Positions 1-64,000 of a stretch of DNA of 64,000 nucleotides are shown piece by piece. Each line of letters opens with the position of its first letter. The stretch's first letter is position 1. The position numbers and the translations under genes were made by a program. Under the pieces are notes generated by a model. The model made no database searches and was not told where the DNA came from. It saw only the letters and a list, made by a program, of their open reading frames with translations. The DNA comes from Flavobacterium sp. SUN046 (GTDB lineage: Bacteria > Bacteroidota > Bacteroidia > Flavobacteriales > Flavobacteriaceae): assembly GCF_028867965.1 (NCBI RefSeq), contig NZ_JAPQNT010000003.1, positions 245,732 through 309,731 on the forward strand, read 5' to 3'.

Positions 1-364
1 TTACTCGAACTTGTTCCAATTCAACTGAAATTTGTGCTTCTTCAATAGGATTAAATAATGCAATGGTATTCACACCATAAATGGCAGAACTGTAAAAATT
101 TTTCTGAGAAACTATGCTTCCTTGTAAGCCTGCGCCCAATGAAAAATAATTGTTAAAGTTGTAAATAGCACTCGGCGCAACAGTAACATCAGTAAATCCC
201 GATCCAACACTTAATCCAAGTCCGCCACCAAATTGAACATGATTCCAAAAATCGCTTTTTTGTTGGTTTTGAGTCGTGTCTTGTCCGTAAATACTAAAAC
301 TTAAACAGATAAAAAATAGAAATGACAGTAATTTTGTTAAAATTTTTATAGAATTCTTTTCCAT
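1..364 (-). CDS. Exported envelope protein, cut by the left edge
   Basis: The reading frame is open from an ATG at 364 to the window edge, giving about 121 residues of the N-terminal part. It starts MEKNSIKIL and has a hydrophobic core followed by SIYGQ, a typical signal peptidase I site. The rest is rich in Gly, Phe and Tyr (FGGGLGLSVGSGF, FSLGAGLQGS) in an alternating pattern like a small outer-membrane beta-barrel. It is divergent from sucA. From memory, database entries for this neighbour of sucA in flavobacteria are sometimes called alpha-ketoglutarate decarboxylase; nothing here supports an enzymatic role, and that name is probably carried over from sucA. The exact function is unknown. 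Confidence 0.7.
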   Translation of the reverse strand, partial: MEKNSIKILTKLLSFLFFICLSFSIYGQDTTQNQQKSDFWNHVQFGGGLGLSVGSGFTDVTVAPSAIYNFNNYFSLGAGLQGSIVSQKNFYSSAIYGVNTIALFNPIEEAQISVELEQVRV

Positions 365-408
365 AGCAATGCATATAATTAATTAGCGAGATAAATGTAA
401 TAAAAACA

Positions 409-439
409 TTGAAAGATTGTTATAAATATTTTACTTTTG
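409..439 (+). promoter_or_regulatory. Bacteroidota-type promoter of sucA
   Basis: TACTTTTG at 432-439 matches the -7 consensus TAnnTTTG. A TTG at 409-411 lies 20 bases upstream, in the place of the -33 box. The sucA start codon is 39 bases downstream. Confidence 0.6.
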
Positions 440-478
440 CAGTAATTTTTTAACTACACCATTACTTATATAAAAAAT

Positions 479-3250
479 ATGGATAGGTTTTCCTTTTTAA
501 ACGCAGCACACACCGAATTTTTTGCAGATTTATACGAACAATATCTTTCAAATCCTGATGCAGTTGAACCAAGTTGGAGAGCTTTCTTTCAAGGTTTCGA
601 TTTCGGAATGGAAACATATAATGAAGAAAATGCTGGACAACAAATTGTAAGTTATGCCAATACAACTGTTGATAACGGACAAGCTTCTGAAAAACTTCAA
701 AAAGAATTCAATGTTCTTAAATTAATTGATGGATACAGAACTCGTGGTCATTTGTTTACAGAAACAAATCCGGTTCGTGACAGACGAATTTATACTCCAA
801 ATTTAGATTTAACTAATTTCGGACTTTCAGATGCCGATTTAAATACAGTTTTTGATGCTGCCAAAGTTCTTGGTCATCAACCAAAAACGTTGAAAGAAAT
901 TATTGCGCATCTTAAAAATGTATATTGCCAACACATTGGTATTGAGTACATGTACATGCGTAAACCCGAAGTAATTCAGTGGATTCAAGATAGAATTAAC
1001 ATCAATGATAATCTTCCTAATTTTAATGTTGAACAAAAAAAGCATATCCTTGGAAAATTAAACGAAGCAGTTTCTTTTGAAAACTTTTTACATACCAAAT
1101 ATGTAGGTCAAAAACGATTTTCATTGGAAGGTGGCGAAAGCATCATTCCGGCATTAGACGCTTTAATTGAAGCAGCTGCAGAAAAAGGAGTAGAGCATTT
1201 TGTAATGGGAATGGCGCACAGAGGACGATTGAATATTTTGGCCAATATTTTTGGTAAAAATACACAAGATATATTTTCAGAATTTGACGGTAAAGATTAC
1301 GATCAAGAATATTTTGATGGTGATGTAAAATACCATTTAGGATTAACTTCTGAGAGAAAAACTGCTTCGGGTAAAAAAATAAACATCAATTTAGCACCAA
1401 ATCCTTCACATCTTGAAACAGTTGGTGCTGTTATTGAAGGAATTACTCGTGCTAAACAAGACCGACATTTTCCAAACGATTTCTCTAAAGTATTGCCAAT
1501 TGCTGTTCACGGTGATGCTGCAGTTGCTGGACAAGGAATTGTGTACGAAATTGTTCAAATGGCACAACTTGACGGATACAAAACTGGTGGAACAATTCAT
1601 ATTGTAATTAACAATCAAGTTGGATTTACAACCAATTATCAAGATGCACGTTCATCGGTTTATTGTACCGATGTGGCTAAAGTTACTTTGTCACCAGTAC
1701 TTCACGTAAATGCAGACGATGCCGAAGCAGTTGTTCATGCCATGTTATTTGCGCTAGATTTCCGTATGGAATTTGGACGTGACGTGTTTATAGATTTATT
1801 AGGATATAGAAAATATGGTCATAACGAAGGTGACGAACCACGTTTTACACAACCTGTTTTATATAAAATTATTGCAAAGCATCAAAATCCGAGAGAGATT
1901 TATGCTGAAAAATTAATTACTGACGGAATTGTAGATGCGGCTTATTTGACCAAAATAGAAAACGAATACAAAGAACGTTTAGATGAAAATTTAACGGCTT
2001 CTCGAAAGAAAGATTTAACCATTATCAAGCCATTTATGCAAGATGAATGGAATGGTTTTGAACAAGTTTCTGACGATGCAATGTTGAAAAAAGTCGATAC
2101 TAAATTTGATAAAAAGCAATTAGATGAAATTATTGAAGTAGTTTCAACATTACCATCAGATAAAAAATTCATCAACAAAATATCTAAAATTGTTAACGAC
2201 AGAAAAACCATGTACGATAATAATGTTATCGATTGGGGAACAGCCGAAACATTAGCATATGGTTCGCTTTTATATGATGGTTACAATGTGCGTGTTTCAG
2301 GACAAGACGTTGAAAGAGGAACATTTTCGCACCGTCACGCTGTTGTAAAAGTTGAAGACAGTGAAGAAGAAGTAATTCTTTTAGATACATTAAAAAACAG
2401 TAAAGGAAGATTTCAAATCTACAATTCATTACTGTCAGAATATGGAGTTTTAGGATTTGACTATGGATATGCCTTAGCATCGCCAAAAACTTTAACAATT
2501 TGGGAAGCACAGTTTGGAGACTTCTCTAACGGTTGCCAAATCATGTTAGACCAATACATTTCTTGTGGAGAAGATAAATGGAACAACCAAAACGGAATTG
2601 TTTTATTATTACCTCACGGATACGAAGGTCAAGGTGCTGAACATTCATCTGCTAGAATGGAGCGTTATTTACAACTTTGTGCACGTCATAATATGTATGT
2701 CGCCGATTGTACAACGCCAGCCAATTTCTATCACTTGTTGAGAAGACAAATGAAAACCAATTTCCGTAAACCTTTGGTGGTTTTTTCTCCAAAAAGTTTG
2801 TTGCGTCATCCATTATGTGTTTCAACTCAAGAAGATTTATACAACGGAGAATTTCAAGAAACCATTGATGACAATTCAGTAGATAAATCAAAAGTGAAAA
2901 CATTAGTTTTTTGTACTGGAAAATTCTATTACGATATTCTAGCCGAAAGAGGAAACTTAGAAAGAAATGATGTAGCTTTGGTTCGTATCGAGCAATTATT
3001 TCCGCTGCCAGTGGAACAATTGAAAGCAATTATTGCAAGTTATCCAAATGCTGACGATTATGTTTGGGCACAAGAAGAACCTAAAAACATGGGAGCATAT
3101 AGTTTTATGTTGATGAATTTCGATTTAGTAAAATGGAGATTGGCATCATTAAAAGCATATGCAGCACCAGCAGCAGGAAGTAGTACTCGTGATAGAAGAC
3201 GTCATGCTGATGCAATTCGAATGGTTTTTGACAAGAATTTATTTAGATAA
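479..3250 (+). CDS. sucA: 2-oxoglutarate dehydrogenase E1 component
   Basis: This is the thiamine-diphosphate-dependent E1 subunit of the 2-oxoglutarate dehydrogenase complex. It decarboxylates 2-oxoglutarate and passes succinyl to the lipoyl arm of E2 in the TCA cycle. The 923-residue length is normal. The N-terminus (FLNAAHTEFFADLYEQY) is the E1 assembly segment. HRGRLNILANI near residue 247, GDAAVAGQG near 345 and YRKYGHNEGDEP near 442 are the conserved dehydrogenase and cofactor-binding blocks, and the C-terminal transketolase-like domain contains LPHGYEGQGAEHSSAR. The next gene, sucB, follows after 150 bases on the same strand, so the two are probably cotranscribed. The E3 gene is not in the window. 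Confidence 0.97.
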   Translation: MDRFSFLNAAHTEFFADLYEQYLSNPDAVEPSWRAFFQGFDFGMETYNEENAGQQIVSYANTTVDNGQASEKLQKEFNVLKLIDGYRTRGHLFTETNPVRDRRIYTPNLDLTNFGLSDADLNTVFDAAKVLGHQPKTLKEIIAHLKNVYCQHIGIEYMYMRKPEVIQWIQDRININDNLPNFNVEQKKHILGKLNEAVSFENFLHTKYVGQKRFSLEGGESIIPALDALIEAAAEKGVEHFVMGMAHRGRLNILANIFGKNTQDIFSEFDGKDYDQEYFDGDVKYHLGLTSERKTASGKKININLAPNPSHLETVGAVIEGITRAKQDRHFPNDFSKVLPIAVHGDAAVAGQGIVYEIVQMAQLDGYKTGGTIHIVINNQVGFTTNYQDARSSVYCTDVAKVTLSPVLHVNADDAEAVVHAMLFALDFRMEFGRDVFIDLLGYRKYGHNEGDEPRFTQPVLYKIIAKHQNPREIYAEKLITDGIVDAAYLTKIENEYKERLDENLTASRKKDLTIIKPFMQDEWNGFEQVSDDAMLKKVDTKFDKKQLDEIIEVVSTLPSDKKFINKISKIVNDRKTMYDNNVIDWGTAETLAYGSLLYDGYNVRVSGQDVERGTFSHRHAVVKVEDSEEEVILLDTLKNSKGRFQIYNSLLSEYGVLGFDYGYALASPKTLTIWEAQFGDFSNGCQIMLDQYISCGEDKWNNQNGIVLLLPHGYEGQGAEHSSARMERYLQLCARHNMYVADCTTPANFYHLLRRQMKTNFRKPLVVFSPKSLLRHPLCVSTQEDLYNGEFQETIDDNSVDKSKVKTLVFCTGKFYYDILAERGNLERNDVALVRIEQLFPLPVEQLKAIIASYPNADDYVWAQEEPKNMGAYSFMLMNFDLVKWRLASLKAYAAPAAGSSTRDRRRHADAIRMVFDKNLFR

Positions 3251-3259
3251 TTTTTTTCA

Positions 3260-3338
3260 GGAGCAATTTCCTGCTTTACGCTATATCTTTTCCTTTTTAA
3301 AGAAAAAAGAAAAAGGATGTCGCTTCAATCAGGGCTAG
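3260..3338. repeat. Dispersed palindromic repeat, copy 1
   Basis: This is an imperfect palindrome between sucA and sucB. It starts GGAGCAATTTCCTGC and ends GCTTCAATCAGGGCTA. An inner stem pairs CCTTTTT (3292-3298) with AAAAAGG (3310-3316). The same flanks, with a different inner stem, recur at 4701-4770 in opposite orientation, and a shortened form is at 48041-48086. Confidence 0.75.
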
Positions 3339-3400
3339 GACATAAAATTTAGAACAAGAATAATTTAAAATATAAAATTCATCATTTAAAATAATATACA

Positions 3401-4624
3401 ATGATTTTAGAAATGAAAGTGCCTTCACCAGGCGAATCGATAAAAGAAGTTGAAATCGCAACATGGTTAGTAAAAGATGGCGATTATGTAGAAAAAGACC
3501 AAGCGATTGCTGAGGTTGATTCAGATAAAGCAACATTAGAATTGCCAGCTGAAGCAAGCGGAATTATAACTTTAAAAGCAGAAGAAGGCGATGCAGTTGC
3601 AGTTGGTGCAGTAGTTTGTTTAATTGATACAAGTGCAGCTAAACCAGCAGGTGATGCTCCAGCTCCAGCAAAAGAAGAAGCTAAACCAGTTGCAGAAGCA
3701 CCAAAAGCTGAAGTAAAAGCAGCTCCAGTTGCTGAGAAAACTTATGCAACGCAAGCGCCATCTCCAGCAGCTAAGAAAATATTAGACGAGAAAAACATCC
3801 AACCAACTGATGTAGTTGGAACAGGAAAAGGTGGAAGAATTACCAAAGATGATGCTGTAAATGCAACACCATCAATGGGAACTCCAACTGGTGGAACTCG
3901 TGGTTCTGAAAGAACAAAATTATCAATGTTACGTCGTAAAGTAGCTGAAAGATTAGTTGCTGCCAAAAACGAAACAGCTATGTTAACTACTTTTAATGAA
4001 GTTAATATGACGCCAATCAACATGATTCGTAATGAATACAAAGATGCTTTCAAAGCAAAGCACGGCGGATTAGGTTTAGGATACATGTCGTTTTTCACAA
4101 AAGCAGTTACAAGAGCTTTGGCTTTGTTTCCAGATGTGAACTCGATGATCGATGGTGACTTTAAAACATCCTATGATTTCTGCGATATTTCTATTGCGGT
4201 TTCTGGACCAAAAGGACTAATGGTTCCTGTTGTTCGTAATGCAGAATTATTATCGTTCCGCGGTGTTGAAGCTGAAATTAAAAGATTAGCAATAAAATCT
4301 CGTGACGGACAAATTACTGTTGATGATATGACAGGTGGAACATTTACTATTACAAATGGTGGTGTTTTTGGAAGTATGTTATCTACTCCAATTATTAATC
4401 CTCCACAATCAGGAATTCTTGGTATGCACAACATTATTGAGCGTCCAATTGCTGTAAATGGTAAAGTAGAAATTCATCCAATGATGTATGTAGCGCTTTC
4501 TTATGATCACAGAATTATTGATGGCCGTGAGTCAGTTGGTTTCTTGGTAGCTGTTAAAGAAGCGTTAGAAAATCCGTTAGAATTGTTAATGGGTGGAAAT
4601 GCTCAGAAAGCATTAGAATTGTAA
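3401..4624 (+). CDS. sucB: Dihydrolipoamide succinyltransferase, E2 of 2-oxoglutarate dehydrogenase
   Basis: This is the core subunit of the 2-oxoglutarate dehydrogenase complex; it transfers succinyl from its lipoyl arm to CoA. Its 407 residues contain three parts in order. The lipoyl domain (about 1-75) has lipoyl Lys43 in [11 protein letters not shown]. After an Ala/Pro/Lys-rich flexible linker (about 80-120) comes the peripheral subunit-binding domain (about 122-152, [12 protein letters not shown] and [12 protein letters not shown]). The catalytic domain ends with [12 protein letters not shown], whose His370 is the expected catalytic histidine. The DHRIIDG form and position after sucA favour the succinyl over the acetyl enzyme. 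A strong terminator follows. Confidence 0.96.
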
Positions 4625-4652
4625 ACTTTATAGTTCAAGACTTTCAATATAG

Positions 4653-4690
4653 AAAAAATCCCTAATTCAAAAAGAGTTTGGGATTTTTTC
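4653..4690 (+). terminator. Intrinsic terminator after sucB
   Basis: The arms AAAAAATCCC and GGGATTTTTT form a hairpin ending in a T run, 30 bases after the sucB stop. Confidence 0.8.
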
Positions 4691-4700
4691 GTTTATTTGC

Positions 4701-4770
4701 GTTAGGGATTGAAGCGGCATCCTTACTGTTTTTTCTTTAAAAACAGTAAGATATTGCGAAAAGCCCGACC
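4701..4770. repeat. Dispersed palindromic repeat, copy 2
   Basis: It starts GTTAGGGATTGAAGCGGC and ends GCGAAAAGCCCGACC, so it is the inverted relative of the element at 3260-3338. The inner stem pairs CTTACTGTTT (4722-4731) with AAACAGTAAG (4741-4750). That stem differs in sequence from copy 1 but keeps its pairing. Confidence 0.7.
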
Positions 4771-4782
4771 ATGTTGTTGTAC

Positions 4783-4790
4783 TAAATTTG
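4783..4790 (+). promoter_or_regulatory. Probable -7 box of the MFS gene
   Basis: TAAATTTG fits TAnnTTTG and lies 53 bases before the start codon. No convincing -33 box was found. Confidence 0.4.
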
Positions 4791-4843
4791 TTTCGGGAAA
4801 AATATCGCCCAACATGGTAACGCCCAAAAAACTAAACTAAATT

Positions 4844-6058
4844 ATGGCATCTAATAAGAAATCGGCGGCAATAGGTTTTATTTTTATCACAATGCTTATC
4901 GATATAACTGGTTGGGGAATAATTATTCCGGTAATTCCAAAATTGATTAAAGAATTGATTCATGGCGATATTAGTGAAGCTGCTAAATATGGAGGTTGGT
5001 TGACTTTTGCGTATGCTATTACACAATTTATGTTTGCTCCTTTAATTGGAAATTTAAGCGATAAATTTGGAAGACGTCCAATAATTTTAATATCACTTTT
5101 TGCCTTTTCATTAGATTATTTACTTTTAGCCTTTTCGCCAACAATCACTTGGTTGTTTGTTGGAAGAATTATTGCAGGAATTTCTGGTGCGAGTATTACA
5201 ACGGCTTCTGCTTATATTGCTGATGTGAGTACACCTGAAAACCGAGCCAAAAACTTCGGAATGATTGGAGCAGCGTTCGGGTTAGGGTTTATAATTGGAC
5301 CAGTAATTGGTGGATTATTAGGACAATATGGCTCAAGAGTTCCGTTTTATGCAGCTGCCGTTTTGTGTTTGTTGAATTTTTTATACGGATACTTTATTTT
5401 GCCAGAATCATTATCTAAAGAGAATAGGCGAGAAGTAAATTTTAAACGTGCCAATCCCATTGGAGCTTTTATGAATTTGAAAAAATATCCTACGCTTTAT
5501 GGATTGCTTGCTTCAATTTTTATAGTTTATGTTGCTTCAAATGCTGTGCAAGGAAATTGGAGTTATTTTACAATGTATCAGTTTGGTTGGGATGAAAAAA
5601 TGGTCGGAATTTCATTGGGAGTAATCGGACTTTTAGTTGGAATTGTTCAAGGCGGATTAATTCGTTGGATAAACCCAAAATTAGGAAACGAAAGAAGTAT
5701 TTATTTAGGATTAACTCTTTATGCCGTTGGATTATTCTTGTTCGCAATTGCAAGTCAAAGTTGGATGATGTTTGTGTTTTTGATTCCGTATTGTCTTGGT
5801 GGTATTGCCGGCCCAGCTATTCAGGCAGTAATTTCTAGTAAAGTAGCTCCAACAGAACAAGGTGAAATTCAGGGCACATTAGCCAGTTTAATGAGTGCTT
5901 CAACCATTATTGGACCACCAATGATGTCGAGTATTTTTTATTATTTTACTCATAAAGATGCACCGTTTCAGTTTGCTGGAGCACCATTTGTATTAGGCGG
6001 AATTTTAATGATAATAAGTGTAGTTATTGCTTCTTATTCTTTTAGGAAAAATAAATAA
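4844..6058 (+). CDS. MFS transporter of the TCR/Tet group
   Basis: This is a 404-residue proton-driven inner-membrane exporter of the major facilitator superfamily with about twelve hydrophobic helices. The N-terminal [12 protein letters not shown] and the motif [13 protein letters not shown] between helices 2 and 3 (major facilitator motif A), followed by [22 protein letters not shown], place it with the TetA-like drug/H+ antiporters. Whether it exports tetracycline or another compound cannot be told from sequence. It stands alone, with its own -7 box and a shared terminator after it. Confidence 0.85.
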
Positions 6059-6097
6059 ATCCCAAAAGTCAATTGTATTAAATGAATTTTGGGATTT
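6057..6097. terminator. Bidirectional terminator between convergent genes
   Basis: The arms AAATCCCAAAA and TTTTGGGATTT enclose a 19-base loop and serve the MFS gene on the plus strand and the T9SS gene on the minus strand. Confidence 0.75.
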
Positions 6098-6116
6098 AAT
6101 ATTTTGAAATTTATCT

Positions 6117-8732
6117 TTATTCTTTTATGATTTTAATAGTTTTTTCCTGACCTTCACTATTGATTTTCAAGAAGTAAACACCATTAGATAAATCAGATAA
6201 ATCTATTTCAGTTTGCAAATTATTCACTGTTTTACTAAATATATTTTGTCCTATAATGGTTGAAATCTCAATTTTATCAATTAATGATGAATTTGAAATT
6301 GATAAACTATTTTTTACAGGATTTGGAAAATATTTTAAATCATTTAAAGCGAAATTTTCATTAGCTAAATTTGCAACCACAGTTGTAGAAACAGCATTGG
6401 TCGCAATTGCTGCATTATAATCAAAATAAATATTTGCCACACTTGGAATAACATTTCCAACCGCAATTGAAGCAATCGGTTTTACTTTAAAGCTTATATA
6501 ACCATGACTTAGCGGTTCGTTGGTAGTTCCTGGTAAATTAATTCCTTCAAATAAAAATTCATTATGACCATTTTTGTTTTTTATTCTGCAATTATGACTT
6601 GTGCTAATTAATTCAAATGTACTCCAATCTAATTTAGCGTCTAAATCATTTACAACTTTGATGTTGATAGCATTGGAAGTTCCAACATTTTGAAAGCGAA
6701 TGGTATAGTGCAAATAATCTTGTTGTGCTTTTGCCAATGTTATTGTAGTGCCTTCATGAACCACAATGTCATTTGGATCTTGAGAGTTTACAACGGTTTG
6801 ATTTAAAACACTCGTGTTATTTGTTGGAGTTGCATCAGCCGCAACAGGCGTTATTGTACCAGTAATAGTGGCTACATCACCCGAGTTTATAGTTGGTGGA
6901 GTTGCCACTTGAAATTTGACATTGCTAATTAGTCGGCTTTCAAAAGGAGCAAGACTTGAAAAAGTATAGGTCAACGAACTTGTTCCGATTGTGTTTGGAG
7001 AAGGACTACTACTTAAAAAAGACATTTTAGAATTGTTGAATTGGAACGAAACTTGTCCAGATAAAGTTGTGCTTCCGTTATTTTTATACCAAATGTCATA
7101 AAATGCTGGAAGACCCGGCACCACATTGAATCTAGGAATTGCAACAACTTCTAAATCATCAACATTAGCATTTATAGAAACACAAAAATCAGAAGCCGTT
7201 GTAGTTCCTGGCGTTGTAAAATTAAATACTTGATTGGCAGGAGAAACGGTAAAGTAGCTTGGTAAATTGGTTACAGTTACCGTATTAGTTCCCACATCAC
7301 CAATTAAATAATATTGACTATTTCCATTGTAATTGGTATAATTTGAATAAGTAGCTGTTCCGTTTACATTTTTAACTCTAATGTTATTTAAATAAGCATC
7401 ATTTACATCACATCCGTTGCTGTTGGCATCAAATTTTATTTTCCCTAAAATTCTATTTTTGAAAACAACGACGTAAGCATAATTTACATAACAATCACTC
7501 ATACTTGATGGATTGCAAATTTTATAAGGTACAGTATAGGTTCCTTCGGGAACAGTAGATGCAATTGTTATAGTTCCATCAGTATTTAAAGTAAAACCAG
7601 CCGGATTATTCAAGGCTGTAAGTATAACACTAGACGAATTCGTAATTAAGTTTCCGTTCAAAGTGTCATTCGCGAGCACACTTGCAGTAGTTGAATTAGG
7701 GTAATTTGTACTGAAATCATCATAGTTTGCTACTAAACTTGAAACTCCTGTTACAAGGACTGTTGCAGTAGCCTGGGAACAAAGGCCACCGTTCACACAC
7801 ACCATATAATTTACTAAATAAGTTCCAGGAGCAGTTCCAATGGCAACATTGATTACTCCGTCTGGGTAAAGAGTTAGTCCATTTGGGATAGATATCGAAA
7901 AGACATTTGAATTACTTAAATTAATACCACCAGAACATTCAGAAAAATCATTACTAAGAACGCTAATAGTATTTCCGCCTGTAGTATTGTCAATTGGTGT
8001 ATTGGTAAAATCATCATAATTAGCATAAATTTGACCAGGATAAAGATTTAAAGTCACATAACCAACACTACAATTGTTGGGATGAGCTATCTCACATAGT
8101 TGATAGGTTAAAGTATAGTATCCAGGATTGATTTGACCTGATGGAATAATAAGAACATCACCATTATAATTTATAATAATGTCAGGATAGTTTTGAAAAT
8201 AAGTTAAAGTTGCAGTAGCTGGGTGTAATACGTTTCCGGGTTGTGTATAATAAGGAGTTAGCACAACAGGAACTCCATTTAAAGTGTCCACATAGTTTAA
8301 ATCAGTTCCAGAGCCTAAAACATTTCCAATAGTATATTGACTACAAACACTACTATTAATAGAATCAGGATTGGCAAGAAGTTGGGTATTTACAGTCACT
8401 ACTGCGGTATCACAAGTATTGGGGTTTGCAACATCGCATATTTGGTAAGTTAACGTATATGTTCCTTGCGGAGTTCCTCCAGCAACAACAATGTTTGTTC
8501 CCGAAATAGAAATACCCGAATTTGTAGTTGAAACCAAAGATACTGTAACGTTGGTTGTGGTAGCTTGAACACCATTTAGGGTATCATTTAGCAAGAAGTT
8601 TCCAGCAGTGACTTGGTTAGCATCATAGACAACCGCAAAAGTATTATCTACGGCATTAATTTGTCCAAAAGAACTAAAACTGAATAATCCAAATATCAGT
8701 AAAAGAAACGAATTAGTGTAAAATTTTCTCAT
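6117..8732 (-). CDS. Large T9SS-exported repeat protein
   Basis: This 871-residue surface or secreted protein of unknown ligand begins with MRKFYTNSF, taking the ATG at 8732 rather than an upstream TTG. A signal peptide ends near SFGQ. About four related beta-sandwich units of 85-115 residues follow (about 28-430). They share the shape ANYDDF...SVLxND...G(T/Y)Y...YxxC. Next comes a segment like a B-type or carboxypeptidase-regulatory domain (ILGKIKFDANSNGCD, near 430), then a conserved block around DPNDIVVHEG with NVGTSNAINIKVVND. The last ~70 residues (YFPNPVKNSLSIS ... GVYFLKI ... KTIKIIKE) are a type A T9SS sorting domain. A TATATTTG box just upstream suggests ordinary housekeeping transcription. 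Confidence 0.85.
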   Translation of the reverse strand: MRKFYTNSFLLLIFGLFSFSSFGQINAVDNTFAVVYDANQVTAGNFLLNDTLNGVQATTTNVTVSLVSTTNSGISISGTNIVVAGGTPQGTYTLTYQICDVANPNTCDTAVVTVNTQLLANPDSINSSVCSQYTIGNVLGSGTDLNYVDTLNGVPVVLTPYYTQPGNVLHPATATLTYFQNYPDIIINYNGDVLIIPSGQINPGYYTLTYQLCEIAHPNNCSVGYVTLNLYPGQIYANYDDFTNTPIDNTTGGNTISVLSNDFSECSGGINLSNSNVFSISIPNGLTLYPDGVINVAIGTAPGTYLVNYMVCVNGGLCSQATATVLVTGVSSLVANYDDFSTNYPNSTTASVLANDTLNGNLITNSSSVILTALNNPAGFTLNTDGTITIASTVPEGTYTVPYKICNPSSMSDCYVNYAYVVVFKNRILGKIKFDANSNGCDVNDAYLNNIRVKNVNGTATYSNYTNYNGNSQYYLIGDVGTNTVTVTNLPSYFTVSPANQVFNFTTPGTTTASDFCVSINANVDDLEVVAIPRFNVVPGLPAFYDIWYKNNGSTTLSGQVSFQFNNSKMSFLSSSPSPNTIGTSSLTYTFSSLAPFESRLISNVKFQVATPPTINSGDVATITGTITPVAADATPTNNTSVLNQTVVNSQDPNDIVVHEGTTITLAKAQQDYLHYTIRFQNVGTSNAINIKVVNDLDAKLDWSTFELISTSHNCRIKNKNGHNEFLFEGINLPGTTNEPLSHGYISFKVKPIASIAVGNVIPSVANIYFDYNAAIATNAVSTTVVANLANENFALNDLKYFPNPVKNSLSISNSSLIDKIEISTIIGQNIFSKTVNNLQTEIDLSDLSNGVYFLKINSEGQEKTIKIIKE

Positions 8733-8793
8733 AATCAAGGTGTTAAGAACCCAAATATAAGATTTATTTTTTTATTATAACTTTTCTTAACCA

Positions 8794-9231
8794 TTATCTC
8801 AAATACAAACAATGATTATAATAATCAATAATAGCTTTTCCTTGTAACAAAATATCGGCGCCAATAATTCCTTGAACTGGTTTAGCATTGTATTGTTGTA
8901 AAGCTTCATTTACATGCGATAAATCGAAAATCACTAAATGAAATTCTTTGTTTTTCCATTTACCCAATTGTAGGTTGTTATTTTTTGCAATTTGGGTAAA
9001 CATTCCAGTTGCTCCAGCTCCAGCGGCTTTTGTTGATGATTTTCCAGCATTGAGTTGAAATAATGCTACACTTTCAAATCCTACACAGCTATTGCTCGCG
9101 CCAGTGTCTAAAATAAAATTGCCTTTTACTCCGTTTATACTTGCTTTTACAAGTAAATGCTGTGTTTTAGAGACTTTGAAGTTTATTTTTTTGTATTTAT
9201 TTTTCTTTAATATTTTTTGAAAATCTTCCAT
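8794..9231 (-). CDS. Retropepsin-like aspartic protease
   Basis: This 145-residue protein has the aspartic protease signature FILDTGASNSCVG with Asp42, a loop GAGATGMF, and a C-terminal GIIGADIL that fits the retropepsin-like fold found as short single-domain proteins in bacteria. Such proteins act as dimers, so one DTG motif is expected. No signal peptide is visible, which would place it in the cytoplasm unless translation starts further upstream. Its start overlaps the end of the TPR-CHAT gene by 35 bases in another frame, implying coupled translation and a shared role. The substrate is unknown. Confidence 0.75.
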   Translation of the reverse strand: MEDFQKILKKNKYKKINFKVSKTQHLLVKASINGVKGNFILDTGASNSCVGFESVALFQLNAGKSSTKAAGAGATGMFTQIAKNNNLQLGKWKNKEFHLVIFDLSHVNEALQQYNAKPVQGIIGADILLQGKAIIDYYNHCLYLR

Positions 9232-11809
9232 TTATGACAAATTTGAAAAGCAAAAATAAACCAATTAAACCTCCAACAATTGAAATCCAACATAAATAAT
9301 TTGTTGAAGTTTCACTTTCTATTGTTCCGTAATATACCATTGGAGCCCAAAAATAAGGAGATTTTTTAGTATTCGAAATATCAGAATCAGATAAAAAATC
9401 AAGTTTTGCTTTATGATTAGCATCAAAAAAAGAGCTTCCGTCTTTAATGTTCTTATAGAATTTTTCCATGAAAACAGAGGTTGTGTAATCATTAACTTTC
9501 CAAAGTGAAAATAACAGATTTTTAGCTCCAGCCATTTGAAAACCTCGAGAAATACTCATTGCGCCTTCGGCTTTGTACAGTTTTCCTAAACCTGTTTCGC
9601 AGGCGCTTAATACCACTAAATCGGGATTAATATCTAAAGTATAAAACTCTGAATATAGTATATCTTGATCATAAAACTTGATTATTGCCGGACTTTCAAT
9701 ATCGCCAGAATCAGCATGTGTTGAAAGATGAAGTATTGAATAATTTCCTGCATTTAATTTGAAATTATCAAATGTAGCCTGTGATTTACTTAAAAATTTT
9801 CCTTTAAAATTCCTTTGAATTGCTTTCATTTCATCAACCGAATAAGCCAACTCTAAATTGGAATTTTCAAATACTGGAAACACACCCAAAACCGTTTTTT
9901 TAGTATGCTGGAATGGTTTTTCGGCTAAATAAAACGAAGCAGAATTAGCATAACCCACTTTAAAATCATTCAATAAATAATGCATTTTAGCAAAATTAGT
10001 AGTTGTACTTTGCTCAGTAATTAATGCTTCAAATGGTAGAAAATTTAAGATTCCATCGGGAATAATGATGAGGTTTTTGTTAGATTTGTTAATTGGAAGT
10101 TTTAATAAATTAAAAACAGTATTTCCAATATGATTGTATTCTTTTGGGTTTTCAGTTATTGTATTTGAGTCTTTAAAATAATTTATAAACCCATAAAAAA
10201 CAGAATTATTTTTAAAAGCGTCATCAATTTTCAGCAATTTAATAGAATTATTTTCAATTGTGAAAGAATATAATTTTTCAATTCCAGCAAAATAGGAAAC
10301 TAATACAGCCTTGTCTTTTTCTAATTTAGAATAGAGGTTATTTAAGTTAATTTCAGTTTGAATTTCATTTTTATTTGACGTTTCGTTTGATTTTAAAAGC
10401 AACATTAATTCGTTTTGCTTTTTTATAGCATTGTTGATTTTATCAATGTCGGCATAGTTTAATTTTTGCTGTTCTTTGATGATAATGGTGTTCCAATCTT
10501 GCAATTGTTTTCTAATTAATTTTTCTTCTTTGGAAATTAATTTGGAACTAAATTGTTTTAAAACAGATGATTTTGTTATTTCCGAAAGTTGAAATGCTTT
10601 TTCTAAATAAAGTATTTTCTTTTCTTTTTGATATAAATTGTAATAGATTTCGATACACTTTTCAGTACGATTTCGATTCCCAATTTGATGAATGATTTTA
10701 GAATTTTCATAAACCAATAACGATTGAAAAAGTTCTTCAATATAAAAGCAAAGTTGATAACATTCCAATGCTTTTTTTGGTAGATTTTGTTGAGTGTAAA
10801 TTGCAGCTTGTAAATCTAATGCATCTAATAAAACGGTATTGGCAAATAATTTATTTTTGGATGGCAAATGGCCATCATTATCATTGTAATTGTATAGAGT
10901 ATTTTTAAAAGTATAAGTAATATAGCTTATTGCTTTGTCATAATTTTGTTGATTGAAATAAAATAAAGCATGGTCATAGTAGTTTTTCGCCATCGCAATT
11001 TGTCCCAATATTGGAGTTTTACTCAAGTAATTTTCGGCAATTTCAAAACTAGAATTTGCCATTTCATAGTTTTTGTTTTCAAAATAAATTGATGCTAAAT
11101 TTTTATAACAAGTTGCTAATGATAAAGTGTTATTCGATTGTTTTTTATAAATTTTTATTGCTTTTTCAATTTGAATTTTAGCTTTAGTAGTTTCTTTCTT
11201 GATTAGATAATTTGCGCCTAAAGTTGATGCTAAAATTGCTTTTTGAGATTCGGTTAAATTGTCATTTTTCAAAGTATCTTCCAATAATGAAATAGCTAAA
11301 TCGATTCTGCCCGAATTTTGCAAGACGTTGGTTAAATTAACCAGAGCAGACACTTTTAAATCGGTATTTCCGGATTTGTCAGCGATATAAAAGTATTGTT
11401 TGATTGTGTTTTCGGCATTGTCGTAATCGCCTATAATTGTGTAAAGATTTCCGAGCGGTTTTAGGCAATATTCTATAATATCAAAGTCCGATTTAATTTT
11501 ATTTTTATCATAAAGTTGCCATGCTTTTTCATAATTTTTTATGGCATCTTGATAGGCACCAATTTGTTTTTGATAAAATGCTTTGTTACAATTCAAATAA
11601 ATGTAGGCTAACAGCTCTGCTTTGTTTTTTGAAACTTGAATTGTTTTTGAAACACTTTTATCAAATGATTCTAATTTTTTTAAGCTCGCTTCATTTTGAT
11701 TGGCTTGAAAAGCTTCTGTCGCAACATATATTTTTTCTTCTAATGACAAATTAGTACTTTGAGAAAAGGCAAAGTTTGTAATTAGAAAAAGAAGAAATAA
11801 TTTTCGCAT
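9197..11809 (-). CDS. TPR-CHAT protein, periplasmic and membrane-anchored
   Basis: The product is 870 residues, starting at MRKLFLLFLI (the ATG at 11809) and carrying a signal peptide that ends in FAFSQ. Residues about 40-420 are tetratricopeptide-like helical repeats (for example NYDKAISYITYTF, YDNAENTIKQYF). A helical linker leads to a C-terminal CHAT domain, a caspase-like cysteine peptidase fold. The presumed catalytic pair is visible: His698 in LHLSTHADSG and Cys737 in VVLSACETGLG. GAMSISRGFQMAGAKNLLFSLWKV is the usual CHAT continuation. A single membrane helix (GGLIGLFLLFKFVI) near the C-terminus would hold the domain in the periplasm. The stop overlaps the start of the retropepsin gene. 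Activity is likely, but the target is not known. Confidence 0.85.
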   Translation of the reverse strand: MRKLFLLFLITNFAFSQSTNLSLEEKIYVATEAFQANQNEASLKKLESFDKSVSKTIQVSKNKAELLAYIYLNCNKAFYQKQIGAYQDAIKNYEKAWQLYDKNKIKSDFDIIEYCLKPLGNLYTIIGDYDNAENTIKQYFYIADKSGNTDLKVSALVNLTNVLQNSGRIDLAISLLEDTLKNDNLTESQKAILASTLGANYLIKKETTKAKIQIEKAIKIYKKQSNNTLSLATCYKNLASIYFENKNYEMANSSFEIAENYLSKTPILGQIAMAKNYYDHALFYFNQQNYDKAISYITYTFKNTLYNYNDNDGHLPSKNKLFANTVLLDALDLQAAIYTQQNLPKKALECYQLCFYIEELFQSLLVYENSKIIHQIGNRNRTEKCIEIYYNLYQKEKKILYLEKAFQLSEITKSSVLKQFSSKLISKEEKLIRKQLQDWNTIIIKEQQKLNYADIDKINNAIKKQNELMLLLKSNETSNKNEIQTEINLNNLYSKLEKDKAVLVSYFAGIEKLYSFTIENNSIKLLKIDDAFKNNSVFYGFINYFKDSNTITENPKEYNHIGNTVFNLLKLPINKSNKNLIIIPDGILNFLPFEALITEQSTTTNFAKMHYLLNDFKVGYANSASFYLAEKPFQHTKKTVLGVFPVFENSNLELAYSVDEMKAIQRNFKGKFLSKSQATFDNFKLNAGNYSILHLSTHADSGDIESPAIIKFYDQDILYSEFYTLDINPDLVVLSACETGLGKLYKAEGAMSISRGFQMAGAKNLLFSLWKVNDYTTSVFMEKFYKNIKDGSSFFDANHKAKLDFLSDSDISNTKKSPYFWAPMVYYGTIESETSTNYLCWISIVGGLIGLFLLFKFVINGRFSKNIKEK

Positions 11810-11823
11810 GGATTTTTTTATTA

Positions 11824-12005
11824 ACACAAAAGTCACAAAAGTTTTATTGTTTAGGTTTGGTTTAGCACAAAAGTCACAAAAGATTAGTCTTTAATATTTG
11901 TATCTCTTAATTTTTTTCTTTTGTGACTTTTGTGTTAAAAATTATATCAAAAGTCAAGATAGATTTATGTTTAAAATATTATTTTTTTCTTTTGTGATTT
12001 TTGTG
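11824..12005. repeat. Four copies of a CTTTTGTGACTTTTGTG repeat
   Basis: The 202-base gap between the CHAT and PKD genes carries ACACAAAAGTCACAAAAG at 11824-11841, a near copy at 11865-11881, and inverted copies CTTTTGTGACTTTTGTG at 11919-11935 and CTTTTGTGATTTTTGTG at 11989-12005. The two orientations could fold into long hairpins. No promoter could be assigned with confidence. Confidence 0.7.
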
Positions 12006-12011
12006 TTAAAA

Positions 12012-14060
12012 TTAAAACTTCCAAATAGCATAAAACTGCCAATAGTTAAAGTTTTTTTCAAAATTCATGTAGTAACGCGCTCCAAGACTTGGACCAATTC
12101 GTGCAAAACCAAAAGTAACATCTGCAAAAACACTTGTTTGTATTTTTTGAAAATTATCAGTTGTAGCTTTCGAAGAATTATTTTCTTCTAATTGCGGTAA
12201 TTCTTGACCTGGAGGCGGTGTTGCAGCATTTACACCATAATATTTTTTTGTGTTTTGGGATTCTGTTGTTTCGTTTAAAACTAATGAAACTTGCGGGCCT
12301 ACACCAAGACCAATATAATTATTGATATTATATCGAAGCGAAATTGGTACCAAATCGATGCTGTTTCTTGTGATTTTTGATTTGCTTGTAGTTTGTGTAT
12401 TCCCAAAATCATAAGGTCCAGTGCCATTGTTTGATGGAATTGCCGGATTAAAAAGAATTTGTGAAAAAGACGAAACTTGACTAGCACCAGATAAATTGAA
12501 AGTACTATAATAAATTTCTGATTGCCAATAAAAACGGTAAGATTTATAGGGTGATATTGTTAATCCAATAAAATAACCATTCGATTTTTGTTTAGTCGGA
12601 TTCTCATTATTTTGGTCTGTTATTATGTTGTTCAATTTTGTAAAATAGTTATAACCCGATTTTATTCCAATTGAAATACCTGGTTTGAATCTTGTTGTAG
12701 CATAATTCGTAATCACAGGTTCGTTTTTATCAAAGAAAATAGATGTTTTGCTTTTGGTTTTTATCTTATGAAAATCTTTACCAAATTTTAATGAGTATTT
12801 TACAAATCCTTTGGTTGAATCTTTTTCAGTCACATTTTTTTGATTGCTTCCGGGTAAATAAATATTTTTGAAAGTAAAATGAATTTGATTTTTTTTAATG
12901 ATGGTATCGATGCAACTATAAGTCACATTTTCGCCTTTGGGGCAAATCGGGCATTTGGGATAACAATCTACAATTTGCAATGTTTTTTTATCAAACATTT
13001 CAGGAATATCAGTTTCTAAACGAATCGTTCTCGCTGGACCTTCACCGTCATTTTGAAATCGGGTTTTGAAATTTGTTGTTTTAAAACGCACCAATCTATA
13101 ATTGATTAAAGTAGCATTGCTCGACATTTTATTAGGATCATGAGAAGTTACAATTTCCATTTCGAGGGTTTTCTTTTTGTGGTTTTTATAATTTCTGTCT
13201 GGAACGTAAACACCACGCATTTTTACAACAGCGCTTGTGTCTTTGAGCATTTCAGGAGTTGTTTTAAAAGTAAAAAAAACATTTCGAGTTTCTTTGGCAT
13301 CCATATTGTCAAATTCTAAAACTTTAGAATCTGTGAATAATGATTTGCTTTCGGCTAAAGTCAAATCTAAATTTTGATCGTCTTCATCTTCTTTAGAAAA
13401 TCGTAATGGCAAATAATTAGTTTCAGAAGCTATATTTTGATAAGAATTGTTTTTGTCATCGACCATTACAATTCCATTTTCTTGAATTTCTTTTTCGCCA
13501 AAATGTGTTCGGGTTTCTACTAAATCGAAGTTCTTATTTTTGAATTCTTTGTCGTTGTAAAACAGATATAATTTTCCGCTAGCAACATAATCCAATAGGT
13601 TTTCATAACTCAAAATTACAGTAATTTCATCATCTGGAACTGGCTCGCGATTGTGTAATACTTTGAACCCACCTTCGGTTTCAATGGAAGCAATTTCATC
13701 AAATTTATCATCAGTTATTTCGGTAACCGCTACAGTTTTTGGTCGCGTTGTTGGTGGTTTTCCGTTGTCGTAATTATTGGTTACTACAAGATTGACTTTG
13801 TATTCGCCTTTCTTTTTATATACTTTTTTAGGTTCTTTTGCTTTGCTATAACTTCCATCTCCAAATTCCCAAAAATAACTATAACTCGCTGGCGGCGCAC
13901 CTGCAACTTGATTTAATGGTGGTGTTTCAGGTTTTAAAGAAACTTGATTTCCCTTTTTATCATAACCAATTGTGGCTTTGCGTGTAACAGTATCTTTGAC
14001 TTTTGTTTGTGAAAAAGAAATAGAAGTCGTCAATATGAAAAGAAATAGTAATTTTTTCAT
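12012..14060 (-). CDS. PKD-domain protein with C-terminal outer-membrane barrel
   Basis: This 682-residue envelope protein uses MKKLLFLFI at 14060 as the likelier of two nearby ATGs; the signal peptide ends in SISFSQ. A PKD domain lies at about 57-100, with the hallmark YFWEFGDGS. The middle part has repeated beta-sandwich features and DPNKMSSNATLINY, similar in style to the DPND block of the T9SS protein at 6117. It also has a Cys-rich stretch (CYPKCPICPKGE). The last ~230 residues alternate polar and hydrophobic strands and end in an aromatic residue (FYAIWKF), as outer-membrane beta-barrels do. Function is unknown. It may be an outer-membrane partner of the surrounding exported proteins. 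Confidence 0.65.
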   Translation of the reverse strand: MKKLLFLFILTTSISFSQTKVKDTVTRKATIGYDKKGNQVSLKPETPPLNQVAGAPPASYSYFWEFGDGSYSKAKEPKKVYKKKGEYKVNLVVTNNYDNGKPPTTRPKTVAVTEITDDKFDEIASIETEGGFKVLHNREPVPDDEITVILSYENLLDYVASGKLYLFYNDKEFKNKNFDLVETRTHFGEKEIQENGIVMVDDKNNSYQNIASETNYLPLRFSKEDEDDQNLDLTLAESKSLFTDSKVLEFDNMDAKETRNVFFTFKTTPEMLKDTSAVVKMRGVYVPDRNYKNHKKKTLEMEIVTSHDPNKMSSNATLINYRLVRFKTTNFKTRFQNDGEGPARTIRLETDIPEMFDKKTLQIVDCYPKCPICPKGENVTYSCIDTIIKKNQIHFTFKNIYLPGSNQKNVTEKDSTKGFVKYSLKFGKDFHKIKTKSKTSIFFDKNEPVITNYATTRFKPGISIGIKSGYNYFTKLNNIITDQNNENPTKQKSNGYFIGLTISPYKSYRFYWQSEIYYSTFNLSGASQVSSFSQILFNPAIPSNNGTGPYDFGNTQTTSKSKITRNSIDLVPISLRYNINNYIGLGVGPQVSLVLNETTESQNTKKYYGVNAATPPPGQELPQLEENNSSKATTDNFQKIQTSVFADVTFGFARIGPSLGARYYMNFEKNFNYWQFYAIWKF

Positions 14061-14093
14061 AATCATTGGTTTTGGTTAGGAATTATAAAAATA

Positions 14094-14129
14094 GGAAAAA
14101 GCGATGAATTAATCACCGCTTTTAAAAAA
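14094..14129 (-). terminator. Terminator after the first lipoprotein copy
   Basis: AAAAGCGATGA pairs with TCACCGCTTTT and is followed by a T run on the minus strand. Nearly the same hairpin stands at 16132-16168 after the paralogous gene. Confidence 0.65.
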
Positions 14130-14148
14130 ACAATTAACTTAAATACTT

Positions 14149-15192
14149 TTATGGTAATGCATTTATTGCCGCCTCTAGTTGTGCTTGATTTCCTAATGTA
14201 GTTTCTGCTAATGTGAAATTATAAATATCACCCGATTGAACTGTAAAAGCTTTAATTGCATAGCGCCATTGACCGTTATCTTCTGTTACAAAAATTGCAT
14301 GGCAAACTAAACCTATTGGAATTTGTCCGTAATGTTCAGAAAATTGTTGAGTTGCAGTTAAGTATTTATCAAATTTTGCTAAACTATTTCCTTGTCCGTC
14401 ATAATGTAAATAAATTGCTGAGTTTCCTTCATTATAGCCAGATGGAACTGTGGCTAAAAGCTGTGTTCTTGGTCTTGGATCGTTATAAAATCTATCCACA
14501 TTTGTCCAACCAAAACCTGGTAATGCTGCATTGTAAGTACCTGGAGTAATTGTTCCTTGTCCGTTAACTATTACTCCTACGGCTCCAGTTGGTCCAGGAT
14601 CGGTTGCTATCCATCCAAGCATATTGGCTCCAGCTGTTGGTGCTTGCCCAGTCCAAAGTGTCATTGCTGGATTTGGCCCACCAGTTAATGTCGTTGGAAT
14701 TATTAATTGAATTGGTCCAACTGTTGTAAGTTCAACGTTTCCTTGAGTAGCTTTTAAGAAAAATTCACCTCCAGAAATTATCAATCCCATTTGACCATTG
14801 GCTTGCATTCCCATTGTTGTTTTATCAGTTGTTAGCATTTTTCCACCATCAAATACTTCGGCATATTCGATATTTACATTTCCAGTTACTGGATTTCCGT
14901 TTTTTCTTAAATTAGTACCGTTTATTTTAATAACTACACCATTAGTTGATGTAAAAGTAGTTAAGCCATTCTCGGCTACCATTGAAAAATTTTGGGTTAC
15001 ACTTGCTAAAGCAGCATTTTGAAGATTTGAAAATGCTTGAGCAGTTGGTACAATTGGTTCGTTAGCCGAGTTGTCATCATTACTGCAACTTGTTAAAGCT
15101 AAAGTTGCTAAAAATACTAATCCGATGTTTTTTAAATTTTTACTTACCAAGTAATAATTGTTTCTTTTGTTTTCTTGAATTTTTGATTTCAT
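14149..15192 (-). CDS. Lipoprotein, long paralog A
   Basis: This 347-residue predicted lipoprotein has its lipobox LALTSCS with Cys36, after an unusually long N-terminal region (about 22 residues before the hydrophobic core). The mature part has a segment INGTNLRKNGNPVTGNV followed by IEYAEVFDGGKM, which resembles the beta-sandwich repeats of Bacteroidota surface proteins. C-terminal blocks FSEHYGQIP and CHAIFVTEDNGQWRYAIKA are shared with the paralog at 16185. No known family is recognised with confidence. The promoter-like motif at 15299-15328 and two leader hairpins lie upstream, so it is a probable member of the local ECF regulon. Confidence 0.75.
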   Translation of the reverse strand: MKSKIQENKRNNYYLVSKNLKNIGLVFLATLALTSCSNDDNSANEPIVPTAQAFSNLQNAALASVTQNFSMVAENGLTTFTSTNGVVIKINGTNLRKNGNPVTGNVNIEYAEVFDGGKMLTTDKTTMGMQANGQMGLIISGGEFFLKATQGNVELTTVGPIQLIIPTTLTGGPNPAMTLWTGQAPTAGANMLGWIATDPGPTGAVGVIVNGQGTITPGTYNAALPGFGWTNVDRFYNDPRPRTQLLATVPSGYNEGNSAIYLHYDGQGNSLAKFDKYLTATQQFSEHYGQIPIGLVCHAIFVTEDNGQWRYAIKAFTVQSGDIYNFTLAETTLGNQAQLEAAINALP

Positions 15193-15209
15193 AATTTCTA
15201 GGTTTTTTG

Positions 15210-15281
15210 TTCTGAACTTGTTTCAGAATTTGTTAATTGAATCTGAAATTGATAAGCTGAATTTATTTCAATTTTTCAGAT
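15210..15281 (-). promoter_or_regulatory. Leader hairpins of lipoprotein A
   Basis: Two inverted repeats lie between the promoter-like motif and the start codon. One pairs ATCTGAAA (15241-15248) with TTTCAGAT (15274-15281), and the second pairs TTCTGAA (15210-15216) with TTCAGAA (15222-15228). The same pair of elements precedes the paralog at 17236-17298. Confidence 0.5.
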
Positions 15282-15298
15282 GTTTTGTTTTATAGTAT

Positions 15299-15328
15299 TA
15301 TATCAATTGTTAATAAAATTTGATACCC
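15299..15328 (-). promoter_or_regulatory. Putative ECF promoter motif, copy 1
   Basis: On the minus strand it reads GGGTATCAAATT, 10 bases, TTGATATA. The layout matches the copies at 16035, 17317, 18678 and 18779, with one base changed in the first block. An AT-rich TATAAAACAAAA follows, as in copies 2 and 3. Confidence 0.65.
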
Positions 15329-15365
15329 TTATTCCTGAATTTTTTTTAGAATTTTTTGATATCTA

Positions 15366-15968
15366 TTAATAGTAAGCAAAATCGATGTAAGGAATTCCTC
15401 TATTTACTAAGGGTCCACCATTTTGATAAAAGTTAGCACCGGTTATTGTCATAATTCCAAAAGATTGAGGAAAACTAATTAATGCTCCTGGTTGATTTAC
15501 TGCACGTCCAATTAGATTTGAAAAATTGTTACCAGCATTTGTTAAAAGCATTGTTCTTCTTATTGTATAAGATTGATTGGCAATAATTGGAGTAGGAGTT
15601 ATTGACACATAACTGGTGTTTGCTGATGAAAATACGTGATTTCCAGAATATACGATTGTATTAGAGTTGTTGTCTATGATTTCCATTTTATATGGAACAG
15701 CAGCTATTGCGAGTTGACTTTGATAGCCAATACTACAAATGGTTTTGTTTTGAGAAAATTGAAATGTATATTCGTGAATTTCTGTGTCAAAAGTGTTAGT
15801 GTTTTGATGACCTGGAAGAGTAACCACATTAGCATAAAGCTGATTAAAAATGGTGTTTGTAGAACTACAAGCAGGAACTGGAATCGGTGCTGGACTTGGA
15901 CTTGAGCAACTTGCAAATATTAATCCTATTACGATTAAAAGTCCGGTGTTTTTAAATGTTGTTTTCAT
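15366..15968 (-). CDS. Lipoprotein, short paralog A
   Basis: This 200-residue predicted lipoprotein has Cys21 in IFASCSS, followed by a Pro/Ser-rich tether (SPSPAPIPVPA). The body is a single all-beta-looking domain that shares ordered motifs with the protein at 17370: EYTF, KTIC.IGYQ, SYTI.RT, GR, GIM.IT..NFY, GGP and GIPYID. Function is unknown. It pairs with the long lipoprotein downstream, as its paralog does. The ECF-type motif at 16035-16064 and one leader hairpin stand upstream. Confidence 0.7.
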   Translation of the reverse strand: MKTTFKNTGLLIVIGLIFASCSSPSPAPIPVPACSSTNTIFNQLYANVVTLPGHQNTNTFDTEIHEYTFQFSQNKTICSIGYQSQLAIAAVPYKMEIIDNNSNTIVYSGNHVFSSANTSYVSITPTPIIANQSYTIRRTMLLTNAGNNFSNLIGRAVNQPGALISFPQSFGIMTITGANFYQNGGPLVNRGIPYIDFAYY

Positions 15969-15995
15969 GATTTCTATTATTTTAAAAGTTGTTTT

Positions 15996-16016
15996 AATCT
16001 GAACTCGTTTCAGATT
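15996..16016 (-). promoter_or_regulatory. Leader hairpin of short lipoprotein A
   Basis: This is a perfect inverted repeat AATCTGAA, 5 bases, TTCAGATT. Its edge is 19 bases from the TTGATATA block, the same distance as at 17278-17298. Confidence 0.55.
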
Positions 16017-16034
16017 GTTTTTGTTTTATATTAA

Positions 16035-16064
16035 TATATCAACTTCATTAATAATTTGTTACCC
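16035..16064 (-). promoter_or_regulatory. Putative ECF promoter motif, copy 2
   Basis: On the minus strand it reads GGGTAACAAATT, 10 bases, TTGATATA, then TATAAAACAAAAAC. It lies about 67 bases from the start codon of the lipoprotein at 15366-15968. Confidence 0.7.
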
Positions 16065-16131
16065 TAAATGTTTATATTATTTTTAAATTTAATCTAAAAT
16101 GTTTCACTTGTTTTTAACAATAAAAGACAAA

Positions 16132-16168
16132 ATAAAAAAGCGATGAATAAATCACCGCTTTAAAAATA
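16132..16168 (-). terminator. Terminator after lipoprotein B
   Basis: AAAGCGATGA pairs with TCACCGCTTT and is followed by a T run on the minus strand. It is a close copy of the terminator at 14094-14129, so the duplication includes the 3' end of the unit. Confidence 0.65.
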
Positions 16169-16184
16169 TTTAACTAACTACTAT

Positions 16185-17219
16185 TTAAGGTAATCCATTT
16201 ATTGCTGCCTCTAGTTGTGCTTGATTTCCTAATATAGTTTCTGAAAATGTAAAATTATAAACATCACCAGTTTGAACGGTAATAGCTTTAATTGCATATC
16301 TCCATTGGCCATTATCTTCGGTTACAAAAATTGCGTGACATTGTAATCCTACAGGAATTTGTCCGTAATGTTCAGAGAATTGTTGTGTTGCAGTTAAATA
16401 TCGATCGAATTTTGCTAATTGAGTTCCAAGTCCATCATAATGTAAATAAATGGCACAATTTGAATCATTATAACCAGTTGGTACAGTTGCAAGTAATAAA
16501 GTTTTAGGCCCAGTTACTCCAGCAAATCTATCAACGTTAGTCCATCCAAATCCAGTGAAACCTACATTGTATGAATCATTTGAACCTTGTGGTCCACCAA
16601 AATTTAACGCGCCATTTGTACCTGGAGTTGGAATCCAAGCAAGCATATTTGATGTAGCAGTTGGCGCTTGACCTGTCCAAAGTTGCATTCCAGTATCTGT
16701 TGCTGCACCGGTTAAACTCGATGGAATTTTAACTTGAATTGGTGTAACAGTTGTTAAATCAACACCGCCTTGTCTTGCTTGAATAAAGTATTCTCCACCA
16801 GATTTCATTGCTTCCATTTGTCCGCTTCCATTTAATCCCATTGTAGTTTTGTCAGCAGTTAACATTTTTCCACCATCAAAAACTTCAGCATATTCAACAG
16901 TTACAGTACCAGTTACAGGCGCTCCATTTTTTCGTAATCCTGCACCATCAATTTTTATTGTAACTCCTTTTGCCGATGTTAAAGTAGTAATACCGCTTTC
17001 TGCTGTTAAAGTAAAGTTTTGTGTTACACTGGCTAAAGCGGCATTTTGAAGATTCGAAAATGCTTGCGCTGTTGGAACAATTGGTTCGTTAGCCGAGTTG
17101 TCATCATTACTGCAACTTGTTAAAGCTAAAGTTGCTACAAATACTAATCCGATGTTTTTTAAATTTTTACTTACCAAGTAAAAATTGTTTCTTTTGTTTT
17201 CTTGAATTTTTGATTTCAT
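16185..17219 (-). CDS. Lipoprotein, long paralog B
   Basis: This 344-residue lipoprotein is a tandem duplicate of the gene at 14149-15192. The first ~60 residues are almost identical to that paralog, including the long N-terminal region and the lipobox LALTSCS with Cys36. The two also agree strongly in the C-terminal third (ATQQFSEHYGQIP, EDNGQWRYAIKA) but diverge in the middle. Upstream are two leader hairpins and an ECF-type promoter motif at 17317-17346. It is probably surface-exposed or periplasmic; its function is unknown. Confidence 0.75.
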   Translation of the reverse strand: MKSKIQENKRNNFYLVSKNLKNIGLVFVATLALTSCSNDDNSANEPIVPTAQAFSNLQNAALASVTQNFTLTAESGITTLTSAKGVTIKIDGAGLRKNGAPVTGTVTVEYAEVFDGGKMLTADKTTMGLNGSGQMEAMKSGGEYFIQARQGGVDLTTVTPIQVKIPSSLTGAATDTGMQLWTGQAPTATSNMLAWIPTPGTNGALNFGGPQGSNDSYNVGFTGFGWTNVDRFAGVTGPKTLLLATVPTGYNDSNCAIYLHYDGLGTQLAKFDRYLTATQQFSEHYGQIPVGLQCHAIFVTEDNGQWRYAIKAITVQTGDVYNFTFSETILGNQAQLEAAINGLP

Positions 17220-17235
17220 AATTTCTAGGTTTTTA

Positions 17236-17298
17236 TCTGAGTTTGTTTCAGAATGTGTTAATTGAATTTGTTAATTTAATCTGAATCCATTTCAGATT
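17236..17298 (-). promoter_or_regulatory. Leader hairpins of lipoprotein B
   Basis: A perfect AATCTGAA, 5 bases, TTCAGATT lies at 17278-17298, and a weaker TCTGA/TCAGA pair at 17236-17252. The arrangement corresponds to 15210-15281. Confidence 0.5.
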
Positions 17299-17316
17299 AT
17301 TTTTGTTTTATACTAT

Positions 17317-17346
17317 TATATCAACTGCTATTAAAATTTGTTACCC
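17317..17346 (-). promoter_or_regulatory. Putative ECF promoter motif, copy 3
   Basis: On the minus strand it reads GGGTAACAAATT, 10 bases, TTGATATA, then TATAAAACAAAAA. It directs transcription toward the lipoprotein at 16185-17219. Confidence 0.7.
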
Positions 17347-17369
17347 CAATTTTGAAAGTTTTTTTATTT

Positions 17370-18017
17370 TTATTGAAATACAATATCAATGTAGGGAATT
17401 CCATAGTTAGGAACCGGTCCACCAGTACCATAAAAGTTAGAACTAGTTATTCCCATAATACTTCCGGCTAAAGTTGCTGCAGTTGGTAATGGCCCAGAAT
17501 TGAATCGACATATTCTTCCTGTAGTATTAGAAATATTGCCTAAATAATTATTTACAGTTCTCTTTATGGTATAAGTATGTCCAGATACTAATGTTATTGG
17601 TGATCCTGTGGGTGTATAATAATCTGTAAATGCAGAATTGAAAGAACGATTTTCAGTATAAATTGGAACTGTTGTGCTTACAGAGTTTTCAAATATCGAA
17701 ATCGTATAAGGAGTAGTTGCAGATGTTAACGCGGCTTTACCTTGATACCCAATTTGACAAATAGTTTTAGTTGAAAACATGTTAAAGGTGTATTCATGCG
17801 TCACCAAATCCATAGTTGTATAATCATCATACAAAGAATTGCTTCCAAGTGTAGTAAAATAAATGTTTTGAAAATCAGTTCCCGATGTCGAGCATGAAGT
17901 TGGTACTGGAGCCGATGTTGATGGACTACAACTTGTAATTGTTAGACCTATCATAAATAATACTGCAATTTTTTTAATTTGAGATTCTAAATTAAAAGTG
18001 TTTTTTAAAAGTTTCAT
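17370..18017 (-). CDS. Lipoprotein, short paralog B
   Basis: This 215-residue predicted lipoprotein has Cys30 in TITSCSP and a Pro/Ser/Thr tether, and is homologous to the 200-residue protein at 15366. Shared landmarks in order are THEYTF, KTICQIGYQ, PY.I, TYTIKRT, GN.SN, GR, GIT..NFY.TGGP and YGIPYID. The start region AGAAATTATG matches those of its neighbours. Unlike them, it has no clear copy of the ECF-type motif directly upstream, so it may be read from the promoters in front of the 18149-18625 gene. Confidence 0.7.
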   Translation of the reverse strand: MKLLKNTFNLESQIKKIAVLFMIGLTITSCSPSTSAPVPTSCSTSGTDFQNIYFTTLGSNSLYDDYTTMDLVTHEYTFNMFSTKTICQIGYQGKAALTSATTPYTISIFENSVSTTVPIYTENRSFNSAFTDYYTPTGSPITLVSGHTYTIKRTVNNYLGNISNTTGRICRFNSGPLPTAATLAGSIMGITSSNFYGTGGPVPNYGIPYIDIVFQ

Positions 18018-18148
18018 AATTTCTATTTTTTAAAATGGATTAGAAAAGTATAGTGCAAAACTCATTCAAATTTTTTATTTGAGATACCGTCGTTTAACTA
18101 TAATTTTGTGTTTGATTAACTATTTTTTTATCCGTTGTTTAACGGTTT

Positions 18149-18625
18149 TTATTTTTTAATATCAGTACTTTGAATGATTTTGTAGCTCAAAATGTCTCCA
18201 GTACTTACTAATTCAATCATTCTTTTAGCTTGACTTTCAGAGCTTGAAAATCCTTTGGCAGAACCGGTATTAGTTGTTACTTCCCAAAAATAAAGTCTTA
18301 CTTTATCAGATGCTACTACAGCTTCTTTTACTTGAAAGAAACTTTCGATTTTTCGGTCAAGAACTACTTCACCAACAGTTACTAATTCTATCATTCTTTG
18401 AGCTTCTTCAAGAGAGTTTGCAGTTCCAGAATAGTTTCCGTGTGTTGTTTTTACATTCCAATCATAAACTTCTTTAATTTGATCTCTTGTTAGAGTTGCA
18501 GTTGTTTGCTTCGCCAGTTCGCTGAAGCTCGGGTCGATTATGTTTGAAGTTGTTGTTACTTCTTTAGCATTGATATTTGAAAATGATAATGCTACGATGG
18601 CTAATGTTAAAATTGATCTTTTCAT
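18149..18625 (-). CDS. Small exported protein with an internal duplication
   Basis: This 158-residue protein has a signal peptide ending in SNINA. After it come two repeats of about 40 residues: DWNVKTTHGNYSG...EEAQRMIELVTVGEVV and FWEVTTNTGSAKG...SQAKRMIELVSTGDIL. There is no lipobox, so it is probably free in the periplasm or secreted. It is the first gene leftward of the sigma factor, with two ECF-type motifs upstream, which makes it the best candidate for a direct target or ligand of that system. No family is recognised. Confidence 0.65.
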   Translation of the reverse strand: MKRSILTLAIVALSFSNINAKEVTTTSNIIDPSFSELAKQTTATLTRDQIKEVYDWNVKTTHGNYSGTANSLEEAQRMIELVTVGEVVLDRKIESFFQVKEAVVASDKVRLYFWEVTTNTGSAKGFSSSESQAKRMIELVSTGDILSYKIIQSTDIKK

Positions 18626-18677
18626 GATTTCTAGTATTTAATGTTTTTAATAATTGTTTGATTTTGTTTTCTATTGT

Positions 18678-18707
18678 TATATCAATTAGCTTTTTAATTT
18701 GTTACCC
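18678..18707 (-). promoter_or_regulatory. Putative ECF promoter motif, copy 4
   Basis: On the minus strand it reads GGGTAACAAATT, 10 bases, TTGATATA. It lies about 53 bases from the start of the gene at 18149-18625. Confidence 0.7.
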
Positions 18708-18711
18708 ATTC

Positions 18712-18732
18712 AATCTGAATTTATTTCAGATT
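18712..18732 (-). promoter_or_regulatory. AATCTGAA/TTCAGATT inverted repeat between two promoter motifs
   Basis: This is a perfect 8-base inverted repeat with a 5-base spacer. It lies downstream of motif copy 5 and just upstream of copy 4, so it could be a leader element of the longer transcript or an operator. Confidence 0.5.
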
Positions 18733-18778
18733 CTTTTTTAAAGTAATTTCAAATTCCAATTGAAGAACGTTTCATAAC

Positions 18779-18808
18779 TATATCAACACAATGATTAATT
18801 TGTTACCT
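18779..18808 (-). promoter_or_regulatory. Putative ECF promoter motif, copy 5
   Basis: On the minus strand it reads AGGTAACAAATT, 10 bases, TTGATATA. It points away from the sigma gene, which starts 44 bases to its right, and toward 18149-18625. It may give a second, longer transcript. Confidence 0.6.
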
Positions 18809-18851
18809 ACTAATTTTATTTTTTTTACATTAGCCAATAAATTAGTTAGTT

Positions 18852-19433
18852 ATGGCAGATAAAAATCTTCATCCAGACCAAATGTATATTGATGGATTGG
18901 TGCAAAATAATTCAAGCATCATTCAGTCTATATATAAGAAGTTCGTGCCCAAAGTCAAAAACTACATTCGAACCAATAGTGGCGATGACGATCAGGCGCA
19001 AGATGTTATTCAAGAAGTGCTAATAACTATTTATAATCAAGCAAAAACTAACGGATTGCAACTAACTTGTCCGTTTGATGCTTATTTTTTTCTGCTTTGT
19101 AAACGCCGTTGGCTGAATGAATTAAAAAAATCTTCTAACAAAGAGGTAACATTACAAGATGATAGTGTATCTATAGATGAACCCATTCAGGAAATGGCAT
19201 TTCAAACCGAAATTTTTGACGAGAAACAATCACTATTTGATGAAATGTTTCAAAAATTAGGAGAAAAATGTCAGGAAGTTCTAAAGTTGAGTTTTGTAAC
19301 AAAAACAATGGAAGAAGTTGCCGAAAAACTGAATGTAACTTATGGTTATGTGCGTAAGAAAAAATCACTTTGTACAGGTCAATTAACCGAAATGATTCAA
19401 CAATCACCTAGATTTCGATCTATAAATTACTAA
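18852..19433 (+). CDS. ECF-type RNA polymerase sigma factor
   Basis: This 193-residue sigma-70 family protein has only regions 2 and 4. Region 2 covers about 13-95 (IIQSIYKKFVPKVKNYI, DDQAQDVIQEVLITIY, AYFFLLCKRRWLNELKK). Region 4 covers about 130-185 and ends in the helix-turn-helix MEEVAEKLNVTYGYVRKKKS. It lacks regions 1 and 3, as alternative ECF factors do. The TPR membrane gene follows 3 bases after the stop, the usual place for an anti-sigma factor. The five GGGTAACAAATT-N10-TTGATATA motifs immediately to the left have ECF-like -35/-10 spacing and are its likely targets. It has no recognisable copy of the motif facing its own start. Confidence 0.9.
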   Translation: MADKNLHPDQMYIDGLVQNNSSIIQSIYKKFVPKVKNYIRTNSGDDDQAQDVIQEVLITIYNQAKTNGLQLTCPFDAYFFLLCKRRWLNELKKSSNKEVTLQDDSVSIDEPIQEMAFQTEIFDEKQSLFDEMFQKLGEKCQEVLKLSFVTKTMEEVAEKLNVTYGYVRKKKSLCTGQLTEMIQQSPRFRSINY

Positions 19434-19436
19434 GTT

Positions 19437-20168
19437 ATGAACGAAGAAAATTACATAGCATTTGAAAGTTATCTCAATAACGAAATGCTATCCGACGAAA
19501 AAATAATCTTTGATGAAAAGTTGCAAAACGATGCTCAATTCAAAGCTGATTTCAATTTGTATAAAGAAACAACGTCGTTTATCGAAAACAAATTTGATTC
19601 CAAAACAATTGATTTTAAAGCTAATTTAAAGTCAATTTCTGAAAGTCATTTTTCTTCTTCAGAAAGACAAACGAAATCAAAAGTCATTCAGTTTAAAACT
19701 TTTTATTATGCAGTTGCAGCATCGGTTGCAATTTTACTAGGAACTTGGTTTTTCATGCAAAATAGCATTCCGCAATATGGCGATTACAACCAACATGAAA
19801 GCGCTAATTTACTTGAACGCGGTAGCGTAATTAAAAATTTGAAAGCAGCTCAAGATGCATACAATGCCAAAAAATATAAAGTAGCTATCGAAAATTTTGA
19901 AATTGTATTGAAGGAATATGACAAACCCGAAGTTCGTTATTTCTATGGAATTTCACTTTTGGAAGAAAATAAATTTGCAGATGCGGAAGCAACATTTACC
20001 AAATTACAATCAGGAACTTCAATATATAAAGACAAAGCAACTTGGAATTTAGCCTTATCAAAATTGAAACAAAAACAATACGAAGAATGTAAAACGTATT
20101 TAAAACAACTTCCAGAGGACGCTGAAGATTATGAAAAGGCACAGAAATTGTTGGATAAGTTGGATTAA
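19437..20168 (+). CDS. One-pass TPR membrane protein, possible anti-sigma factor
   Basis: This 243-residue protein is in an operon with the sigma factor. Residues 1-88 are soluble and acidic and would be cytoplasmic (AFESYLNNEMLSDEKIIFDEKL resembles the small helical N-termini of Bacteroidota anti-sigma-like proteins). One membrane helix lies at about 89-107 (FYYAVAASVAILLGTWFF). The rest, about 125-243, is TPR-like (AAQDAYNAKKYKVAIENFE, RYFYGISLLEENKFADAEATF) and would be periplasmic. There is no zinc-binding ZAS motif or FecR domain, so the anti-sigma role is inferred from position and topology. Confidence 0.65.
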   Translation: MNEENYIAFESYLNNEMLSDEKIIFDEKLQNDAQFKADFNLYKETTSFIENKFDSKTIDFKANLKSISESHFSSSERQTKSKVIQFKTFYYAVAASVAILLGTWFFMQNSIPQYGDYNQHESANLLERGSVIKNLKAAQDAYNAKKYKVAIENFEIVLKEYDKPEVRYFYGISLLEENKFADAEATFTKLQSGTSIYKDKATWNLALSKLKQKQYEECKTYLKQLPEDAEDYEKAQKLLDKLD

Positions 20169-20186
20169 AGATTCACTTTAAATTAT

Positions 20187-20290
20187 CTTCGACAGGCTAA
20201 GACTGAAATTGGTTTTCATAATTGTATTTAGAGATTATTATTCTAAAAGCTATTAGTAGGATATTGTCACACTGAGCTTGTCGAAGTGTT
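20187..20290. repeat. Inverted pair of the CTTCGACA/TGTCGAAG dispersed repeat
   Basis: CTTCGACAGGCTAAGACTGA at about 20188-20207 and GTCACACTGAGCTTGTCGAAG at about 20266-20286 are opposite-facing copies of a repeat common between Bacteroidota genes. They occupy the gap before the tatD-like gene. A related form appears at 47447-47471 and inside leuS. Confidence 0.7.
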
Positions 20291-20313
20291 TCTTAAATAA
20301 CATTTTCTTTCAC

Positions 20314-20321
20314 TACTTTTG
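20314..20321 (+). promoter_or_regulatory. -7 box of the TatD gene
   Basis: TACTTTTG fits TAnnTTTG, 24 bases before the start codon. Confidence 0.5.
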
Positions 20322-20345
20322 CATTTCAAAACTCGCAATTAGAAA

Positions 20346-21113
20346 ATGATTTTTACCGATACACACACACATTTATATTCTTCACAATTTCAAGACGACA
20401 GAACAGAAACAATTCAACGTGCCATTGATGCTGGAGTTTCACGATTTTTTATTCCGTCGATTGATTCGACTTATACCCAGAAAATGTATGATTTGGAACA
20501 ACTTTTTCCAGATAATATCTTCTTAATGATGGGATTGCATCCGTGTTATGTGAAAGAAAATTATTTAGAAGAATTAGCACATGTGGAATCTGAATTGTCT
20601 AAAAGAAAATTCTACGCAATTGGTGAAATCGGAATTGATTTATTTTGGGATAAAACCACGTTATCCATTCAACAACATGCTTTTCAATATCAAATTCAAT
20701 TAGCAAAAAAATATAAATTAGGAATTAACATTCATTGTCGTGATGCTTTTGATGAAACATTTGAAGTTTTAGAAAGCGAAAAAGCATCCGATTTATTTGG
20801 TATTTTCCATTGTTTTACAGGAGATTTAGCACAAGCTGAACATGCAATTTCATTAGGATTAAAACTAGGAATTGGCGGAGTAGCAACTTTCAAAAACGGA
20901 AAAATTGATCAGTTTTTAGATAAAATAGATTTGAAACACATTGTTCTCGAAACCGATTCACCTTATTTAGCTCCGATTCCACATCGTGGCAAGAGAAATG
21001 AAAGTAGCTACACAGTTTTGGTTGCTCAAAAACTATCCGAAATTTATAATCTTCCAATAGAAGAAATTGCTAGAATTACTACTGAAAACTCGAAAGCTAT
21101 TTTTGGGATATAG
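20346..21113 (+). CDS. TatD-family metal-dependent hydrolase
   Basis: This 255-residue TIM-barrel hydrolase of the amidohydrolase superfamily belongs to the TatD group of metal-dependent DNases. Metal ligands and family motifs are all present: DTHTHLYS at the start, GLHPCYVKE, GEIGIDLFWDKT, NIHCRDAF, FHCFTGDL, and ETDSPYLAPIPHRGKRNE near 200. Family members are nucleases involved in DNA repair or turnover; the exact substrate in flavobacteria is not established. It is transcribed alone from a -7 box 24 bases upstream. Confidence 0.9.
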   Translation: MIFTDTHTHLYSSQFQDDRTETIQRAIDAGVSRFFIPSIDSTYTQKMYDLEQLFPDNIFLMMGLHPCYVKENYLEELAHVESELSKRKFYAIGEIGIDLFWDKTTLSIQQHAFQYQIQLAKKYKLGINIHCRDAFDETFEVLESEKASDLFGIFHCFTGDLAQAEHAISLGLKLGIGGVATFKNGKIDQFLDKIDLKHIVLETDSPYLAPIPHRGKRNESSYTVLVAQKLSEIYNLPIEEIARITTENSKAIFGI

Positions 21114-21126
21114 AACTGATTATAAT

Positions 21127-21275
21127 CAAAACCTATTTTCCACACGAATTTCACAAATTTTCACGAAAACTGTTCCGCAATTAATTTAACTAATAATAAA
21201 GAGACTTAAGAAATTAGTAGGATAATTTTAAGTGATTCAATTTGTGCTAATTAGTGAAATTGGTGTCAATCCTTT
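21127..21275. repeat. Degenerate CACGAATTTCACAAATTTTCACG repeats
   Basis: CACACGAATTTCACAAATTT with CACGAAAAC (21136-21170) and the opposite-facing AATTTGTGCTAATTAGTG with AAATTGGTG (21238-21267) flank an AT-rich stretch. This is a common flavobacterial intergenic repeat type. No gene was seen in this 250-base gap. Confidence 0.55.
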
Positions 21276-21364
21276 TTTATTTACTTCAATACCATTTAAT
21301 CTTTAAGTAATCAAAAAGTCATATTTTTTTTGTTATTTTGTTTTTCTTAAAAATGAAAACTAAA

Positions 21365-22501
21365 ATGCAGAAGTTTGATGCAATTCGTCCGTTTTATGAT
21401 ACCGAAGTAAACGAAGCAATATGTGCTTCAGTGAATCATCCAATGATGAAGGCAATTATGAATTTTACTTTTCCTGAATTGGAGGATGAAATTTGGAAAG
21501 AACAATTAAAAAGAACTCATTCTACTAGAGATTTTCAATGTAATTTTATTTATCAAGCACTAAAACAAGTACTAGAAAAAAGTTCAGATGGTTTGTCAAC
21601 TTCTGGGTTTGATAAATTAGAAAAAAACACAGCATATCTTTTTATTTCCAATCATAGAGATATAATTTTAGACACTTCTTTATTAAATGCTTGTTTGTTC
21701 GAACACGGATTAGTAATGACAGCATCTGCAATTGGTGACAATTTAGTAAAACGTGATTTTATGAATACGTTAGCTAAATTAAATCGTAATTTTCTAGTTC
21801 AACGCGGTTTATCTCCAAGAGAATTATTGCAAAGTTCTAAATTAATGGCCGAATATATTGGTCAGTTGTTGTTGCGTGAAAATCGTTCGGTTTGGATTGC
21901 ACAACGTGAAGGAAGAACCAAAGACGGCAATGACGCTACTCATTCGGGCGTTTTAAAAATGCTCGGAATGGGTTCAGACGAATCTAATTTAATGGATTAC
22001 TTCAAAAAAATCAAGATAGTTCCAGTTTCAATTTCTTATGAATATGATCCTACTGATGCTTTGAAAATGCCTCAATTAATGGCAGAAGCAAAAGCTGAAA
22101 TTTATGTAAAAGATAAAAATGAAGATTTTGTTACTCTTTTAAGCGGAATTATTGGTCAAAAAAAGCACATACATATTCATGTTGGCGATGTATTAAATTC
22201 TGAATTAGATAGTATTTCTGCTGAATTTGATAACAACAATAAACAAATTCAAGCTTTGGCACAAGCTATTGATGATTCTATTTTACAATCTTATAAATTG
22301 TGGCCAACCAACTATATAGCTTATGATTTGTTGTATAAAACCAATAAATACAGCAGTCATTACACTGAAGATGAAAAGTCATTATTCGAACGACGATTGG
22401 AAATGAAAATCGATTGTTCTAATGAAATTATGGTAGAAGGTTTTCTAAATATGTACGCTAATCCAGTTGTGAATAAATCGAAATACGAGAATGCAATCTA
22501 A
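21365..22501 (+). CDS. Glycerol-3-phosphate/lysophosphatidate-type acyltransferase
   Basis: This 378-residue protein starts at MQKFDAIRPFYD (the ATG at 21365); earlier in-frame starts would add residues that do not look conserved. It has the acyltransferase block FISNHRDIILDTSLL (the NHxxxxD-type motif near residue 100) and a second block VWIAQREGRTKDGND, as in PlsC-like lysophospholipid acyltransferases. There is no clear membrane helix. It probably acylates a lipid precursor at the inner membrane. Its last 11 bases overlap the asparaginase gene, so they form an operon, although the biochemical link is not obvious. Confidence 0.8.
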   Translation: MQKFDAIRPFYDTEVNEAICASVNHPMMKAIMNFTFPELEDEIWKEQLKRTHSTRDFQCNFIYQALKQVLEKSSDGLSTSGFDKLEKNTAYLFISNHRDIILDTSLLNACLFEHGLVMTASAIGDNLVKRDFMNTLAKLNRNFLVQRGLSPRELLQSSKLMAEYIGQLLLRENRSVWIAQREGRTKDGNDATHSGVLKMLGMGSDESNLMDYFKKIKIVPVSISYEYDPTDALKMPQLMAEAKAEIYVKDKNEDFVTLLSGIIGQKKHIHIHVGDVLNSELDSISAEFDNNNKQIQALAQAIDDSILQSYKLWPTNYIAYDLLYKTNKYSSHYTEDEKSLFERRLEMKIDCSNEIMVEGFLNMYANPVVNKSKYENAI

Positions 22502-23516
22502 ACCCAACATACTTTTAATTTATACTGGCGGTACAATTGGTATGATGAAAGATTTTGAAACTGGTGCTTTAAAAGCATTTGATTTCAATCAATTATTAGA
22601 CAAGATTCCCGAATTGAAACAATTGGATTGTAAAATCGAAACATTTTCATTTGAAAAACCAATCGATTCTTCCAATATGAATCCTGAAAAATGGATTCAA
22701 ATAGCTTCAGTAATAGAGGAAAATTATTCAAAATTTGATGGATTTGTGGTATTACATGGTTCAGATACTATGTCATATTCTGCATCGGCATTGAGTTTTA
22801 TGTTGGAGAATTTAGCAAAACCAGTTGTGTTTACTGGGTCGCAACTTCCAATTGGTGACTTGCGAACTGATGCAAAAGAAAATCTTATTACAGCCATTCA
22901 AATTGCTTCTTTACAACAAAAAGGAAAGCCAGTTATTCAAGAAGTTTGCCTTTATTTTGAATACAAATTATACCGCGGAAATAGAACTACAAAAATAAAT
23001 GCAGAACATTTTAATGCTTTTGCATCTCCAAATTATAATGAATTGGCCGAATCTGGAGTACATTTAAAAGTAAATTCTAATTTATTGCTACCAAAACCAA
23101 CCAAAAAGTTAATAGTTCACAAGGAATTAGACGATAATGTTGTGGTTGTAAAAATGTTTCCAGGAATCAATGAATCAGTTTTATCTTCAATAGTTGCAAT
23201 TCCGAATTTAAAAGGAATACTATTAGAAACTTATGGTTCAGGAAATGCACCAACGGAAGATTGGTTCATTTTAATTTTGAAAAAAGCAATCAAAAACGGA
23301 TTACATGTTATAAACGTAACCCAATGTTCTGGCGGTAGTGTAAATATGGGACAATATGAAACGAGTACACAACTCAAGAAAATTGGAGTAATTTCTGGAA
23401 AAGACATCACAACCGAAGCTGCAATAACAAAATTAATGTATCTATTAGGTCAAAAAGTAGCTGCAAATGTTTTTAAAACAATTTTCGAAACTTCTTTGCG
23501 CGGTGAGATGCAATAA
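22491..23516 (+). CDS. Type I (cytoplasmic) L-asparaginase
   Basis: This 341-residue enzyme hydrolyses L-asparagine to aspartate and ammonia. The first catalytic threonine lies in YTGGTIGMMKD near the start, and the second block is VLHGSDTMSYSASALSF, with the Thr-Asp pair. GSQLPIGDLRTDAKEN is also typical of the family. No signal peptide is present, so it is cytoplasmic. It starts inside the end of the acyltransferase gene, and the tRNA-Ser gene follows. Confidence 0.93.
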   Translation: MQSKPNILLIYTGGTIGMMKDFETGALKAFDFNQLLDKIPELKQLDCKIETFSFEKPIDSSNMNPEKWIQIASVIEENYSKFDGFVVLHGSDTMSYSASALSFMLENLAKPVVFTGSQLPIGDLRTDAKENLITAIQIASLQQKGKPVIQEVCLYFEYKLYRGNRTTKINAEHFNAFASPNYNELAESGVHLKVNSNLLLPKPTKKLIVHKELDDNVVVVKMFPGINESVLSSIVAIPNLKGILLETYGSGNAPTEDWFILILKKAIKNGLHVINVTQCSGGSVNMGQYETSTQLKKIGVISGKDITTEAAITKLMYLLGQKVAANVFKTIFETSLRGEMQ

Positions 23517-23561
23517 GCCTTGATTATTGCTAAATTTTATTGTTTCTTTGTAATTCCAAAA

Positions 23562-23646
23562 AGAGAGGTGGCCGAGTGGCTGAAGGCGCACGCTTGGAAA
23601 GCGTGTATATGGCAACATATCGAGGGTTCGAATCCCTTCCTCTCTG
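23562..23646 (+). tRNA. tRNA-Ser (GGA)
   Basis: The gene is 85 bases long. The acceptor stem AGAGAGG (23562-23568) pairs with CCTCTCT (23639-23645), with discriminator G at 23646. The D arm is GCCGAGTGGCTGAAGGC. The anticodon stem CACGC/GCGTG encloses the loop TTGGAAA with anticodon GGA at 23596-23598. A long variable arm (TATATGGCAACATAT) marks it as a serine tRNA, and the T loop is TTCGAAT. CCA is not encoded. Confidence 0.97.
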
Positions 23647-23661
23647 CTAAATTTCTTGAAA

Positions 23662-24360
23662 ATGCGTTTTTATCTTTCCATTTTAACGTTGATTTTATCC
23701 TTTAGTGCACTTGCGCAAGAAGAAGCTGTAGAAAAGAAAGCTGTTGTAGATTCTTTATATCGTGAAGATCAATTTTATATAAATTTTACATATAATAATC
23801 TTCAAAAAACACCAAAAGGCCTTGATCAAAAGAAGTTTTCTCCAGGAATTGCGGTTGGTTTTCTTAGAGATATGCCAATTAATAAAAGTCGAACTTTTGC
23901 CATAGCTGCTGGTTTAGGGTATTCGCTAAATATTTACAATGATAATTTATATCAAGTTCATGATGATGTTAATTCAACTAATTCTTATGAGATAATTTCT
24001 CAAGATATTTATTATAAAAAAAATAAATTATCACTTCATTTTATAGATTTGCCAATTGAAATTAGATGGCGTGCATCAACACCTGATAGTCATAAGTTTT
24101 GGAGAATTTATAGCGGATTCAAATTCAGTTATTTGATTGGAAATCGATATAAATTTGTAAACGATATTCAAACTAATATTTACAAAAAAAACTCTGATTT
24201 GAATAAGGTACAATACGGTTGTTATTTAGCTGCAGGATGGAATACTTGGAATGCATATATTTATTACGGACTTAATCCGTTGTTTAAATCGGCAGATATT
24301 GGTAGTGAAAAAATTAAAATGAATACCTTTAATATTGGCTTACAGTTCTATATTTTATAG
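23662..24360 (+). CDS. porT: Type IX secretion system protein PorT/SprT
   Basis: This is an outer-membrane-associated protein required for type IX secretion and gliding in flavobacteria. It has 232 residues, starting at MRFYLSILTL (the ATG at 23662) with a signal peptide ending in SALAQ. The sequence has the PorT look: YREDQFYINFTYN, GIAVGFLRDMPINKSR, LGYSLNIYNDN, DLPIEIRWR, and a final beta strand ending FNIGLQFYIL. It folds as an eight-stranded-type barrel. It follows 15 bases after the tRNA and ends overlapping the convergent membrane-protein gene by 6 bases. It would serve export of the sorting-domain proteins seen elsewhere in the window. Confidence 0.85.
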   Translation: MRFYLSILTLILSFSALAQEEAVEKKAVVDSLYREDQFYINFTYNNLQKTPKGLDQKKFSPGIAVGFLRDMPINKSRTFAIAAGLGYSLNIYNDNLYQVHDDVNSTNSYEIISQDIYYKKNKLSLHFIDLPIEIRWRASTPDSHKFWRIYSGFKFSYLIGNRYKFVNDIQTNIYKKNSDLNKVQYGCYLAAGWNTWNAYIYYGLNPLFKSADIGSEKIKMNTFNIGLQFYIL

Positions 24361-24960
24361 CCAAAAGTACCACAAAATCATTTGAGGAATCATTCCAGAA
24401 ATGTAACCAATTACAAGTTCGTTTACTGAATGCGCTTTCATAGCCAGCCGTGATGATGCGACTAATCCACTTAGTAAAAAAAGCATCGCAATTGAGTAAA
24501 TAATGTTTAGTTCATTGTGCATGCTAATTCCAATTACAAAGAAACTCAAAGCACTCAAAGCTATCATGTGGACACTAGCTTTTATTTTGAAATAAATTAA
24601 AATAAATGCAATAACAGTACTTACAATTCCGCCTAAAAAGAAATAATAGAGTTCAGGAAACCGTTCAATTGTTACACTTTTACTAATTAAAATAATTGTT
24701 AGGGCAATTTGCATTAATAACGGAATCTTTCTTTGAGAAGCATCCGAAAGCATTATAGAATCTACTTTTCCGAACGTTCTTAGTAAGTAAAAAAATGATA
24801 ATGGTAAGAAAAATGTAATTATGATTACTTGAAACAACAATAAAAAATATTGTTCTTTAGAATAAAGTCCAGAGCTGTATACGATGTAAAAAAGTGTTCC
24901 TAAAATCGGAATAAAAATAGGATGGAAGAGATAAGAAAAAAAAGGAAGAATTTTTTTCAA
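24355..24960 (-). CDS. Polytopic membrane protein, PAP2-like context
   Basis: This 201-residue inner-membrane protein has about five or six hydrophobic helices (FIPILGTLFYIVY, YFLLLFQVIIITFFL, LLMQIALTIILI and others). No ATG is available near the N-terminus; translation most likely starts at the TTG at 24960, giving MKKILPFFSYLFHP. The SDASQRKIPLLM segment between helices and the late SRLAMKAHSVNELVIGYISG (a histidine in a loop before the last helix) recall PAP2-type phosphatases, but the full phosphatase motif is not present. Function unknown. Confidence 0.6.
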   Translation of the reverse strand: MKKILPFFSYLFHPIFIPILGTLFYIVYSSGLYSKEQYFLLLFQVIIITFFLPLSFFYLLRTFGKVDSIMLSDASQRKIPLLMQIALTIILISKSVTIERFPELYYFFLGGIVSTVIAFILIYFKIKASVHMIALSALSFFVIGISMHNELNIIYSIAMLFLLSGLVASSRLAMKAHSVNELVIGYISGMIPQMILWYFWL

Positions 24961-25003
24961 TGAAATATATTTTTAAATGAACAGAATCTAAATAAAGTTT
25001 AGA

Positions 25004-26470
25004 TTAAATCTTCTTACGCATACGAGCCACAGGAATATCAAGTTGTTCTCTATATTTAGCAATGGTTCTACGTGCAATTGGATAACCTTTTTCTTTCAGA
25101 ATTTCAGCTAATTGGTCATCTGGTAATGGTTTGTTTTTATCTTCTTCACCAATTACGTCTTGCAATATTTTTTTGATTTCTAAGGTTGAAACATCTTCAC
25201 CTTGGTCATTTTTCATGGCTTCAGAGAAGAATTCTTTTATCAATTTTGTGCCATAAGGCGTATCAACATATTTGCTATTAGCAACGCGAGAAACTGTAGA
25301 AATATCCAGCCCAACCATATCGGCAATATCTTTCAAAATCATTGGTTTCATTGAAGTTTCTTCGCCATCAAGAAAATATTCTTCTTGAAAATGCATTATC
25401 GCATTCATCGTTACATAAAGTGTTTCTTGACGTTGTTTTATGGCATCAATAAACCATTTTGCTGAATCTAATTTTTGTTTGATAAACTGAACAGCATCTT
25501 TTTGTGAATTCGATTTATCACGAGAAACTTTATAGGTTTGCATCATTTCTTGGTAATCTTTCGACACATGAAGCGATGGCGCATTTCGTCCGTTTAAGGT
25601 TAATTCTAATTCACCATCATTAATTCTGATAGCAAAATCGGGAACAATATTTTCAGTAATTTTATTATTTCCAGTAAATGAACCGCCTGGCTTTGGATTT
25701 AATTTTTCTATTTCGTGAATGGCTTTCTTCAATTGATCTTGTGAAACACCATATTTTTGAAGTAATTTATCGTAATGTTTTTTGGTAAAAGCATCAAACT
25801 GATGTTCGATAATATCAATAGCCAAATCAACATATTCAGTTGGAGTTTTGTGTTTTAATTGCAACAACAAACATTCCTGCAAGTCACGCGCACCAACACC
25901 TGATGGTTCGAGTTCGTGAATAATATGCAACATTCGTTCTACATTTTTCTCATCAGTATAAATGCCTTGAGTGAATGCCATATCGTCAACAATATCTTGA
26001 ATAGTTCTTCGAATATAGCCCATATCATCAATGCTTCCTACAAGAAATTCAGCAATTTCTCTATCAGAATCACTTAATATAAACGTATTCAATTGATTGA
26101 TTAAATCCTGATGAAAACTCACATTCTGAACCAATGGCGACTCACGATCATCGTCATCATCGCTATAATTGCTGGTTTGAGTTTTATAATCGGGTGTTTC
26201 GTCGTTGCTTAAATATTCATCGATGTTAATGTCGTCAGCTTCAATATTATCGCTTCCTTCATAATCATCATATTCGTCATTGTTGTCGAATTCGTCTTTT
26301 TCAAAAACTTCTTCTTCATCTTTTCCAGATTCTAACGCTGGATTCTCATTCATTTCTTCTAACAAACGTTGCTCAAATGCAAGCGTAGGCAATTGAATCA
26401 ACTTCATCAACTGAATTTGTTGTGGAGATAATTTTTGAGATAATTTGAATTGTAAGTTTTGTTTTAACAT
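25004..26470 (-). CDS. rpoN: RNA polymerase sigma-54 factor
   Basis: This 488-residue sigma-54 has all three regions. The Gln/Leu-rich region I (LKQNLQFKLSQKLSPQQIQL) contacts enhancer-binding activators. The acidic region II is long here (about 50-110, rich in Asp and Glu). Region III comprises the core-binding domain, the helix-turn-helix (LKDIADMVGLDISTVSRVANSKYV) and the RpoN box ARRTIAKYREQL near the end. It recognises -24/-12 promoters. It lies just downstream of asnS on the same strand, separated by AT-rich repeats. Confidence 0.97.
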   Translation of the reverse strand: MLKQNLQFKLSQKLSPQQIQLMKLIQLPTLAFEQRLLEEMNENPALESGKDEEEVFEKDEFDNNDEYDDYEGSDNIEADDINIDEYLSNDETPDYKTQTSNYSDDDDDRESPLVQNVSFHQDLINQLNTFILSDSDREIAEFLVGSIDDMGYIRRTIQDIVDDMAFTQGIYTDEKNVERMLHIIHELEPSGVGARDLQECLLLQLKHKTPTEYVDLAIDIIEHQFDAFTKKHYDKLLQKYGVSQDQLKKAIHEIEKLNPKPGGSFTGNNKITENIVPDFAIRINDGELELTLNGRNAPSLHVSKDYQEMMQTYKVSRDKSNSQKDAVQFIKQKLDSAKWFIDAIKQRQETLYVTMNAIMHFQEEYFLDGEETSMKPMILKDIADMVGLDISTVSRVANSKYVDTPYGTKLIKEFFSEAMKNDQGEDVSTLEIKKILQDVIGEEDKNKPLPDDQLAEILKEKGYPIARRTIAKYREQLDIPVARMRKKI

Positions 26471-26473
26471 TCT

Positions 26474-26556
26474 TTATGGTTTAAAAGTTTATGGGTTTAA
26501 AAGTTTAAAAGCCTAGATAAACTAAACTTAAAAACTCTTAAACTTTTAACCTTTTT
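26474..26556. repeat. GTTTAAAAGTTTAAAAG-type intergenic repeats
   Basis: The gap between rpoN and asnS holds GGTTTAAAAGTTTATGGG, GTTTAAAAGTTTAAAAG and the inverted CTTAAACTTTTAACC. It is low-complexity and can form hairpins. Similar sequence occurs at 58141-58176. Confidence 0.5.
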
Positions 26557-27993
26557 TTAAAATTCTGCGTTTTGCGGTGTTCTAGGAAACGGAATTACAT
26601 CACGGATATTAGTCATTCCGGTTACAAACAACACCAATCTTTCAAATCCTAATCCGAAACCTGAGTGAACTGCCGAACCAAATCTACGAGTATCTAAATA
26701 CCACCAAAGTTCTTCTTCGTCAATTCCTAACGCTTTCATTTTTTCTACTAAAACGTCGTAACGTTCTTCTCTTTGCGAACCACCAACGATTTCTCCAATG
26801 CCTGGAAAAAGAATATCCATGGCACGAACCGTTTTTCCGTCTTCGTTCAAACGCATGTAAAATGCTTTTATGTTTGCCGGATAATCAAACAAAATTACCG
26901 GACATTTAAAATGTTTTTCAACTAAATAACGTTCGTGTTCAGATTGTAAATCGGCACCCCATTCGTTGATAATATAATTGAATTTTTTCTTTTTATTTGG
27001 AGTAGAATCTCGTAAAATATCAATAGCTTCGGTGTATGAAACGCGTTTGAAATTGTTTTCTAAAACGAAATTTAATTTTTCTAACAAAGCCATTTCGCTA
27101 CGTTCTGCTTGTGGTTTTGATTTTTCTTCTTCTAATAAACGAGTTTCTAGAAACTTTAAATCGTCTTGGCATTTATCCATTGTGTATTTGATTACATATT
27201 GGATAAAATCTTCTGCCAAATCCATATTATCGTTCAAATCATTAAACGCAACTTCGGGTTCAATCATCCAAAATTCAGCTAAATGGCGTGAAGTATTTGA
27301 ATTTTCAGCACGAAATGTTGGTCCGAATGTATAAATCTGACCCAAAGCCATTGCAAAAGTCTCGCCTTCTAATTGTCCAGAAACGGTAAGATTAGTTTCT
27401 TTTCCGAAGAAATCTTCTTTATAATTTACTTTTCCGTCTTCGGTTCTTGGTGTGTTGTCAAATGGCAATGCTGTAACTTTAAACATTTCTCCAGCACCTT
27501 CAGCATCTGAACCAGTAATAATAGGCGTATTTACATATACAAAACCTTTTTCTTGAAAATAGCTATGAACGGCAAAAGATAAAACCGAGCGAACTCTCAT
27601 AATTGCACCAAAAAGATTCGTTCTTGGGCGTAAATGTGCATTTTCGCGCAAGAAATCTAAACTTGGCTTGTTCTTTGGTTGTATTGGAAATTTCTCAGCA
27701 TCAGAATCACCTAAAATTTCTAATTTTGAAACCTGAATTTCATATTTCTGTCCAGCGCCTTGACTTTCTATTAAAGCTCCAGTAACTGATATTGCTGCTC
27801 CAGTTGTAATTCTTTTTAAAGTTTCATCAGGCGTGTTTTCAAAATCTACAACACATTGAATTGTATTAATTGTAGATCCATCGCTTAATGCAATAAATTG
27901 ATTGTTTCTAAAAGTTCTTACCCAACCTTTGGCATTTATCTCTGAAATAGTTGTTGTGCTGTTCAGTAATTCTTTAACTTTTGTATGTTTCAT
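26557..27993 (-). CDS. asnS: Asparaginyl-tRNA synthetase
   Basis: This 478-residue class II aminoacyl-tRNA synthetase charges tRNA-Asn. An N-terminal OB-fold anticodon-binding domain (about 15-100, [18 protein letters not shown]) precedes the catalytic core. [11 protein letters not shown], the motif 2 region [21 protein letters not shown] in two adjoining parts, and motif 3 [16 protein letters not shown] with [12 protein letters not shown] are clear. The terminal PRTPQNAEF is typical of AsnRS. A gene for rpoN follows downstream. Confidence 0.97.
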
Positions 27994-28056
27994 TTTAAAT
28001 AGTAGATATTAGATTTTAAATATTAGATATTTATCTAATTGAAATGTAAATTATTT

Positions 28057-30486
28057 TTATTTTTTTTCAGTTTCTATAACTTCATCTTCATCGTCTTCTT
28101 CAACTTGTGAGCGCAGTATTTTTAAAGTTGGCTCATCAATTACATCACCTTTTCCGCTCCATTTTTCAACCGTTAGTACTAATGCTGGTAAAACTAATAA
28201 ATTGGCAAACATTGCAAAAGTAAGTGTTACCGAAATTAATCCGCCAAGTGCAATTGTTCCGCTAAAACTTGATAGTGTAAAGATAGCAAATCCAAAGATT
28301 AAAACGATAGAAGTATAAAAAGTACTTACGCCAGTTTCATGTAAGGCACTAACCACCGATTTTTTAATTTTTCCGTGATTATGAATTAAATCATGACGGT
28401 ATTTAGCCATAAATTGGATGGCATTATCTACCGATATTCCGAAAGCAATGCTAAAAACCAAAATGGTAGATGGTTTTAACGGAATTCCGAAATATCCCAT
28501 TAAGCTAGAAGTAATGCATAAGGGTAAAATATTGGTAACAATAGAGGCAAATATCATTTTTACAGAACGAAACATATAAGCCATTAACCCAGCGATTAAT
28601 AAGATTGCAAAAATTAATGATTCAATTAGATTGTCAACTAAATAAGTTGTTCCTTTTTGAAAAACCAATGCTTTACCAGTTAGTTTTACTTCAAATCGAT
28701 CACTCGGAAACACTTGATTAATTCTTTTGTGTAATCGAGCTTCAACTTTTGCCATTTCTTTAGTTCCAATATCTTTCATGAAAGTTGTGATTCTGGCATA
28801 TTGACCGGTTGCATCTACATAACTTTTCATTAAATTTTCTTTGGAATTCTTGGTAGCATTTTTTGCATATCCAAGAATGAAAGTTTGCTCTTGTGAAGTT
28901 GGCAATTGGTAATATTCGGGATTTCCGTTATAGTAAGCTTGTTTAGAATATTTTACCAAATTGACTATAGAAACTGGTTTTGATAATTCAGGCATACTAT
29001 CAATAGTTTGCTGTAATTCTTCCATTTTTCTTATGGTCGACGATTTCATAACACCTTTTTTGCGCTTGGTATTAATCATAATTTCCAATGGCTGTACGCC
29101 ATTAAATTCTTTTTCGAAAAATAAAATGTCTTTAAAAAACGAAGCGCTTTTGGGCATTTCGCCAATTAAACTTCCAGAAACTTTCATTTGTGAAACTCCA
29201 ATAACACTAAAAATTAGAAGTAAACCATAAATAATATAAATAGTTTTTCGTTTGTATCGAACCACATTTTCAACCCAATCTAAAAGTGAAGAAAGATACG
29301 TTTTTGACAAATGTTTAAGATGCTTTTCTTTTGGCATAGCCATAAAACTGTAAACAATTGGAACGACGACAAGTGTAAGCAAATACACAATAATTACATT
29401 TATAGAAGTTATTAATCCAAATTCATAAAGTAAATCGTTACCTGTAATCATGAAGGTTGCAAAACCAATTGCAGTTGTCATGTTGGTCATTAATGTTGAA
29501 ACTCCAATTTTAGAAATAACACGTTGCAAAGCCTTAGCTTGATTGTTGTGATTTTTTATTTCTTGTTGGTATTTATTAATTAGGAAAATGCAATTTGTAA
29601 TTCCGATAACAATGATTAATGGCGGAATAATTGCAGTTAAAATAGTGATTTTGTAGTGAAATAAACCAAGTGTTCCAAACGACCACATAACTCCGAAAAT
29701 CAAAATACAGATAGAAATAAAAGTGGCTCTAAACGAACGGAAAAACAAGAAGAAAATTAATGAAGTAATGAATAAAGCCGCGCCGATGAAAAGACCAATT
29801 TCACCTTTCATGTTTTCGGTGTTTATGGTTCTAATATATGGCATTCCTGAAACTTTTAGGTCAATTCCAGTTGCTTTTTCAAATTTAGTTACTTCGGGAA
29901 CTAGTACTTTTAATATGAATTGTTTTCTAATTGGTGAGTTAACTACTTTCTTATTAATGTAAATTGCACCGCGAATACTTCCCGATTTTTTATTAAAAAG
30001 TAAACCTTCATAAAAAGGCAAATCATTAAAAAGCTGTTTTCTGATGTTTGATAAATAGGATTGATTACCTGTTTGTTTTTGGTCAATTAACGGAACCAAT
30101 TCAAACTTTTCATTAATAGTATCTTTTTGTAATTTTTTCAAATCATTTACTGCAACTATCAATTCAACTTCTTTTTGTTTTTTTAAAGTTGACATTAATT
30201 CATTCCAAGCAGCATAAGCTTTTGGAGTAAAAAACTTGGTGTCTTTTACACCAATAACTACTAGATTTCCTTCTTCGCCAAAGGTATTTAAAAATTGGGT
30301 ATAGTCTTTATTGGCTGGATGATCTTTTGGTAGTAAATTAGCTTCATTATAGGTCATTCCAACATTTCGCCATTGAAATGCAAGAAAAACAGTAAGTAAA
30401 AATATAATAACTAAAATTGTAATTCTATTTCGAAGCACAATTCCTGCAACTATCTCCCAAAAACCAGCAGTTAATTTTTTTTTCAT
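28057..30486 (-). CDS. RND/MMPL-family exporter
   Basis: This 809-residue inner-membrane protein is made of two similar halves. Each half has one helix, a large periplasmic domain and five further helices (IGLFIGAALFITSLIFFLFF onward in the first half, LIFAILLIAGLMAYMF onward in the second). AFGISVDNAIQFMAKYRHDL in the second half is the conserved RND/MMPL helix-4 segment. Homologues move lipids, hopanoids or sterol-like molecules; the substrate here is unknown. The C-terminus is very acidic (EEDDEDEVIETEKK). Its own promoter lies at 30506-30533. Confidence 0.85.
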   Translation of the reverse strand: MKKKLTAGFWEIVAGIVLRNRITILVIIFLLTVFLAFQWRNVGMTYNEANLLPKDHPANKDYTQFLNTFGEEGNLVVIGVKDTKFFTPKAYAAWNELMSTLKKQKEVELIVAVNDLKKLQKDTINEKFELVPLIDQKQTGNQSYLSNIRKQLFNDLPFYEGLLFNKKSGSIRGAIYINKKVVNSPIRKQFILKVLVPEVTKFEKATGIDLKVSGMPYIRTINTENMKGEIGLFIGAALFITSLIFFLFFRSFRATFISICILIFGVMWSFGTLGLFHYKITILTAIIPPLIIVIGITNCIFLINKYQQEIKNHNNQAKALQRVISKIGVSTLMTNMTTAIGFATFMITGNDLLYEFGLITSINVIIVYLLTLVVVPIVYSFMAMPKEKHLKHLSKTYLSSLLDWVENVVRYKRKTIYIIYGLLLIFSVIGVSQMKVSGSLIGEMPKSASFFKDILFFEKEFNGVQPLEIMINTKRKKGVMKSSTIRKMEELQQTIDSMPELSKPVSIVNLVKYSKQAYYNGNPEYYQLPTSQEQTFILGYAKNATKNSKENLMKSYVDATGQYARITTFMKDIGTKEMAKVEARLHKRINQVFPSDRFEVKLTGKALVFQKGTTYLVDNLIESLIFAILLIAGLMAYMFRSVKMIFASIVTNILPLCITSSLMGYFGIPLKPSTILVFSIAFGISVDNAIQFMAKYRHDLIHNHGKIKKSVVSALHETGVSTFYTSIVLIFGFAIFTLSSFSGTIALGGLISVTLTFAMFANLLVLPALVLTVEKWSGKGDVIDEPTLKILRSQVEEDDEDEVIETEKK

Positions 30487-30505
30487 TGTAAAATTAAAAC
30501 GAGTG

Positions 30506-30533
30506 CAAAGGTAATGAAAACCTATTAAATCAA
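30506..30533 (-). promoter_or_regulatory. Promoter of the RND/MMPL gene
   Basis: On the minus strand TTG is followed after 17 bases by TACCTTTG, matching the -33/-7 pattern TTG and TAnnTTTG, about 20 bases before the start codon. Confidence 0.65.
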
Positions 30534-30673
30534 AAGCACTTAGCGAAATCTTTTGCGTATAATTTTAGCTAAACATTTAAGTATAAAAATAATATTAAAT
30601 TTAAGATGATTTGATAAATTATGATTAAGTTTTTACCATATTTGTAATGCTAAAAAATAGCGTTAAAATAAGT

Positions 30674-32950
30674 ATGAAAAACTACAAAAATGCTTTATTC
30701 TATATAAGCGTAACTGGCGGATTCACGGCACTTATTTTCTGGATTTTATCCAAAGGTAAGGTCTTAGAGAGCGGAAGAAATATTGTCACTAAAACTTCTA
30801 CCGATAGTTTATTTAGTCAGTTTTCAAGTGCTTTATTTCATAATTTGCAACATCCATTAGCAATTTTATTACTTCAAATAATAACGATAATAATTGTCGC
30901 TCGTTTTTTTGGATGGATTTTTAGAAAAATTGGTCAACCATCGGTAATTGGTGAAATTATTGCTGGAATTTTTCTCGGGCCATCGGTTGTAGGAATGTAT
31001 TTTCCGGAATATTCTGCACTACTTTTTCCTGTTGAATCACTTGGAAATCTTCAGTTTTTAAGTCAAATTGGGTTGATACTTTTTATGTTTGTAATTGGTA
31101 TGGAACTTGATTTAAAAGTTCTAAAAAATAAGGCTAATGATGCTGTTGTTATTAGTCATGCAAGTATTGTAATTCCGTTTGCACTTGGAATTGGATTATC
31201 TTATTTTATATATCAAGACACTACATTTACTCCTAAAGGCGTAGATTTTTTGTCTTTTAGTTTATTTATGGGAATTGCAATGAGCATTACTGCATTTCCG
31301 GTTTTAGCCAGAATTGTTCAAGAACGAGGAATTCATAAAACCAAACTCGGAACAATAGTTATTACTTGTGCTGCCGCAGATGACATTACAGCTTGGTGTA
31401 TTCTTGCTGCCGTAATTGCAATTGTAAAAGCAGGAACTTTCGCTAGTTCTATGTACATAATTCTATTGGCAGTTTTGTATGTATTGATGATGCTTTTTGT
31501 TGTAAAACCATTTCTTAAAAAAATTGGAGATTTATATGCAACAAGAGAAAATTTAAGTAAACCAGTTGTAGCAATTTTTTTATTAACCTTGATAATTTCG
31601 TCTTATTTGACAGAAGTTATAGGTATTCACGCTCTTTTTGGCGCATTTATGACAGGTGCAATTATGCCAGATGTAACTAAAATTAGAAACATAATTATAG
31701 AAAAAGTTGAAGATGTTGCACTGATTTTATTACTGCCTTTATTTTTTGTTTTTACTGGTTTACGCACCCAAATTGGATTGATTAACGATCTTTATTTGTG
31801 GCAAATTACAGGTTTGATTATTCTAGTTGCAGTCGTTGGGAAATTCTTTGGAAGTGCGCTTGCAGCCAAGTTTGTTGGTCAAAATTGGCGTGATAGTCTA
31901 ACCATTGGCGCGTTGATGAATACACGTGGATTAATGGAATTAATTGTCCTAAATATTGGTTATGATTTAGGTGTACTTTCTACCGAAATCTTTACAATGA
32001 TGGTAATTATGGCTTTGGTAACTACCTTTATGACTGGTCCAGCCATAGATTTAATCAACTATATTTTTAATCGAAAAGATGTAATTATTCCAATTGATAT
32101 TATTAATAATAGTAAATTTAAAATTCTAATTTCTTTTGGAAATAATGAAAAAGGAAAGTCACTTTTAAGATTAGCCAATAGTTTTGTAAAAAAACAAAAA
32201 GAGAATTCTAATGTTACAGCATTGCATTTATCGCTTAGTGATGAAGTGCATTCGTATAATTTAGAAGATTATGAAAAAGAAACTTTTGAACCTATTTTAG
32301 ACGAATCTAAAGTATTAAATCAAGAAATAACTACAATTTTCAAAGCAACAATTGATATAGAAAACGATATTGCTGATATTGCTTCTCGAGGCGATTTTGA
32401 CTTGGTTTTGGTTGGTTTAGGAAAATCAATTTTTGAAGGTTCATTACTCGGAAAAGTACTCGGATTTACTACAAGAATTATAAATCCGGATCGACTTTTA
32501 GACAAATTTACAGGTAAAGAAGGATTGTTTCAAAATTCGCCATTTGACGATAGAACCCGATTAATTATTTCAAAAAGTAAAAAACCACTCGGAATTTTAA
32601 TTGATAAAGAGTTGACTGAAGTTGATGAAGTTTTTATTCCTATTTTTAGTATGGACGACGCTTTTTTAATTGATTATGCCCAAAAATTAATTTACAATAA
32701 TGGTTCTAAAATAACAATTTTGGAAATCAATAATCAAGTAAAAAATAATTTTGTAATAGATAATGCAGTAAAGTCATTAAATGAAAGTTATCCTGAAAAT
32801 ATTGCTTTAATAAATGAAAGCGAAATGAAAGCTGCCTTTTTAGCCAAACAAGATTTAATGATTATTTCACTTGAAAGTTGGAAAAAACTCGTTGACGATC
32901 AAAGCGTTTGGTTGAGTACAGTTCCATCGGTTTTGATTATTAAGCCGTAA
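30674..32950 (+). CDS. CPA2-family cation/proton antiporter
   Basis: This 758-residue protein combines an N-terminal membrane domain of about 12 helices (residues about 1-450), of the KefB/Na+-H+ exchanger type, with a cytoplasmic part carrying USP-like domains (FKILISFGNNEKGKSLLRLAN onward). QPSVIGEIIAGIFLGPSVVG is the CPA2 signature, and ITCAAADDITAWC contains the acidic pair of the ion pathway. The ATG at 30674 (MKNYKNALFY) is preferred to the one at 30647, because a -7-like CATATTTG lies at 30637-30644, so transcription would begin near or after the earlier ATG. The ion is unknown. The stop directly abuts the convergent DUF5686 gene. Confidence 0.88.
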   Translation: MKNYKNALFYISVTGGFTALIFWILSKGKVLESGRNIVTKTSTDSLFSQFSSALFHNLQHPLAILLLQIITIIIVARFFGWIFRKIGQPSVIGEIIAGIFLGPSVVGMYFPEYSALLFPVESLGNLQFLSQIGLILFMFVIGMELDLKVLKNKANDAVVISHASIVIPFALGIGLSYFIYQDTTFTPKGVDFLSFSLFMGIAMSITAFPVLARIVQERGIHKTKLGTIVITCAAADDITAWCILAAVIAIVKAGTFASSMYIILLAVLYVLMMLFVVKPFLKKIGDLYATRENLSKPVVAIFLLTLIISSYLTEVIGIHALFGAFMTGAIMPDVTKIRNIIIEKVEDVALILLLPLFFVFTGLRTQIGLINDLYLWQITGLIILVAVVGKFFGSALAAKFVGQNWRDSLTIGALMNTRGLMELIVLNIGYDLGVLSTEIFTMMVIMALVTTFMTGPAIDLINYIFNRKDVIIPIDIINNSKFKILISFGNNEKGKSLLRLANSFVKKQKENSNVTALHLSLSDEVHSYNLEDYEKETFEPILDESKVLNQEITTIFKATIDIENDIADIASRGDFDLVLVGLGKSIFEGSLLGKVLGFTTRIINPDRLLDKFTGKEGLFQNSPFDDRTRLIISKSKKPLGILIDKELTEVDEVFIPIFSMDDAFLIDYAQKLIYNNGSKITILEINNQVKNNFVIDNAVKSLNESYPENIALINESEMKAAFLAKQDLMIISLESWKKLVDDQSVWLSTVPSVLIIKP

Positions 32951-35431
32951 TTAAAATCCCAAATCTAAAACATAACTCAATTTTAGCGCAAAGTTGTCAT
33001 CAAATTTCGGTAATGCATTTGGACCATATCTCACAAAAAATGTCAATCCAAATCCTTTAAAAATTTGATTAGCTTCGACACCACTTTCAAAGAAGCCTCT
33101 GTCTAATGTTTTGTATTGCAGTCCAATATGCTGCTCTGGTTTGTCCATTGTGCCCCAAGCCATTCGTGTTACTACAGAAATTAATGGTTTTATTTTGTAA
33201 GCCAATTTTACTTTATTAAACGTATGTTTTACATGAAATGACACATATTTGCTTGAGAAAAATTCATTAAAAAACATAGTTTCAAAACTGTTTTTACCTG
33301 CAAATGTTATTCTTTTAAATAAACTTTCTCTATTCAAATTATTTGGTGCAATACTGTACAAATGGGTTAACGGAATAGCACCAAATGCAAATCCGCTTTG
33401 TAAAATGAAAGAGGTGTTTTGTCCAGATAAATAAGGAATTTCATGGGTTATTTTAAAATCTATTTTGGTGAAATCAAAATCACTACCAATTACATTAGCA
33501 AAGGATTTAGTCAATTGTAATGAAAATTTTGGAAAACGTTTTTCAATTTCAAGTCTTCCAGATGGCGTTTGCATATAACCACTGAACGGTTTCCATTCTA
33601 TCGCAAATTGAGCTGTTGCTAGATTAAAATTAGAATAATAATTGTCTTTAGTATAAAAATTATAATTAAAAAGCGGTTGTACTTCATTTCTTGAAAGCCC
33701 AAAATAAATATCGGTTTTAGGAATGTATTTGGTTTCTATAAAAAACGAAGCCATCTTGTTACTATAAAATGTAGAAATATTTATTGGTCTTGGATCATAA
33801 ATTTTAAATCGTTTGGCTTGAGTAGCAAATTGAATTTGACCAATTTCATACAAATCATAAGAGTAAGATGCGCTCAACCATGTATTGGTTTCCTTGTTTA
33901 ACAAATAAGATGGCGTGATGCCATATTTTAATTTATCGTCTTTAAGACCGTAGCCAACAAAGCCGCTAATTTTATATTTTTCTGATAATTTATTATTGGT
34001 AACACCACCAATTCCTAATCTAAAGCCTTCATAATTATTATATTTTACTATCGATTTTAAATCTAAATCAACAAATCCGATGGGTAAATAACCATTAAAT
34101 ATTTTCTTTCCTAAAAATATTTTTTGTTCAATATTTTCGGCTATTGATAAACTGTCCAAATTAGTGTATGTCGGAATTTTTCGTACGTCTAAAGTATCTT
34201 TTTTAATGCTTTTCCAGTAGGAATCAGGTTTTGTCATGCTATTTTCGGGCACATTAATTTTTATACTTGGAGTTTTAAAAGAAACAAGCTGGTTTATTTT
34301 AATATCATAAGGCGTTGATTCTAACTTAAGATAAACTCTATCAGATGCATCTTTTTGCAATTCTTCCAAACTAGAATTGAACTTGATTGTACCGCCAAGA
34401 ATTTTCAAATCTTCACTATTATTTCCTTTTACAACTACAAATTTTCTTTTCTCGGGAAACCATATTTTGTGGTCTTTTCTGTAATTGAAAGTATATGTTG
34501 CATTGATATTTATAATTCCGTAAATTCTATAAAATGCTTTAGCAATTGCAAAATTTTCTGCATCTACAAATAACAATCCACGTAACTTATTTGAATTCAA
34601 TTTTTTAGGTTGAAAATATATTCGGTAAACTGTTCGTTCTTGAATTTTTACGGTATCAATGATTTTGAAAACAAACATTTTTCTACCATAATTTGAAATC
34701 GGATTTTGAATAGGAATTTCCAAAATTTCCAACTGATTTTCATACAATGAGTAGGAAACCAAATTCAAACCTAAATATTCATACAAAGGTTTTTTAAAGC
34801 CAGCCATTCTAGAAGCAAGTATCGTTTCTTTAGTGCCATCATTATTGTGCTGAATAAGATTTACTTTCTCAGTTTGATAAATGTGTTGTTTTTCAACTAG
34901 TTTTTTAAATTTATAATTTATCGAATCTAATGTAATTTTTCGTTTTCCAAAAAGTGATTTCTTATAAATAGTATCAATTTTTCCAGAAATAGAATCTGGA
35001 TTTGCAGACACAAGCAAATGCTCATAGTTTTTGTACTCAAATGTATTTAATGCTTTTTCAGGCTGGTTTAATGGTTTATTTTCAATAACTTTTTTAATAA
35101 TTAAATTCACCTGATTTTCTGAATAAATCTCTTGATTTTTCAATGAATTATTGGTAATCATTTTTATTAAAAGAAATTTGGCGCCAACAGTTTGATAATA
35201 AGTTTTGTCGAAATATCCTTTGTAAGAGAACACTATTGGTTTATTATCTTCTTTAAGTTCTATTGAAAATTTTCCTTCCCAATCGGAAGTAATTGTTTTA
35301 TTATTATAATTTATTTTTGCGAAAGCAATTGGGACAGTCGAATCAAAATCAATAACTTGACCTTTCATTATTTTTTGAGAAAACGAAGAATTGCAGCAGA
35401 CTATAAGTAAGAATATCCAAAAATTTCTCAT
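32951..35431 (-). CDS. DUF5686 outer-membrane protein with carboxypeptidase-regulatory domain
   Basis: This 826-residue protein begins at MRNFWIFLLI (the ATG at 35431), with a signal peptide ending in NSSFSQ. An N-terminal carboxypeptidase-like regulatory beta-sandwich (KGQVIDFDSTVPIAFAKI to about residue 85) is followed by a long region rich in beta strands, ending in a barrel (HIGLQYKTLDRGFFESG, LKLSYVLDLGF). This is the layout of the flavobacterial DUF5686 family. It is probably an outer-membrane barrel of unknown substrate. It lacks a TonB-dependent plug domain. The gene abuts the antiporter gene convergently. Confidence 0.75.
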   Translation of the reverse strand: MRNFWIFLLIVCCNSSFSQKIMKGQVIDFDSTVPIAFAKINYNNKTITSDWEGKFSIELKEDNKPIVFSYKGYFDKTYYQTVGAKFLLIKMITNNSLKNQEIYSENQVNLIIKKVIENKPLNQPEKALNTFEYKNYEHLLVSANPDSISGKIDTIYKKSLFGKRKITLDSINYKFKKLVEKQHIYQTEKVNLIQHNNDGTKETILASRMAGFKKPLYEYLGLNLVSYSLYENQLEILEIPIQNPISNYGRKMFVFKIIDTVKIQERTVYRIYFQPKKLNSNKLRGLLFVDAENFAIAKAFYRIYGIININATYTFNYRKDHKIWFPEKRKFVVVKGNNSEDLKILGGTIKFNSSLEELQKDASDRVYLKLESTPYDIKINQLVSFKTPSIKINVPENSMTKPDSYWKSIKKDTLDVRKIPTYTNLDSLSIAENIEQKIFLGKKIFNGYLPIGFVDLDLKSIVKYNNYEGFRLGIGGVTNNKLSEKYKISGFVGYGLKDDKLKYGITPSYLLNKETNTWLSASYSYDLYEIGQIQFATQAKRFKIYDPRPINISTFYSNKMASFFIETKYIPKTDIYFGLSRNEVQPLFNYNFYTKDNYYSNFNLATAQFAIEWKPFSGYMQTPSGRLEIEKRFPKFSLQLTKSFANVIGSDFDFTKIDFKITHEIPYLSGQNTSFILQSGFAFGAIPLTHLYSIAPNNLNRESLFKRITFAGKNSFETMFFNEFFSSKYVSFHVKHTFNKVKLAYKIKPLISVVTRMAWGTMDKPEQHIGLQYKTLDRGFFESGVEANQIFKGFGLTFFVRYGPNALPKFDDNFALKLSYVLDLGF

Positions 35432-35466
35432 CAATTTTTTTAGTTTAATTCGAATAAAGAATTAGG

Positions 35467-35474
35467 CAAAAGTA
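35467..35474 (-). promoter_or_regulatory. -7 box of the DUF5686 gene
   Basis: TACTTTTG on the minus strand, 35 bases before the start codon, fits TAnnTTTG. Confidence 0.5.
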
Positions 35475-35482
35475 GGAATAAA

Positions 35483-35516
35483 AAAATCCGACTTGATACA
35501 TATCGAGACGGATTTT
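35483..35516 (-). terminator. Terminator after pyrH-frr
   Basis: The arms AAAATCCG and CGGATTTT, with additional inner pairing CTTGAT/ATCGAG, are followed by a T run on the minus strand, 20 bases after the frr stop. Confidence 0.75.
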
Positions 35517-35537
35517 AATATAGATTTAACGTTAAAC

Positions 35538-36098
35538 TTATACTTTCATTATTTCTGCTTCTTTAACAGCAAGATGTTCTTCAATTTTTTTGATGTAAGT
35601 ATCTGTTAATTTTTGAATATCATCTTCAGCATTTTTACATAAATCTTCTGAAGTTCCGTCTTTTTCTAATTTTTTAATATCAGAATTGGCGTCTTTTCTA
35701 TGATTTCTAATTCCGATTTTAGCATCTTCAGCTTCTGATTTTGCCTGTTTTACCAAATCACGACGACGTTCTTCAGTAAGTGGCGGAACACTTATTATAA
35801 TCAAATCGCCGTTATTCATTGGGTTAAAGCCAAGATTAGCAATCATAATTGCTTTTTCAATGGGTTGCAACATGTTTTTTTCATACGGCTGAATTGTAAT
35901 TGTTCTCGCATCTGGAACGTTCACATTTGCAATTTGCGAAAGTGGTGTTTGCGAACCATAATAATCTACAAAAACACTTCCCAACATTTGTGGCGACGCT
36001 TTTCCTGCACGAATATTTAAAAACGATTTTTCTAAGTGTTCAACCGAAGCACTCATTGCTTCTTTAGTTTCATCAATAATAAATTCTATTTCTTCCAT
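35538..36098 (-). CDS. frr: Ribosome recycling factor
   Basis: This 186-residue factor separates ribosomal subunits after termination together with EF-G. The length is standard. It has the family motifs LEKSFLNIRAGKASPQML, VNVPDARTITIQPYEKNM, and PPLTEERRRDLVKQAK, and a long coiled three-helix bundle. It is 24 bases downstream of pyrH, the conserved pyrH-frr order in many bacteria. Confidence 0.97.
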   Translation of the reverse strand: MEEIEFIIDETKEAMSASVEHLEKSFLNIRAGKASPQMLGSVFVDYYGSQTPLSQIANVNVPDARTITIQPYEKNMLQPIEKAIMIANLGFNPMNNGDLIIISVPPLTEERRRDLVKQAKSEAEDAKIGIRNHRKDANSDIKKLEKDGTSEDLCKNAEDDIQKLTDTYIKKIEEHLAVKEAEIMKV

Positions 36099-36122
36099 TG
36101 TATTAGGGATTATAGTCTAAAA

Positions 36123-36830
36123 TTATATGTTTACAATTGTACCAACGTTTTCGCCGTTACATATTTTTAATAGATTTCCTTTTTTATTCATATCAAAAAC
36201 TACGATTGGTAGTTTGTTTTCTTGACTTAAAGTGAATGCTGTTGAATCCATAACATTCAATCCTTTTTTGATAACATCTTCAAATGAAATGTAATCAAAT
36301 TTTGTAGCTGATGTATCTTTTTCAGGATCGGCAGTATAAATTCCATCAACTCGAGTTCCTTTCAAAATTACATCTGCATGAACTTCAACACCACGTAAAA
36401 CAGCTGCAGTATCAGTTGTAAAATAAGGGTTTCCTGTTCCAGCACCAAAAATTACAATTCTACCTTTTTCCAAATGGCGAACTGCTCTTCTTTTAATATA
36501 AGGTTCGGCAATAGCTTCAATTTTTAAAGCAGTTTGTAAACGTGTTAACATTCCTTTTTCTTCCAAAGCGCCTTGCAAAGCCATTCCGTTAATTACGGTT
36601 GCCAACATTCCCATATAATCGCCTTGAACTCTGTCCATTCCATTGCTTGCACCTGCTACACCTCTAAAAATGTTTCCGCCACCAATTACAATTGCAATTT
36701 CAACACCTTTTTCGTGAATTTGCTTGATTTCGTCAGCATATTCGGCTAGGATTTTTGGGTCAATTCCGTATTGACGTTCACCCATTAATGCTTCACCGCT
36801 TAATTTTAGAAGTATTCTTTTATATTTCAT
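36123..36830 (-). CDS. pyrH: UMP kinase
   Basis: This 235-residue UMP kinase phosphorylates UMP to UDP in pyrimidine synthesis. It is of the amino acid kinase fold and is not related to eukaryotic UMP/CMP kinases. [30 protein letters not shown] and [17 protein letters not shown] are the conserved nucleotide- and UMP-binding blocks. It is cotranscribed with frr. A possible -7 box TATATTTG lies at 36869-36876 on the minus strand. Confidence 0.97.
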
Positions 36831-36868
36831 TACTCTTTTTTATTGTTTTTAGTTGTGTTTTCCAAGTG

Positions 36869-36876
36869 CAAATATA
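36869..36876 (-). promoter_or_regulatory. -7 box of pyrH-frr
   Basis: TATATTTG on the minus strand fits TAnnTTTG, 38 bases before the start codon. Confidence 0.5.
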
Positions 36877-36913
36877 GTTATTAAATAATTTCATGAAATA
36901 GTGAAACTAAATT

Positions 36914-37693
36914 TTATGTAGACAAAGTTTCAAATGATTTTTTAGCTGCTTGATAACCAATTTCAAAAATTTTATCCATTTTTATTTTGTTGGTTTCAAA
37001 AGTGCTAAAGTTCACCAATTCTTCGGGTTCAATTACCCAATCACAATGGTTGAATTTTTGAAAATTAGAATTTGCAGAAAGTAATTCGAATGCTCTTGTT
37101 GTTATTGCTTTAATAGAATTCAAATCTTTAGCCTCTATTTTATGAATCGGACTCACGTAAACACCAATTATATTATCACATCTGCCATGTAAAATATCAG
37201 TCGGAAAATGATTTAGAATTCCGCCATCACTGTATAAATTACCATTAATTTCATGAGGCGAAATGACACCAGGAACTGCCGACGAAGCAAGAATGGCATC
37301 AACAATCCGAGAACTGTTATTGAAAATCTTCAATTTGCCTTTTACCATATCTGTAGCAGTAATTTGCATCGGAATTTTTAAATCACTCATTTTAGCATCT
37401 TTAAAAATTTCTTCAAAATATTTTATAAATGATTCAGAATCAATAATTCCAGCTTTTTTTAAAGTAAAATGTTTCCAATGAAAAAAATAAATTGATTTAA
37501 AAAAAGTTAAAATTTCATCTGGAGTTTTGCCCCAAGCGTATAAAGCACCAACAATTGCGCCAGCACTGCTTCCTGCAATTTGTGTGGGTTTAATGTTTTG
37601 TTCATCCAAAAATTTTAAAACTCCAGCATGAGCAAGTCCTTTAGAACCGCCACCAGATAATGCCAATCCAATTGACTTTGAATGTAAATCCAT
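36914..37693 (-). CDS. Patatin-like phospholipase
   Basis: This 259-residue protein starts at MDLHSKSIGL (the ATG at 37693); the upstream TTG would add seven unlikely residues. It has the patatin oxyanion block LALSGGGSKGLAHAGVLKFL, the nucleophile elbow GSSAGAIVGAL with the catalytic serine, and the DGG with the catalytic aspartate (YSDGGILNHFP). This Ser-Asp dyad hydrolyses acyl esters of phospholipids. There is no signal peptide, as in the short bacterial RssA/YchK-like members. It is divergent from the thioredoxin-like gene. Confidence 0.9.
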   Translation of the reverse strand: MDLHSKSIGLALSGGGSKGLAHAGVLKFLDEQNIKPTQIAGSSAGAIVGALYAWGKTPDEILTFFKSIYFFHWKHFTLKKAGIIDSESFIKYFEEIFKDAKMSDLKIPMQITATDMVKGKLKIFNNSSRIVDAILASSAVPGVISPHEINGNLYSDGGILNHFPTDILHGRCDNIIGVYVSPIHKIEAKDLNSIKAITTRAFELLSANSNFQKFNHCDWVIEPEELVNFSTFETNKIKMDKIFEIGYQAAKKSFETLST

Positions 37694-37759
37694 TATTGTT
37701 TTTATTTTAAACAACGCTTTTGTTAAACGATTGTTACAATTCTTTTGTAAAAATAAAAC

Positions 37760-37767
37760 TAATTTTG
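37760..37767 (+). promoter_or_regulatory. -7 box of the thioredoxin-like gene
   Basis: TAATTTTG fits TAnnTTTG, 17 bases before the start codon. The leader must be very short. Confidence 0.5.
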
Positions 37768-37784
37768 CAGAATAAAATTAAGTT

Positions 37785-38390
37785 ATGAATTCAATCATTG
37801 AAAATAGTTTAGAAAATAGTTTTTCGTATCAAGAATATAGAAGTCACGTTACTCAATTGGCTAAAGAAAACAAAACTACAGGTCACGAACAGCGTGAAGA
37901 TTTAATACATTACACGCAACTGAATGAAACTCGTTTGAACCGATTGGATAAAACGATTCAAATTACAGATGAAGTAAATTCATTCTTAAAAAATTTGAAA
38001 AAAGAATACATTTGGTTGGTTATTTCAGAGAGTTGGTGCGGTGATGCGGCTCAAATTTTACCGATTATGAATAAAATGGCAATCGCTTCGGGTAAAATTA
38101 ATTTACGAATTGTATTGCGTGATGATAACGAAGATTTGATGAATCAATTTTTAACAAATGGCACAAAATCCATTCCGAAATTAATCATTATTGACAAAGA
38201 AACAAATTCAGTTATTACTGATTTCGGACCAAGACCAAAAGCTGCAAAACAATTAATTTTAGATTATAAAGCGGCTCACGGAAGTATTGATGAAACAGCT
38301 AAAATTGAATTACAAAAATGGTATTTGAATGATAAAGGGATTTCAACTCAAAAGGAAATTGTGGACTTGATGCAAGATTTTAAATCTTAA
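37785..38390 (+). CDS. Thioredoxin-fold protein without a CxxC motif
   Basis: This 201-residue cytoplasmic protein matches the flavobacterial thioredoxin-like family. Where thioredoxin has WCGPC, it has SWCGDAAQ, so only the first cysteine is kept and no disulfide exchange by a CxxC pair is possible. Other landmarks are SIPKLIIIDKET with the cis-proline region, and the final FGPRPKAAKQLI. It may be a thiol peroxidase-like or chaperone-like relative; its role is unknown. Its end overlaps the toxin gene by 11 bases in opposite orientation. Confidence 0.75.
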   Translation: MNSIIENSLENSFSYQEYRSHVTQLAKENKTTGHEQREDLIHYTQLNETRLNRLDKTIQITDEVNSFLKNLKKEYIWLVISESWCGDAAQILPIMNKMAIASGKINLRIVLRDDNEDLMNQFLTNGTKSIPKLIIIDKETNSVITDFGPRPKAAKQLILDYKAAHGSIDETAKIELQKWYLNDKGISTQKEIVDLMQDFKS

Positions 38391-38715
38391 TTTTTCTGAC
38401 TGATTTAATTATTTTTGGAGAACGGCTTCCATGAAAAGCTCTTAAAACTTGAATTTGATTACTTTTTATTCTGTAAATTATTAAATAAGATCCTAAAATA
38501 ATGTTGCGGTAAATTTTAGTTTTAGTTTCCAAATGACGGCATTCGGGATGAAGAAGGTATTGAGTTTCGAGTAAGCGAACACTATCTGTTATTTCAAAGT
38601 AAAAAATATCTGCTAATTTCACTCCAAAAGTTACTTCTCCATATTCATAAATTGATGGAACGTCTATTTCCTCAAATAATTTAGAACCAATTACTTTTTT
38701 CTTTTCAATCTCCAT
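38380..38715 (-). CDS. RelE/ParE-family toxin
   Basis: This 111-residue small basic protein matches the RelE/ParE toxin fold. LADIFYFEITDSVRLLETQ corresponds to the N-terminal helical hairpin, and the strand block YRNIILGSYLIIYRIKSNQIQVLRAFHGSRSP is the core, with the late Arg/His residues near the usual RelE/ParE active or binding face. It is coded downstream of the antitoxin and overlaps it by 25 bases. The target, whether ribosome or gyrase, cannot be told. Confidence 0.75.
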   Translation of the reverse strand: MEIEKKKVIGSKLFEEIDVPSIYEYGEVTFGVKLADIFYFEITDSVRLLETQYLLHPECRHLETKTKIYRNIILGSYLIIYRIKSNQIQVLRAFHGSRSPKIIKSVRKIKI

Positions 38716-38855
38716 TCTTCCAAACGTTTAATTGTCTCTTCGATTGGACTAAACTCGCCTTCTTCCGCTTCTTTTATTAAAGAATTAAAATTTTCTTGAG
38801 ACATTGGTTTGCCTGGAGTTGCAAGATTTTTGGTTTTTTTATTTGCAGTTTTCAT
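38691..38855 (-). CDS. Antitoxin of the adjacent toxin
   Basis: This 54-residue protein starts at MKTANKKTKNLATPG (the ATG at 38855); the longer frame upstream uses a TTG and looks non-coding. It is rich in charged residues, with a helical C-terminus (SPIEETIKRLEEWRLKRKK), as expected for a small neutralising antitoxin. The segment MSQENFNSLIKEAEEGEFSP is common to such flavobacterial antitoxins. There is no obvious DNA-binding fold, so autoregulation is uncertain. Confidence 0.65.
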   Translation of the reverse strand: MKTANKKTKNLATPGKPMSQENFNSLIKEAEEGEFSPIEETIKRLEEWRLKRKK

Positions 38856-38909
38856 ACTAATGGAGTTATTAGAATAGTAAAAGTAAGAAATAATTTGATT
38901 CAAATAACG

Positions 38910-39590
38910 TTACTTTTCAAATTTTTCAGGAGAAACTCCATCTTCAACGGAATAATTTCCAATTTTTGTCCGACGCAATTTGGTTAAATGTCCACCAGAT
39001 TGTAATGCATTCCCAAAATCAAATGCTATCGAACGAATGTAAGTTCCTTTGCTACATGCAATTCTAAAATCAATTTCTGGAAGTGCAATTCGAGTGATTT
39101 CAAATTCGTAAATCGTAGTTTTTCGAAATGCGATTTCAACTTCTTCACCAGCACGTGCGAGTTCGTACAATCGTTTTCCGTCTTTTTTAATAGCTGAAAA
39201 AACAGGTGGTTTTTGATTAATCTCGCCTAAAAATTGTTTTGTGGTTTCTAAAATCAATGCTTCTGTAATATGTTCCGTCGGAAACGTTGCATCAACTTCG
39301 GTTTCTAAATCATACGATGGAGTAGTTGCACCAACGGTTATAGTTCCAGTATATTCTTTAGCTTGTGCTTGAATTTCGGTAATTTTTTTGGTAAATTTTC
39401 CAGTGCAAATAATCAATAAACCAGTTGCTAATGGATCTAAAGTTCCAGCATGACCAATTTTGAATTTCTTTGGTAAATCGTATTTTCGTTTGAGAATGTA
39501 TTTTAATTTATTCACGGCTTGAAACGAACTCCAAGTCAACGGCTTGTCAATTAAAATAATTTGACCTTCTAAAAAATCTTCGGCAGTCAT
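38910..39590 (-). CDS. truB: tRNA pseudouridine(55) synthase
   Basis: This 226-residue enzyme makes pseudouridine 55 in the T loop of tRNAs. The catalytic block GHAGTLDPLATGLLI contains the essential Asp, and the N-terminal DKPLTWSSFQAVNKLK is a family signature. C-terminal CSKGTYIRSIAFDFG is the expected RNA-binding motif. The start codon overlaps the uppP stop by one base (TAATG), so translation is coupled. Confidence 0.95.
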   Translation of the reverse strand: MTAEDFLEGQIILIDKPLTWSSFQAVNKLKYILKRKYDLPKKFKIGHAGTLDPLATGLLIICTGKFTKKITEIQAQAKEYTGTITVGATTPSYDLETEVDATFPTEHITEALILETTKQFLGEINQKPPVFSAIKKDGKRLYELARAGEEVEIAFRKTTIYEFEITRIALPEIDFRIACSKGTYIRSIAFDFGNALQSGGHLTKLRRTKIGNYSVEDGVSPEKFEK

Positions 39591-40387
39591 TAAATTACAT
39601 CTAATTTTTGAATAAAGAAGTGAATTACTAAAAGTGCAATTCCAACTATAATTCTATAATAACCAAACATTTTAAAACCGTTTTTGCTCAAATATCCAAT
39701 AAAGGTTTTGATGGCTAAAAGTGCTACAATGAAACCAACTACATTTCCGATAATTAATAAATTAATTTGATCGTGCGATAAAACAAATCCGTCTTTATAA
39801 TAGTCATAACATTTTTTAACTGTTGCGCCAAGCATTGTTGGAACTGCTAAAAAGAACGAAAATTCCGCTGCTGTTTTTCTAGATAGTTTTTGCGTCATTC
39901 CACCAACGATACTTGCACCACTTCTTGAAACTCCGGGAATCATTGCCAAACATTGGAATAACCCAATTTTGAAAGCGGTTAAATAAGATATTTCTTGATT
40001 GGTAGTAATTTCTGTTTTTGATGAAAACCAATCATCAACTTTTAATAAAATAATTCCACCAATTAAAAGCGAAATCGCAACAGTGACAGGATTTTCTAAT
40101 AAAGCATCGATTTTTTTGCTAAAAAGCAATCCAAAAATTACTGCTGGAATAAATGCTACCAATAATTTGAAGTAAAAATCCAACGTTTGAAAAAAGCGTT
40201 TGAAATATAAAACCACAACTGAAAGAATTGCTCCAAGTTGAATTACAACTGTAAAAAGTTTGGTAAATTCTTCATGAGAAATTCCCATAAAAGAACTTGC
40301 AATAATCATGTGACCGGTTGAAGATATTGGTAAAAACTCTGTAATTCCTTCAATTATTGCAAGGATAATTGCCTGTAAATAATCCAT
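39590..40387 (-). CDS. uppP: Undecaprenyl-diphosphatase
   Basis: This 265-residue polytopic inner-membrane enzyme recycles the undecaprenyl carrier lipid for cell-wall synthesis by removing a phosphate from undecaprenyl diphosphate. [18 protein letters not shown] carries the conserved Glu-rich and His segment, and [16 protein letters not shown] the second catalytic block. It has about eight hydrophobic helices. It abuts the DUF3098 gene and overlaps truB by one base. The order ftsX, DUF3098, uppP, truB is well conserved in flavobacteria. Confidence 0.96.
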
Positions 40388-40624
40388 TTATTTTGACTTT
40401 TTAAAAATCGAATAAATCGTAATTCCAAATCCAATTAAAACCACTGCTGGCGCTAATCTAATTCTTCTAAAACTAAATATATCATCATTAAAAACTTTCG
40501 GATTCACGCTGCCGCCACCAGACATTAGTACGAAACCTAATGCGATAACTCCAATTCCAATTAATAAAAAAGTATAGTTTCCTTTATCAAAAAGAAAATC
40601 AGGTTTTTGTTCGTTATTTTTCAT
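40388..40624 (-). CDS. DUF3098 membrane protein
   Basis: This 78-residue protein has two membrane helices (YTFLLIGIGVIALGFVLM and PAVVLIGFGITIYSIF) and a short loop with VFNDDIFSFRRIRLAPA. It matches DUF3098 and occupies the usual place between ftsX and uppP. It probably takes part in cell division or the cell wall, judging by its neighbours only. Confidence 0.85.
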   Translation of the reverse strand: MKNNEQKPDFLFDKGNYTFLLIGIGVIALGFVLMSGGGSVNPKVFNDDIFSFRRIRLAPAVVLIGFGITIYSIFKKSK

Positions 40625-40672
40625 TTCATGCTGAATTTAGTTCAGCATCTTTTCATGCTGAAAGTTATTTTT

Positions 40673-41548
40673 TTAATATAAATCGTCAGTTCTTAAATTT
40701 AAAAAGCGTTGTGTAGCAAAGTGTGTGCTTATCCAAGTTATCAAAACTCCTAAAACCAATACACCTAGCAAAACCAAAGCGGTAAGTGTAGGTTCTTTAA
40801 AAATATCTAAATCGGGATAATTACTAGAAATATAAAACAATACACCTATTAAAACTAAAATTGCTAAAACCGATCCAATTACACCTAAAATTATGCTTCT
40901 TTTCACAAATGGTCTTCTGATAAAAGTTTTGGTTGCGCCAACCATTTGCATAGTTTTAATGATAAACCTGTTAGAATGGATAGACAATCGCAACGAACTA
41001 TTAATTAATAAAATAGCTATGAATGTAAAGATGCCACTAATAATTAAAACCCACATGCTAATTTTTTTGACATTGTCATTGACCAAAGTAATTAATTGTT
41101 TATCATAGACAACATCAGAAACCAGTGGATTTTTTCGAATTTCGCTTTCTACTCTCGAGAAGCCAGGATTAGTTACATAATCTGCTTTTAAGTGAATATC
41201 GTACGAATTGTATAACGGATTTGCTCCTAAAAATTCGGTAAAATGTTCGCCAAGCGTTTTTTCATGTTCTTTTGCGGCTTCTTCTTTAGATACAAACTTG
41301 AAATCTTTAGCAAATTTATCTGCTTTTATTTCAGCTTCAAATTGCTTGAAAACAGTATCGTTAGCTTCATTTTTGAAGAAAACAGTCATTACAATATCTT
41401 CTTTAAAATTATCTGATAAGCGTTTCGAATTAATCACGAAAAGTCCCAGTAATCCAAGTAAAAATAACACTAAGAATACACTCAATACTACTGAGAAGTA
41501 AGATGAAATTAATCTGCGTTTCTGAAATTTATCAAAATTGGATGCCAT
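40673..41548 (-). CDS. ftsX: Cell division protein FtsX
   Basis: This 291-residue inner-membrane protein of the FtsEX complex resembles ABC transporter permeases. The complex couples FtsE ATP hydrolysis to cell-wall hydrolase activation at the septum. The N-terminal helix (SYFSVVLSVFLVLFLLG) is followed by a large periplasmic domain, then three helices ending with VLLGVLVLGVLITWISTHFATQRF. FtsE is not in the window. The gene heads the uppP-truB cluster and is divergent from leuS. Confidence 0.93.
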   Translation of the reverse strand: MASNFDKFQKRRLISSYFSVVLSVFLVLFLLGLLGLFVINSKRLSDNFKEDIVMTVFFKNEANDTVFKQFEAEIKADKFAKDFKFVSKEEAAKEHEKTLGEHFTEFLGANPLYNSYDIHLKADYVTNPGFSRVESEIRKNPLVSDVVYDKQLITLVNDNVKKISMWVLIISGIFTFIAILLINSSLRLSIHSNRFIIKTMQMVGATKTFIRRPFVKRSIILGVIGSVLAILVLIGVLFYISSNYPDLDIFKEPTLTALVLLGVLVLGVLITWISTHFATQRFLNLRTDDLY

Positions 41549-41615
41549 AAATACTAAATTAAGCCGTAAAAATAATAAAGAATTTGTTTATTCATAGTTT
41601 ATAACGTTTAAAGTT

Positions 41616-41644
41616 TTGACTTTAGTACAATAAATGTAAATTTG
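41616..41644 (+). promoter_or_regulatory. Promoter of leuS
   Basis: TTG at 41616-41618 and TAAATTTG at 41637-41644 are separated by 18 bases, a good -33/-7 pair. It would give a leader of about 177 bases before leuS. Confidence 0.65.
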
Positions 41645-41778
41645 TGACCAATTAGCGTAGACATTAACTTTCGATTAACTTTCAATAAATTAATTCAAAT
41701 TTTTAACAAAGTAATTTCTTACAAGTAAATGTATTTTAAAAACGATAATTTTATAATTAATTAAAACAAAATTAGGTC

Positions 41779-41820
41779 TATCAGAATCTCAGTAACTTAG
41801 AATCTCAACGACCCAGAACC
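41779..41820 (+). repeat. Short AGAATCTCAGTAAC-type repeat before leuS
   Basis: CAGAATCTCAGTAACTTAG and AGAATCTCAACGACCCAG are direct near-repeats in the leuS leader. This degenerate pattern is common in front of flavobacterial genes. Confidence 0.45.
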
Positions 41821-41827
41821 TTAAAAT

Positions 41828-44800
41828 ATGAAATATTTCCACGAACAAGTCGAAGCCAAATGGCAAAAATATTGGGCAGAAAACCAAACCTTTGCCGCAT
41901 CAAATAATTCAGCTAAACCCAAATATTATGTTTTGGATATGTTTCCGTATCCATCGGGTGCTGGATTGCACGTTGGGCATCCATTAGGCTATATTGCATC
42001 TGATATTGTAGCACGTTTCAAGCGCCACAAAGGATTTAATGTGTTGCATCCGCAAGGTTACGATTCATTTGGTTTACCAGCTGAGCAATATGCGATTCAA
42101 ACAGGGCAACATCCTGAAAAAACAACTCGTGAAAACATTGCTCGTTACCGTGAACAACTGGATAGAATTGGATTTTCATTCGATTGGAGTCGTGAAGTGC
42201 GCACTTCAAATCCTGATTATTACAAACATACACAATGGATTTTTATACAATTATTCAATTCGTGGTATAACAAAAAAACAGATAAAGCTGAAGACATTTC
42301 TACTCTAATTACCATTTTTGAAATGGCTGGAAATTCTACAGTTCAAGCAGTTTGTGATGACAATGTTGAAATATTTTTTCCCTCAGATTGGAGATTTTAT
42401 ACCGAAGAGAAAAAACAACAAATCCTTTTACATTACAGATTAACTTACTTAGCCGAAACTGAAGTCAACTGGTGTCCAGCATTAGGGACGGTTTTAGCCA
42501 ATGATGAAATTGTTAACGGAGTTTCAGAACGTGGCGGACATCCGGTAATTCGTAAAAAAATGACACAATGGTCGATGCGAATTTCTGCGTATGCCGAACG
42601 TTTGTTACAAGGTTTAAACGAAATCGATTGGAGCGAATCAATCAAAGAATCACAAAGAAATTGGATTGGAAAATCAGTTGGAGCAACAGTATCGTTTGCT
42701 GTCATCCCGAGCGCAGTCGAGGGAACTCACCACAAGATAGACGTCTTCACAACTCGTCCAGATACCATTTTCGGTGTAACCTTCATGACATTAGCTCCAG
42801 AGCACGAATTGGTTTCTCAAATTACAACGCCAGAACAAAAAGCAGCGGTTGAAGCCTATGTTGAAGCTACTGCAAAACGCTCCGAACGCGAACGTATGGC
42901 TGATGTAAAAACCATTTCAGGAGTATTTACTGGTGCGTTTGCCGAACATCCATTTACCAAAGAACCAATTCCGGTTTGGATAGGCGATTACGTTTTAGCA
43001 GGTTACGGAACTGGTGCAGTTATGGCGGTTCCATGTGGTGACGAACGTGATTTTGCTTTCGCGAATTTCTTTAAAGGTCAAAATGGAATGCCTGAAATTA
43101 AAAATATTTTCCTTTTAAATTCTTCTCCTTTGGAGGAGTGTAAGAAGGACGAGGTGGCTGTTGCTTATTCAGAAAAAACCGGATTTACATTACAAAATTC
43201 CGATTTCCTTAACGGATTGGGTTACAAAGATGGAACGAAAAAAATCATCGAAGAACTAGAGAAAATAAACCACGGAAAAGGAAAAACCAATTACCGTTTG
43301 CGTGATGCGGTTTTCTCTCGTCAAAGATATTGGGGTGAACCATTTCCGGTATATTATGTTAACGGATTACCACAAATGATTGATGCAAAACATTTGCCAA
43401 TTATTTTGCCAGAAGTTGAAAAATATTTACCAACTGAAGACGGACAACCGCCATTAGGAAACGCAACCAATTGGGCTTGGGACACAGTAAATAATAAAGT
43501 GGTTTCAAATGATTTAATCAATGATAATTCAGATTTGTCTTCCCGAGCGCAGTCGAGGGATTCTGAAGCAACGATATTTCCATTAGAACTAAATACCATG
43601 CCGGGTTGGGCAGGAAGTTCGTGGTATTGGATGCGTTATATGGATGCGCATAACGAAAACGAATTTGCCTCAGTAGAAGCCATAAAATATTGGGAAAACG
43701 TAGATTTATATATTGGTGGAAGCGAACACGCAACCGGACATTTATTGTATTCTCGTTTTTGGAACAAATTTCTAAAAGACAAAGGTTACGCACCAACCGA
43801 AGAACCGTTCAAAAAATTGATCAATCAAGGAATGATTTTGGGAATGAGTGCTTTTGTTTACAGATTTTATACGATTCCAATGATGGGTAAAAAATCTACT
43901 GGACATTTCGAGGACGCTGTGAGTAGAAGTTTTACTTCTAATATTTTTGTCAGTAAAAAATTAGCTGATCGATTTGAAAACAAAGCTTATGACAAGGATT
44001 TGTGGTCTAAAATCATGAACATATTAAATAAACAAATTGAAGTAGCAAATTCTAATCTAAAAGGGAATGAATCGAAATATACTGAGTTTACTAATTTTAA
44101 AACAATCCCATATCATGTAGATGTTAACTTAGTGAATTCCTCAGATGAAATAAGTTTAGATAAATTGCAAAATTGGATGCCAGAATTTAGTAGTGCTTTA
44201 TTCATTGATGAAAATGGATTTGAAACTGATAAAATAATTGCTGGTCGCGAAGTAGAAAAAATGTCAAAATCCAAATACAATGTAGTAAATCCAGACGACA
44301 TTTGTAACGATTACGGAGCCGACACATTAAGATTATACGAAATGTTTTTGGGCCCGTTAGAACAAGCAAAGCCATGGAATACAGCTGGAATTACAGGAGT
44401 TTCTGGCTTCTTGAAAAAACTATGGCGTTTGTATTTTGATGAAAACACTGGTTTGAATGTTACCAACGACGAACCAACTCCAGAAATGTACAAATCACTT
44501 CACAAAACCATCAAAAAAGTTACTGAAGATATCGAGAATTTCTCATTCAACACTTCGGTTTCGCAGTTTATGATTTGTGTCAACGAATTGGCAACAATGA
44601 AATGCCATCACAGAGCCATTTTAGAACCATTGGCAATTGTTATTTCGCCGTATGCGCCTCATATTGCAGAGGAATTGTGGAGTCAATTGGGTCGCGAATG
44701 TTCTATTTCAACGGTTGCTTTTCCAATTTGTGAAGAAAAATATTTAGTAGAATCCGAAAAGGAATATCCAGTTTCGTTTAACGGAAAAATGCGTTTCACC

Positions 44801-44941
44801 ATCAAATTACCATTGAATTTAACCAAAGAACAAATTCAAGAAATCATCATGGCTGATCAACGCACAATAAATCAACTGGCAGGAACTACACCTAAAAATG
44901 TAATTATTGTTCCCGGAAAAATTATTAATTTGGTGGGATAA
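41828..44941 (+). CDS. leuS: Leucyl-tRNA synthetase with repeat-derived insertions
   Basis: This 1037-residue class I synthetase charges tRNA-Leu. It has the HIGH-like motif in YPSGAGLHVGHPLGY near residue 45, a CP1 editing domain, WAGSSWYWMRYMDA and VEKMSKSKYNVV near residue 812 (KMSKS loop). E. coli LeuRS is 860 residues and, from memory, flavobacterial ones about 940-960. The extra length includes three in-frame repeat insertions: VIPSAVEG near 291-298, SSPLEECKKDEVA near 433-445 and SSRAQSRD near 571-578. A longer stretch at about 680-790 before KMSKS also looks enlarged. All core motifs are intact, so the enzyme should be functional. Its own promoter and a strong terminator flank it. Confidence 0.93.
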   Translation: MKYFHEQVEAKWQKYWAENQTFAASNNSAKPKYYVLDMFPYPSGAGLHVGHPLGYIASDIVARFKRHKGFNVLHPQGYDSFGLPAEQYAIQTGQHPEKTTRENIARYREQLDRIGFSFDWSREVRTSNPDYYKHTQWIFIQLFNSWYNKKTDKAEDISTLITIFEMAGNSTVQAVCDDNVEIFFPSDWRFYTEEKKQQILLHYRLTYLAETEVNWCPALGTVLANDEIVNGVSERGGHPVIRKKMTQWSMRISAYAERLLQGLNEIDWSESIKESQRNWIGKSVGATVSFAVIPSAVEGTHHKIDVFTTRPDTIFGVTFMTLAPEHELVSQITTPEQKAAVEAYVEATAKRSERERMADVKTISGVFTGAFAEHPFTKEPIPVWIGDYVLAGYGTGAVMAVPCGDERDFAFANFFKGQNGMPEIKNIFLLNSSPLEECKKDEVAVAYSEKTGFTLQNSDFLNGLGYKDGTKKIIEELEKINHGKGKTNYRLRDAVFSRQRYWGEPFPVYYVNGLPQMIDAKHLPIILPEVEKYLPTEDGQPPLGNATNWAWDTVNNKVVSNDLINDNSDLSSRAQSRDSEATIFPLELNTMPGWAGSSWYWMRYMDAHNENEFASVEAIKYWENVDLYIGGSEHATGHLLYSRFWNKFLKDKGYAPTEEPFKKLINQGMILGMSAFVYRFYTIPMMGKKSTGHFEDAVSRSFTSNIFVSKKLADRFENKAYDKDLWSKIMNILNKQIEVANSNLKGNESKYTEFTNFKTIPYHVDVNLVNSSDEISLDKLQNWMPEFSSALFIDENGFETDKIIAGREVEKMSKSKYNVVNPDDICNDYGADTLRLYEMFLGPLEQAKPWNTAGITGVSGFLKKLWRLYFDENTGLNVTNDEPTPEMYKSLHKTIKKVTEDIENFSFNTSVSQFMICVNELATMKCHHRAILEPLAIVISPYAPHIAEELWSQLGRECSISTVAFPICEEKYLVESEKEYPVSFNGKMRFTIKLPLNLTKEQIQEIIMADQRTINQLAGTTPKNVIIVPGKIINLVG
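42701..42724. repeat. Dispersed repeat inserted in leuS, site A
   Basis: GTCATCCCGAGCGCAGTCGAGGGA lies in the editing-domain part of leuS and is translated as V-I-P-S-A-V-E-G. It is the same sequence as at 43538-43560, and a relative of the intergenic copy at 47447-47471. Confidence 0.8.
43120..43157. repeat. Dispersed repeat inserted in leuS, site B
   Basis: The sequence TTCTTCTCCTTTGGAGGAGT with AAGAAGGACGAGGTGG contains the palindrome CTCCTTTGGAG. Its layout resembles the CTCCTTTGGAGGGGTT-type repeats known between Bacteroidota genes. It is read in frame as SSPLEECKKDEV. Confidence 0.6.
43538..43560. repeat. Dispersed repeat inserted in leuS, site C
   Basis: TCTTCCCGAGCGCAGTCGAGGGA repeats site A but is read one frame over, as S-S-R-A-Q-S-R. 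It lies just before the conserved block FPLELNTMPGWAG. Confidence 0.8.
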
Positions 44942-44963
44942 TAGTTTATAAATAAAACGCTTG

Positions 44964-44995
44964 AAAACGATCTTAAATTTTAAGGTCGTTTTTTT
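44964..44995 (+). terminator. Terminator of leuS
   Basis: AACGATCTTAAA pairs with TTTAAGGTCGTT (one G-T pair) followed by seven T, 23 bases after the stop. Confidence 0.85.
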
Positions 44996-45044
44996 ATACT
45001 ATATTTTCAATACGAATAATTAAAAATTAGCATATAAAAATTGA

Positions 45045-45069
45045 TATACCCTATTTTTTATAGGGTATA
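45045..45069. promoter_or_regulatory. Perfect inverted repeat upstream of ald
   Basis: TATACCCTAT (45045-45054) and ATAGGGTATA (45060-45069) are perfect 10-base arms around TTTTT. It lies 38 bases before the -7 box of ald and so could be an operator. No T run follows, so a terminator is unlikely. The binding protein is unknown; an Lrp-family gene is located about 2.4 kb away. Confidence 0.5.
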
Positions 45070-45107
45070 AAATGTTTATTTAATAAAAATGAAGTATACA
45101 CCCCTAT

Positions 45108-45115
45108 TAAATTTG
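45108..45115 (+). promoter_or_regulatory. -7 box of ald
   Basis: TAAATTTG fits TAnnTTTG, 49 bases before the start codon. Confidence 0.5.
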
Positions 45116-45164
45116 ATTTATAAATTAAAAATTCCGATTTTTGATAACCAAATCAATCAAAATA

Positions 45165-46274
45165 ATGAAAATAGGCGTTCCTAAAGAAATCAAAAATAAT
45201 GAAAGTAGAGTTGGAATGACTCCTGCAGGAGTTTTTGAACTTACTAAAAACGGACATATTGTTTTTATTCAAACTAATGCCGGAGAAGGAAGCGGTTTTT
45301 TTGATGAAGATTATCAAAATGTAGGTGCTATAATTCTGAAAACAGCAGAAGAAGTTTACTTGCTAAGCGATATGATTGTAAAAGTCAAAGAGCCTGTAGC
45401 CGAAGAATATTCTTTAATTAAACCAAATCAAATTTTATTTACGTACTTCCATTTTGCCTCAAGTGAAGAATTGACTTTTGCTATGCTAAAAAGTGATGCC
45501 GTGTGTATCGCCTATGAAACCGTTGAAGACGCTGATGGTAGTTTGCCATTACTAACACCAATGTCGGAAGTTGCAGGTCGTATGGCGATACAACAAGGCG
45601 CCAAATATTTAGAAAAACCAATCAAAGGTCGTGGCGTTTTACTTGGTGGCGTTCCCGGAGTTCCACCAGGAAGAGTTTTGGTTCTTGGCGCAGGTGTAGT
45701 TGGAGTTCAAGCAGCTAAAATGGCGGCTGGATTAGGCGCACATGTAACCATATTAGATACCAACATGAAGCGTTTGCGTTATGTAAATGATGTAATGCCT
45801 CCACACGTTATAACTGAATTTTCAAGTGAATATAACATTAGAAAACACATTAAAGACCACGATTTAATAATTGGAGGAGTTTTAATTAAAGGCTCGAAAG
45901 CGCCAAAATTAATCACTCGTGAAATGCTTAAAGAAATGCGTCCGGGAACTGTAATTGTTGATGTAGCTGTAGATCAAGGCGGTTGTTTTGAAACTACGGT
46001 GCCAACAACGCACGAAAATCCGACTTATATTGTTGATGACGTAATTCATTATTGTGTGGCCAATATGCCTGGTGCGGTGCCTTATACTTCGACTATTGCG
46101 TTAACAAACGTAACATTACCTTATATTTTGTTGCTAGCAAAATATGGATGGGAAGAAGCTTGTGAAAAAGAATTGTCTTTGAAAAAAGGACTAAATATTG
46201 TGAATGGAAAATGTGTATATGAAGAAATTATAAATGCTTTTGAGTGGAAAGACCGAACGAAAGCTATTAGTTAA
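45165..46274 (+). CDS. ald: Alanine dehydrogenase
   Basis: This 369-residue enzyme interconverts L-alanine and pyruvate with NAD and ammonia. The ATG at 45165 (MKIGVPKEIKNNESRVGMTP) is the normal family start; the upstream in-frame TTG adds eight unlikely residues. The N-terminal catalytic block and the NAD-binding Rossmann motif VLVLGAGVVGVQAAKMAAGLGA are clear, as are MSEVAGRMAIQQGA and DQGGCFETTVPTTHENPTY. It lies between leuS and a zinc protease gene, with its own promoter and terminator. Confidence 0.96.
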   Translation: MKIGVPKEIKNNESRVGMTPAGVFELTKNGHIVFIQTNAGEGSGFFDEDYQNVGAIILKTAEEVYLLSDMIVKVKEPVAEEYSLIKPNQILFTYFHFASSEELTFAMLKSDAVCIAYETVEDADGSLPLLTPMSEVAGRMAIQQGAKYLEKPIKGRGVLLGGVPGVPPGRVLVLGAGVVGVQAAKMAAGLGAHVTILDTNMKRLRYVNDVMPPHVITEFSSEYNIRKHIKDHDLIIGGVLIKGSKAPKLITREMLKEMRPGTVIVDVAVDQGGCFETTVPTTHENPTYIVDDVIHYCVANMPGAVPYTSTIALTNVTLPYILLLAKYGWEEACEKELSLKKGLNIVNGKCVYEEIINAFEWKDRTKAIS

Positions 46275-46308
46275 TACGTTTATTTTAGTTGTTATTATTT
46301 GTTTGTCA

Positions 46309-46348
46309 AATCCAAATTCTATTTTTAGAATTTGGATTTTTTTTATAA
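46309..46348 (+). terminator. Terminator of ald
   Basis: AAATCCAAATTCTA and TAGAATTTGGATTT form a perfect 14-base stem with a TTTT loop and a trailing T run. Confidence 0.9.
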
Positions 46349-46420
46349 ATGTCATTATGTCATTTTTATATTTTGGCTTGTAATTTGATGTTTATTAATT
46401 AAATTTTAAAATAAATAATC

Positions 46421-47110
46421 ATGGGAATGGGATATATGTTTTTAGCTGGAATTATAATGCTAATGAGTTGGTTTGTTAGTAGCAGATTGAAAAGTAAATT
46501 TGAATTTTACTCCAAATTGCAATTACAAAACGGAATGTCAGGAAAAGAAATTGCCGAAAAAATGCTTGCTGATAACGGAATTTATGATGTAAAAGTCATT
46601 TCTGTTGAAGGTCAATTAACCGATCATTACAATCCAGCGGATAAAACGGTGAATTTAAGTGAAGCCGTTTATAATCAAAGAAATGCTGCGGCTGCGGCTG
46701 TTGCGGCACACGAATGTGGTCACGCAGTACAACATGCAAAAGCATATAGTTGGTTGGAATTGCGTTCTAAGTTAGTGCCAGTTGTTTCACTTGTTTCTGG
46801 TTATGTGCAATGGATTTTGTTAGCAGGAATCATTATGATACGAACATTTCCAGCATTGTTGTTGGTTGGAATTGTAATTTTTGCCGCAACGACTTTATTT
46901 ACAATCATAACTTTACCAGTAGAATATGACGCAAGTAACCGTGCTTTGGCTTGGTTGAAAAACAAAAACATGTTGAATCAGGCGGAATATGCTGGTGCAG
47001 AAGATGCTTTAAAATGGGCAGCTCGTACTTATGTAGTTGCTGCAATTGGCTCGATAGGTACGTTACTTTATTATGTTTCGATTTATATGGGCAATAGCCG
47101 AAGAAATTAA
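46421..47110 (+). CDS. Zinc metallopeptidase, YugP type
   Basis: This 229-residue membrane-bound zinc peptidase of unknown substrate has an N-terminal helix, the zinc motif VAAHECGHAVQHAKAY (HExxH form) near residue 95, and three further hydrophobic segments (VPVVSLVSGYVQWILLAGIIM, FPALLLVGIVIFAATTLF, TYVVAAIGSIGTLLYYV). LPVEYDASNRALAWL is the family's second metal-side motif. This is the DUF/YugP neutral-protease family, widespread in Gram-positive and Bacteroidota genomes. A good terminator follows. Confidence 0.88.
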   Translation: MGMGYMFLAGIIMLMSWFVSSRLKSKFEFYSKLQLQNGMSGKEIAEKMLADNGIYDVKVISVEGQLTDHYNPADKTVNLSEAVYNQRNAAAAAVAAHECGHAVQHAKAYSWLELRSKLVPVVSLVSGYVQWILLAGIIMIRTFPALLLVGIVIFAATTLFTIITLPVEYDASNRALAWLKNKNMLNQAEYAGAEDALKWAARTYVVAAIGSIGTLLYYVSIYMGNSRRN

Positions 47111-47127
47111 TTTTCGAAGATAATTTC

Positions 47128-47155
47128 AAATCCGTTACAGTGTAGCGGATTTTTT
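47128..47155 (+). terminator. Terminator of the zinc peptidase gene
   Basis: AAATCCGTTAC pairs with GTAGCGGATTT (one G-T pair) and a T run follows. It overlaps the end of the convergent gene at 47154. Confidence 0.8.
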
Positions 47156-47432
47156 ATTTAACAAAAGTAGATAGAATTACAGCAACCGAAAGCCAAACAA
47201 CTCCATGAATTAAAAGACATTTTACATAACTTTGGTCGCCATAAATTTGTTTTACTAAATGCGCCATAAAATAAACTAAGCTTATAGGAACAAATAGATA
47301 AAGTAACAAAACTCCAATATTAGGTGTTTTTGCATCGCCAGGAAAAAGTTCATAGCATGCTCCAGCTATTAAAATAAAAATAGTATAAAAAGCGATGGTT
47401 ATGTTTTCTTTTGAAAATTTGTTGAGGTTCAT
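47154..47432 (-). CDS. Small three-helix membrane protein
   Basis: This 92-residue hypothetical protein has three or so hydrophobic segments (ITIAFYTIFILIAGACYEL, IGVLLLYLFVPISLVYFMAHL, CLLIHGVVWLSVAVILSTFV). The N-terminal MNLNKFSKEN is cytoplasmic. No family is recognised; it may interact with the neighbouring membrane peptidase. It ends almost at the terminator of that gene. Confidence 0.6.
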   Translation of the reverse strand: MNLNKFSKENITIAFYTIFILIAGACYELFPGDAKTPNIGVLLLYLFVPISLVYFMAHLVKQIYGDQSYVKCLLIHGVVWLSVAVILSTFVK

Positions 47433-47446
47433 TTTTGTGAAAATTT

Positions 47447-47471
47447 GTCACCCTGAGCGCAGTCGAAGGGC
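47447..47471. repeat. Dispersed repeat, intergenic copy
   Basis: GTCACCCTGAGCGCAGTCGAAGGGC sits between the Lrp gene and the membrane-protein gene. CCCT and AGGG ends can pair, and a T run follows on the plus strand. It is the intergenic relative of the elements inside leuS. Confidence 0.75.
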
Positions 47472-47475
47472 TTTT

Positions 47476-47946
47476 TTAAAGTTGTATTTGTCGTTCTATT
47501 TGTTGCTCCAAAGATATAAAGGTTTCGGTTCTTGAAACGCCATCGATGGGTTGAATTTTTTTGTTCAAAAGTTGCATTAAATGTTCGTTATCACGACAAA
47601 TAATTTTGATAAGAATACTCCAATTTCCTGTGGTGTAATGGCATTCTAAAACTTCTGGAATTTTTTTTAATTCTTTTACGGCTTCCGAGTTGCTGGCTGC
47701 TTTTTCAAGGTAAACGCCAATAAATGCCATGGTTTTGTATCCTAAAACTTTATTGTTTACGATGAATTTAGAACCCGAAATCACGCCAGCTTCTTCTAGT
47801 TTTTTCAATCGTTGGTGAATTGCAGCACCCGAAATTCCAATTTTGTTGGCGATTTGAAGGATTGGTTTTCTAGCGTCTTCCATTAAATCACGTAGGATTT
47901 CCTTGTCGATTCCGTCGATTTCTATTTGAAGTTGATTGATTTTCAT
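47476..47946 (-). CDS. Lrp/AsnC-family transcription regulator
   Basis: This 156-residue protein has an N-terminal winged helix-turn-helix (IDKEILRDLMEDARKPILQIANKI with GISGAAIHQRLKKLEEAGVI) and a C-terminal RAM ligand-sensing domain. Regulators of this kind bind amino acids and control amino-acid metabolism genes. The neighbouring saccharopine dehydrogenase-like gene on the same strand is a plausible target, as is ald. A -7 box TATTTTTG lies at 47964-47971 on the minus strand. Confidence 0.92.
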   Translation of the reverse strand: MKINQLQIEIDGIDKEILRDLMEDARKPILQIANKIGISGAAIHQRLKKLEEAGVISGSKFIVNNKVLGYKTMAFIGVYLEKAASNSEAVKELKKIPEVLECHYTTGNWSILIKIICRDNEHLMQLLNKKIQPIDGVSRTETFISLEQQIERQIQL

Positions 47947-47963
47947 AGGTGTAAAATTTAAAG

Positions 47964-47971
47964 CAAAAATA
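47964..47971 (-). promoter_or_regulatory. -7 box of the Lrp gene
   Basis: TATTTTTG on the minus strand fits TAnnTTTG, 17 bases before the start codon. Confidence 0.5.
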
Positions 47972-48040
47972 CAAATTATGTTTCAAATTTAAACTAAATA
48001 ATCAATTTGACTATTAATTTAACAAAAGACAATTGCTGTG

Positions 48041-48086
48041 TAGCCCTGATTGGAGGAAATGCCGTGCATGACGTAAAGCAGGAAAA
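48041..48086. repeat. Dispersed palindromic repeat, copy 3 (short)
   Basis: TAGCCCTGATTGG at the left and ACGTAAAGCAGGAAAA at the right match the inverted ends of copy 1 at 3260-3338. The centre (GGAAATGCCGTGCATGACG) is shorter and unlike the other copies. Confidence 0.65.
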
Positions 48087-48115
48087 TGGATTTCAAAAAT
48101 GCGCAAGCCATTCGC

Positions 48116-48143
48116 TTCAGATTGCTTCGTCTCCTGCAATGAC
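48116..48143. repeat. GTCATTGC...GAAGCAATCT-type dispersed repeat
   Basis: The inverted form of TGTCATTGCAGGAGACGAAG with CAATCTGAA stands directly beside copy 3 of the palindromic repeat. It is a degenerate copy of a repeat common in Bacteroidota intergenic regions. Confidence 0.55.
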
Positions 48144-48150
48144 ATCAACT

Positions 48151-49527
48151 TTAGTTAGTCGCCACCAATTTATCAGGATTATATCCAATGTATGGCATGA
48201 TGGTTTCTTTGAAAACAACACCAAATTCTTCAAGTTCTTTCAAGATTGGTTCGTAGACTTCTTTGCGAATTGGCAGTTGAACGCCTGGTGTTTTGATGTT
48301 TCCGTTTAGGATTTGTAAGGTTGCCATTGCAACTGGTAAACCAACAGTTTTTGCCATCGCGGTATAGGTTTGATCGTCGCCGATGCAGACCATTTTGGAA
48401 TCGATTTGTTGTTCTTTTCCGTTTAGTGTGTAACCGAATTTGTGGTACATTACAATCATGTCTTTGTCGTGAGGTTGTAATGTCCAAGCGTCGTTTAGAA
48501 TTCGTTCTAGAATTTGTGCAGGCGAAGCATTTTTAAGACCAACAATTTTGTTTGGATTGAATAAATCTAACTCTAAAAGTTTATCCCACATGATATCATC
48601 TTGCTCTATGTTTAGTGCCAAACGCATTTTGATTTCTACCGAATCGGTTGGATGATACGGCAAAAAGGAGTTGGTGAATTCGCGGAAACTCATGGTTTCA
48701 GAATTTTCCATTGGGTAGTTATCATCAGTCATTCCGAGTTGTACGAACATGTTCCAAGCTTTAGAAAAACCTACTCTGCGAATAGTTCCACGGTATAAAG
48801 TTAAAACATCGTCTAAGCCGTAAACACTTCTGTATTTTAAGGAATCTCGGTTGGCGTAACCTTCAAATTTTCCGTAACCTTCGACTACTAAAAACTCGGT
48901 TCTTCTAAATAATTTATTGTACGGAATGTATTTGTATTTTCCTTCTTGAATGAATTTGGCAGCGCCTCCTTGACCAGCTAAAACTACGTTTCTTGGCGCC
49001 CAAGTGAATTTGTAATTCCAAAGATTATTGTCACTTTCTGGAGCAACTAATCCGCCACAAAAAGATTCGAACAATAACATTTTTCCGCCTTTTTCGCGAA
49101 TTTCATCTAGTATTTTCATAGCACTCATGTGGTCGATTCCTGGATCAAGTCCGATTTCGTTCATGAATACTAAATTGTTTGCTTTTGCATCGGCATCCAA
49201 AGCTTGCATTTCGTCAGAAACATAAGAAGCCGTAACCATGTGTTTTTTGAATTTGATACAATCTTTGGCAACTTCAATATGCATAAAAGCAGGCAACATC
49301 GAAATTACGATATCAGCTTTTTGAATTTCAGCATTGCGTTGTTCTTCGTTGTGAATATCCAATTGAATTGCAGTTGCATTTGGATGATTGTTGGTTTTTC
49401 TTTGTGCCAATTCCAATGACAAATCGCCAATTGTTAGATGAAGATTTTGTTCGTTAGATTTATTAAGTAAGTATTGAATTAAGGAAGAAGCTGAACGACC
49501 AGCGCCTATGATTAGAATATTTCTCAT
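48151..49527 (-). CDS. Saccharopine dehydrogenase-like oxidoreductase
   Basis: This 458-residue NAD(P)-dependent protein of the saccharopine dehydrogenase family has the N-terminal Rossmann motif ILIIGAGRSASSLIQYL. DIVISMLPAFMHIEVAKDCI and GLDPGIDHMSAMKILDEI follow, the latter a family landmark. It could act in lysine degradation, converting saccharopine to aminoadipate semialdehyde, or in an unrelated reduction, since the family is broad. It lies beside the Lrp regulator. Confidence 0.85.
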   Translation of the reverse strand: MRNILIIGAGRSASSLIQYLLNKSNEQNLHLTIGDLSLELAQRKTNNHPNATAIQLDIHNEEQRNAEIQKADIVISMLPAFMHIEVAKDCIKFKKHMVTASYVSDEMQALDADAKANNLVFMNEIGLDPGIDHMSAMKILDEIREKGGKMLLFESFCGGLVAPESDNNLWNYKFTWAPRNVVLAGQGGAAKFIQEGKYKYIPYNKLFRRTEFLVVEGYGKFEGYANRDSLKYRSVYGLDDVLTLYRGTIRRVGFSKAWNMFVQLGMTDDNYPMENSETMSFREFTNSFLPYHPTDSVEIKMRLALNIEQDDIMWDKLLELDLFNPNKIVGLKNASPAQILERILNDAWTLQPHDKDMIVMYHKFGYTLNGKEQQIDSKMVCIGDDQTYTAMAKTVGLPVAMATLQILNGNIKTPGVQLPIRKEVYEPILKELEEFGVVFKETIMPYIGYNPDKLVATN

Positions 49528-49547
49528 GGTTTGTTTGTACTAGTTTG

Positions 49548-49555
49548 CAAAGCTA
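49548..49555 (-). promoter_or_regulatory. -7 box of the saccharopine dehydrogenase-like gene
   Basis: TAGCTTTG on the minus strand fits TAnnTTTG, 20 bases before the start codon. Confidence 0.5.
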
Positions 49556-49570
49556 AATAAATTTAAATAA

Positions 49571-49613
49571 AAAAATTCCAAACGCCAACTTAATAATTGG
49601 GATTTGGAATTTC
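49571..49613 (-). terminator. Terminator of the gene at 49633-49968
   Basis: AAATTCCAAA pairs with TTTGGAATTT around a 20-base loop, with a T run on the minus strand. Confidence 0.65.
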
Positions 49614-49632
49614 ATGAATTTGGAATTATAAA

Positions 49633-49968
49633 TTAAGGTAAATCTTTTTCTAAATTTTCTAGATCTTCCAAATCTTTTTTAGCTTCTTGTTTGTTGTCGA
49701 TTTTTTGTTGTTCAAATTTGGTGTCAACAGCAACTTTATCTTTAAATAAGAAAGTTTTTCCGAGTACTGCAATTGCACAAATGTAAGCAATTATAAAAAG
49801 GCGTTTAGGTGCTTTACGTTGGTTAACTTCTGATTTTTTGAAAGCTATAAAAATAAATATCAAGGCTAATGCAATTGGAGCTAACGCCAATGTGTCAAAT
49901 GGAAGTACAGAAAAAATCACACTTAAAACAGTAAATATAATTGCAATAATTAAAAAGGTCTTTCTCAT
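49633..49968 (-). CDS. Small membrane protein with an acidic tail
   Basis: This 111-residue hypothetical protein has three hydrophobic segments (TFLIIAIIFTVLSVIFSVL, LALAPIALALIFIFIAF, LFIIAYICAIAVLGKTF) and a charged, coiled-coil-like C-terminus (KQEAKKDLEDLENLEKDL). It is 26 bases downstream of the DUF3108 gene and probably cotranscribed with it. No function can be assigned. Confidence 0.65.
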   Translation of the reverse strand: MRKTFLIIAIIFTVLSVIFSVLPFDTLALAPIALALIFIFIAFKKSEVNQRKAPKRLFIIAYICAIAVLGKTFLFKDKVAVDTKFEQQKIDNKQEAKKDLEDLENLEKDLP

Positions 49969-49994
49969 GTTTATGCTTAATTCAATTTTAATAA

Positions 49995-50756
49995 TTATAT
50001 ACCAGTTGCTGAGGTTAATGCTAATTGTCCTGTTCCAACTGGAATACTAAATTTCATTAAAACTGGTACTTTTTTAGCGTCGGCAGTTAAGTAAATTAAA
50101 TTTTTATCAGTTCCTTTTAAAACATCAGTTTTTGCACCGATTGAAAGTTTGTAGCAATTTTTAGACCCTAAATTTCCAGCAGAGACGGTTTCAGTTCCTA
50201 GTAATTTAACCGTTACCGGAATTTGTTTCTCGTCAAATACTATTGTAAATGCTTGGCTTTGCCCGGTTTTCATTTTAGACAAATCAATAGTTCTTAATTT
50301 ATACATTATTGAAACTACATCTTGTGTTGAGCCGCCTATTGTAAAGGTTTTGGTAGTTTCTGGACTGTTTTTTCGTTTAGAGGTACTAGTAACCGTGTTT
50401 CCTTTAAAAACATATTTTTCTTTTTTAGTCCAACCGCCTTCGTCAATACTTCTTTTATATAAGCTTGGTTTTAGTGTAATTGGATCTACATACGATTCGT
50501 AAAGGTCTCTTATTTTGAAAAATTTATCCCATTTGGCATAGGTTTCTAATTCGCAATTCAAATGCAAATACGAATTTTTAGCAGTAGAAACAATGTCTGT
50601 AGATAGCGTAACTTGCGCTAATTGCGTCATTAATCCGCTCATGTTGTAAGAGCCAACAAAAATTAATTTTTCTCCTGAAGGAATTCCCACTTTATTTTCT
50701 GTTTTAAAAGAGCAAAAAATTAAAGTTAGCGCCGTTACAAATAGAATCTTTTTCAT
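49995..50756 (-). CDS. DUF3108 exported protein
   Basis: This 253-residue protein has a signal peptide (MKKILFVTALTLIFCSF). Its mature part matches DUF3108: KLIFVGSYNMSGLMTQLAQVTL, YLHLNCELETYAKWDKFF, YKRSIDEGGWTKKEKYVF and LIYLTADAKKVPVLMKFSIPVG. Such proteins are predicted periplasmic or outer-membrane beta-rich proteins of unknown role. A -7 box TATATTTG lies 17 bases upstream at 50774-50781. Confidence 0.8.
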   Translation of the reverse strand: MKKILFVTALTLIFCSFKTENKVGIPSGEKLIFVGSYNMSGLMTQLAQVTLSTDIVSTAKNSYLHLNCELETYAKWDKFFKIRDLYESYVDPITLKPSLYKRSIDEGGWTKKEKYVFKGNTVTSTSKRKNSPETTKTFTIGGSTQDVVSIMYKLRTIDLSKMKTGQSQAFTIVFDEKQIPVTVKLLGTETVSAGNLGSKNCYKLSIGAKTDVLKGTDKNLIYLTADAKKVPVLMKFSIPVGTGQLALTSATGI

Positions 50757-50773
50757 GTTTAAAAATTATGATA

Positions 50774-50781
50774 CAAATATA
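50774..50781 (-). promoter_or_regulatory. -7 box of the DUF3108 gene
   Basis: TATATTTG on the minus strand fits TAnnTTTG. Confidence 0.5.
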
Positions 50782-50828
50782 AAAGTTTAAAATTGTTAAA
50801 ATCAAAAAGAAAACATAAAACTCCTTTT

Positions 50829-50855
50829 TTGTTCAAAGTATAACTGATAAATTTG
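50829..50855 (+). promoter_or_regulatory. Promoter of the DUF423 gene
   Basis: TTG at 50829-50831 and TAAATTTG at 50848-50855, 16 bases apart, are the -33 and -7 boxes. Transcription should begin near 50862, which rules out the in-frame TTG start at 50853. Confidence 0.55.
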
Positions 50856-50879
50856 TTAAAAATTATACCAATTTTAAAA

Positions 50880-51266
50880 ATGGACAAAAAAATACTTTCT
50901 ACAGCTGGATTTTTCGGAATGACTGCAATTATTTTAGGTGCATTTGGAGCTCATGCTTTAAAAAATGTTTTATCAATTGAGCAATTAGCAACATTTGAAA
51001 CCGGAGTAAAATATCAAATGTATCATGCTTTATTTTTGTTATTTTTAGGATTGAATTCACATTTAAACGATAAAATTAAGAAGACTATTTTAGTATTGAC
51101 AATTTTGGGTGTAATTCTCTTTTCAGGTTCAATATATCTTTTAGCAACTGATAGTTTAAACACTTTTAACTTTAAAATTATTGGATTCGTAACTCCAATA
51201 GGAGGATTACTGTTAATACTAGCTTGGAGCGTGTTAATGATGCATTTTTTAAAGAAAAAATCATAA
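50880..51266 (+). CDS. DUF423 membrane protein
   Basis: This 128-residue protein starts at MDKKILSTAGF (the ATG at 50880, supported by the promoter position). It has four hydrophobic helices and the family motif ILGAFGAHALKNVL near the N-terminus, followed by FETGVKYQMYHALFLLFLG. Members of DUF423 are conserved small inner-membrane proteins without a firm function. Confidence 0.9.
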   Translation: MDKKILSTAGFFGMTAIILGAFGAHALKNVLSIEQLATFETGVKYQMYHALFLLFLGLNSHLNDKIKKTILVLTILGVILFSGSIYLLATDSLNTFNFKIIGFVTPIGGLLLILAWSVLMMHFLKKKS

Positions 51267-51285
51267 ATTTTTATTTTACTACAAC

Positions 51286-51332
51286 GTTGTAATAATAAAT
51301 TTTTACCTTTGTAAAATAATTATTATTACAAC
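51286..51332 (+). promoter_or_regulatory. Inverted repeat spanning the pckA promoter
   Basis: GTTGTAATAATAAAT (51286-51300) and AATTATTATTACAAC (51318-51332) are inverted arms matching at 13 of 15 positions. The -7 box TACCTTTG (51304-51311) lies between them. The arrangement is what an operator overlapping a promoter would look like; the regulator is unknown. Confidence 0.55.
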
Positions 51333-51345
51333 AAACTAATTTTCT

Positions 51346-52971
51346 ATGGATAATTACGCCCAAATTACGAAATCGATTTCGTTGGAAAAATATGGAATTC
51401 TAAATGCCCAAGAAATAATTTACAATCCGTCGTTTGAATTTTTATTTGAAGAAGAGTTAAATCCTAATTTAAGTGGTTATGAAAGAGGTCAACTTACTGA
51501 ACTTGGAGCTGTAAATGTAATGACTGGAGAATTCACTGGTCGTTCTCCAAAAGACAAATATATTGTTAAAGATGCCGTTACAGAAAATACTATTTGGTGG
51601 AATTCTGATAAAGCAATCAACGATAACAAACCAATATCGCAAACTACTTGGAATGCCTTAAAGGAAAATACAGTTAATCAACTTTCTGGAAAACGATTGT
51701 TTGTTGTTGATGCTTTTTGTGGTGCCAATGAAAATACTCGGTTGAAAGTTCGTTTCATTATGGAAGTAGCTTGGCAAGCGCATTTTGTTAAAAATATGTT
51801 CATTCGCCCAACGGAAGAAGAATTAGATAATTTTGGCGAGCCTGATTTTATTGTAATGAACGGTTCCAAAACAAGTTTTAAAGATTATGAAGCTCATGGA
51901 TTAAATTCTGAAGTTTATGTTGCCTTTAATCTTACAGAGAAAATCCAATTAATTGGCGGAACTTGGTATGGTGGCGAAATGAAAAAAGGATTGTTCTCAA
52001 TGATGAACTATTACTTGCCGCTTCAAGGAATGGCATCGATGCATTGTTCTGCAAATAAAGGAAAAGATGGCGATGTAGCTGTGTTTTTTGGATTGTCTGG
52101 AACAGGAAAAACTACGTTATCAACCGATCCAAAACGGGAATTAATTGGCGACGATGAACACGGTTGGGATGATGAAGGCGTTTTCAACTTTGAAGGCGGA
52201 TGTTATGCCAAAACGATAGATTTAAGCGCAGAAAATGAACCAGATATTTATGGAGCCATTACCAAAGATGCATTATTAGAAAATGTTACCGTTGATGCTA
52301 ACGGAAAAATCGATTTTAAAGATGGTTCGGTTACCCAAAATACGAGAGTATCTTATCCGATTGAACATATAAAAAATATTGTAAAACCAGTTTCCAAAGC
52401 GGGTCATGCAACCAAAGTAATCTTCTTAACTGCAGATGCTTTCGGTGTAATGCCACCAGTTTCTAAATTAACACCAGAACAAACTAAATACTATTTCCTT
52501 TCAGGATTTACAGCAAAATTAGCTGGAACTGAACGTGGTGTTACCGAACCAACGCCAACATTTTCAGCTTGTTTTGGTAAAGCATTTTTGTCATTACATC
52601 CAACGCAATACGGACAAGAATTGGTTAAGAAGATGGAGCAACATAAAGCTACAGCTTACATGGTTAATACAGGTTGGAACGGAACTGGAAAACGTATTTC
52701 AATAAAAGATACTCGTGCCATTATTGATGCTATTCTTGATGGTTCAATTGAAAAGGCTGAAACCAAAACAATTCCAGTATTTAATTTTGAAGTTCCAACT
52801 TCATTACATGATGTTAATTCAGCCATATTAGATCCACGAGATACTTATAATGATGTTTCAGAATGGAATAGGAAAGCAGAAGATTTGGCTTCAAAATTTA
52901 TTAAAAACTTTATTCAATATACCGATAACCAAGAAGGTCAAAATTTAGTACAAGCTGGACCACAATTATAA
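51346..52971 (+). CDS. pckA: ATP-dependent phosphoenolpyruvate carboxykinase
   Basis: This 541-residue enzyme converts oxaloacetate and ATP to phosphoenolpyruvate, the first step of gluconeogenesis, or the reverse under fermentative growth. The kinase-1a P-loop is [13 protein letters not shown] near residue 247, with the metal and nucleotide block [21 protein letters not shown] just after in two parts. [12 protein letters not shown] near residue 65 is the substrate-binding block and matches the ATP type rather than the GTP type. The promoter lies inside an inverted repeat, suggesting carbon-source control. Confidence 0.97.
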
Positions 52972-53003
52972 AAAACAATAAACAAACAATACTCAAACAA
53001 GCG

Positions 53004-53037
53004 GAAAAAGGTTCGATAGCAATATCGGACTTTTTTT
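53004..53037 (+). terminator. Terminator of pckA
   Basis: AAAAAGGTTCGATA pairs with TATCGGACTTTTTT, with G-T pairs, followed by T bases. Confidence 0.75.
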
Positions 53038-53040
53038 ATA

Positions 53041-53072
53041 AAAAAATCCCAAATGCTCTCGAATTTGGGATT
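53041..53072 (-). terminator. Terminator of hemD
   Basis: AAATCCCAAAT pairs with ATTTGGGATTT around an 8-base loop. The T run is on the minus strand. Confidence 0.75.
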
Positions 53073-53093
53073 TGTATATTGAAATTTTAAATT

Positions 53094-53852
53094 TTATTTT
53101 CCTTTATTAGCTTCAGCAACATATTTTTCTAAAGCCATTGTCATTGAAGGAGTGTCTGGTGTTGGAGCAAGAATATCAATTCTTAAACCATGTTCCAGAG
53201 CTTCTTTTTGAGTTGTACTTCCAAAAACAGCAATTCTAGTTTCATTTTGTTTAAAATCTGGAAAGTTTTTAAATAATGATTTAATTCCAGTTGGACTAAA
53301 AAATGCTAAAATGTCATAATAAACATCAGCTAAATCAGATAAATCACTCATTACAGTTTTATAAAAAACAGCCTGTGTCCAATTGATTTTTAAGTTATTC
53401 AAAGTAACAGGCGCATCAGCATTTAATTGGTCTGAAGCCGGTAATAAAAATTTTTCTTCTTTGTATTTTTTGAAAAGTGTACTCATGTCGGCAAAATCTT
53501 TTTGTCCAACATAAATCTTACGTTTTCTGTAAACAACATATTTTTGAAGATAATATGCAATAGCTTCCGATTGACAAAAATACCTTAAATCTTCAGGTAC
53601 TTTATATCGCATTTCTTCGGCAACTCTAAAAAAATGATCTACAGCATTCTTACTCGTTAAAATAATTGCAGTAAAGTTATTTAAGTCAATTTTTTGAGCT
53701 CTAATATCTTTTGCGCTAACACCTTCAACATGAATAAAAGATCGAAAATCGACTTTTACTTTGTGTTTTTGTTGTAAATCGAAATAAGGAGAATTCTCTA
53801 CCTTTGGTTCTGGTTGTGACACCAAAATTGTTTTCACTTTCAAATTTGACAT
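53094..53852 (-). CDS. hemD: Uroporphyrinogen-III synthase
   Basis: This 252-residue enzyme closes hydroxymethylbilane into uroporphyrinogen III in tetrapyrrole synthesis. HemD sequences are very variable. The supporting blocks are TAIILTSKNAVDHFF in the first domain, then DILAFFSPTGIKSLFKNFP and IAVFGSTTQKEALEHGL in the second domain, in the expected order for the two-domain HemD fold. The DUF4271 gene 10 bases upstream on the same strand is its usual partner in flavobacteria. Confidence 0.85.
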   Translation of the reverse strand: MSNLKVKTILVSQPEPKVENSPYFDLQQKHKVKVDFRSFIHVEGVSAKDIRAQKIDLNNFTAIILTSKNAVDHFFRVAEEMRYKVPEDLRYFCQSEAIAYYLQKYVVYRKRKIYVGQKDFADMSTLFKKYKEEKFLLPASDQLNADAPVTLNNLKINWTQAVFYKTVMSDLSDLADVYYDILAFFSPTGIKSLFKNFPDFKQNETRIAVFGSTTQKEALEHGLRIDILAPTPDTPSMTMALEKYVAEANKGK

Positions 53853-53862
53853 TTTTAAAGCT

Positions 53863-54531
53863 CTAATTTTTTGTAATCAAATAATATATGAAATAATAGG
53901 GCGCTATTTCAAGTGCGCAAAGATACAAAATAAAATAAAACAATTGACTGAATATTAAATTTTGATAATTCTTCAAAGAAAGCAAGTATGTTAACAAATT
54001 TATTATAAATAAAGCAACAATAACTACAATAATCATTGTTTCTGTTACATAATTGCTATAAAACATAATTATTGATACAGGCAAAAGTAAAAGTCCAATA
54101 TAGGTTCTAAAGTTAACTTTCTGTAAATTAAACTGTTCAATTATCTCTTCTATTCCAAAAGTAACGGCAATAATTTTCTCAATTAAAAATTTAGAAAGTA
54201 TAAAAACAGACATTAATGTGAAGATTCTAACAAATAATATCCAATCGGTTTTGTCGCCATAATTGTAAAAAACCGTTAAAATTAAATGAATAAAAAAAGA
54301 GATAGAAACTATGTTGACAACAAAAAAGAGTACGTTAAATCCACTCATTAAATGGCTACTTTCTCGGTAAATTTTGTTGTATTTATCAGAAACAATTAAT
54401 CGAATAAAATCGTTAAATCGTGACTCAAACGCTGTTTTTGCTAAAACTATCAATGCTAATGTGAGCACAAAAACTAGGGTTGCCCAATCTTTGTTTTCAA
54501 TAATTCTAGGATGTAATTCAAGTGCTATCAT
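53863..54531 (-). CDS. DUF4271 membrane protein
   Basis: This 222-residue protein starts at MIALELHPRIIENKDW (the ATG at 54531). It has about six membrane helices, with FNDFIRLIVSDKYNKIYRESSHLMSGFN after the first and IFTLMSVFILSKFLIEKIIAVTFGIEE in the middle. It matches the flavobacterial DUF4271 family. It is cotranscribed with hemD. Function unknown. Confidence 0.85.
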   Translation of the reverse strand: MIALELHPRIIENKDWATLVFVLTLALIVLAKTAFESRFNDFIRLIVSDKYNKIYRESSHLMSGFNVLFFVVNIVSISFFIHLILTVFYNYGDKTDWILFVRIFTLMSVFILSKFLIEKIIAVTFGIEEIIEQFNLQKVNFRTYIGLLLLPVSIIMFYSNYVTETMIIVVIVALFIINLLTYLLSLKNYQNLIFSQLFYFILYLCALEIAPYYFIYYLITKN

Positions 54532-54606
54532 TGGCGTCAAAATTACTAAATTTTATTTGTTGATTACTATTATAATATTATTAAGATTATCAAGTTATAA
54601 AATGAG

Positions 54607-54614
54607 TATTTTTG
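54607..54614 (+). promoter_or_regulatory. -7 box of the mannosyltransferase gene
   Basis: TATTTTTG fits TAnnTTTG, 22 bases before the start codon. Confidence 0.5.
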
Positions 54615-54636
54615 CACAAACATTTTTAAGATTAAT

Positions 54637-55362
54637 ATGAATTGTGGTATAGTAATTATTCCGACGTATAACGAAATTGAAAACATTGAAAGTATTGTGC
54701 GTGCAGTATTTTCTTTACACAAACCATTTCATCTTTTAATTGTTGATGATAATTCGCCCGATAAAACGGCCGATAAGGTAAAAGAGCTTCAAAAAGAGTT
54801 TTCGGATAAATTATTTTTATCGCAAAGAGAAAAAAAAGCCGGATTAGGAACTGCTTATGTGCATGGTTTTAAATGGGCTTTGGAAAGAAATTATGAATTT
54901 ATTTTCGAAATGGATGCCGATTTCTCTCACAATCCGAATGATTTAGAAAAATTGTATGATGCTTGTCATTTTGGTGGTGCAGATTTATCAATTGGTTCAA
55001 GATATGTAACCGGTGTAAATGTTGTAAATTGGCCATTAAGCAGAGTGTTACTTTCCTATTTTGCTTCTGTTTATGTGCGAATGATTACAGGAATGAAAAT
55101 TATGGATGCCACAGCAGGATTTATTTGCTACAGCAGAAAAGTTTTAGAAAACATCAATTTAGATAAAATAAAATTTATCGGATATGCTTTTCAAATCGAA
55201 ATGAAATACCGAGCATTTGCAAAACAATACACTATTCAGGAAGTTCCAGTAATATTTACCGATAGAACTAAAGGACAATCTAAAATGAGTGGTTCCATTA
55301 TAAAAGAAGCAATTTTTGGAGTGCTATCTTTGCGAATCAAAAAGTTATTTAATAGACTATAA
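54637..55362 (+). CDS. Polyprenol-phosphate mannosyltransferase
   Basis: This 241-residue family 2 glycosyltransferase makes polyprenol-phosphate mannose from GDP-mannose and a lipid phosphate at the inner face of the membrane. IIPTYNEIENIESIV near the start and LIVDDNSPDKTADKV are the nucleotide-binding blocks, and EMDADFSHNPNDL carries the metal-binding DxD. SRYVTGVNVVNWPLSR follows. No membrane anchor is seen, as in the soluble dolichol-phosphate mannose synthases. The dihydroorotase gene follows after 8 bases. Confidence 0.88.
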   Translation: MNCGIVIIPTYNEIENIESIVRAVFSLHKPFHLLIVDDNSPDKTADKVKELQKEFSDKLFLSQREKKAGLGTAYVHGFKWALERNYEFIFEMDADFSHNPNDLEKLYDACHFGGADLSIGSRYVTGVNVVNWPLSRVLLSYFASVYVRMITGMKIMDATAGFICYSRKVLENINLDKIKFIGYAFQIEMKYRAFAKQYTIQEVPVIFTDRTKGQSKMSGSIIKEAIFGVLSLRIKKLFNRL

Positions 55363-55370
55363 TACAATAT

Positions 55371-56714
55371 ATGAATACCGTTTTAATAAAGAATGCGAAG
55401 ATTGTAAACGAAGGAAGAATTTTTGAAGGCGATGTTCTAATTGAAGGCGAATTTATTAAAGAAATTGCCTCAAGTATAAGCCACAAATCTTCTAATTGCA
55501 AGGTTATTGATGCTGAAGGAAATTATTTAATTCCGGGTGGAATTGATGATCAAGTACATTTTCGTGAACCAGGATTAACGCACAAAGGCGATATTGAAAG
55601 TGAAAGTCGTGCGGCTGTTGCTGGCGGTATCACATCGTTTATTGAGCAACCCAATACGGTTCCGAACGCGGTAACTCAAGAATTATTGGAAGAAAAATAT
55701 CAAATTGCAGCCAAAAAATCTTATGCGAATTATTCGTTCATGATGGGCGGCACCAACGATAATTTAGAGGAAATTTTAAAAACAAATCCGAGAAATGTTG
55801 CTGGAATAAAATTATTTTTAGGTTCATCAACCGGAAATATGTTGGTTGATAATCCTGAAACGTTAGAAAAAATATTTTCAAATACTAAAATGCTAATCGC
55901 CGTTCATTGTGAAGATGAGGCAACCATAAAAGCAAATTTAGAAAAATATAAAGCTGAATATGGTGATGATATTCCGGTAATGGCACATCATTTAATTCGA
56001 AGCGAAGAAGCATGTTATTTATCATCTTCAAAAGCTATTGAGTTGGCTAAAAAAACTGGCGCAAGATTACATGTTTTTCATCTTTCAACGGCTAAGGAAA
56101 TGGAACTTTTTACTAATAAAATTCCATTAGAAGAAAAGCAAATCACTGCCGAAGTTTGTATTCATCATTTATGGTTTTCTAATGATGATTATGCTACAAA
56201 AGGCAATTTTATAAAATGGAATCCAGCGGTAAAAACGGCAACCGATAGAGATGCACTTTGGAAAGCATTGTTAGACGATACAATTGATGTAATTGCAACC
56301 GATCATGCACCACACACATTAGAAGAAAAATCTAATAATTATTTAAATGCTCCATCTGGTGGACCATTAGTGCAACATGCAGTTGTAGCATTATTCGAAG
56401 CGCATCATCAAGGAAAAATTTCGATAGAAAAAATTGTCGAAAAAATGTGTCACAATCCAGCTAAAATTTTCAAAATTGAACAACGTGGATTCATAAAAGA
56501 AGGATTCTATGCCGATTTAGTGATTGTAAATCCGGCCAAACCTTGGAGTGTTAATAAAGACAATATTTTATACAAATGTGGTTGGTCGCCATTTGAAGGA
56601 ACCAATTTTAAATCGCGAATTTCACATACATTCATAAACGGACAATTGGTATATGAAAATGCAAAAGTGAAAGAAATTAAAGCTGGTAAGCGATTACTTT
56701 TTAATAGAGAATAA
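55371..56714 (+). CDS. pyrC: Dihydroorotase
   Basis: This 447-residue amidohydrolase closes carbamoyl aspartate to dihydroorotate in pyrimidine synthesis. IDDQVHFREPGLTHKGD contains the first metal-binding histidines, and DVIATDHAPHTLEEKS is the typical second block. Loops with NYSFMMGGT and AVHCEDEATI complete the metal site. The gene is in an operon with the mannosyltransferase and a lipoprotein gene. The related allantoinases share the fold, but the substrate-side motifs favour dihydroorotase. Confidence 0.92.
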   Translation: MNTVLIKNAKIVNEGRIFEGDVLIEGEFIKEIASSISHKSSNCKVIDAEGNYLIPGGIDDQVHFREPGLTHKGDIESESRAAVAGGITSFIEQPNTVPNAVTQELLEEKYQIAAKKSYANYSFMMGGTNDNLEEILKTNPRNVAGIKLFLGSSTGNMLVDNPETLEKIFSNTKMLIAVHCEDEATIKANLEKYKAEYGDDIPVMAHHLIRSEEACYLSSSKAIELAKKTGARLHVFHLSTAKEMELFTNKIPLEEKQITAEVCIHHLWFSNDDYATKGNFIKWNPAVKTATDRDALWKALLDDTIDVIATDHAPHTLEEKSNNYLNAPSGGPLVQHAVVALFEAHHQGKISIEKIVEKMCHNPAKIFKIEQRGFIKEGFYADLVIVNPAKPWSVNKDNILYKCGWSPFEGTNFKSRISHTFINGQLVYENAKVKEIKAGKRLLFNRE

Positions 56715-56739
56715 AAAAACTCAAACCAATTCAGCTACT

Positions 56740-57114
56740 ATGAAGAAACTAATTTTACTTTTTATTGCAATTGCTTTTGTAACTTCAAGTTGCAAAAATG
56801 ACGCAGCTGAAAAACCAAAAAATCTTATTGAAAGAGATAAAATGGTTGCTATAATTTATGATTTAGCTATTCTTGATGCTTCTAGAACTCAAACTTCGGG
56901 TACGCAGACGTATCCTAAAGCAACAGAATTTTTAAAGAAAAAATATAAAGTTGATAGCTTGACTTTTGCTAAAAGCACACAATATTATGCTTCTGATTTA
57001 AAAGAATATAAAAAAATGTATGACGAAGTTAAAGAGCGTTTGACTGCACAAAACACTAAACTTAATGGTGGAAAACCTGTAAAAGAAAATCTAGAAGAAG
57101 GTATTGTTAAGTAA
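56740..57114 (+). CDS. DUF4296 lipoprotein
   Basis: This 124-residue predicted lipoprotein has a hydrophobic core followed by VTSSCKND, with Cys18 as the lipid site. The mature part (PKNLIERDKMVAIIYDLAILDASR, then QYYASDLKEYKKMYDEVKERL) is helical and matches the DUF4296 family. It lies 25 bases after dihydroorotase and its stop is directly adjacent to the convergent epimerase gene. Function unknown. Confidence 0.88.
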   Translation: MKKLILLFIAIAFVTSSCKNDAAEKPKNLIERDKMVAIIYDLAILDASRTQTSGTQTYPKATEFLKKKYKVDSLTFAKSTQYYASDLKEYKKMYDEVKERLTAQNTKLNGGKPVKENLEEGIVK

Positions 57115-58116
57115 TTAGGTATTAAAATAAAACGCAATTGTGTTCAAATAATCATCTATTGGTGTAAAAGAATAATTCAATTGTGATTTTATTTTTTCAT
57201 TTGAAATTTCATCTTTATTTAGCAACGATTGTACACTATTTTTAGAAATTTTTCTTTTGGTTCTAAGTATATTCGAAAACAACCAATCCAATCGCCATGC
57301 TAAATTTAACAACCATGGTTTTGCTTCAATTTTAGGTTTTTTTGCTCCAATTTTTACAGCAATGGTATAAATCATGTCTTTGTAACTTCGATTTTCTGAA
57401 ATCAATGTAAACCGTTCTCCGTTACAATTGGAATGCATTAAAGCACTCATGATTTTTACAACATCAATAACCGAAATATAACCAGTTGAACCATTGGTGT
57501 AAAACGGAAATCCCTTTTTAATGCTAGAAAGAAATGCACCGCTGCCTTGATTCCAAAAACCTGGACCTAAAATCACACCCGGATTCACAATTACAACTTC
57601 CAAACCTTCTTGATGACCACGCCAAACTTCCATTTCGGCACCGTATTTAGAAATGGCGTAATCGCTATGTGAAACTTCAGGATTCCACTCGGTTTCTTCG
57701 GTTATAATAGTTTGGTTTTGTGATAAATCACCAAGGGCTGCAACGGAACTTACGTGACAAAGTTTAGTGATATTTTTATCGATACAAAAGTTAACAATAT
57801 TTGCTGTTCCTTCAATATTTATTTTACGTAGTGTATTTTCATCATCTGGATTGAATGAAATAAATGCTGCGCAATGGTAAACATAGTTAACATTTTCAAA
57901 GGCAATTTCTAGCGATGGAACATCAAGAATATCAGCTTTTATCCATTCTATTTTTGAAAATAGTTCACTTTTTTTATACAATTCGAAAAGTGATTTAGTT
58001 TTTTCAATGTTTTTCGAATTCCGATAAATAGCACGAATATTTTCTTCATTGTTTTCTGTCAAATGAAGTAATAAATGTGCACCAACCAAACCAGTTCCGC
58101 CAGTAACTAATATCAT
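57115..58116 (-). CDS. NAD-dependent epimerase/dehydratase family protein
   Basis: This 333-residue short-chain dehydrogenase-like protein has the nucleotide-binding motif VTGGTGLVGAHLLLHL at the start, the active-site serine region CHVSSVAALGD, and the Tyr-Lys pair in SDYAISKYGAEM. Such enzymes act on nucleotide sugars or on small carbonyl compounds; the substrate cannot be told. Convergent with the DUF4296 gene. Confidence 0.85.
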   Translation of the reverse strand: MILVTGGTGLVGAHLLLHLTENNEENIRAIYRNSKNIEKTKSLFELYKKSELFSKIEWIKADILDVPSLEIAFENVNYVYHCAAFISFNPDDENTLRKINIEGTANIVNFCIDKNITKLCHVSSVAALGDLSQNQTIITEETEWNPEVSHSDYAISKYGAEMEVWRGHQEGLEVVIVNPGVILGPGFWNQGSGAFLSSIKKGFPFYTNGSTGYISVIDVVKIMSALMHSNCNGERFTLISENRSYKDMIYTIAVKIGAKKPKIEAKPWLLNLAWRLDWLFSNILRTKRKISKNSVQSLLNKDEISNEKIKSQLNYSFTPIDDYLNTIAFYFNT

Positions 58117-58140
58117 TTTGTAAAGATAGGTTTTATGAAA

Positions 58141-58251
58141 TAAGTTTAAAAGTTTAAAGGTTTAAAAGTTTAGAACTAAAACAATTATTCAGAATTTATT
58201 TTATCAAATAGTGTAAAATCTGAAATCTGAAATCTAAAATCTAAAATCTTA
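58141..58251. repeat. AGTTTAAAAGTTTAAAGG and AATCTGAAATCTAAAATCT repeats
   Basis: TAAGTTTAAAAGTTTAAAGG and GTTTAAAAGTTTAGAAC (58141-58176), then tandem AATCTGAAATCTGAAATCTA and AAATCTAAAATCTT (58217-58250). These low-complexity repeats fill the gap before tyrS. A -7 box and a leader of about 100 bases follow. Confidence 0.5.
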
Positions 58252-58255
58252 GAAC

Positions 58256-58263
58256 TATATTTG
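58256..58263 (+). promoter_or_regulatory. -7 box of tyrS
   Basis: TATATTTG fits TAnnTTTG. Transcription from it would give a leader of about 100 bases before tyrS; no known riboswitch was recognised there. Confidence 0.5.
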
Positions 58264-58369
58264 CGCAAATTAATAATAACAAAGTTTTAGTACTTCAATA
58301 GATACTGAAACGAAGTTCACTGAACACATCTAAAAATTAAGTTTAGTGAAGTAAATAAATTCAGCATAA

Positions 58370-59662
58370 ATGAAGAATTTAGTAGAAGAATTGCAATGGC
58401 GCGGATTGGTTCACGATATTATGCCAGGAACCGAAGAACAACTTTTAAAAGAAATGACTACGACTTACATTGGATTTGATCCAACAAGTGACTCGCTTCA
58501 TATTGGAAGTTTGGTGCCAATTATTTTATTGGTTCATTTAGAGAAATTCGGACATAAACCAATTGCTTTAGTTGGCGGTGCAACAGGAATGATTGGTGAT
58601 CCATCAGGAAAATCAGACGAAAGAAATCTATTAGACGAAGTGACTTTAGATAAAAATGTATCTGGAATTAAGGCGGTTTTATCGCGATTTTTAGATTTCA
58701 ATTCAACTGCGGCTAATGCTCCGATTTTAGTAAATAATTATGATTGGATGAAAGATTTTTCGTTTATCAATTTTGCTCGTGATGTTGGTAAACGTATTAC
58801 AGTAAACTATATGATGGCTAAAGATTCGGTAAAAAAACGTCTTTCTGCCGAAGGTGACGGAATGAGTTTCACAGAATTCACGTACCAATTAATTCAAGGT
58901 TACGATTTTCATCATTTGTATAAATCACATAATTGTTTGCTGCAAATGGGCGGTTCCGATCAATGGGGAAATATTACTACTGGAACAGAATTAGTGCGTA
59001 GAATGAACGGTGAAGGAGCAAAGGCGTATGCAATGACTTGTCCGTTAATCACAAAAGCTGATGGTTCTAAATTCGGAAAATCAGAAGGTGGAAATGTGTG
59101 GTTGACTGCTGATAAAACTTCGGCTTATAAATTTTACCAATTTTGGGTAAACACAACCGATGTTGATGCTGAAAAATATATTAAAATCTTTACATTTTTA
59201 GATAAAAATACAGTTGATGCTTTGATTACTGAACATCACGAAGCGCCTCATTTACGTGTTTTACAAAAACGATTAGCAGAAGAAGTTACTATTTTTGTTC
59301 ACGGAAAAGAAGAATTAGAAAAAGCAATTTTTGCTTCAAATGCTTTTTTTAGTCCAACTATGGAAGATTTGGCAAAATTAGATGATGCCACTTTCGTTGA
59401 GGTTTTTGATGGAGTTCCAAATGCTGAAATTTCTAAAGAAGATATTGCAAATGGTCTAGATATGATTGCTGCGCTTTCAGCAAAAACAAATTTTTTAGCT
59501 TCTAATAGTGATGCGAGACGCGAATTGAAACAAAATGCTGTTTCGTTAAACAAAGAAAAAGTAGCCGAAGATTATATAATTACTGAAAAGGATTTGATTA
59601 AAAATAAATTTCTGGTTCTCCAAAAAGGTAAGAAGAATTATTATTTAATTTCAGTAGTTTAA
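58370..59662 (+). CDS. tyrS: Tyrosyl-tRNA synthetase
   Basis: This 430-residue class I synthetase charges tRNA-Tyr. It has the HIGH-like motif [11 protein letters not shown] near residue 42, [15 protein letters not shown] in the tyrosine pocket, [16 protein letters not shown], and the KMSKS-like [14 protein letters not shown]-terminal S4 RNA-binding domain follows. A strong terminator ends the gene. Confidence 0.97.
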
Positions 59663-59666
59663 AAAG

Positions 59667-59697
59667 TTTAAGTCAGATGAAAGTCTGACTTTTTTTT
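59667..59697 (+). terminator. Terminator of tyrS
   Basis: AAGTCAGA and TCTGACTT form an 8-base stem with a T run. Confidence 0.85.
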
Positions 59698-59703
59698 ATG
59701 TTT

Positions 59704-60429
59704 TTATTCTTTAAAATTGATTTCCATTTTGTTGGAAGTGAGCCAACCAGATATGAAATTTTGGTTGTTCATTATTTTTTCAAATTCGTCTTTTATAATC
59801 TTGTCTTTTAGTTGTTCTTTCATTAAATTGATAGTAAATTCTATATAATGTGGAATGTCTTCATTTAGATAAAATTCGTTATCATCAATCTGAAAATAAC
59901 GTTTTTTGTTCCATATTATTTGAATACTATAGTTTTTAGATTCTTTCGGTTTTAATTTAATTATTGATTTTAAAATGGAGTTACTTTCGGATTTTAAAAA
60001 ATAGTCATCAATTTCTTTTTCACTTTTGTGTTGTTTTATCAAAGAATCAATTTCAATTTGTAATTTTTTATTTAAATATTCGTTCATTATTTTTCTATGT
60101 TCTTCGTCAGTTTTAGCATTTTGTTTTTTCTTGTCCCATTCTATTTTTTCTCTGTTTTGAAAAATCCCATCTAAATTTAATTTCTCATCATTTTGATATA
60201 AATTATAAATAACATTTCTAGACATTGAAGCTCTAGAATTTGGAGTAAGATTCTTTGGATTTAAAAAAAATGAAATTTCATTATCAGTTAAGTTTTGAAT
60301 ATGATAATTTATAGAAAATGTTCTTTCAGAAGGAATTGAATCTACTGAAATTATGGAATCAATTTTTACCTCAATTTGTGCAGAAATAGAAAAAGTAATA
60401 AAGAAAATTAAAAGACAAATGATTCGCAT
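59704..60429 (-). CDS. Exported protein of unknown function
   Basis: This 241-residue protein has a signal peptide ending in FSISAQ. The mature part starts with EVKIDSIISVDSIPSERTFSINYHIQNLTDNEISFFLNP as two adjoining stretches, a beta-sandwich-like segment, and has a helical charged middle (EWDKKKQNAKTDEEHRKIMNEY). No family is recognised. It is downstream of the LuxE-like gene on the same strand, 40 bases away. Confidence 0.65.
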   Translation of the reverse strand: MRIICLLIFFITFSISAQIEVKIDSIISVDSIPSERTFSINYHIQNLTDNEISFFLNPKNLTPNSRASMSRNVIYNLYQNDEKLNLDGIFQNREKIEWDKKKQNAKTDEEHRKIMNEYLNKKLQIEIDSLIKQHKSEKEIDDYFLKSESNSILKSIIKLKPKESKNYSIQIIWNKKRYFQIDDNEFYLNEDIPHYIEFTINLMKEQLKDKIIKDEFEKIMNNQNFISGWLTSNKMEINFKE

Positions 60430-60469
60430 AAATATGAAATAATATGATAACGAAAATAGTTTATATAAA

Positions 60470-61450
60470 TTACAACACCATCAAATTGCAACCACGAATA
60501 TCAGAATTATCAAAACGTCCCAATACTTCAAATGAATTGTTGGGATATTTTTTGCCTAAATCTTGTGTTGCAATAAACGAACATGAGTTGATATTAGCCA
60601 AATCTATGACATTTATTCCACCAGTTTTACCAGTTTCTACGTAAGTTAAAGCATCTTCGGTATCACGAATTATTATGTTCATCCAATTTGGACATTCAAA
60701 AATTCCGTTTCCTAATGAATAGGCTTGCGACAACAGTTCGGTCATTCCATATTCTGAATGTATAGCTGCAACTCCAAATCCATCACAAAGTATTTCGTGT
60801 AATTCTTCTCGAATGATTTCTTTGCGTTTGCCTTTCATACCGCCAGTTTCCATAATGATGGTGTTTTTTAATTGAAATTTTTGCTTTTCGATTAAATCTA
60901 ATAATGCATAAGTTACTCCGATTAAAATTACATTCTGACCAGAAGTATCCAATTCGATTAGTTTTGAAATTAATTCATCGTAATTGTGTAAATAAAATCC
61001 GCTGTTTTCATTATTAGATAATTCGATTAAATCTTTAACCATGTATATTAACGACGAACCACTGCGCTCTAAATAGGATGGAAGTAAGGCTAAAACTGCA
61101 TAATCTTCGATATTTCCGTAGAATTCTGAAAAGGCATTGCGATAACTTTCTTCGTATAAAGTTACATCTGTAATTAAATGTTTACTTGTTATCATTCCAG
61201 TTGTTCCACTGCTTGTAAATGTTTCTTGAATAGGATTGATAGAAGAAAGCACTTCATGACTTTTAAAAAACTGAATGGGTAAAAAAGGAATTTGTTGTAT
61301 TGACTTAACGGAACCTTTTTCAACTTTTAGTAATTCACAAAATTCACGATACACATGATTGTTTTCATGTTGAAATCTGAAAACTTTAAGCGCAATTTTC
61401 TCAAATTGTTTTTGATTAGAAATTGTGAATATATCGTGTGGCGTAATCAT
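60470..61450 (-). CDS. LuxE-like acyl-protein synthetase
   Basis: This 326-residue protein has the adenylate-forming signature FTSSGTTGMITSKHLI and a later TGGMKGKRKEIIREEL, as in LuxE-type acyl-protein synthetases and phenylacetyl-CoA ligase relatives. HSEYGMTELLSQAYSLG is the next conserved block. In flavobacteria such proteins are often annotated acyltransferases. Substrate unknown. A -7 box lies at 61500-61507 on the minus strand. Confidence 0.75.
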   Translation of the reverse strand: MITPHDIFTISNQKQFEKIALKVFRFQHENNHVYREFCELLKVEKGSVKSIQQIPFLPIQFFKSHEVLSSINPIQETFTSSGTTGMITSKHLITDVTLYEESYRNAFSEFYGNIEDYAVLALLPSYLERSGSSLIYMVKDLIELSNNENSGFYLHNYDELISKLIELDTSGQNVILIGVTYALLDLIEKQKFQLKNTIIMETGGMKGKRKEIIREELHEILCDGFGVAAIHSEYGMTELLSQAYSLGNGIFECPNWMNIIIRDTEDALTYVETGKTGGINVIDLANINSCSFIATQDLGKKYPNNSFEVLGRFDNSDIRGCNLMVL

Positions 61451-61499
61451 GTTTGAAAAATTTCTGAGTCAATTCTATAATCTTAGAAAAGAAGTTTGG

Positions 61500-61507
61500 C
61501 AAAAGTA
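61500..61507 (-). promoter_or_regulatory. -7 box of the LuxE-like gene
   Basis: TACTTTTG on the minus strand fits TAnnTTTG, about 50 bases before the start codon. Confidence 0.5.
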
Positions 61508-61511
61508 CTAA

Positions 61512-61545
61512 AAATAAAAAAGCTCCAACGTTAATTGGAGCTTTC
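61512..61545 (-). terminator. Terminator of the T9SS gene at 61567
   Basis: AAAGCTCCAA pairs with TTGGAGCTTT around CGTTAA, with a T run on the minus strand. Confidence 0.8.
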
Positions 61546-61566
61546 TAAATATATTTTTAAAACTAA

Positions 61567-62559
61567 TTATTCAATAACTAATTTTCTTGTAGCTGTATTT
61601 CCTTCTTCTGTGATTTTAACCATGTAAACACCAGCATTCAAGCTTGATACATTTACAGCACTATCAGAAGTTGTTGTGTTTAAAACTTGTTTTCCTAAAA
61701 CGTCATAAACAGTTACTGTTCTTTCAGCATTTGCATTTGTATTAATGTAGAAGACACCATTTTTTACAGGATTTGGGAAAACTGATAAACCAGAGATTTC
61801 GTTTTTAGCACTTCCTAAAGCAACAGTTGTTGTTGTAGCATCAGTCCAGTTTGTAGCAATTCTTAATTCATCAATTTCTTCATTTGGAGTATCTGTAGCA
61901 CTACCTTGTCTGATTAAAAATTTTGCGATTTGCGTTAAGTCAGTACCTGTAGTATTTGTAGCAGTAGCATCAGGAGTTGGTTCAGCACCACCTAAAACAG
62001 GATTAATCCATAATTTAACTACGTCATCAGCTGTAGAAGCATTAAATGTGTAGTTAACTACAATTAAGTAAGTTTGATTAATGTTGTATGCTGCAGTTCC
62101 AAAAACAGCATTTGCAGCAGTTGTTCTAGGATTTACACCGATATTGAAAGTAGAAGCATCTATCTTTTTTAACCAAAAAGTTGCTCCAAAAGTTGAACCT
62201 GTAGAAATGAAACCAGCACTATAACCTCCAGTAGTACTTGTAACAGCAGTTAAATCAGTTACATTTAATAAAAAAGAATAGTAAACTGAACCAGTTGTTT
62301 GAACTGCAAAATCTTTAGATGAATCAATACCAGCTCCACCAAAAGTAACTTTGTTTCCTGTTGAACTTGGAATTCCTGTGTAAGTTAAACTTCCAGTACC
62401 TATTAATAAGTCGTCACCAGTATTCAATGCAGTCCAACCTAATTGAGTTTGTAGAGCTCCAGCAGCAGTGTAATCAAATCCTTCGTAAAAAGGAGGAACT
62501 TGTTGTGCAAAAGACAATGATGCAACTAATAGTGTTGATAAAAAGTAAATTTTTTTCAT
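61567..62559 (-). CDS. T9SS-exported protein with LamG-like body
   Basis: This 330-residue protein starts at MKKIYFLSTLL (the ATG at 62559), with a signal peptide ending in SLSFAQ. The mature part (PFYEGFDYTAAGALQTQLGW, VYYSFLLNVTDL, TFWLKKIDAS and VVKLWINP) looks like a jelly-roll, LamG-like domain. A type A sorting domain fills the last ~75 residues (VFPNPVKNGVFYINTN, VTVYDVLGKQVL, SLNAGVYMVKITEEG and RKLVIE). It is probably a secreted or surface adhesin or enzyme cargo of PorT-dependent secretion. A -7 box TACCTTTG lies just upstream. Confidence 0.85.
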   Translation of the reverse strand: MKKIYFLSTLLVASLSFAQQVPPFYEGFDYTAAGALQTQLGWTALNTGDDLLIGTGSLTYTGIPSSTGNKVTFGGAGIDSSKDFAVQTTGSVYYSFLLNVTDLTAVTSTTGGYSAGFISTGSTFGATFWLKKIDASTFNIGVNPRTTAANAVFGTAAYNINQTYLIVVNYTFNASTADDVVKLWINPVLGGAEPTPDATATNTTGTDLTQIAKFLIRQGSATDTPNEEIDELRIATNWTDATTTTVALGSAKNEISGLSVFPNPVKNGVFYINTNANAERTVTVYDVLGKQVLNTTTSDSAVNVSSLNAGVYMVKITEEGNTATRKLVIE

Positions 62560-62583
62560 GTTTTTTAAAGTAAAATTAGAGGG

Positions 62584-62591
62584 CAAAGGTA
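62584..62591 (-). promoter_or_regulatory. -7 box of the T9SS gene at 61567
   Basis: TACCTTTG on the minus strand fits TAnnTTTG, 24 bases before the start codon. Confidence 0.5.
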
Positions 62592-62654
62592 ATAACTATT
62601 TTTATAAATAAAAACATTCAAAGTAAAAAAATAGTTAAATGAAAGAAGTTTTAA

Positions 62655-62990
62655 CTATCTGATAATTAATTTTCTAGTAGCACTTGCATCGCCTTCTTCA
62701 ATTTTGATGATGTAAACACCAGCGGTAAGTGATGAAATGTTTAATTCTTTAGAAGACAATGTTGTTTGTAGTACTTTTTTACCTAATACGTCAAAAATAG
62801 AAACTTGTTTGTCGTCATTAGATTTTGTAGAAATATAGATTCTATCACCAGTTGCAGGATTTGGGTATATATTCAATCCCTCAATAGTAGTTTCTTGTAC
62901 TTTTGATTGTTGTTTTCCATCTTGAGCTAAAGCACTAGTAGTACTGAAGATAAGGAAAAGAATAATAGTATAAAAGTAATTTTTTGTCAT
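62655..62990 (-). CDS. T9SS sorting domain with almost no passenger
   Basis: This 111-residue protein has a signal peptide ending in SALAQ, about 15 residues of linker (DGKQQSKVQETTIEG), then a complete type A sorting domain: LNIYPNPATGDRIYIST, VSIFDVLGKKVLQTTL, SLTAGVYIIKIEEG and TRKLIIR. There is no room for a functional cargo domain. The protein could be a decoy or carrier, or the remnant of a longer gene. It has its own -7 box at 63010-63017. Confidence 0.8.
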   Translation of the reverse strand: MTKNYFYTIILFLIFSTTSALAQDGKQQSKVQETTIEGLNIYPNPATGDRIYISTKSNDDKQVSIFDVLGKKVLQTTLSSKELNISSLTAGVYIIKIEEGDASATRKLIIR

Positions 62991-63009
62991 GAGTTCAACT
63001 TGGTTAAAG

Positions 63010-63017
63010 CAAATATA
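63010..63017 (-). promoter_or_regulatory. -7 box of the mini T9SS gene
   Basis: TATATTTG on the minus strand fits TAnnTTTG, 19 bases before the start codon. Confidence 0.5.
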
Positions 63018-63131
63018 TAAATTAATTTCAAATACAATGCCAAAAAAGAAAAAAAATATTAATTTTTATGATTTAGTTGTATTTTGTTTTATCTAGTTAT
63101 TTCATGAACACATTCAATAAACATGCCAAAT

Positions 63132-63165
63132 AAAAAAATCCTGAAGAATTAACTTCAGGATTTAA
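63132..63165 (-). terminator. Terminator of the T9SS gene at 63187
   Basis: AAATCCTGAAG pairs with CTTCAGGATTT around AATTAA, followed by a T run on the minus strand. Confidence 0.85.
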
Positions 63166-63186
63166 AATCTTGCTAACTAAAGCAAT

Positions 63187-64000
63187 TTATTTTTTAAATA
63201 TCTTGAATGATTTTGATATTTGTCCTTGGCTTACAACCACAACATACAATCCTGTATTATAATTGCTACCAAATTCTTGTGTTTCAATTTCAGAATAATC
63301 AATTGTTTTAGTTTCAATTGTTCTTCCTGTTACATCATATATTGCAACTTTAACGACTTCATCATTAGAAGAGATAAAATTGATTTTAAAATTTGATGCA
63401 AATGGATTTGGATAAATTCTAGCCTCAATAGAATCAACATTACTAACTTGATTAGTTCCTAACAAACTAGAATCAGAGAAATCAGCACCAGTTGCAGCTA
63501 TTGAACCTGTTGCTGGTCTATAATCTAAACCTGTGTAAATAGTTGCGCTAGTTACATTGTAAGGAGCAGTTAAGATATTAGCGTTAGTTGAAACCGTTGT
63601 ATTATTGTTAGCATTATACCAAGTTGTGATATCAAAAGTAGAACCTGTATTTACTTGAAGCGTTTTAGCTACAGTTACAATACCAGCTAAGATATTATTT
63701 TTCCATTTTAGAGTATTTGCAGTTGCGTTGGCTTCTGTTGTAGTACCATCAATATGCAATCCTTCTTGAAAATCTAAGAATATAGAATTGTACACTTTTA
63801 ATTGTGTATTTCTTCTTAAACGAGCAGCTCTTTTATAACCAGAGGCTAAAGTTCCACCATTAGGTAAAGTCAAACGGTATGAAGGTCCGATTAAAGTACA
63901 GTTAGTAAATACAGCAGCTGTAAAAGGCGTTGCAGCAGAACTTGTAGCATTATTATCAGATTCAAAACCTTCAGAAGTTGAAACTGTTGGATTATCAGAA
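63187..64000 (-). CDS. T9SS-exported protein, cut by the right edge
   Basis: The frame is open from the stop at 63187 to the window edge. The first visible codons read SDNPTVSTSEGFESDNN, so the gene continues upstream and no start is seen. The 271 visible residues resemble a right-handed repeat or beta-helix surface protein (TLIGPSYRLTLPNGG, AARLRRNTQLKVYNS, EGLHIDGTTTEANATANT). They end in a type A sorting domain (RIYPNPFASNFKINFIS, VAIYDVTGRTIETKT, SFKIFKK). It is a cargo of type IX secretion. Confidence 0.85.
   Translation of the reverse strand, partial: SDNPTVSTSEGFESDNNATSSAATPFTAAVFTNCTLIGPSYRLTLPNGGTLASGYKRAARLRRNTQLKVYNSIFLDFQEGLHIDGTTTEANATANTLKWKNNILAGIVTVAKTLQVNTGSTFDITTWYNANNNTTVSTNANILTAPYNVTSATIYTGLDYRPATGSIAATGADFSDSSLLGTNQVSNVDSIEARIYPNPFASNFKINFISSNDEVVKVAIYDVTGRTIETKTIDYSEIETQEFGSNYNTGLYVVVVSQGQISKSFKIFKK

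Follow-up and report, generated by a model that had tools for sequence, protein, structure and literature searches.

A candidate ECF sigma factor promoter and its predicted envelope regulon in Flavobacterium and relatives

Gene content and promoter-like sites of the locus

The window analyzed here is a stretch of 64,000 nt from Flavobacterium sp. SUN046 (NZ_JAPQNT010000003.1, positions 245,732-309,731 of the forward strand), and all coordinates count from its first letter. The region of interest features an ECF-type sigma gene with an adjoining TPR gene on the plus strand and, on the minus strand, a series of genes interspersed with five copies of a bipartite, promoter-like motif:

8794..9231, minus strand: retropepsin-like aspartic protease, 145 aa, a neighbour gene
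9197..11836, minus strand: TPR-CHAT protein, 879 aa, with a signal-like N-terminus, a C-terminal hydrophobic helix and the His/Cys motifs kept
12012..14066, minus strand: PKD / DUF7619 / DUF7849 protein, 684 aa, with a signal-like N-terminus
14149..15192, minus strand: lipoprotein, 347 aa, of a family found in 74/80 sigma loci
15299..15328, minus strand: putative promoter copy 5, GGGTATC variant, followed by TATAAAACAAAA; predicted +1 at ~15293
15366..15968, minus strand: lipoprotein, 200 aa, with a lipobox; used in the paralog comparison
16035..16064, minus strand: putative promoter copy 4, exact consensus, followed by TATAAAACAAAA; predicted +1 at ~16029
16185..17219, minus strand: lipoprotein, 344 aa, 73% identical to the 347-aa lipoprotein
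17317..17346, minus strand: putative promoter copy 3, exact consensus, followed by TATAAAACAAAA; predicted +1 at ~17311
17370..18017, minus strand: lipoprotein, 215 aa, paralog of the 200-aa lipoprotein (38% identity)
18149..18625, minus strand: first target gene, 158-aa protein with a signal-like N-terminus and no family; homologs in 11/80 loci
18678..18707, minus strand: putative promoter copy 2, exact consensus; predicted +1 at ~18672
18779..18808, minus strand: putative promoter copy 1, AGGTAACAAATT-N10-TTGATATA, AGGTAAC variant; predicted +1 at ~18773
18852..19433, plus strand: ECF-type sigma factor, 193 aa, regions 2 and 4 (Pfam Sigma70_r2, Sigma70_r4)
19437..20168, plus strand: likely anti-sigma factor, 243 aa, with four N-terminal helices, a predicted membrane helix (89-109) and a C-terminal TPR domain

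The original prediction held that GGGTAACAAATT-N10-TTGATATA occurs five times on the minus strand with a fixed gap, and all five sites were recovered with exactly 10 bases between the blocks each time. Allowing up to 3 mismatches, 0.01 sites are expected per window, and none of 100 shuffles reached a total of five. A common TATAAAACAAAA had also been described downstream of three copies, and it lies at equal offset at 15299, 16035 and 17317; TAGAAAACAAAA comes after copy 2. Copy 1 is the distal member of a tandem promoter-like pair for the 158-aa gene, and copy 2 would give that gene a leader of ~47 nt ahead of its ATG (18625). The sigma gene is divergent from the motif-bearing genes, as had been noted, and the copies do aim at genes for predicted exported proteins, namely lipoproteins with a lipobox and the 158-aa protein, whose N-terminus appears signal-like by eye. 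The gene for the 215-aa lipoprotein has no motif of its own and lies 131 nt past the 158-aa gene. In a structural model of the 347-aa lipoprotein, residues 59-238 bear a moderate likeness to GAIN/ZU5 domains.

The sigma factor contains regions 2 and 4 only and is about 190 aa long, the layout of an ECF sigma. It scores 28.9 bits against Sigma70_r2 (cut-off 24), 24.1 against Sigma70_r4 (cut-off 24.1) and 59 against the sigma70-ECF model TIGR02937 (cut-off 42.9). Assignment to the Bacteroidetes sigma-70 subfamily TIGR02985 was rejected at 65.2 bits, under the cut-off of 126.4.

The TPR gene begins 3 nt past the sigma stop in the window, and the gap between the two genes ranges from -4 to 13 nt in 79/80 sigma loci; the 80th locus ends within the sigma gene. 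The protein model features helices at 3-13, 19-31, 33-52 and 55-73, then the predicted membrane helix and the TPR domain. In class I anti-sigma factors, RseA and RskA among them, the N-terminus is a short helical segment in the cytoplasm, followed by a single membrane helix and a sensor part outside. The TPR protein resembles them in predicted layout, with N-terminal helices ahead of a single membrane helix and a part outside, and in having its gene coupled with a sigma gene. Unlike them, it reaches 18.3 bits on the only anti-sigma model that it matches (NCBIfam NF047528), far under the cut-off of 200, and in a fold search the TPR part accounted for the matches listed. The coupled TPR protein is probably the anti-sigma of this ECF sigma. 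A class I partner is found nearby for only 6% of Bacteroidetes ECFs, according to the available text of one survey (PMC7406223).

Two further proteins are confined to genomes with the sigma factor at the threshold used. One is the CHAT protein (Pfam CHAT, E 4.3e-44), which has the residues expected of a CHAT protease: His706 and Cys745 are present in 70/70 aligned sequences. Its orthologs carry a hydrophobic N-terminus (62/69) and a C-terminal hydrophobic helix (68/69). The other is the 684-aa PKD protein, whose C-terminus we read as a putative outer-membrane barrel. The retropepsin-like protease probably lies outside the sigma system because it is also kept where the system is lost.

Conservation of the motif and association with the sigma factor

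We gathered 80 loci by the sigma protein alone, with the motif playing no part in the choice. The exact core GTAAC-N15-TTGATATA occurs 173 times in these loci on the strand leading away from sigma, and all other spacings (8-23), strands or sides yield 0 or 1 exact cores each. One or more sites with no more than one mismatch are present in 79/80 loci; the lone locus lacking one has kept three GGTAACAA sites, with the -10 altered in all three. None of the motif copies in the 80 scanned loci aims at the sigma gene itself. Among 192 distinct sites compiled into a logo, GGGTAACAA and TTGATATA are nearly invariant and the spacer is variable, and position 33 is a purine in every site (A 0.82, G 0.18). 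The predicted +1 positions of copies 1-5 derive from this invariant purine. The motif thus features two blocks near -35 and -10, one spacing and an orientation to the gene, as in an ECF promoter.

Relatives of the sigma factor (E<1e-60) are found in 51/150 genomes of the genus, and also in neighbouring genera. The sigma is also present in strain CI04 of the laboratory model species F. johnsoniae. The motif is present in 49 of the 51 genomes with sigma versus 7 of the 99 without (Fisher p 2.6e-29), counts that are non-independent, given the relatedness of the genomes and the overlap between the set of 80 loci and that of 150 genomes. The two sigma genomes without an exact motif (G025 and G114) both have near versions at the locus. 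Among genomes in which an intact sigma was not found, one with a sigma fusion only (G072) retains the transpeptidase site, and one with no sigma detected (G118) has an exact site 30 nt upstream of an RCC1-type gene at a contig end. In three genomes region 4 of the sigma is lost, and there the locus carries no site. Outside the genus, locus sites were found in 5/5 sigma genomes, in one of them only with one mismatch, and they persist at 54-65% sigma identity. A shorter pattern with two mismatches allowed matches in 37/60 relatives and is hence non-specific. The reading of GTAAC and its spacing as an ECF -35/-10 gains support from the single spacing and orientation in loci chosen by sigma only, and from co-occurrence with sigma in and beyond the genus.

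The SUN046 genome does not carry many copies of the motif. With up to 3 mismatches, 7 matches occur in the 3,373,788 bases of the SUN046 genome versus 2 for a reversed control: five form the cluster, one has 1 mismatch, and one has 3 mismatches and falls inside an ORF. Of these, the one good copy beyond the cluster lies on another contig, 30 nt before the gene of a T9SS-tailed RCC1-repeat protein. Across sigma genomes, 24 distant copies were identified, all outside ORFs (0/24 inside), and 22 precede proteins predicted to be exported (21/23 by a crude rule, one by eye); control proportions are 125/528 ORFs in the loci and 16/44 in the window. The predicted exported targets include lipoproteins, an L,D-transpeptidase and T9SS proteins. 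The targets not clearly exported are a small Cys-containing peptide ahead of a radical SAM gene (L224) and one with no clean start (L223). No T9SS machinery gene was recognised among the 24 distant targets, a few of which were searched against Pfam. Putative regulon members exist elsewhere in the genome, beyond the cluster first noticed.

Interpretation and alternatives

From the DNA we can read a promoter-like motif, its link with sigma, its target genes and their co-inheritance, and we infer that polymerase carrying this sigma would use the motif. It is very probable, in our view, that the five sites are -35/-10 promoter elements read by the adjacent ECF sigma, with a start at the purine that lies 6 nt downstream of TTGATATA, and that they serve an envelope regulon. 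The -35 would be GGGTAACAA (~-35 to -27) and the -10 TTGATATA (~-13 to -6), and transcription would begin at the invariant purine. The coupled TPR protein probably holds sigma inactive at the inner membrane, its four-helix N-terminus predicted in the cytoplasm and its TPR domain in the periplasm. Once released, sigma would activate a small regulon in which surface proteins predominate: the adjoining lipoproteins, plus T9SS-tailed proteins, lipoprotein paralogs and an L,D-transpeptidase reached in trans, together suggesting an envelope response.

A conserved bipartite block ahead of co-regulated genes also looks like an operator, and the motif could bind an activator or repressor while a housekeeping sigma transcribes the genes. 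We consider this unlikely: by eye the motif is neither a palindrome nor a direct repeat; it shows a single spacing and a single orientation toward the gene, and the expected +1 is always a purine; and among the locus proteins searched, five of which have no family, sigma alone has a recognised DNA-binding domain. TAnnTTTG, the sigma-A -7 box in the available text of PMC9723704, is absent before the target genes, which says little on an operator because it is absent too before the sigma, CHAT and 684-aa genes.

It is still less probable that the promoter is real and read by another sigma, the neighbour being a bystander. Flavobacteria have several ECF sigmas (seven in F. psychrophilum, by the accessible part of PMC9723704), and G118 keeps its site ahead of the RCC1-type gene; against this, the motif follows sigma in the genus comparison above, and other sigma-like matches in 60 relatives reach at most 29% identity. 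That the copies are functionless by-products of duplicated gene cassettes and shared descent, as two clearly duplicated lipoprotein pairs with the motif at three of four copies might suggest, is highly improbable given a poorly conserved spacer between nearly invariant blocks, sites before unrelated genes on other contigs, persistence beyond the genus and absence from the locus where region 4 is lost.

Relation to known systems

The promoter reading can be set beside several sigma systems. PorXY-SigP of Porphyromonas gingivalis is reportedly a Bacteroidota ECF sigma system tied to surface export, a link that it and the SM6 promoter class share with the system here. SM6 sites have been seen upstream of T9SS genes and of an ECF/anti-sigma pair, as given in the available portion of PMC9723704. 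The SM6 -10 is a CGT box, and we rejected this class for the motif, whose logo has TTGATATA as -10 with a GTAAC -35. The promoter had been called previously undefined: we found no description in the open-licence papers searched, and GGGTAACAAATT-N10-TTGATATA is not among the six promoter classes in the text available from the flavobacterial map (PMC9723704).

Das/Dma of Bacteroides, in the accessible text of PMC13088901, pairs an ECF21 sigma with a dual membrane-spanning anti-sigma and controls an envelope phenotype, and, like the probable pair here, has the genes of sigma and membrane anti-sigma together in one operon. In Dma the C-terminal beta-barrel is part of the anti-sigma protein; the partner here ends in a TPR domain, for which we rejected membership in the Dma family, and the PKD and barrel-like end sit on a separate, co-inherited protein. 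The same text has das2 strongly up when its anti-sigma is deleted, whereas here no site aims at sigma.

The exported CHAT and PKD/barrel-like proteins might provide the input that frees sigma, a tentative proposal that we hold with less than even confidence. More speculative still is a split, envelope-spanning chain in which the PKD/barrel-like protein senses the surface, the exported, membrane-anchored and caspase-like CHAT protease cleaves the anti-sigma in its periplasmic TPR domain, and freed sigma activates the GAIN/ZU5-like lipoproteins and wall enzymes. Craspase, the type III-E CRISPR TPR-CHAT protease with Csx30, is likewise said to be connected with a sigma factor. The system here differs in that no CRISPR gene occurs among the locus proteins searched and in the hydrophobic N-terminus and C-terminal helix of its CHAT protein. 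If true, the split chain would offer a counterpart to TPR-CHAT protease control of sigma that is chromosomal and unconnected with CRISPR.

In the available text of PMC9723704, the flavobacterial promoter map resolved a single ECF class. The sequence here yields a complete putative promoter, predicted +1 included, and a list of targets for an ECF sigma in 51/150 sampled genomes of the genus and in neighbouring genera. Co-inheritance links the CHAT protease to one specific sigma circuit, and genomes with the sigma fusion offer natural comparisons. Most likely, an unstudied control circuit for a small set of cell-surface proteins can be read directly from the genomes of Flavobacterium and its relatives.

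Promoter-like sites beside an ECF sigma factor gene

The original prediction placed five minus-strand copies of a two-block, promoter-like element, each with exactly 10 bases between the blocks, next to an ECF sigma factor gene. All five are present in the window (contig C23, 245732-309731):

15299-15328, minus strand, promoter-like site, block match with 10 bases between blocks
16035-16064, minus strand, promoter-like site, block match with 10 bases between blocks
17317-17346, minus strand, promoter-like site, block match with 10 bases between blocks
18678-18707, minus strand, promoter-like site, block match with 10 bases between blocks
18779-18808, minus strand, promoter-like site, block match with 10 bases between blocks

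Shuffling gives an expectation of 0.01 sites per window, and 0 of 100 shuffles reached five. A genome-wide scan at up to three mismatches returned 7 matches in 3,373,788 bases, versus 2 with the reversed pattern. Beyond the five in the window, contig C31 holds a copy with a single mismatch, and contig C3 a copy with three, within an ORF.

The sigma factor (Pfam Sigma70_r2 and Sigma70_r4; 18852-19433, plus strand) is followed after 3 nt by the gene for a 243-aa TPR-repeat protein that is predicted to span the membrane with a single helix. Genes running away from sigma encode a 158-aa protein whose N-terminus is signal-like, two families of lipoproteins with two members each (347 and 344 aa, 73% identical; 200 and 215 aa, 38%), a 684-aa PKD/DUF7619/DUF7849 protein, a TPR-CHAT protein, and a retropepsin-like protease. 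A site ends 53-107 nt upstream of the start in four of the five genes closest to sigma; the 215-aa lipoprotein gene has no site of its own and is probably carried on the transcript of the 158-aa gene.

Two further features of the region were observed. Residues 59-238 of the 347-aa lipoprotein (14149-15192) have a predicted fold with moderate similarity to eukaryotic GAIN/ZU5 domains; a transthyretin-like sandwich comes next. In addition, a palindrome, AATCTGAA-N5-TTCAGATT, occurs at 15996-16016, 17277-17299, and 18712-18732 and genome-wide, with 88 matches per strand at up to two mismatches versus 20 in the control.

One spacing and one orientation across sigma loci

For comparison with relatives carrying the same sigma, loci were gathered through the sigma protein rather than through the motif, taking the best 80 of 248 places that encode a relative; these relatives come from Flavobacterium or Flavobacteriaceae records. 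We counted the exact core GTAAC-Nk-TTGATATA for k = 8 to 23 on both strands and both sides of sigma. Spacing k = 15 on the strand directed away from sigma gave 173 occurrences; all other combinations of spacing, strand, and side yielded three single hits altogether. Allowing one mismatch, 79 of the 80 loci have at least one site near sigma (199 in total), and no site is oriented toward sigma. The 80th locus (L153, from genome G025) carries three GGTAACAA sites at the same place, every -10 altered. There and at L272 (genome G114, two locus sites with TTGATTTA), all sites of the locus have drifted together in the -10 block, as one common reader protein would predict.

Across 192 distinct sites, GGGTAACAA and TTGATATA hardly vary, unlike the spacer, and only A or G is seen at position 33, which is 6 nt past TTGATATA. 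With +1 at position 33, the blocks would span about -35 to -27 and -13 to -6. Adjacent sites less than 200 nt apart form 78 pairs in the 80 loci, most commonly at 66-74 nt (30 pairs); the latter would be tandem promoters, spaced by about one polymerase footprint.

Distribution across genomes

In a genus sample of 150 genomes, sigma (E<1e-60) was called in 51, the G172 copy being a fragment at a contig end, and a truncated sigma fusion in 3 more. Of the 51 sigma genomes, 49 have the exact motif GGTAAC-N15-TTGATATA (141 sites), versus 7 of the 99 others (7 sites; Fisher p 2.6e-29), counts that are not independent trials because the genomes are related and the sets overlap. Together with the single spacing and orientation, this supports the predicted reading of the blocks as an ECF -35/-10. 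The two sigma genomes without the exact motif are G025 and G114. Among the seven other genomes, the matches of G012 and G023 lie within coding frames, those of G090 and G138 resemble G012 in the match sequence itself, and that of G164 has no gene after it; the copies in G118 and G072 look like real leftovers.

Across an order sample of 395 genomes, sigma (E<1e-40) was found in 26, five of them outside the genus and one of these in another family. All five have locus copies of the motif (in G285, at one mismatch only), and a site also precedes a relative of the 684-aa gene in G425 and, with one mismatch, in G285.

Co-inherited genes and natural fusions

The 684-aa protein (E<1e-60) occurs in 50 of the 150 genus genomes and the CHAT protein (E<1e-100) in 49, all with sigma, the former absent only from sigma genome G097 and the latter from G097 and G154; weaker relatives may exist elsewhere because only the best candidates per genome were scored. 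Within the 80 loci, the TPR gene is present in 79, the 684-aa protein in 77, the lipoprotein family in 74, and CHAT in 72. A contig end truncates the locus in 13 of the 18 absences; the other five concern CHAT (L122, L136) and the lipoprotein (L112, L130, L156). The window CHAT protein and its 69 orthologs from the loci all have His706 and Cys745; of the orthologs, 68/69 have a C-terminal hydrophobic helix and 62/69 a hydrophobic N-terminus.

An in-frame natural fusion in G072, G100, G119 (loci L230, L229, L231), and G356 (L256) joins sigma region 2 to the partner's membrane/TPR part; region 4 and the beginning of the partner are missing. The first three fusion loci (16 kb each) have no promoter sites at up to one mismatch and no 347-aa-family lipoprotein recognised by eye, and their genomes have no CHAT or 684-aa relatives at E<1e-100 and E<1e-60, respectively. 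The aspartic protease is kept in these three loci and is not system-specific. At the G356 locus (3.4 kb covered), one motif match with two mismatches is left. Fusion dN/dS is about 0.1 between G100 and G072, as expected under purifying selection.

The TPR partner

In 79 loci, the distance from the sigma stop to the start of the TPR gene is -4 to 13 nt. The TPR protein was modelled from 69 sequences (mean pLDDT 82.6, pTM 0.53) with helices at 3-13, 19-31, 33-52, 55-73, and 89-109, the last taken as the membrane span, and then a TPR domain like YbgF and BamD in fold comparison. Class I anti-sigma factors have such a helical N-terminus, and by its predicted helix pattern the TPR protein is a candidate for this class; the sole family match to an anti-sigma model is far under the cut-off.

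Targets away from the locus

Reading the list of 141 exact sites in sigma genomes identified 24 away from the sigma locus; a G172 site before locus genes on a separate contig (C44) was counted as locus. All 24 are outside ORFs of at least 120 aa. Downstream are an L,D-transpeptidase in 8 genomes (Pfam YkuD on one member, the others by likeness), RCC1-repeat proteins in the own genome (Pfam RCC1 and a T9SS tail) and two others, three look-alike 245-250-aa proteins, two relatives of the 347-aa lipoprotein, a 200-aa lipoprotein, and a T9SS-tailed 864-aa protein, among others. A crude signal-sequence rule predicts export for 21 of 23, plus the own-genome target by eye. Applied to two control sets, the rule predicts export for 125 of the 528 ORFs that lie downstream of the TPR gene in the 80 loci, and for 16 of 44 ORFs located in the window but not in the locus. 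The exceptions among the targets are L223 (start ambiguous) and L224.

At L224 (G172:C241), a small Cys-containing peptide is encoded about 30 nt past an exact site, and the next gene is radical SAM-like by eye; this may be a peptide natural product under the same promoter. Separately, the L,D-transpeptidase gene leader (155-160 nt) is strongly conserved in L087, L202-L206, L214, L217, and L218 and holds a short uORF (MAISQHLNKI...) and a second conserved block; an Rfam search gave no match in the four loci examined.

Relation to known systems and proposed mechanism

A promoter map of F. psychrophilum distinguishes six motif classes: SM1-3 (sigma-A), SM4 (sigma-54), SM5 with TAnnTTGY, and SM6 with CGT at -10 (PMC9723704). 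None, as described in the available part of that source, matches this motif. The closest sigma/anti-sigma arrangement that we came across in the phylum is Das/Dma (PMC13088901). No paper treating this system was found in the open-licence literature by title and abstract, most subscription papers being outside that scope; within it, and beside the SM classes as there described, the regulon can still be called previously undefined.

Because no motif copy faces the sigma gene, sigma is not expected to boost its own transcription directly through the motif. Co-inheritance and predicted topology suggest a possible signal chain via the CHAT protease and the 684-aa protein. The best-supported reading of these sequence comparisons is that sigma would be held by the TPR protein and freed by an envelope signal, whereupon it would transcribe a surface regulon from this promoter.
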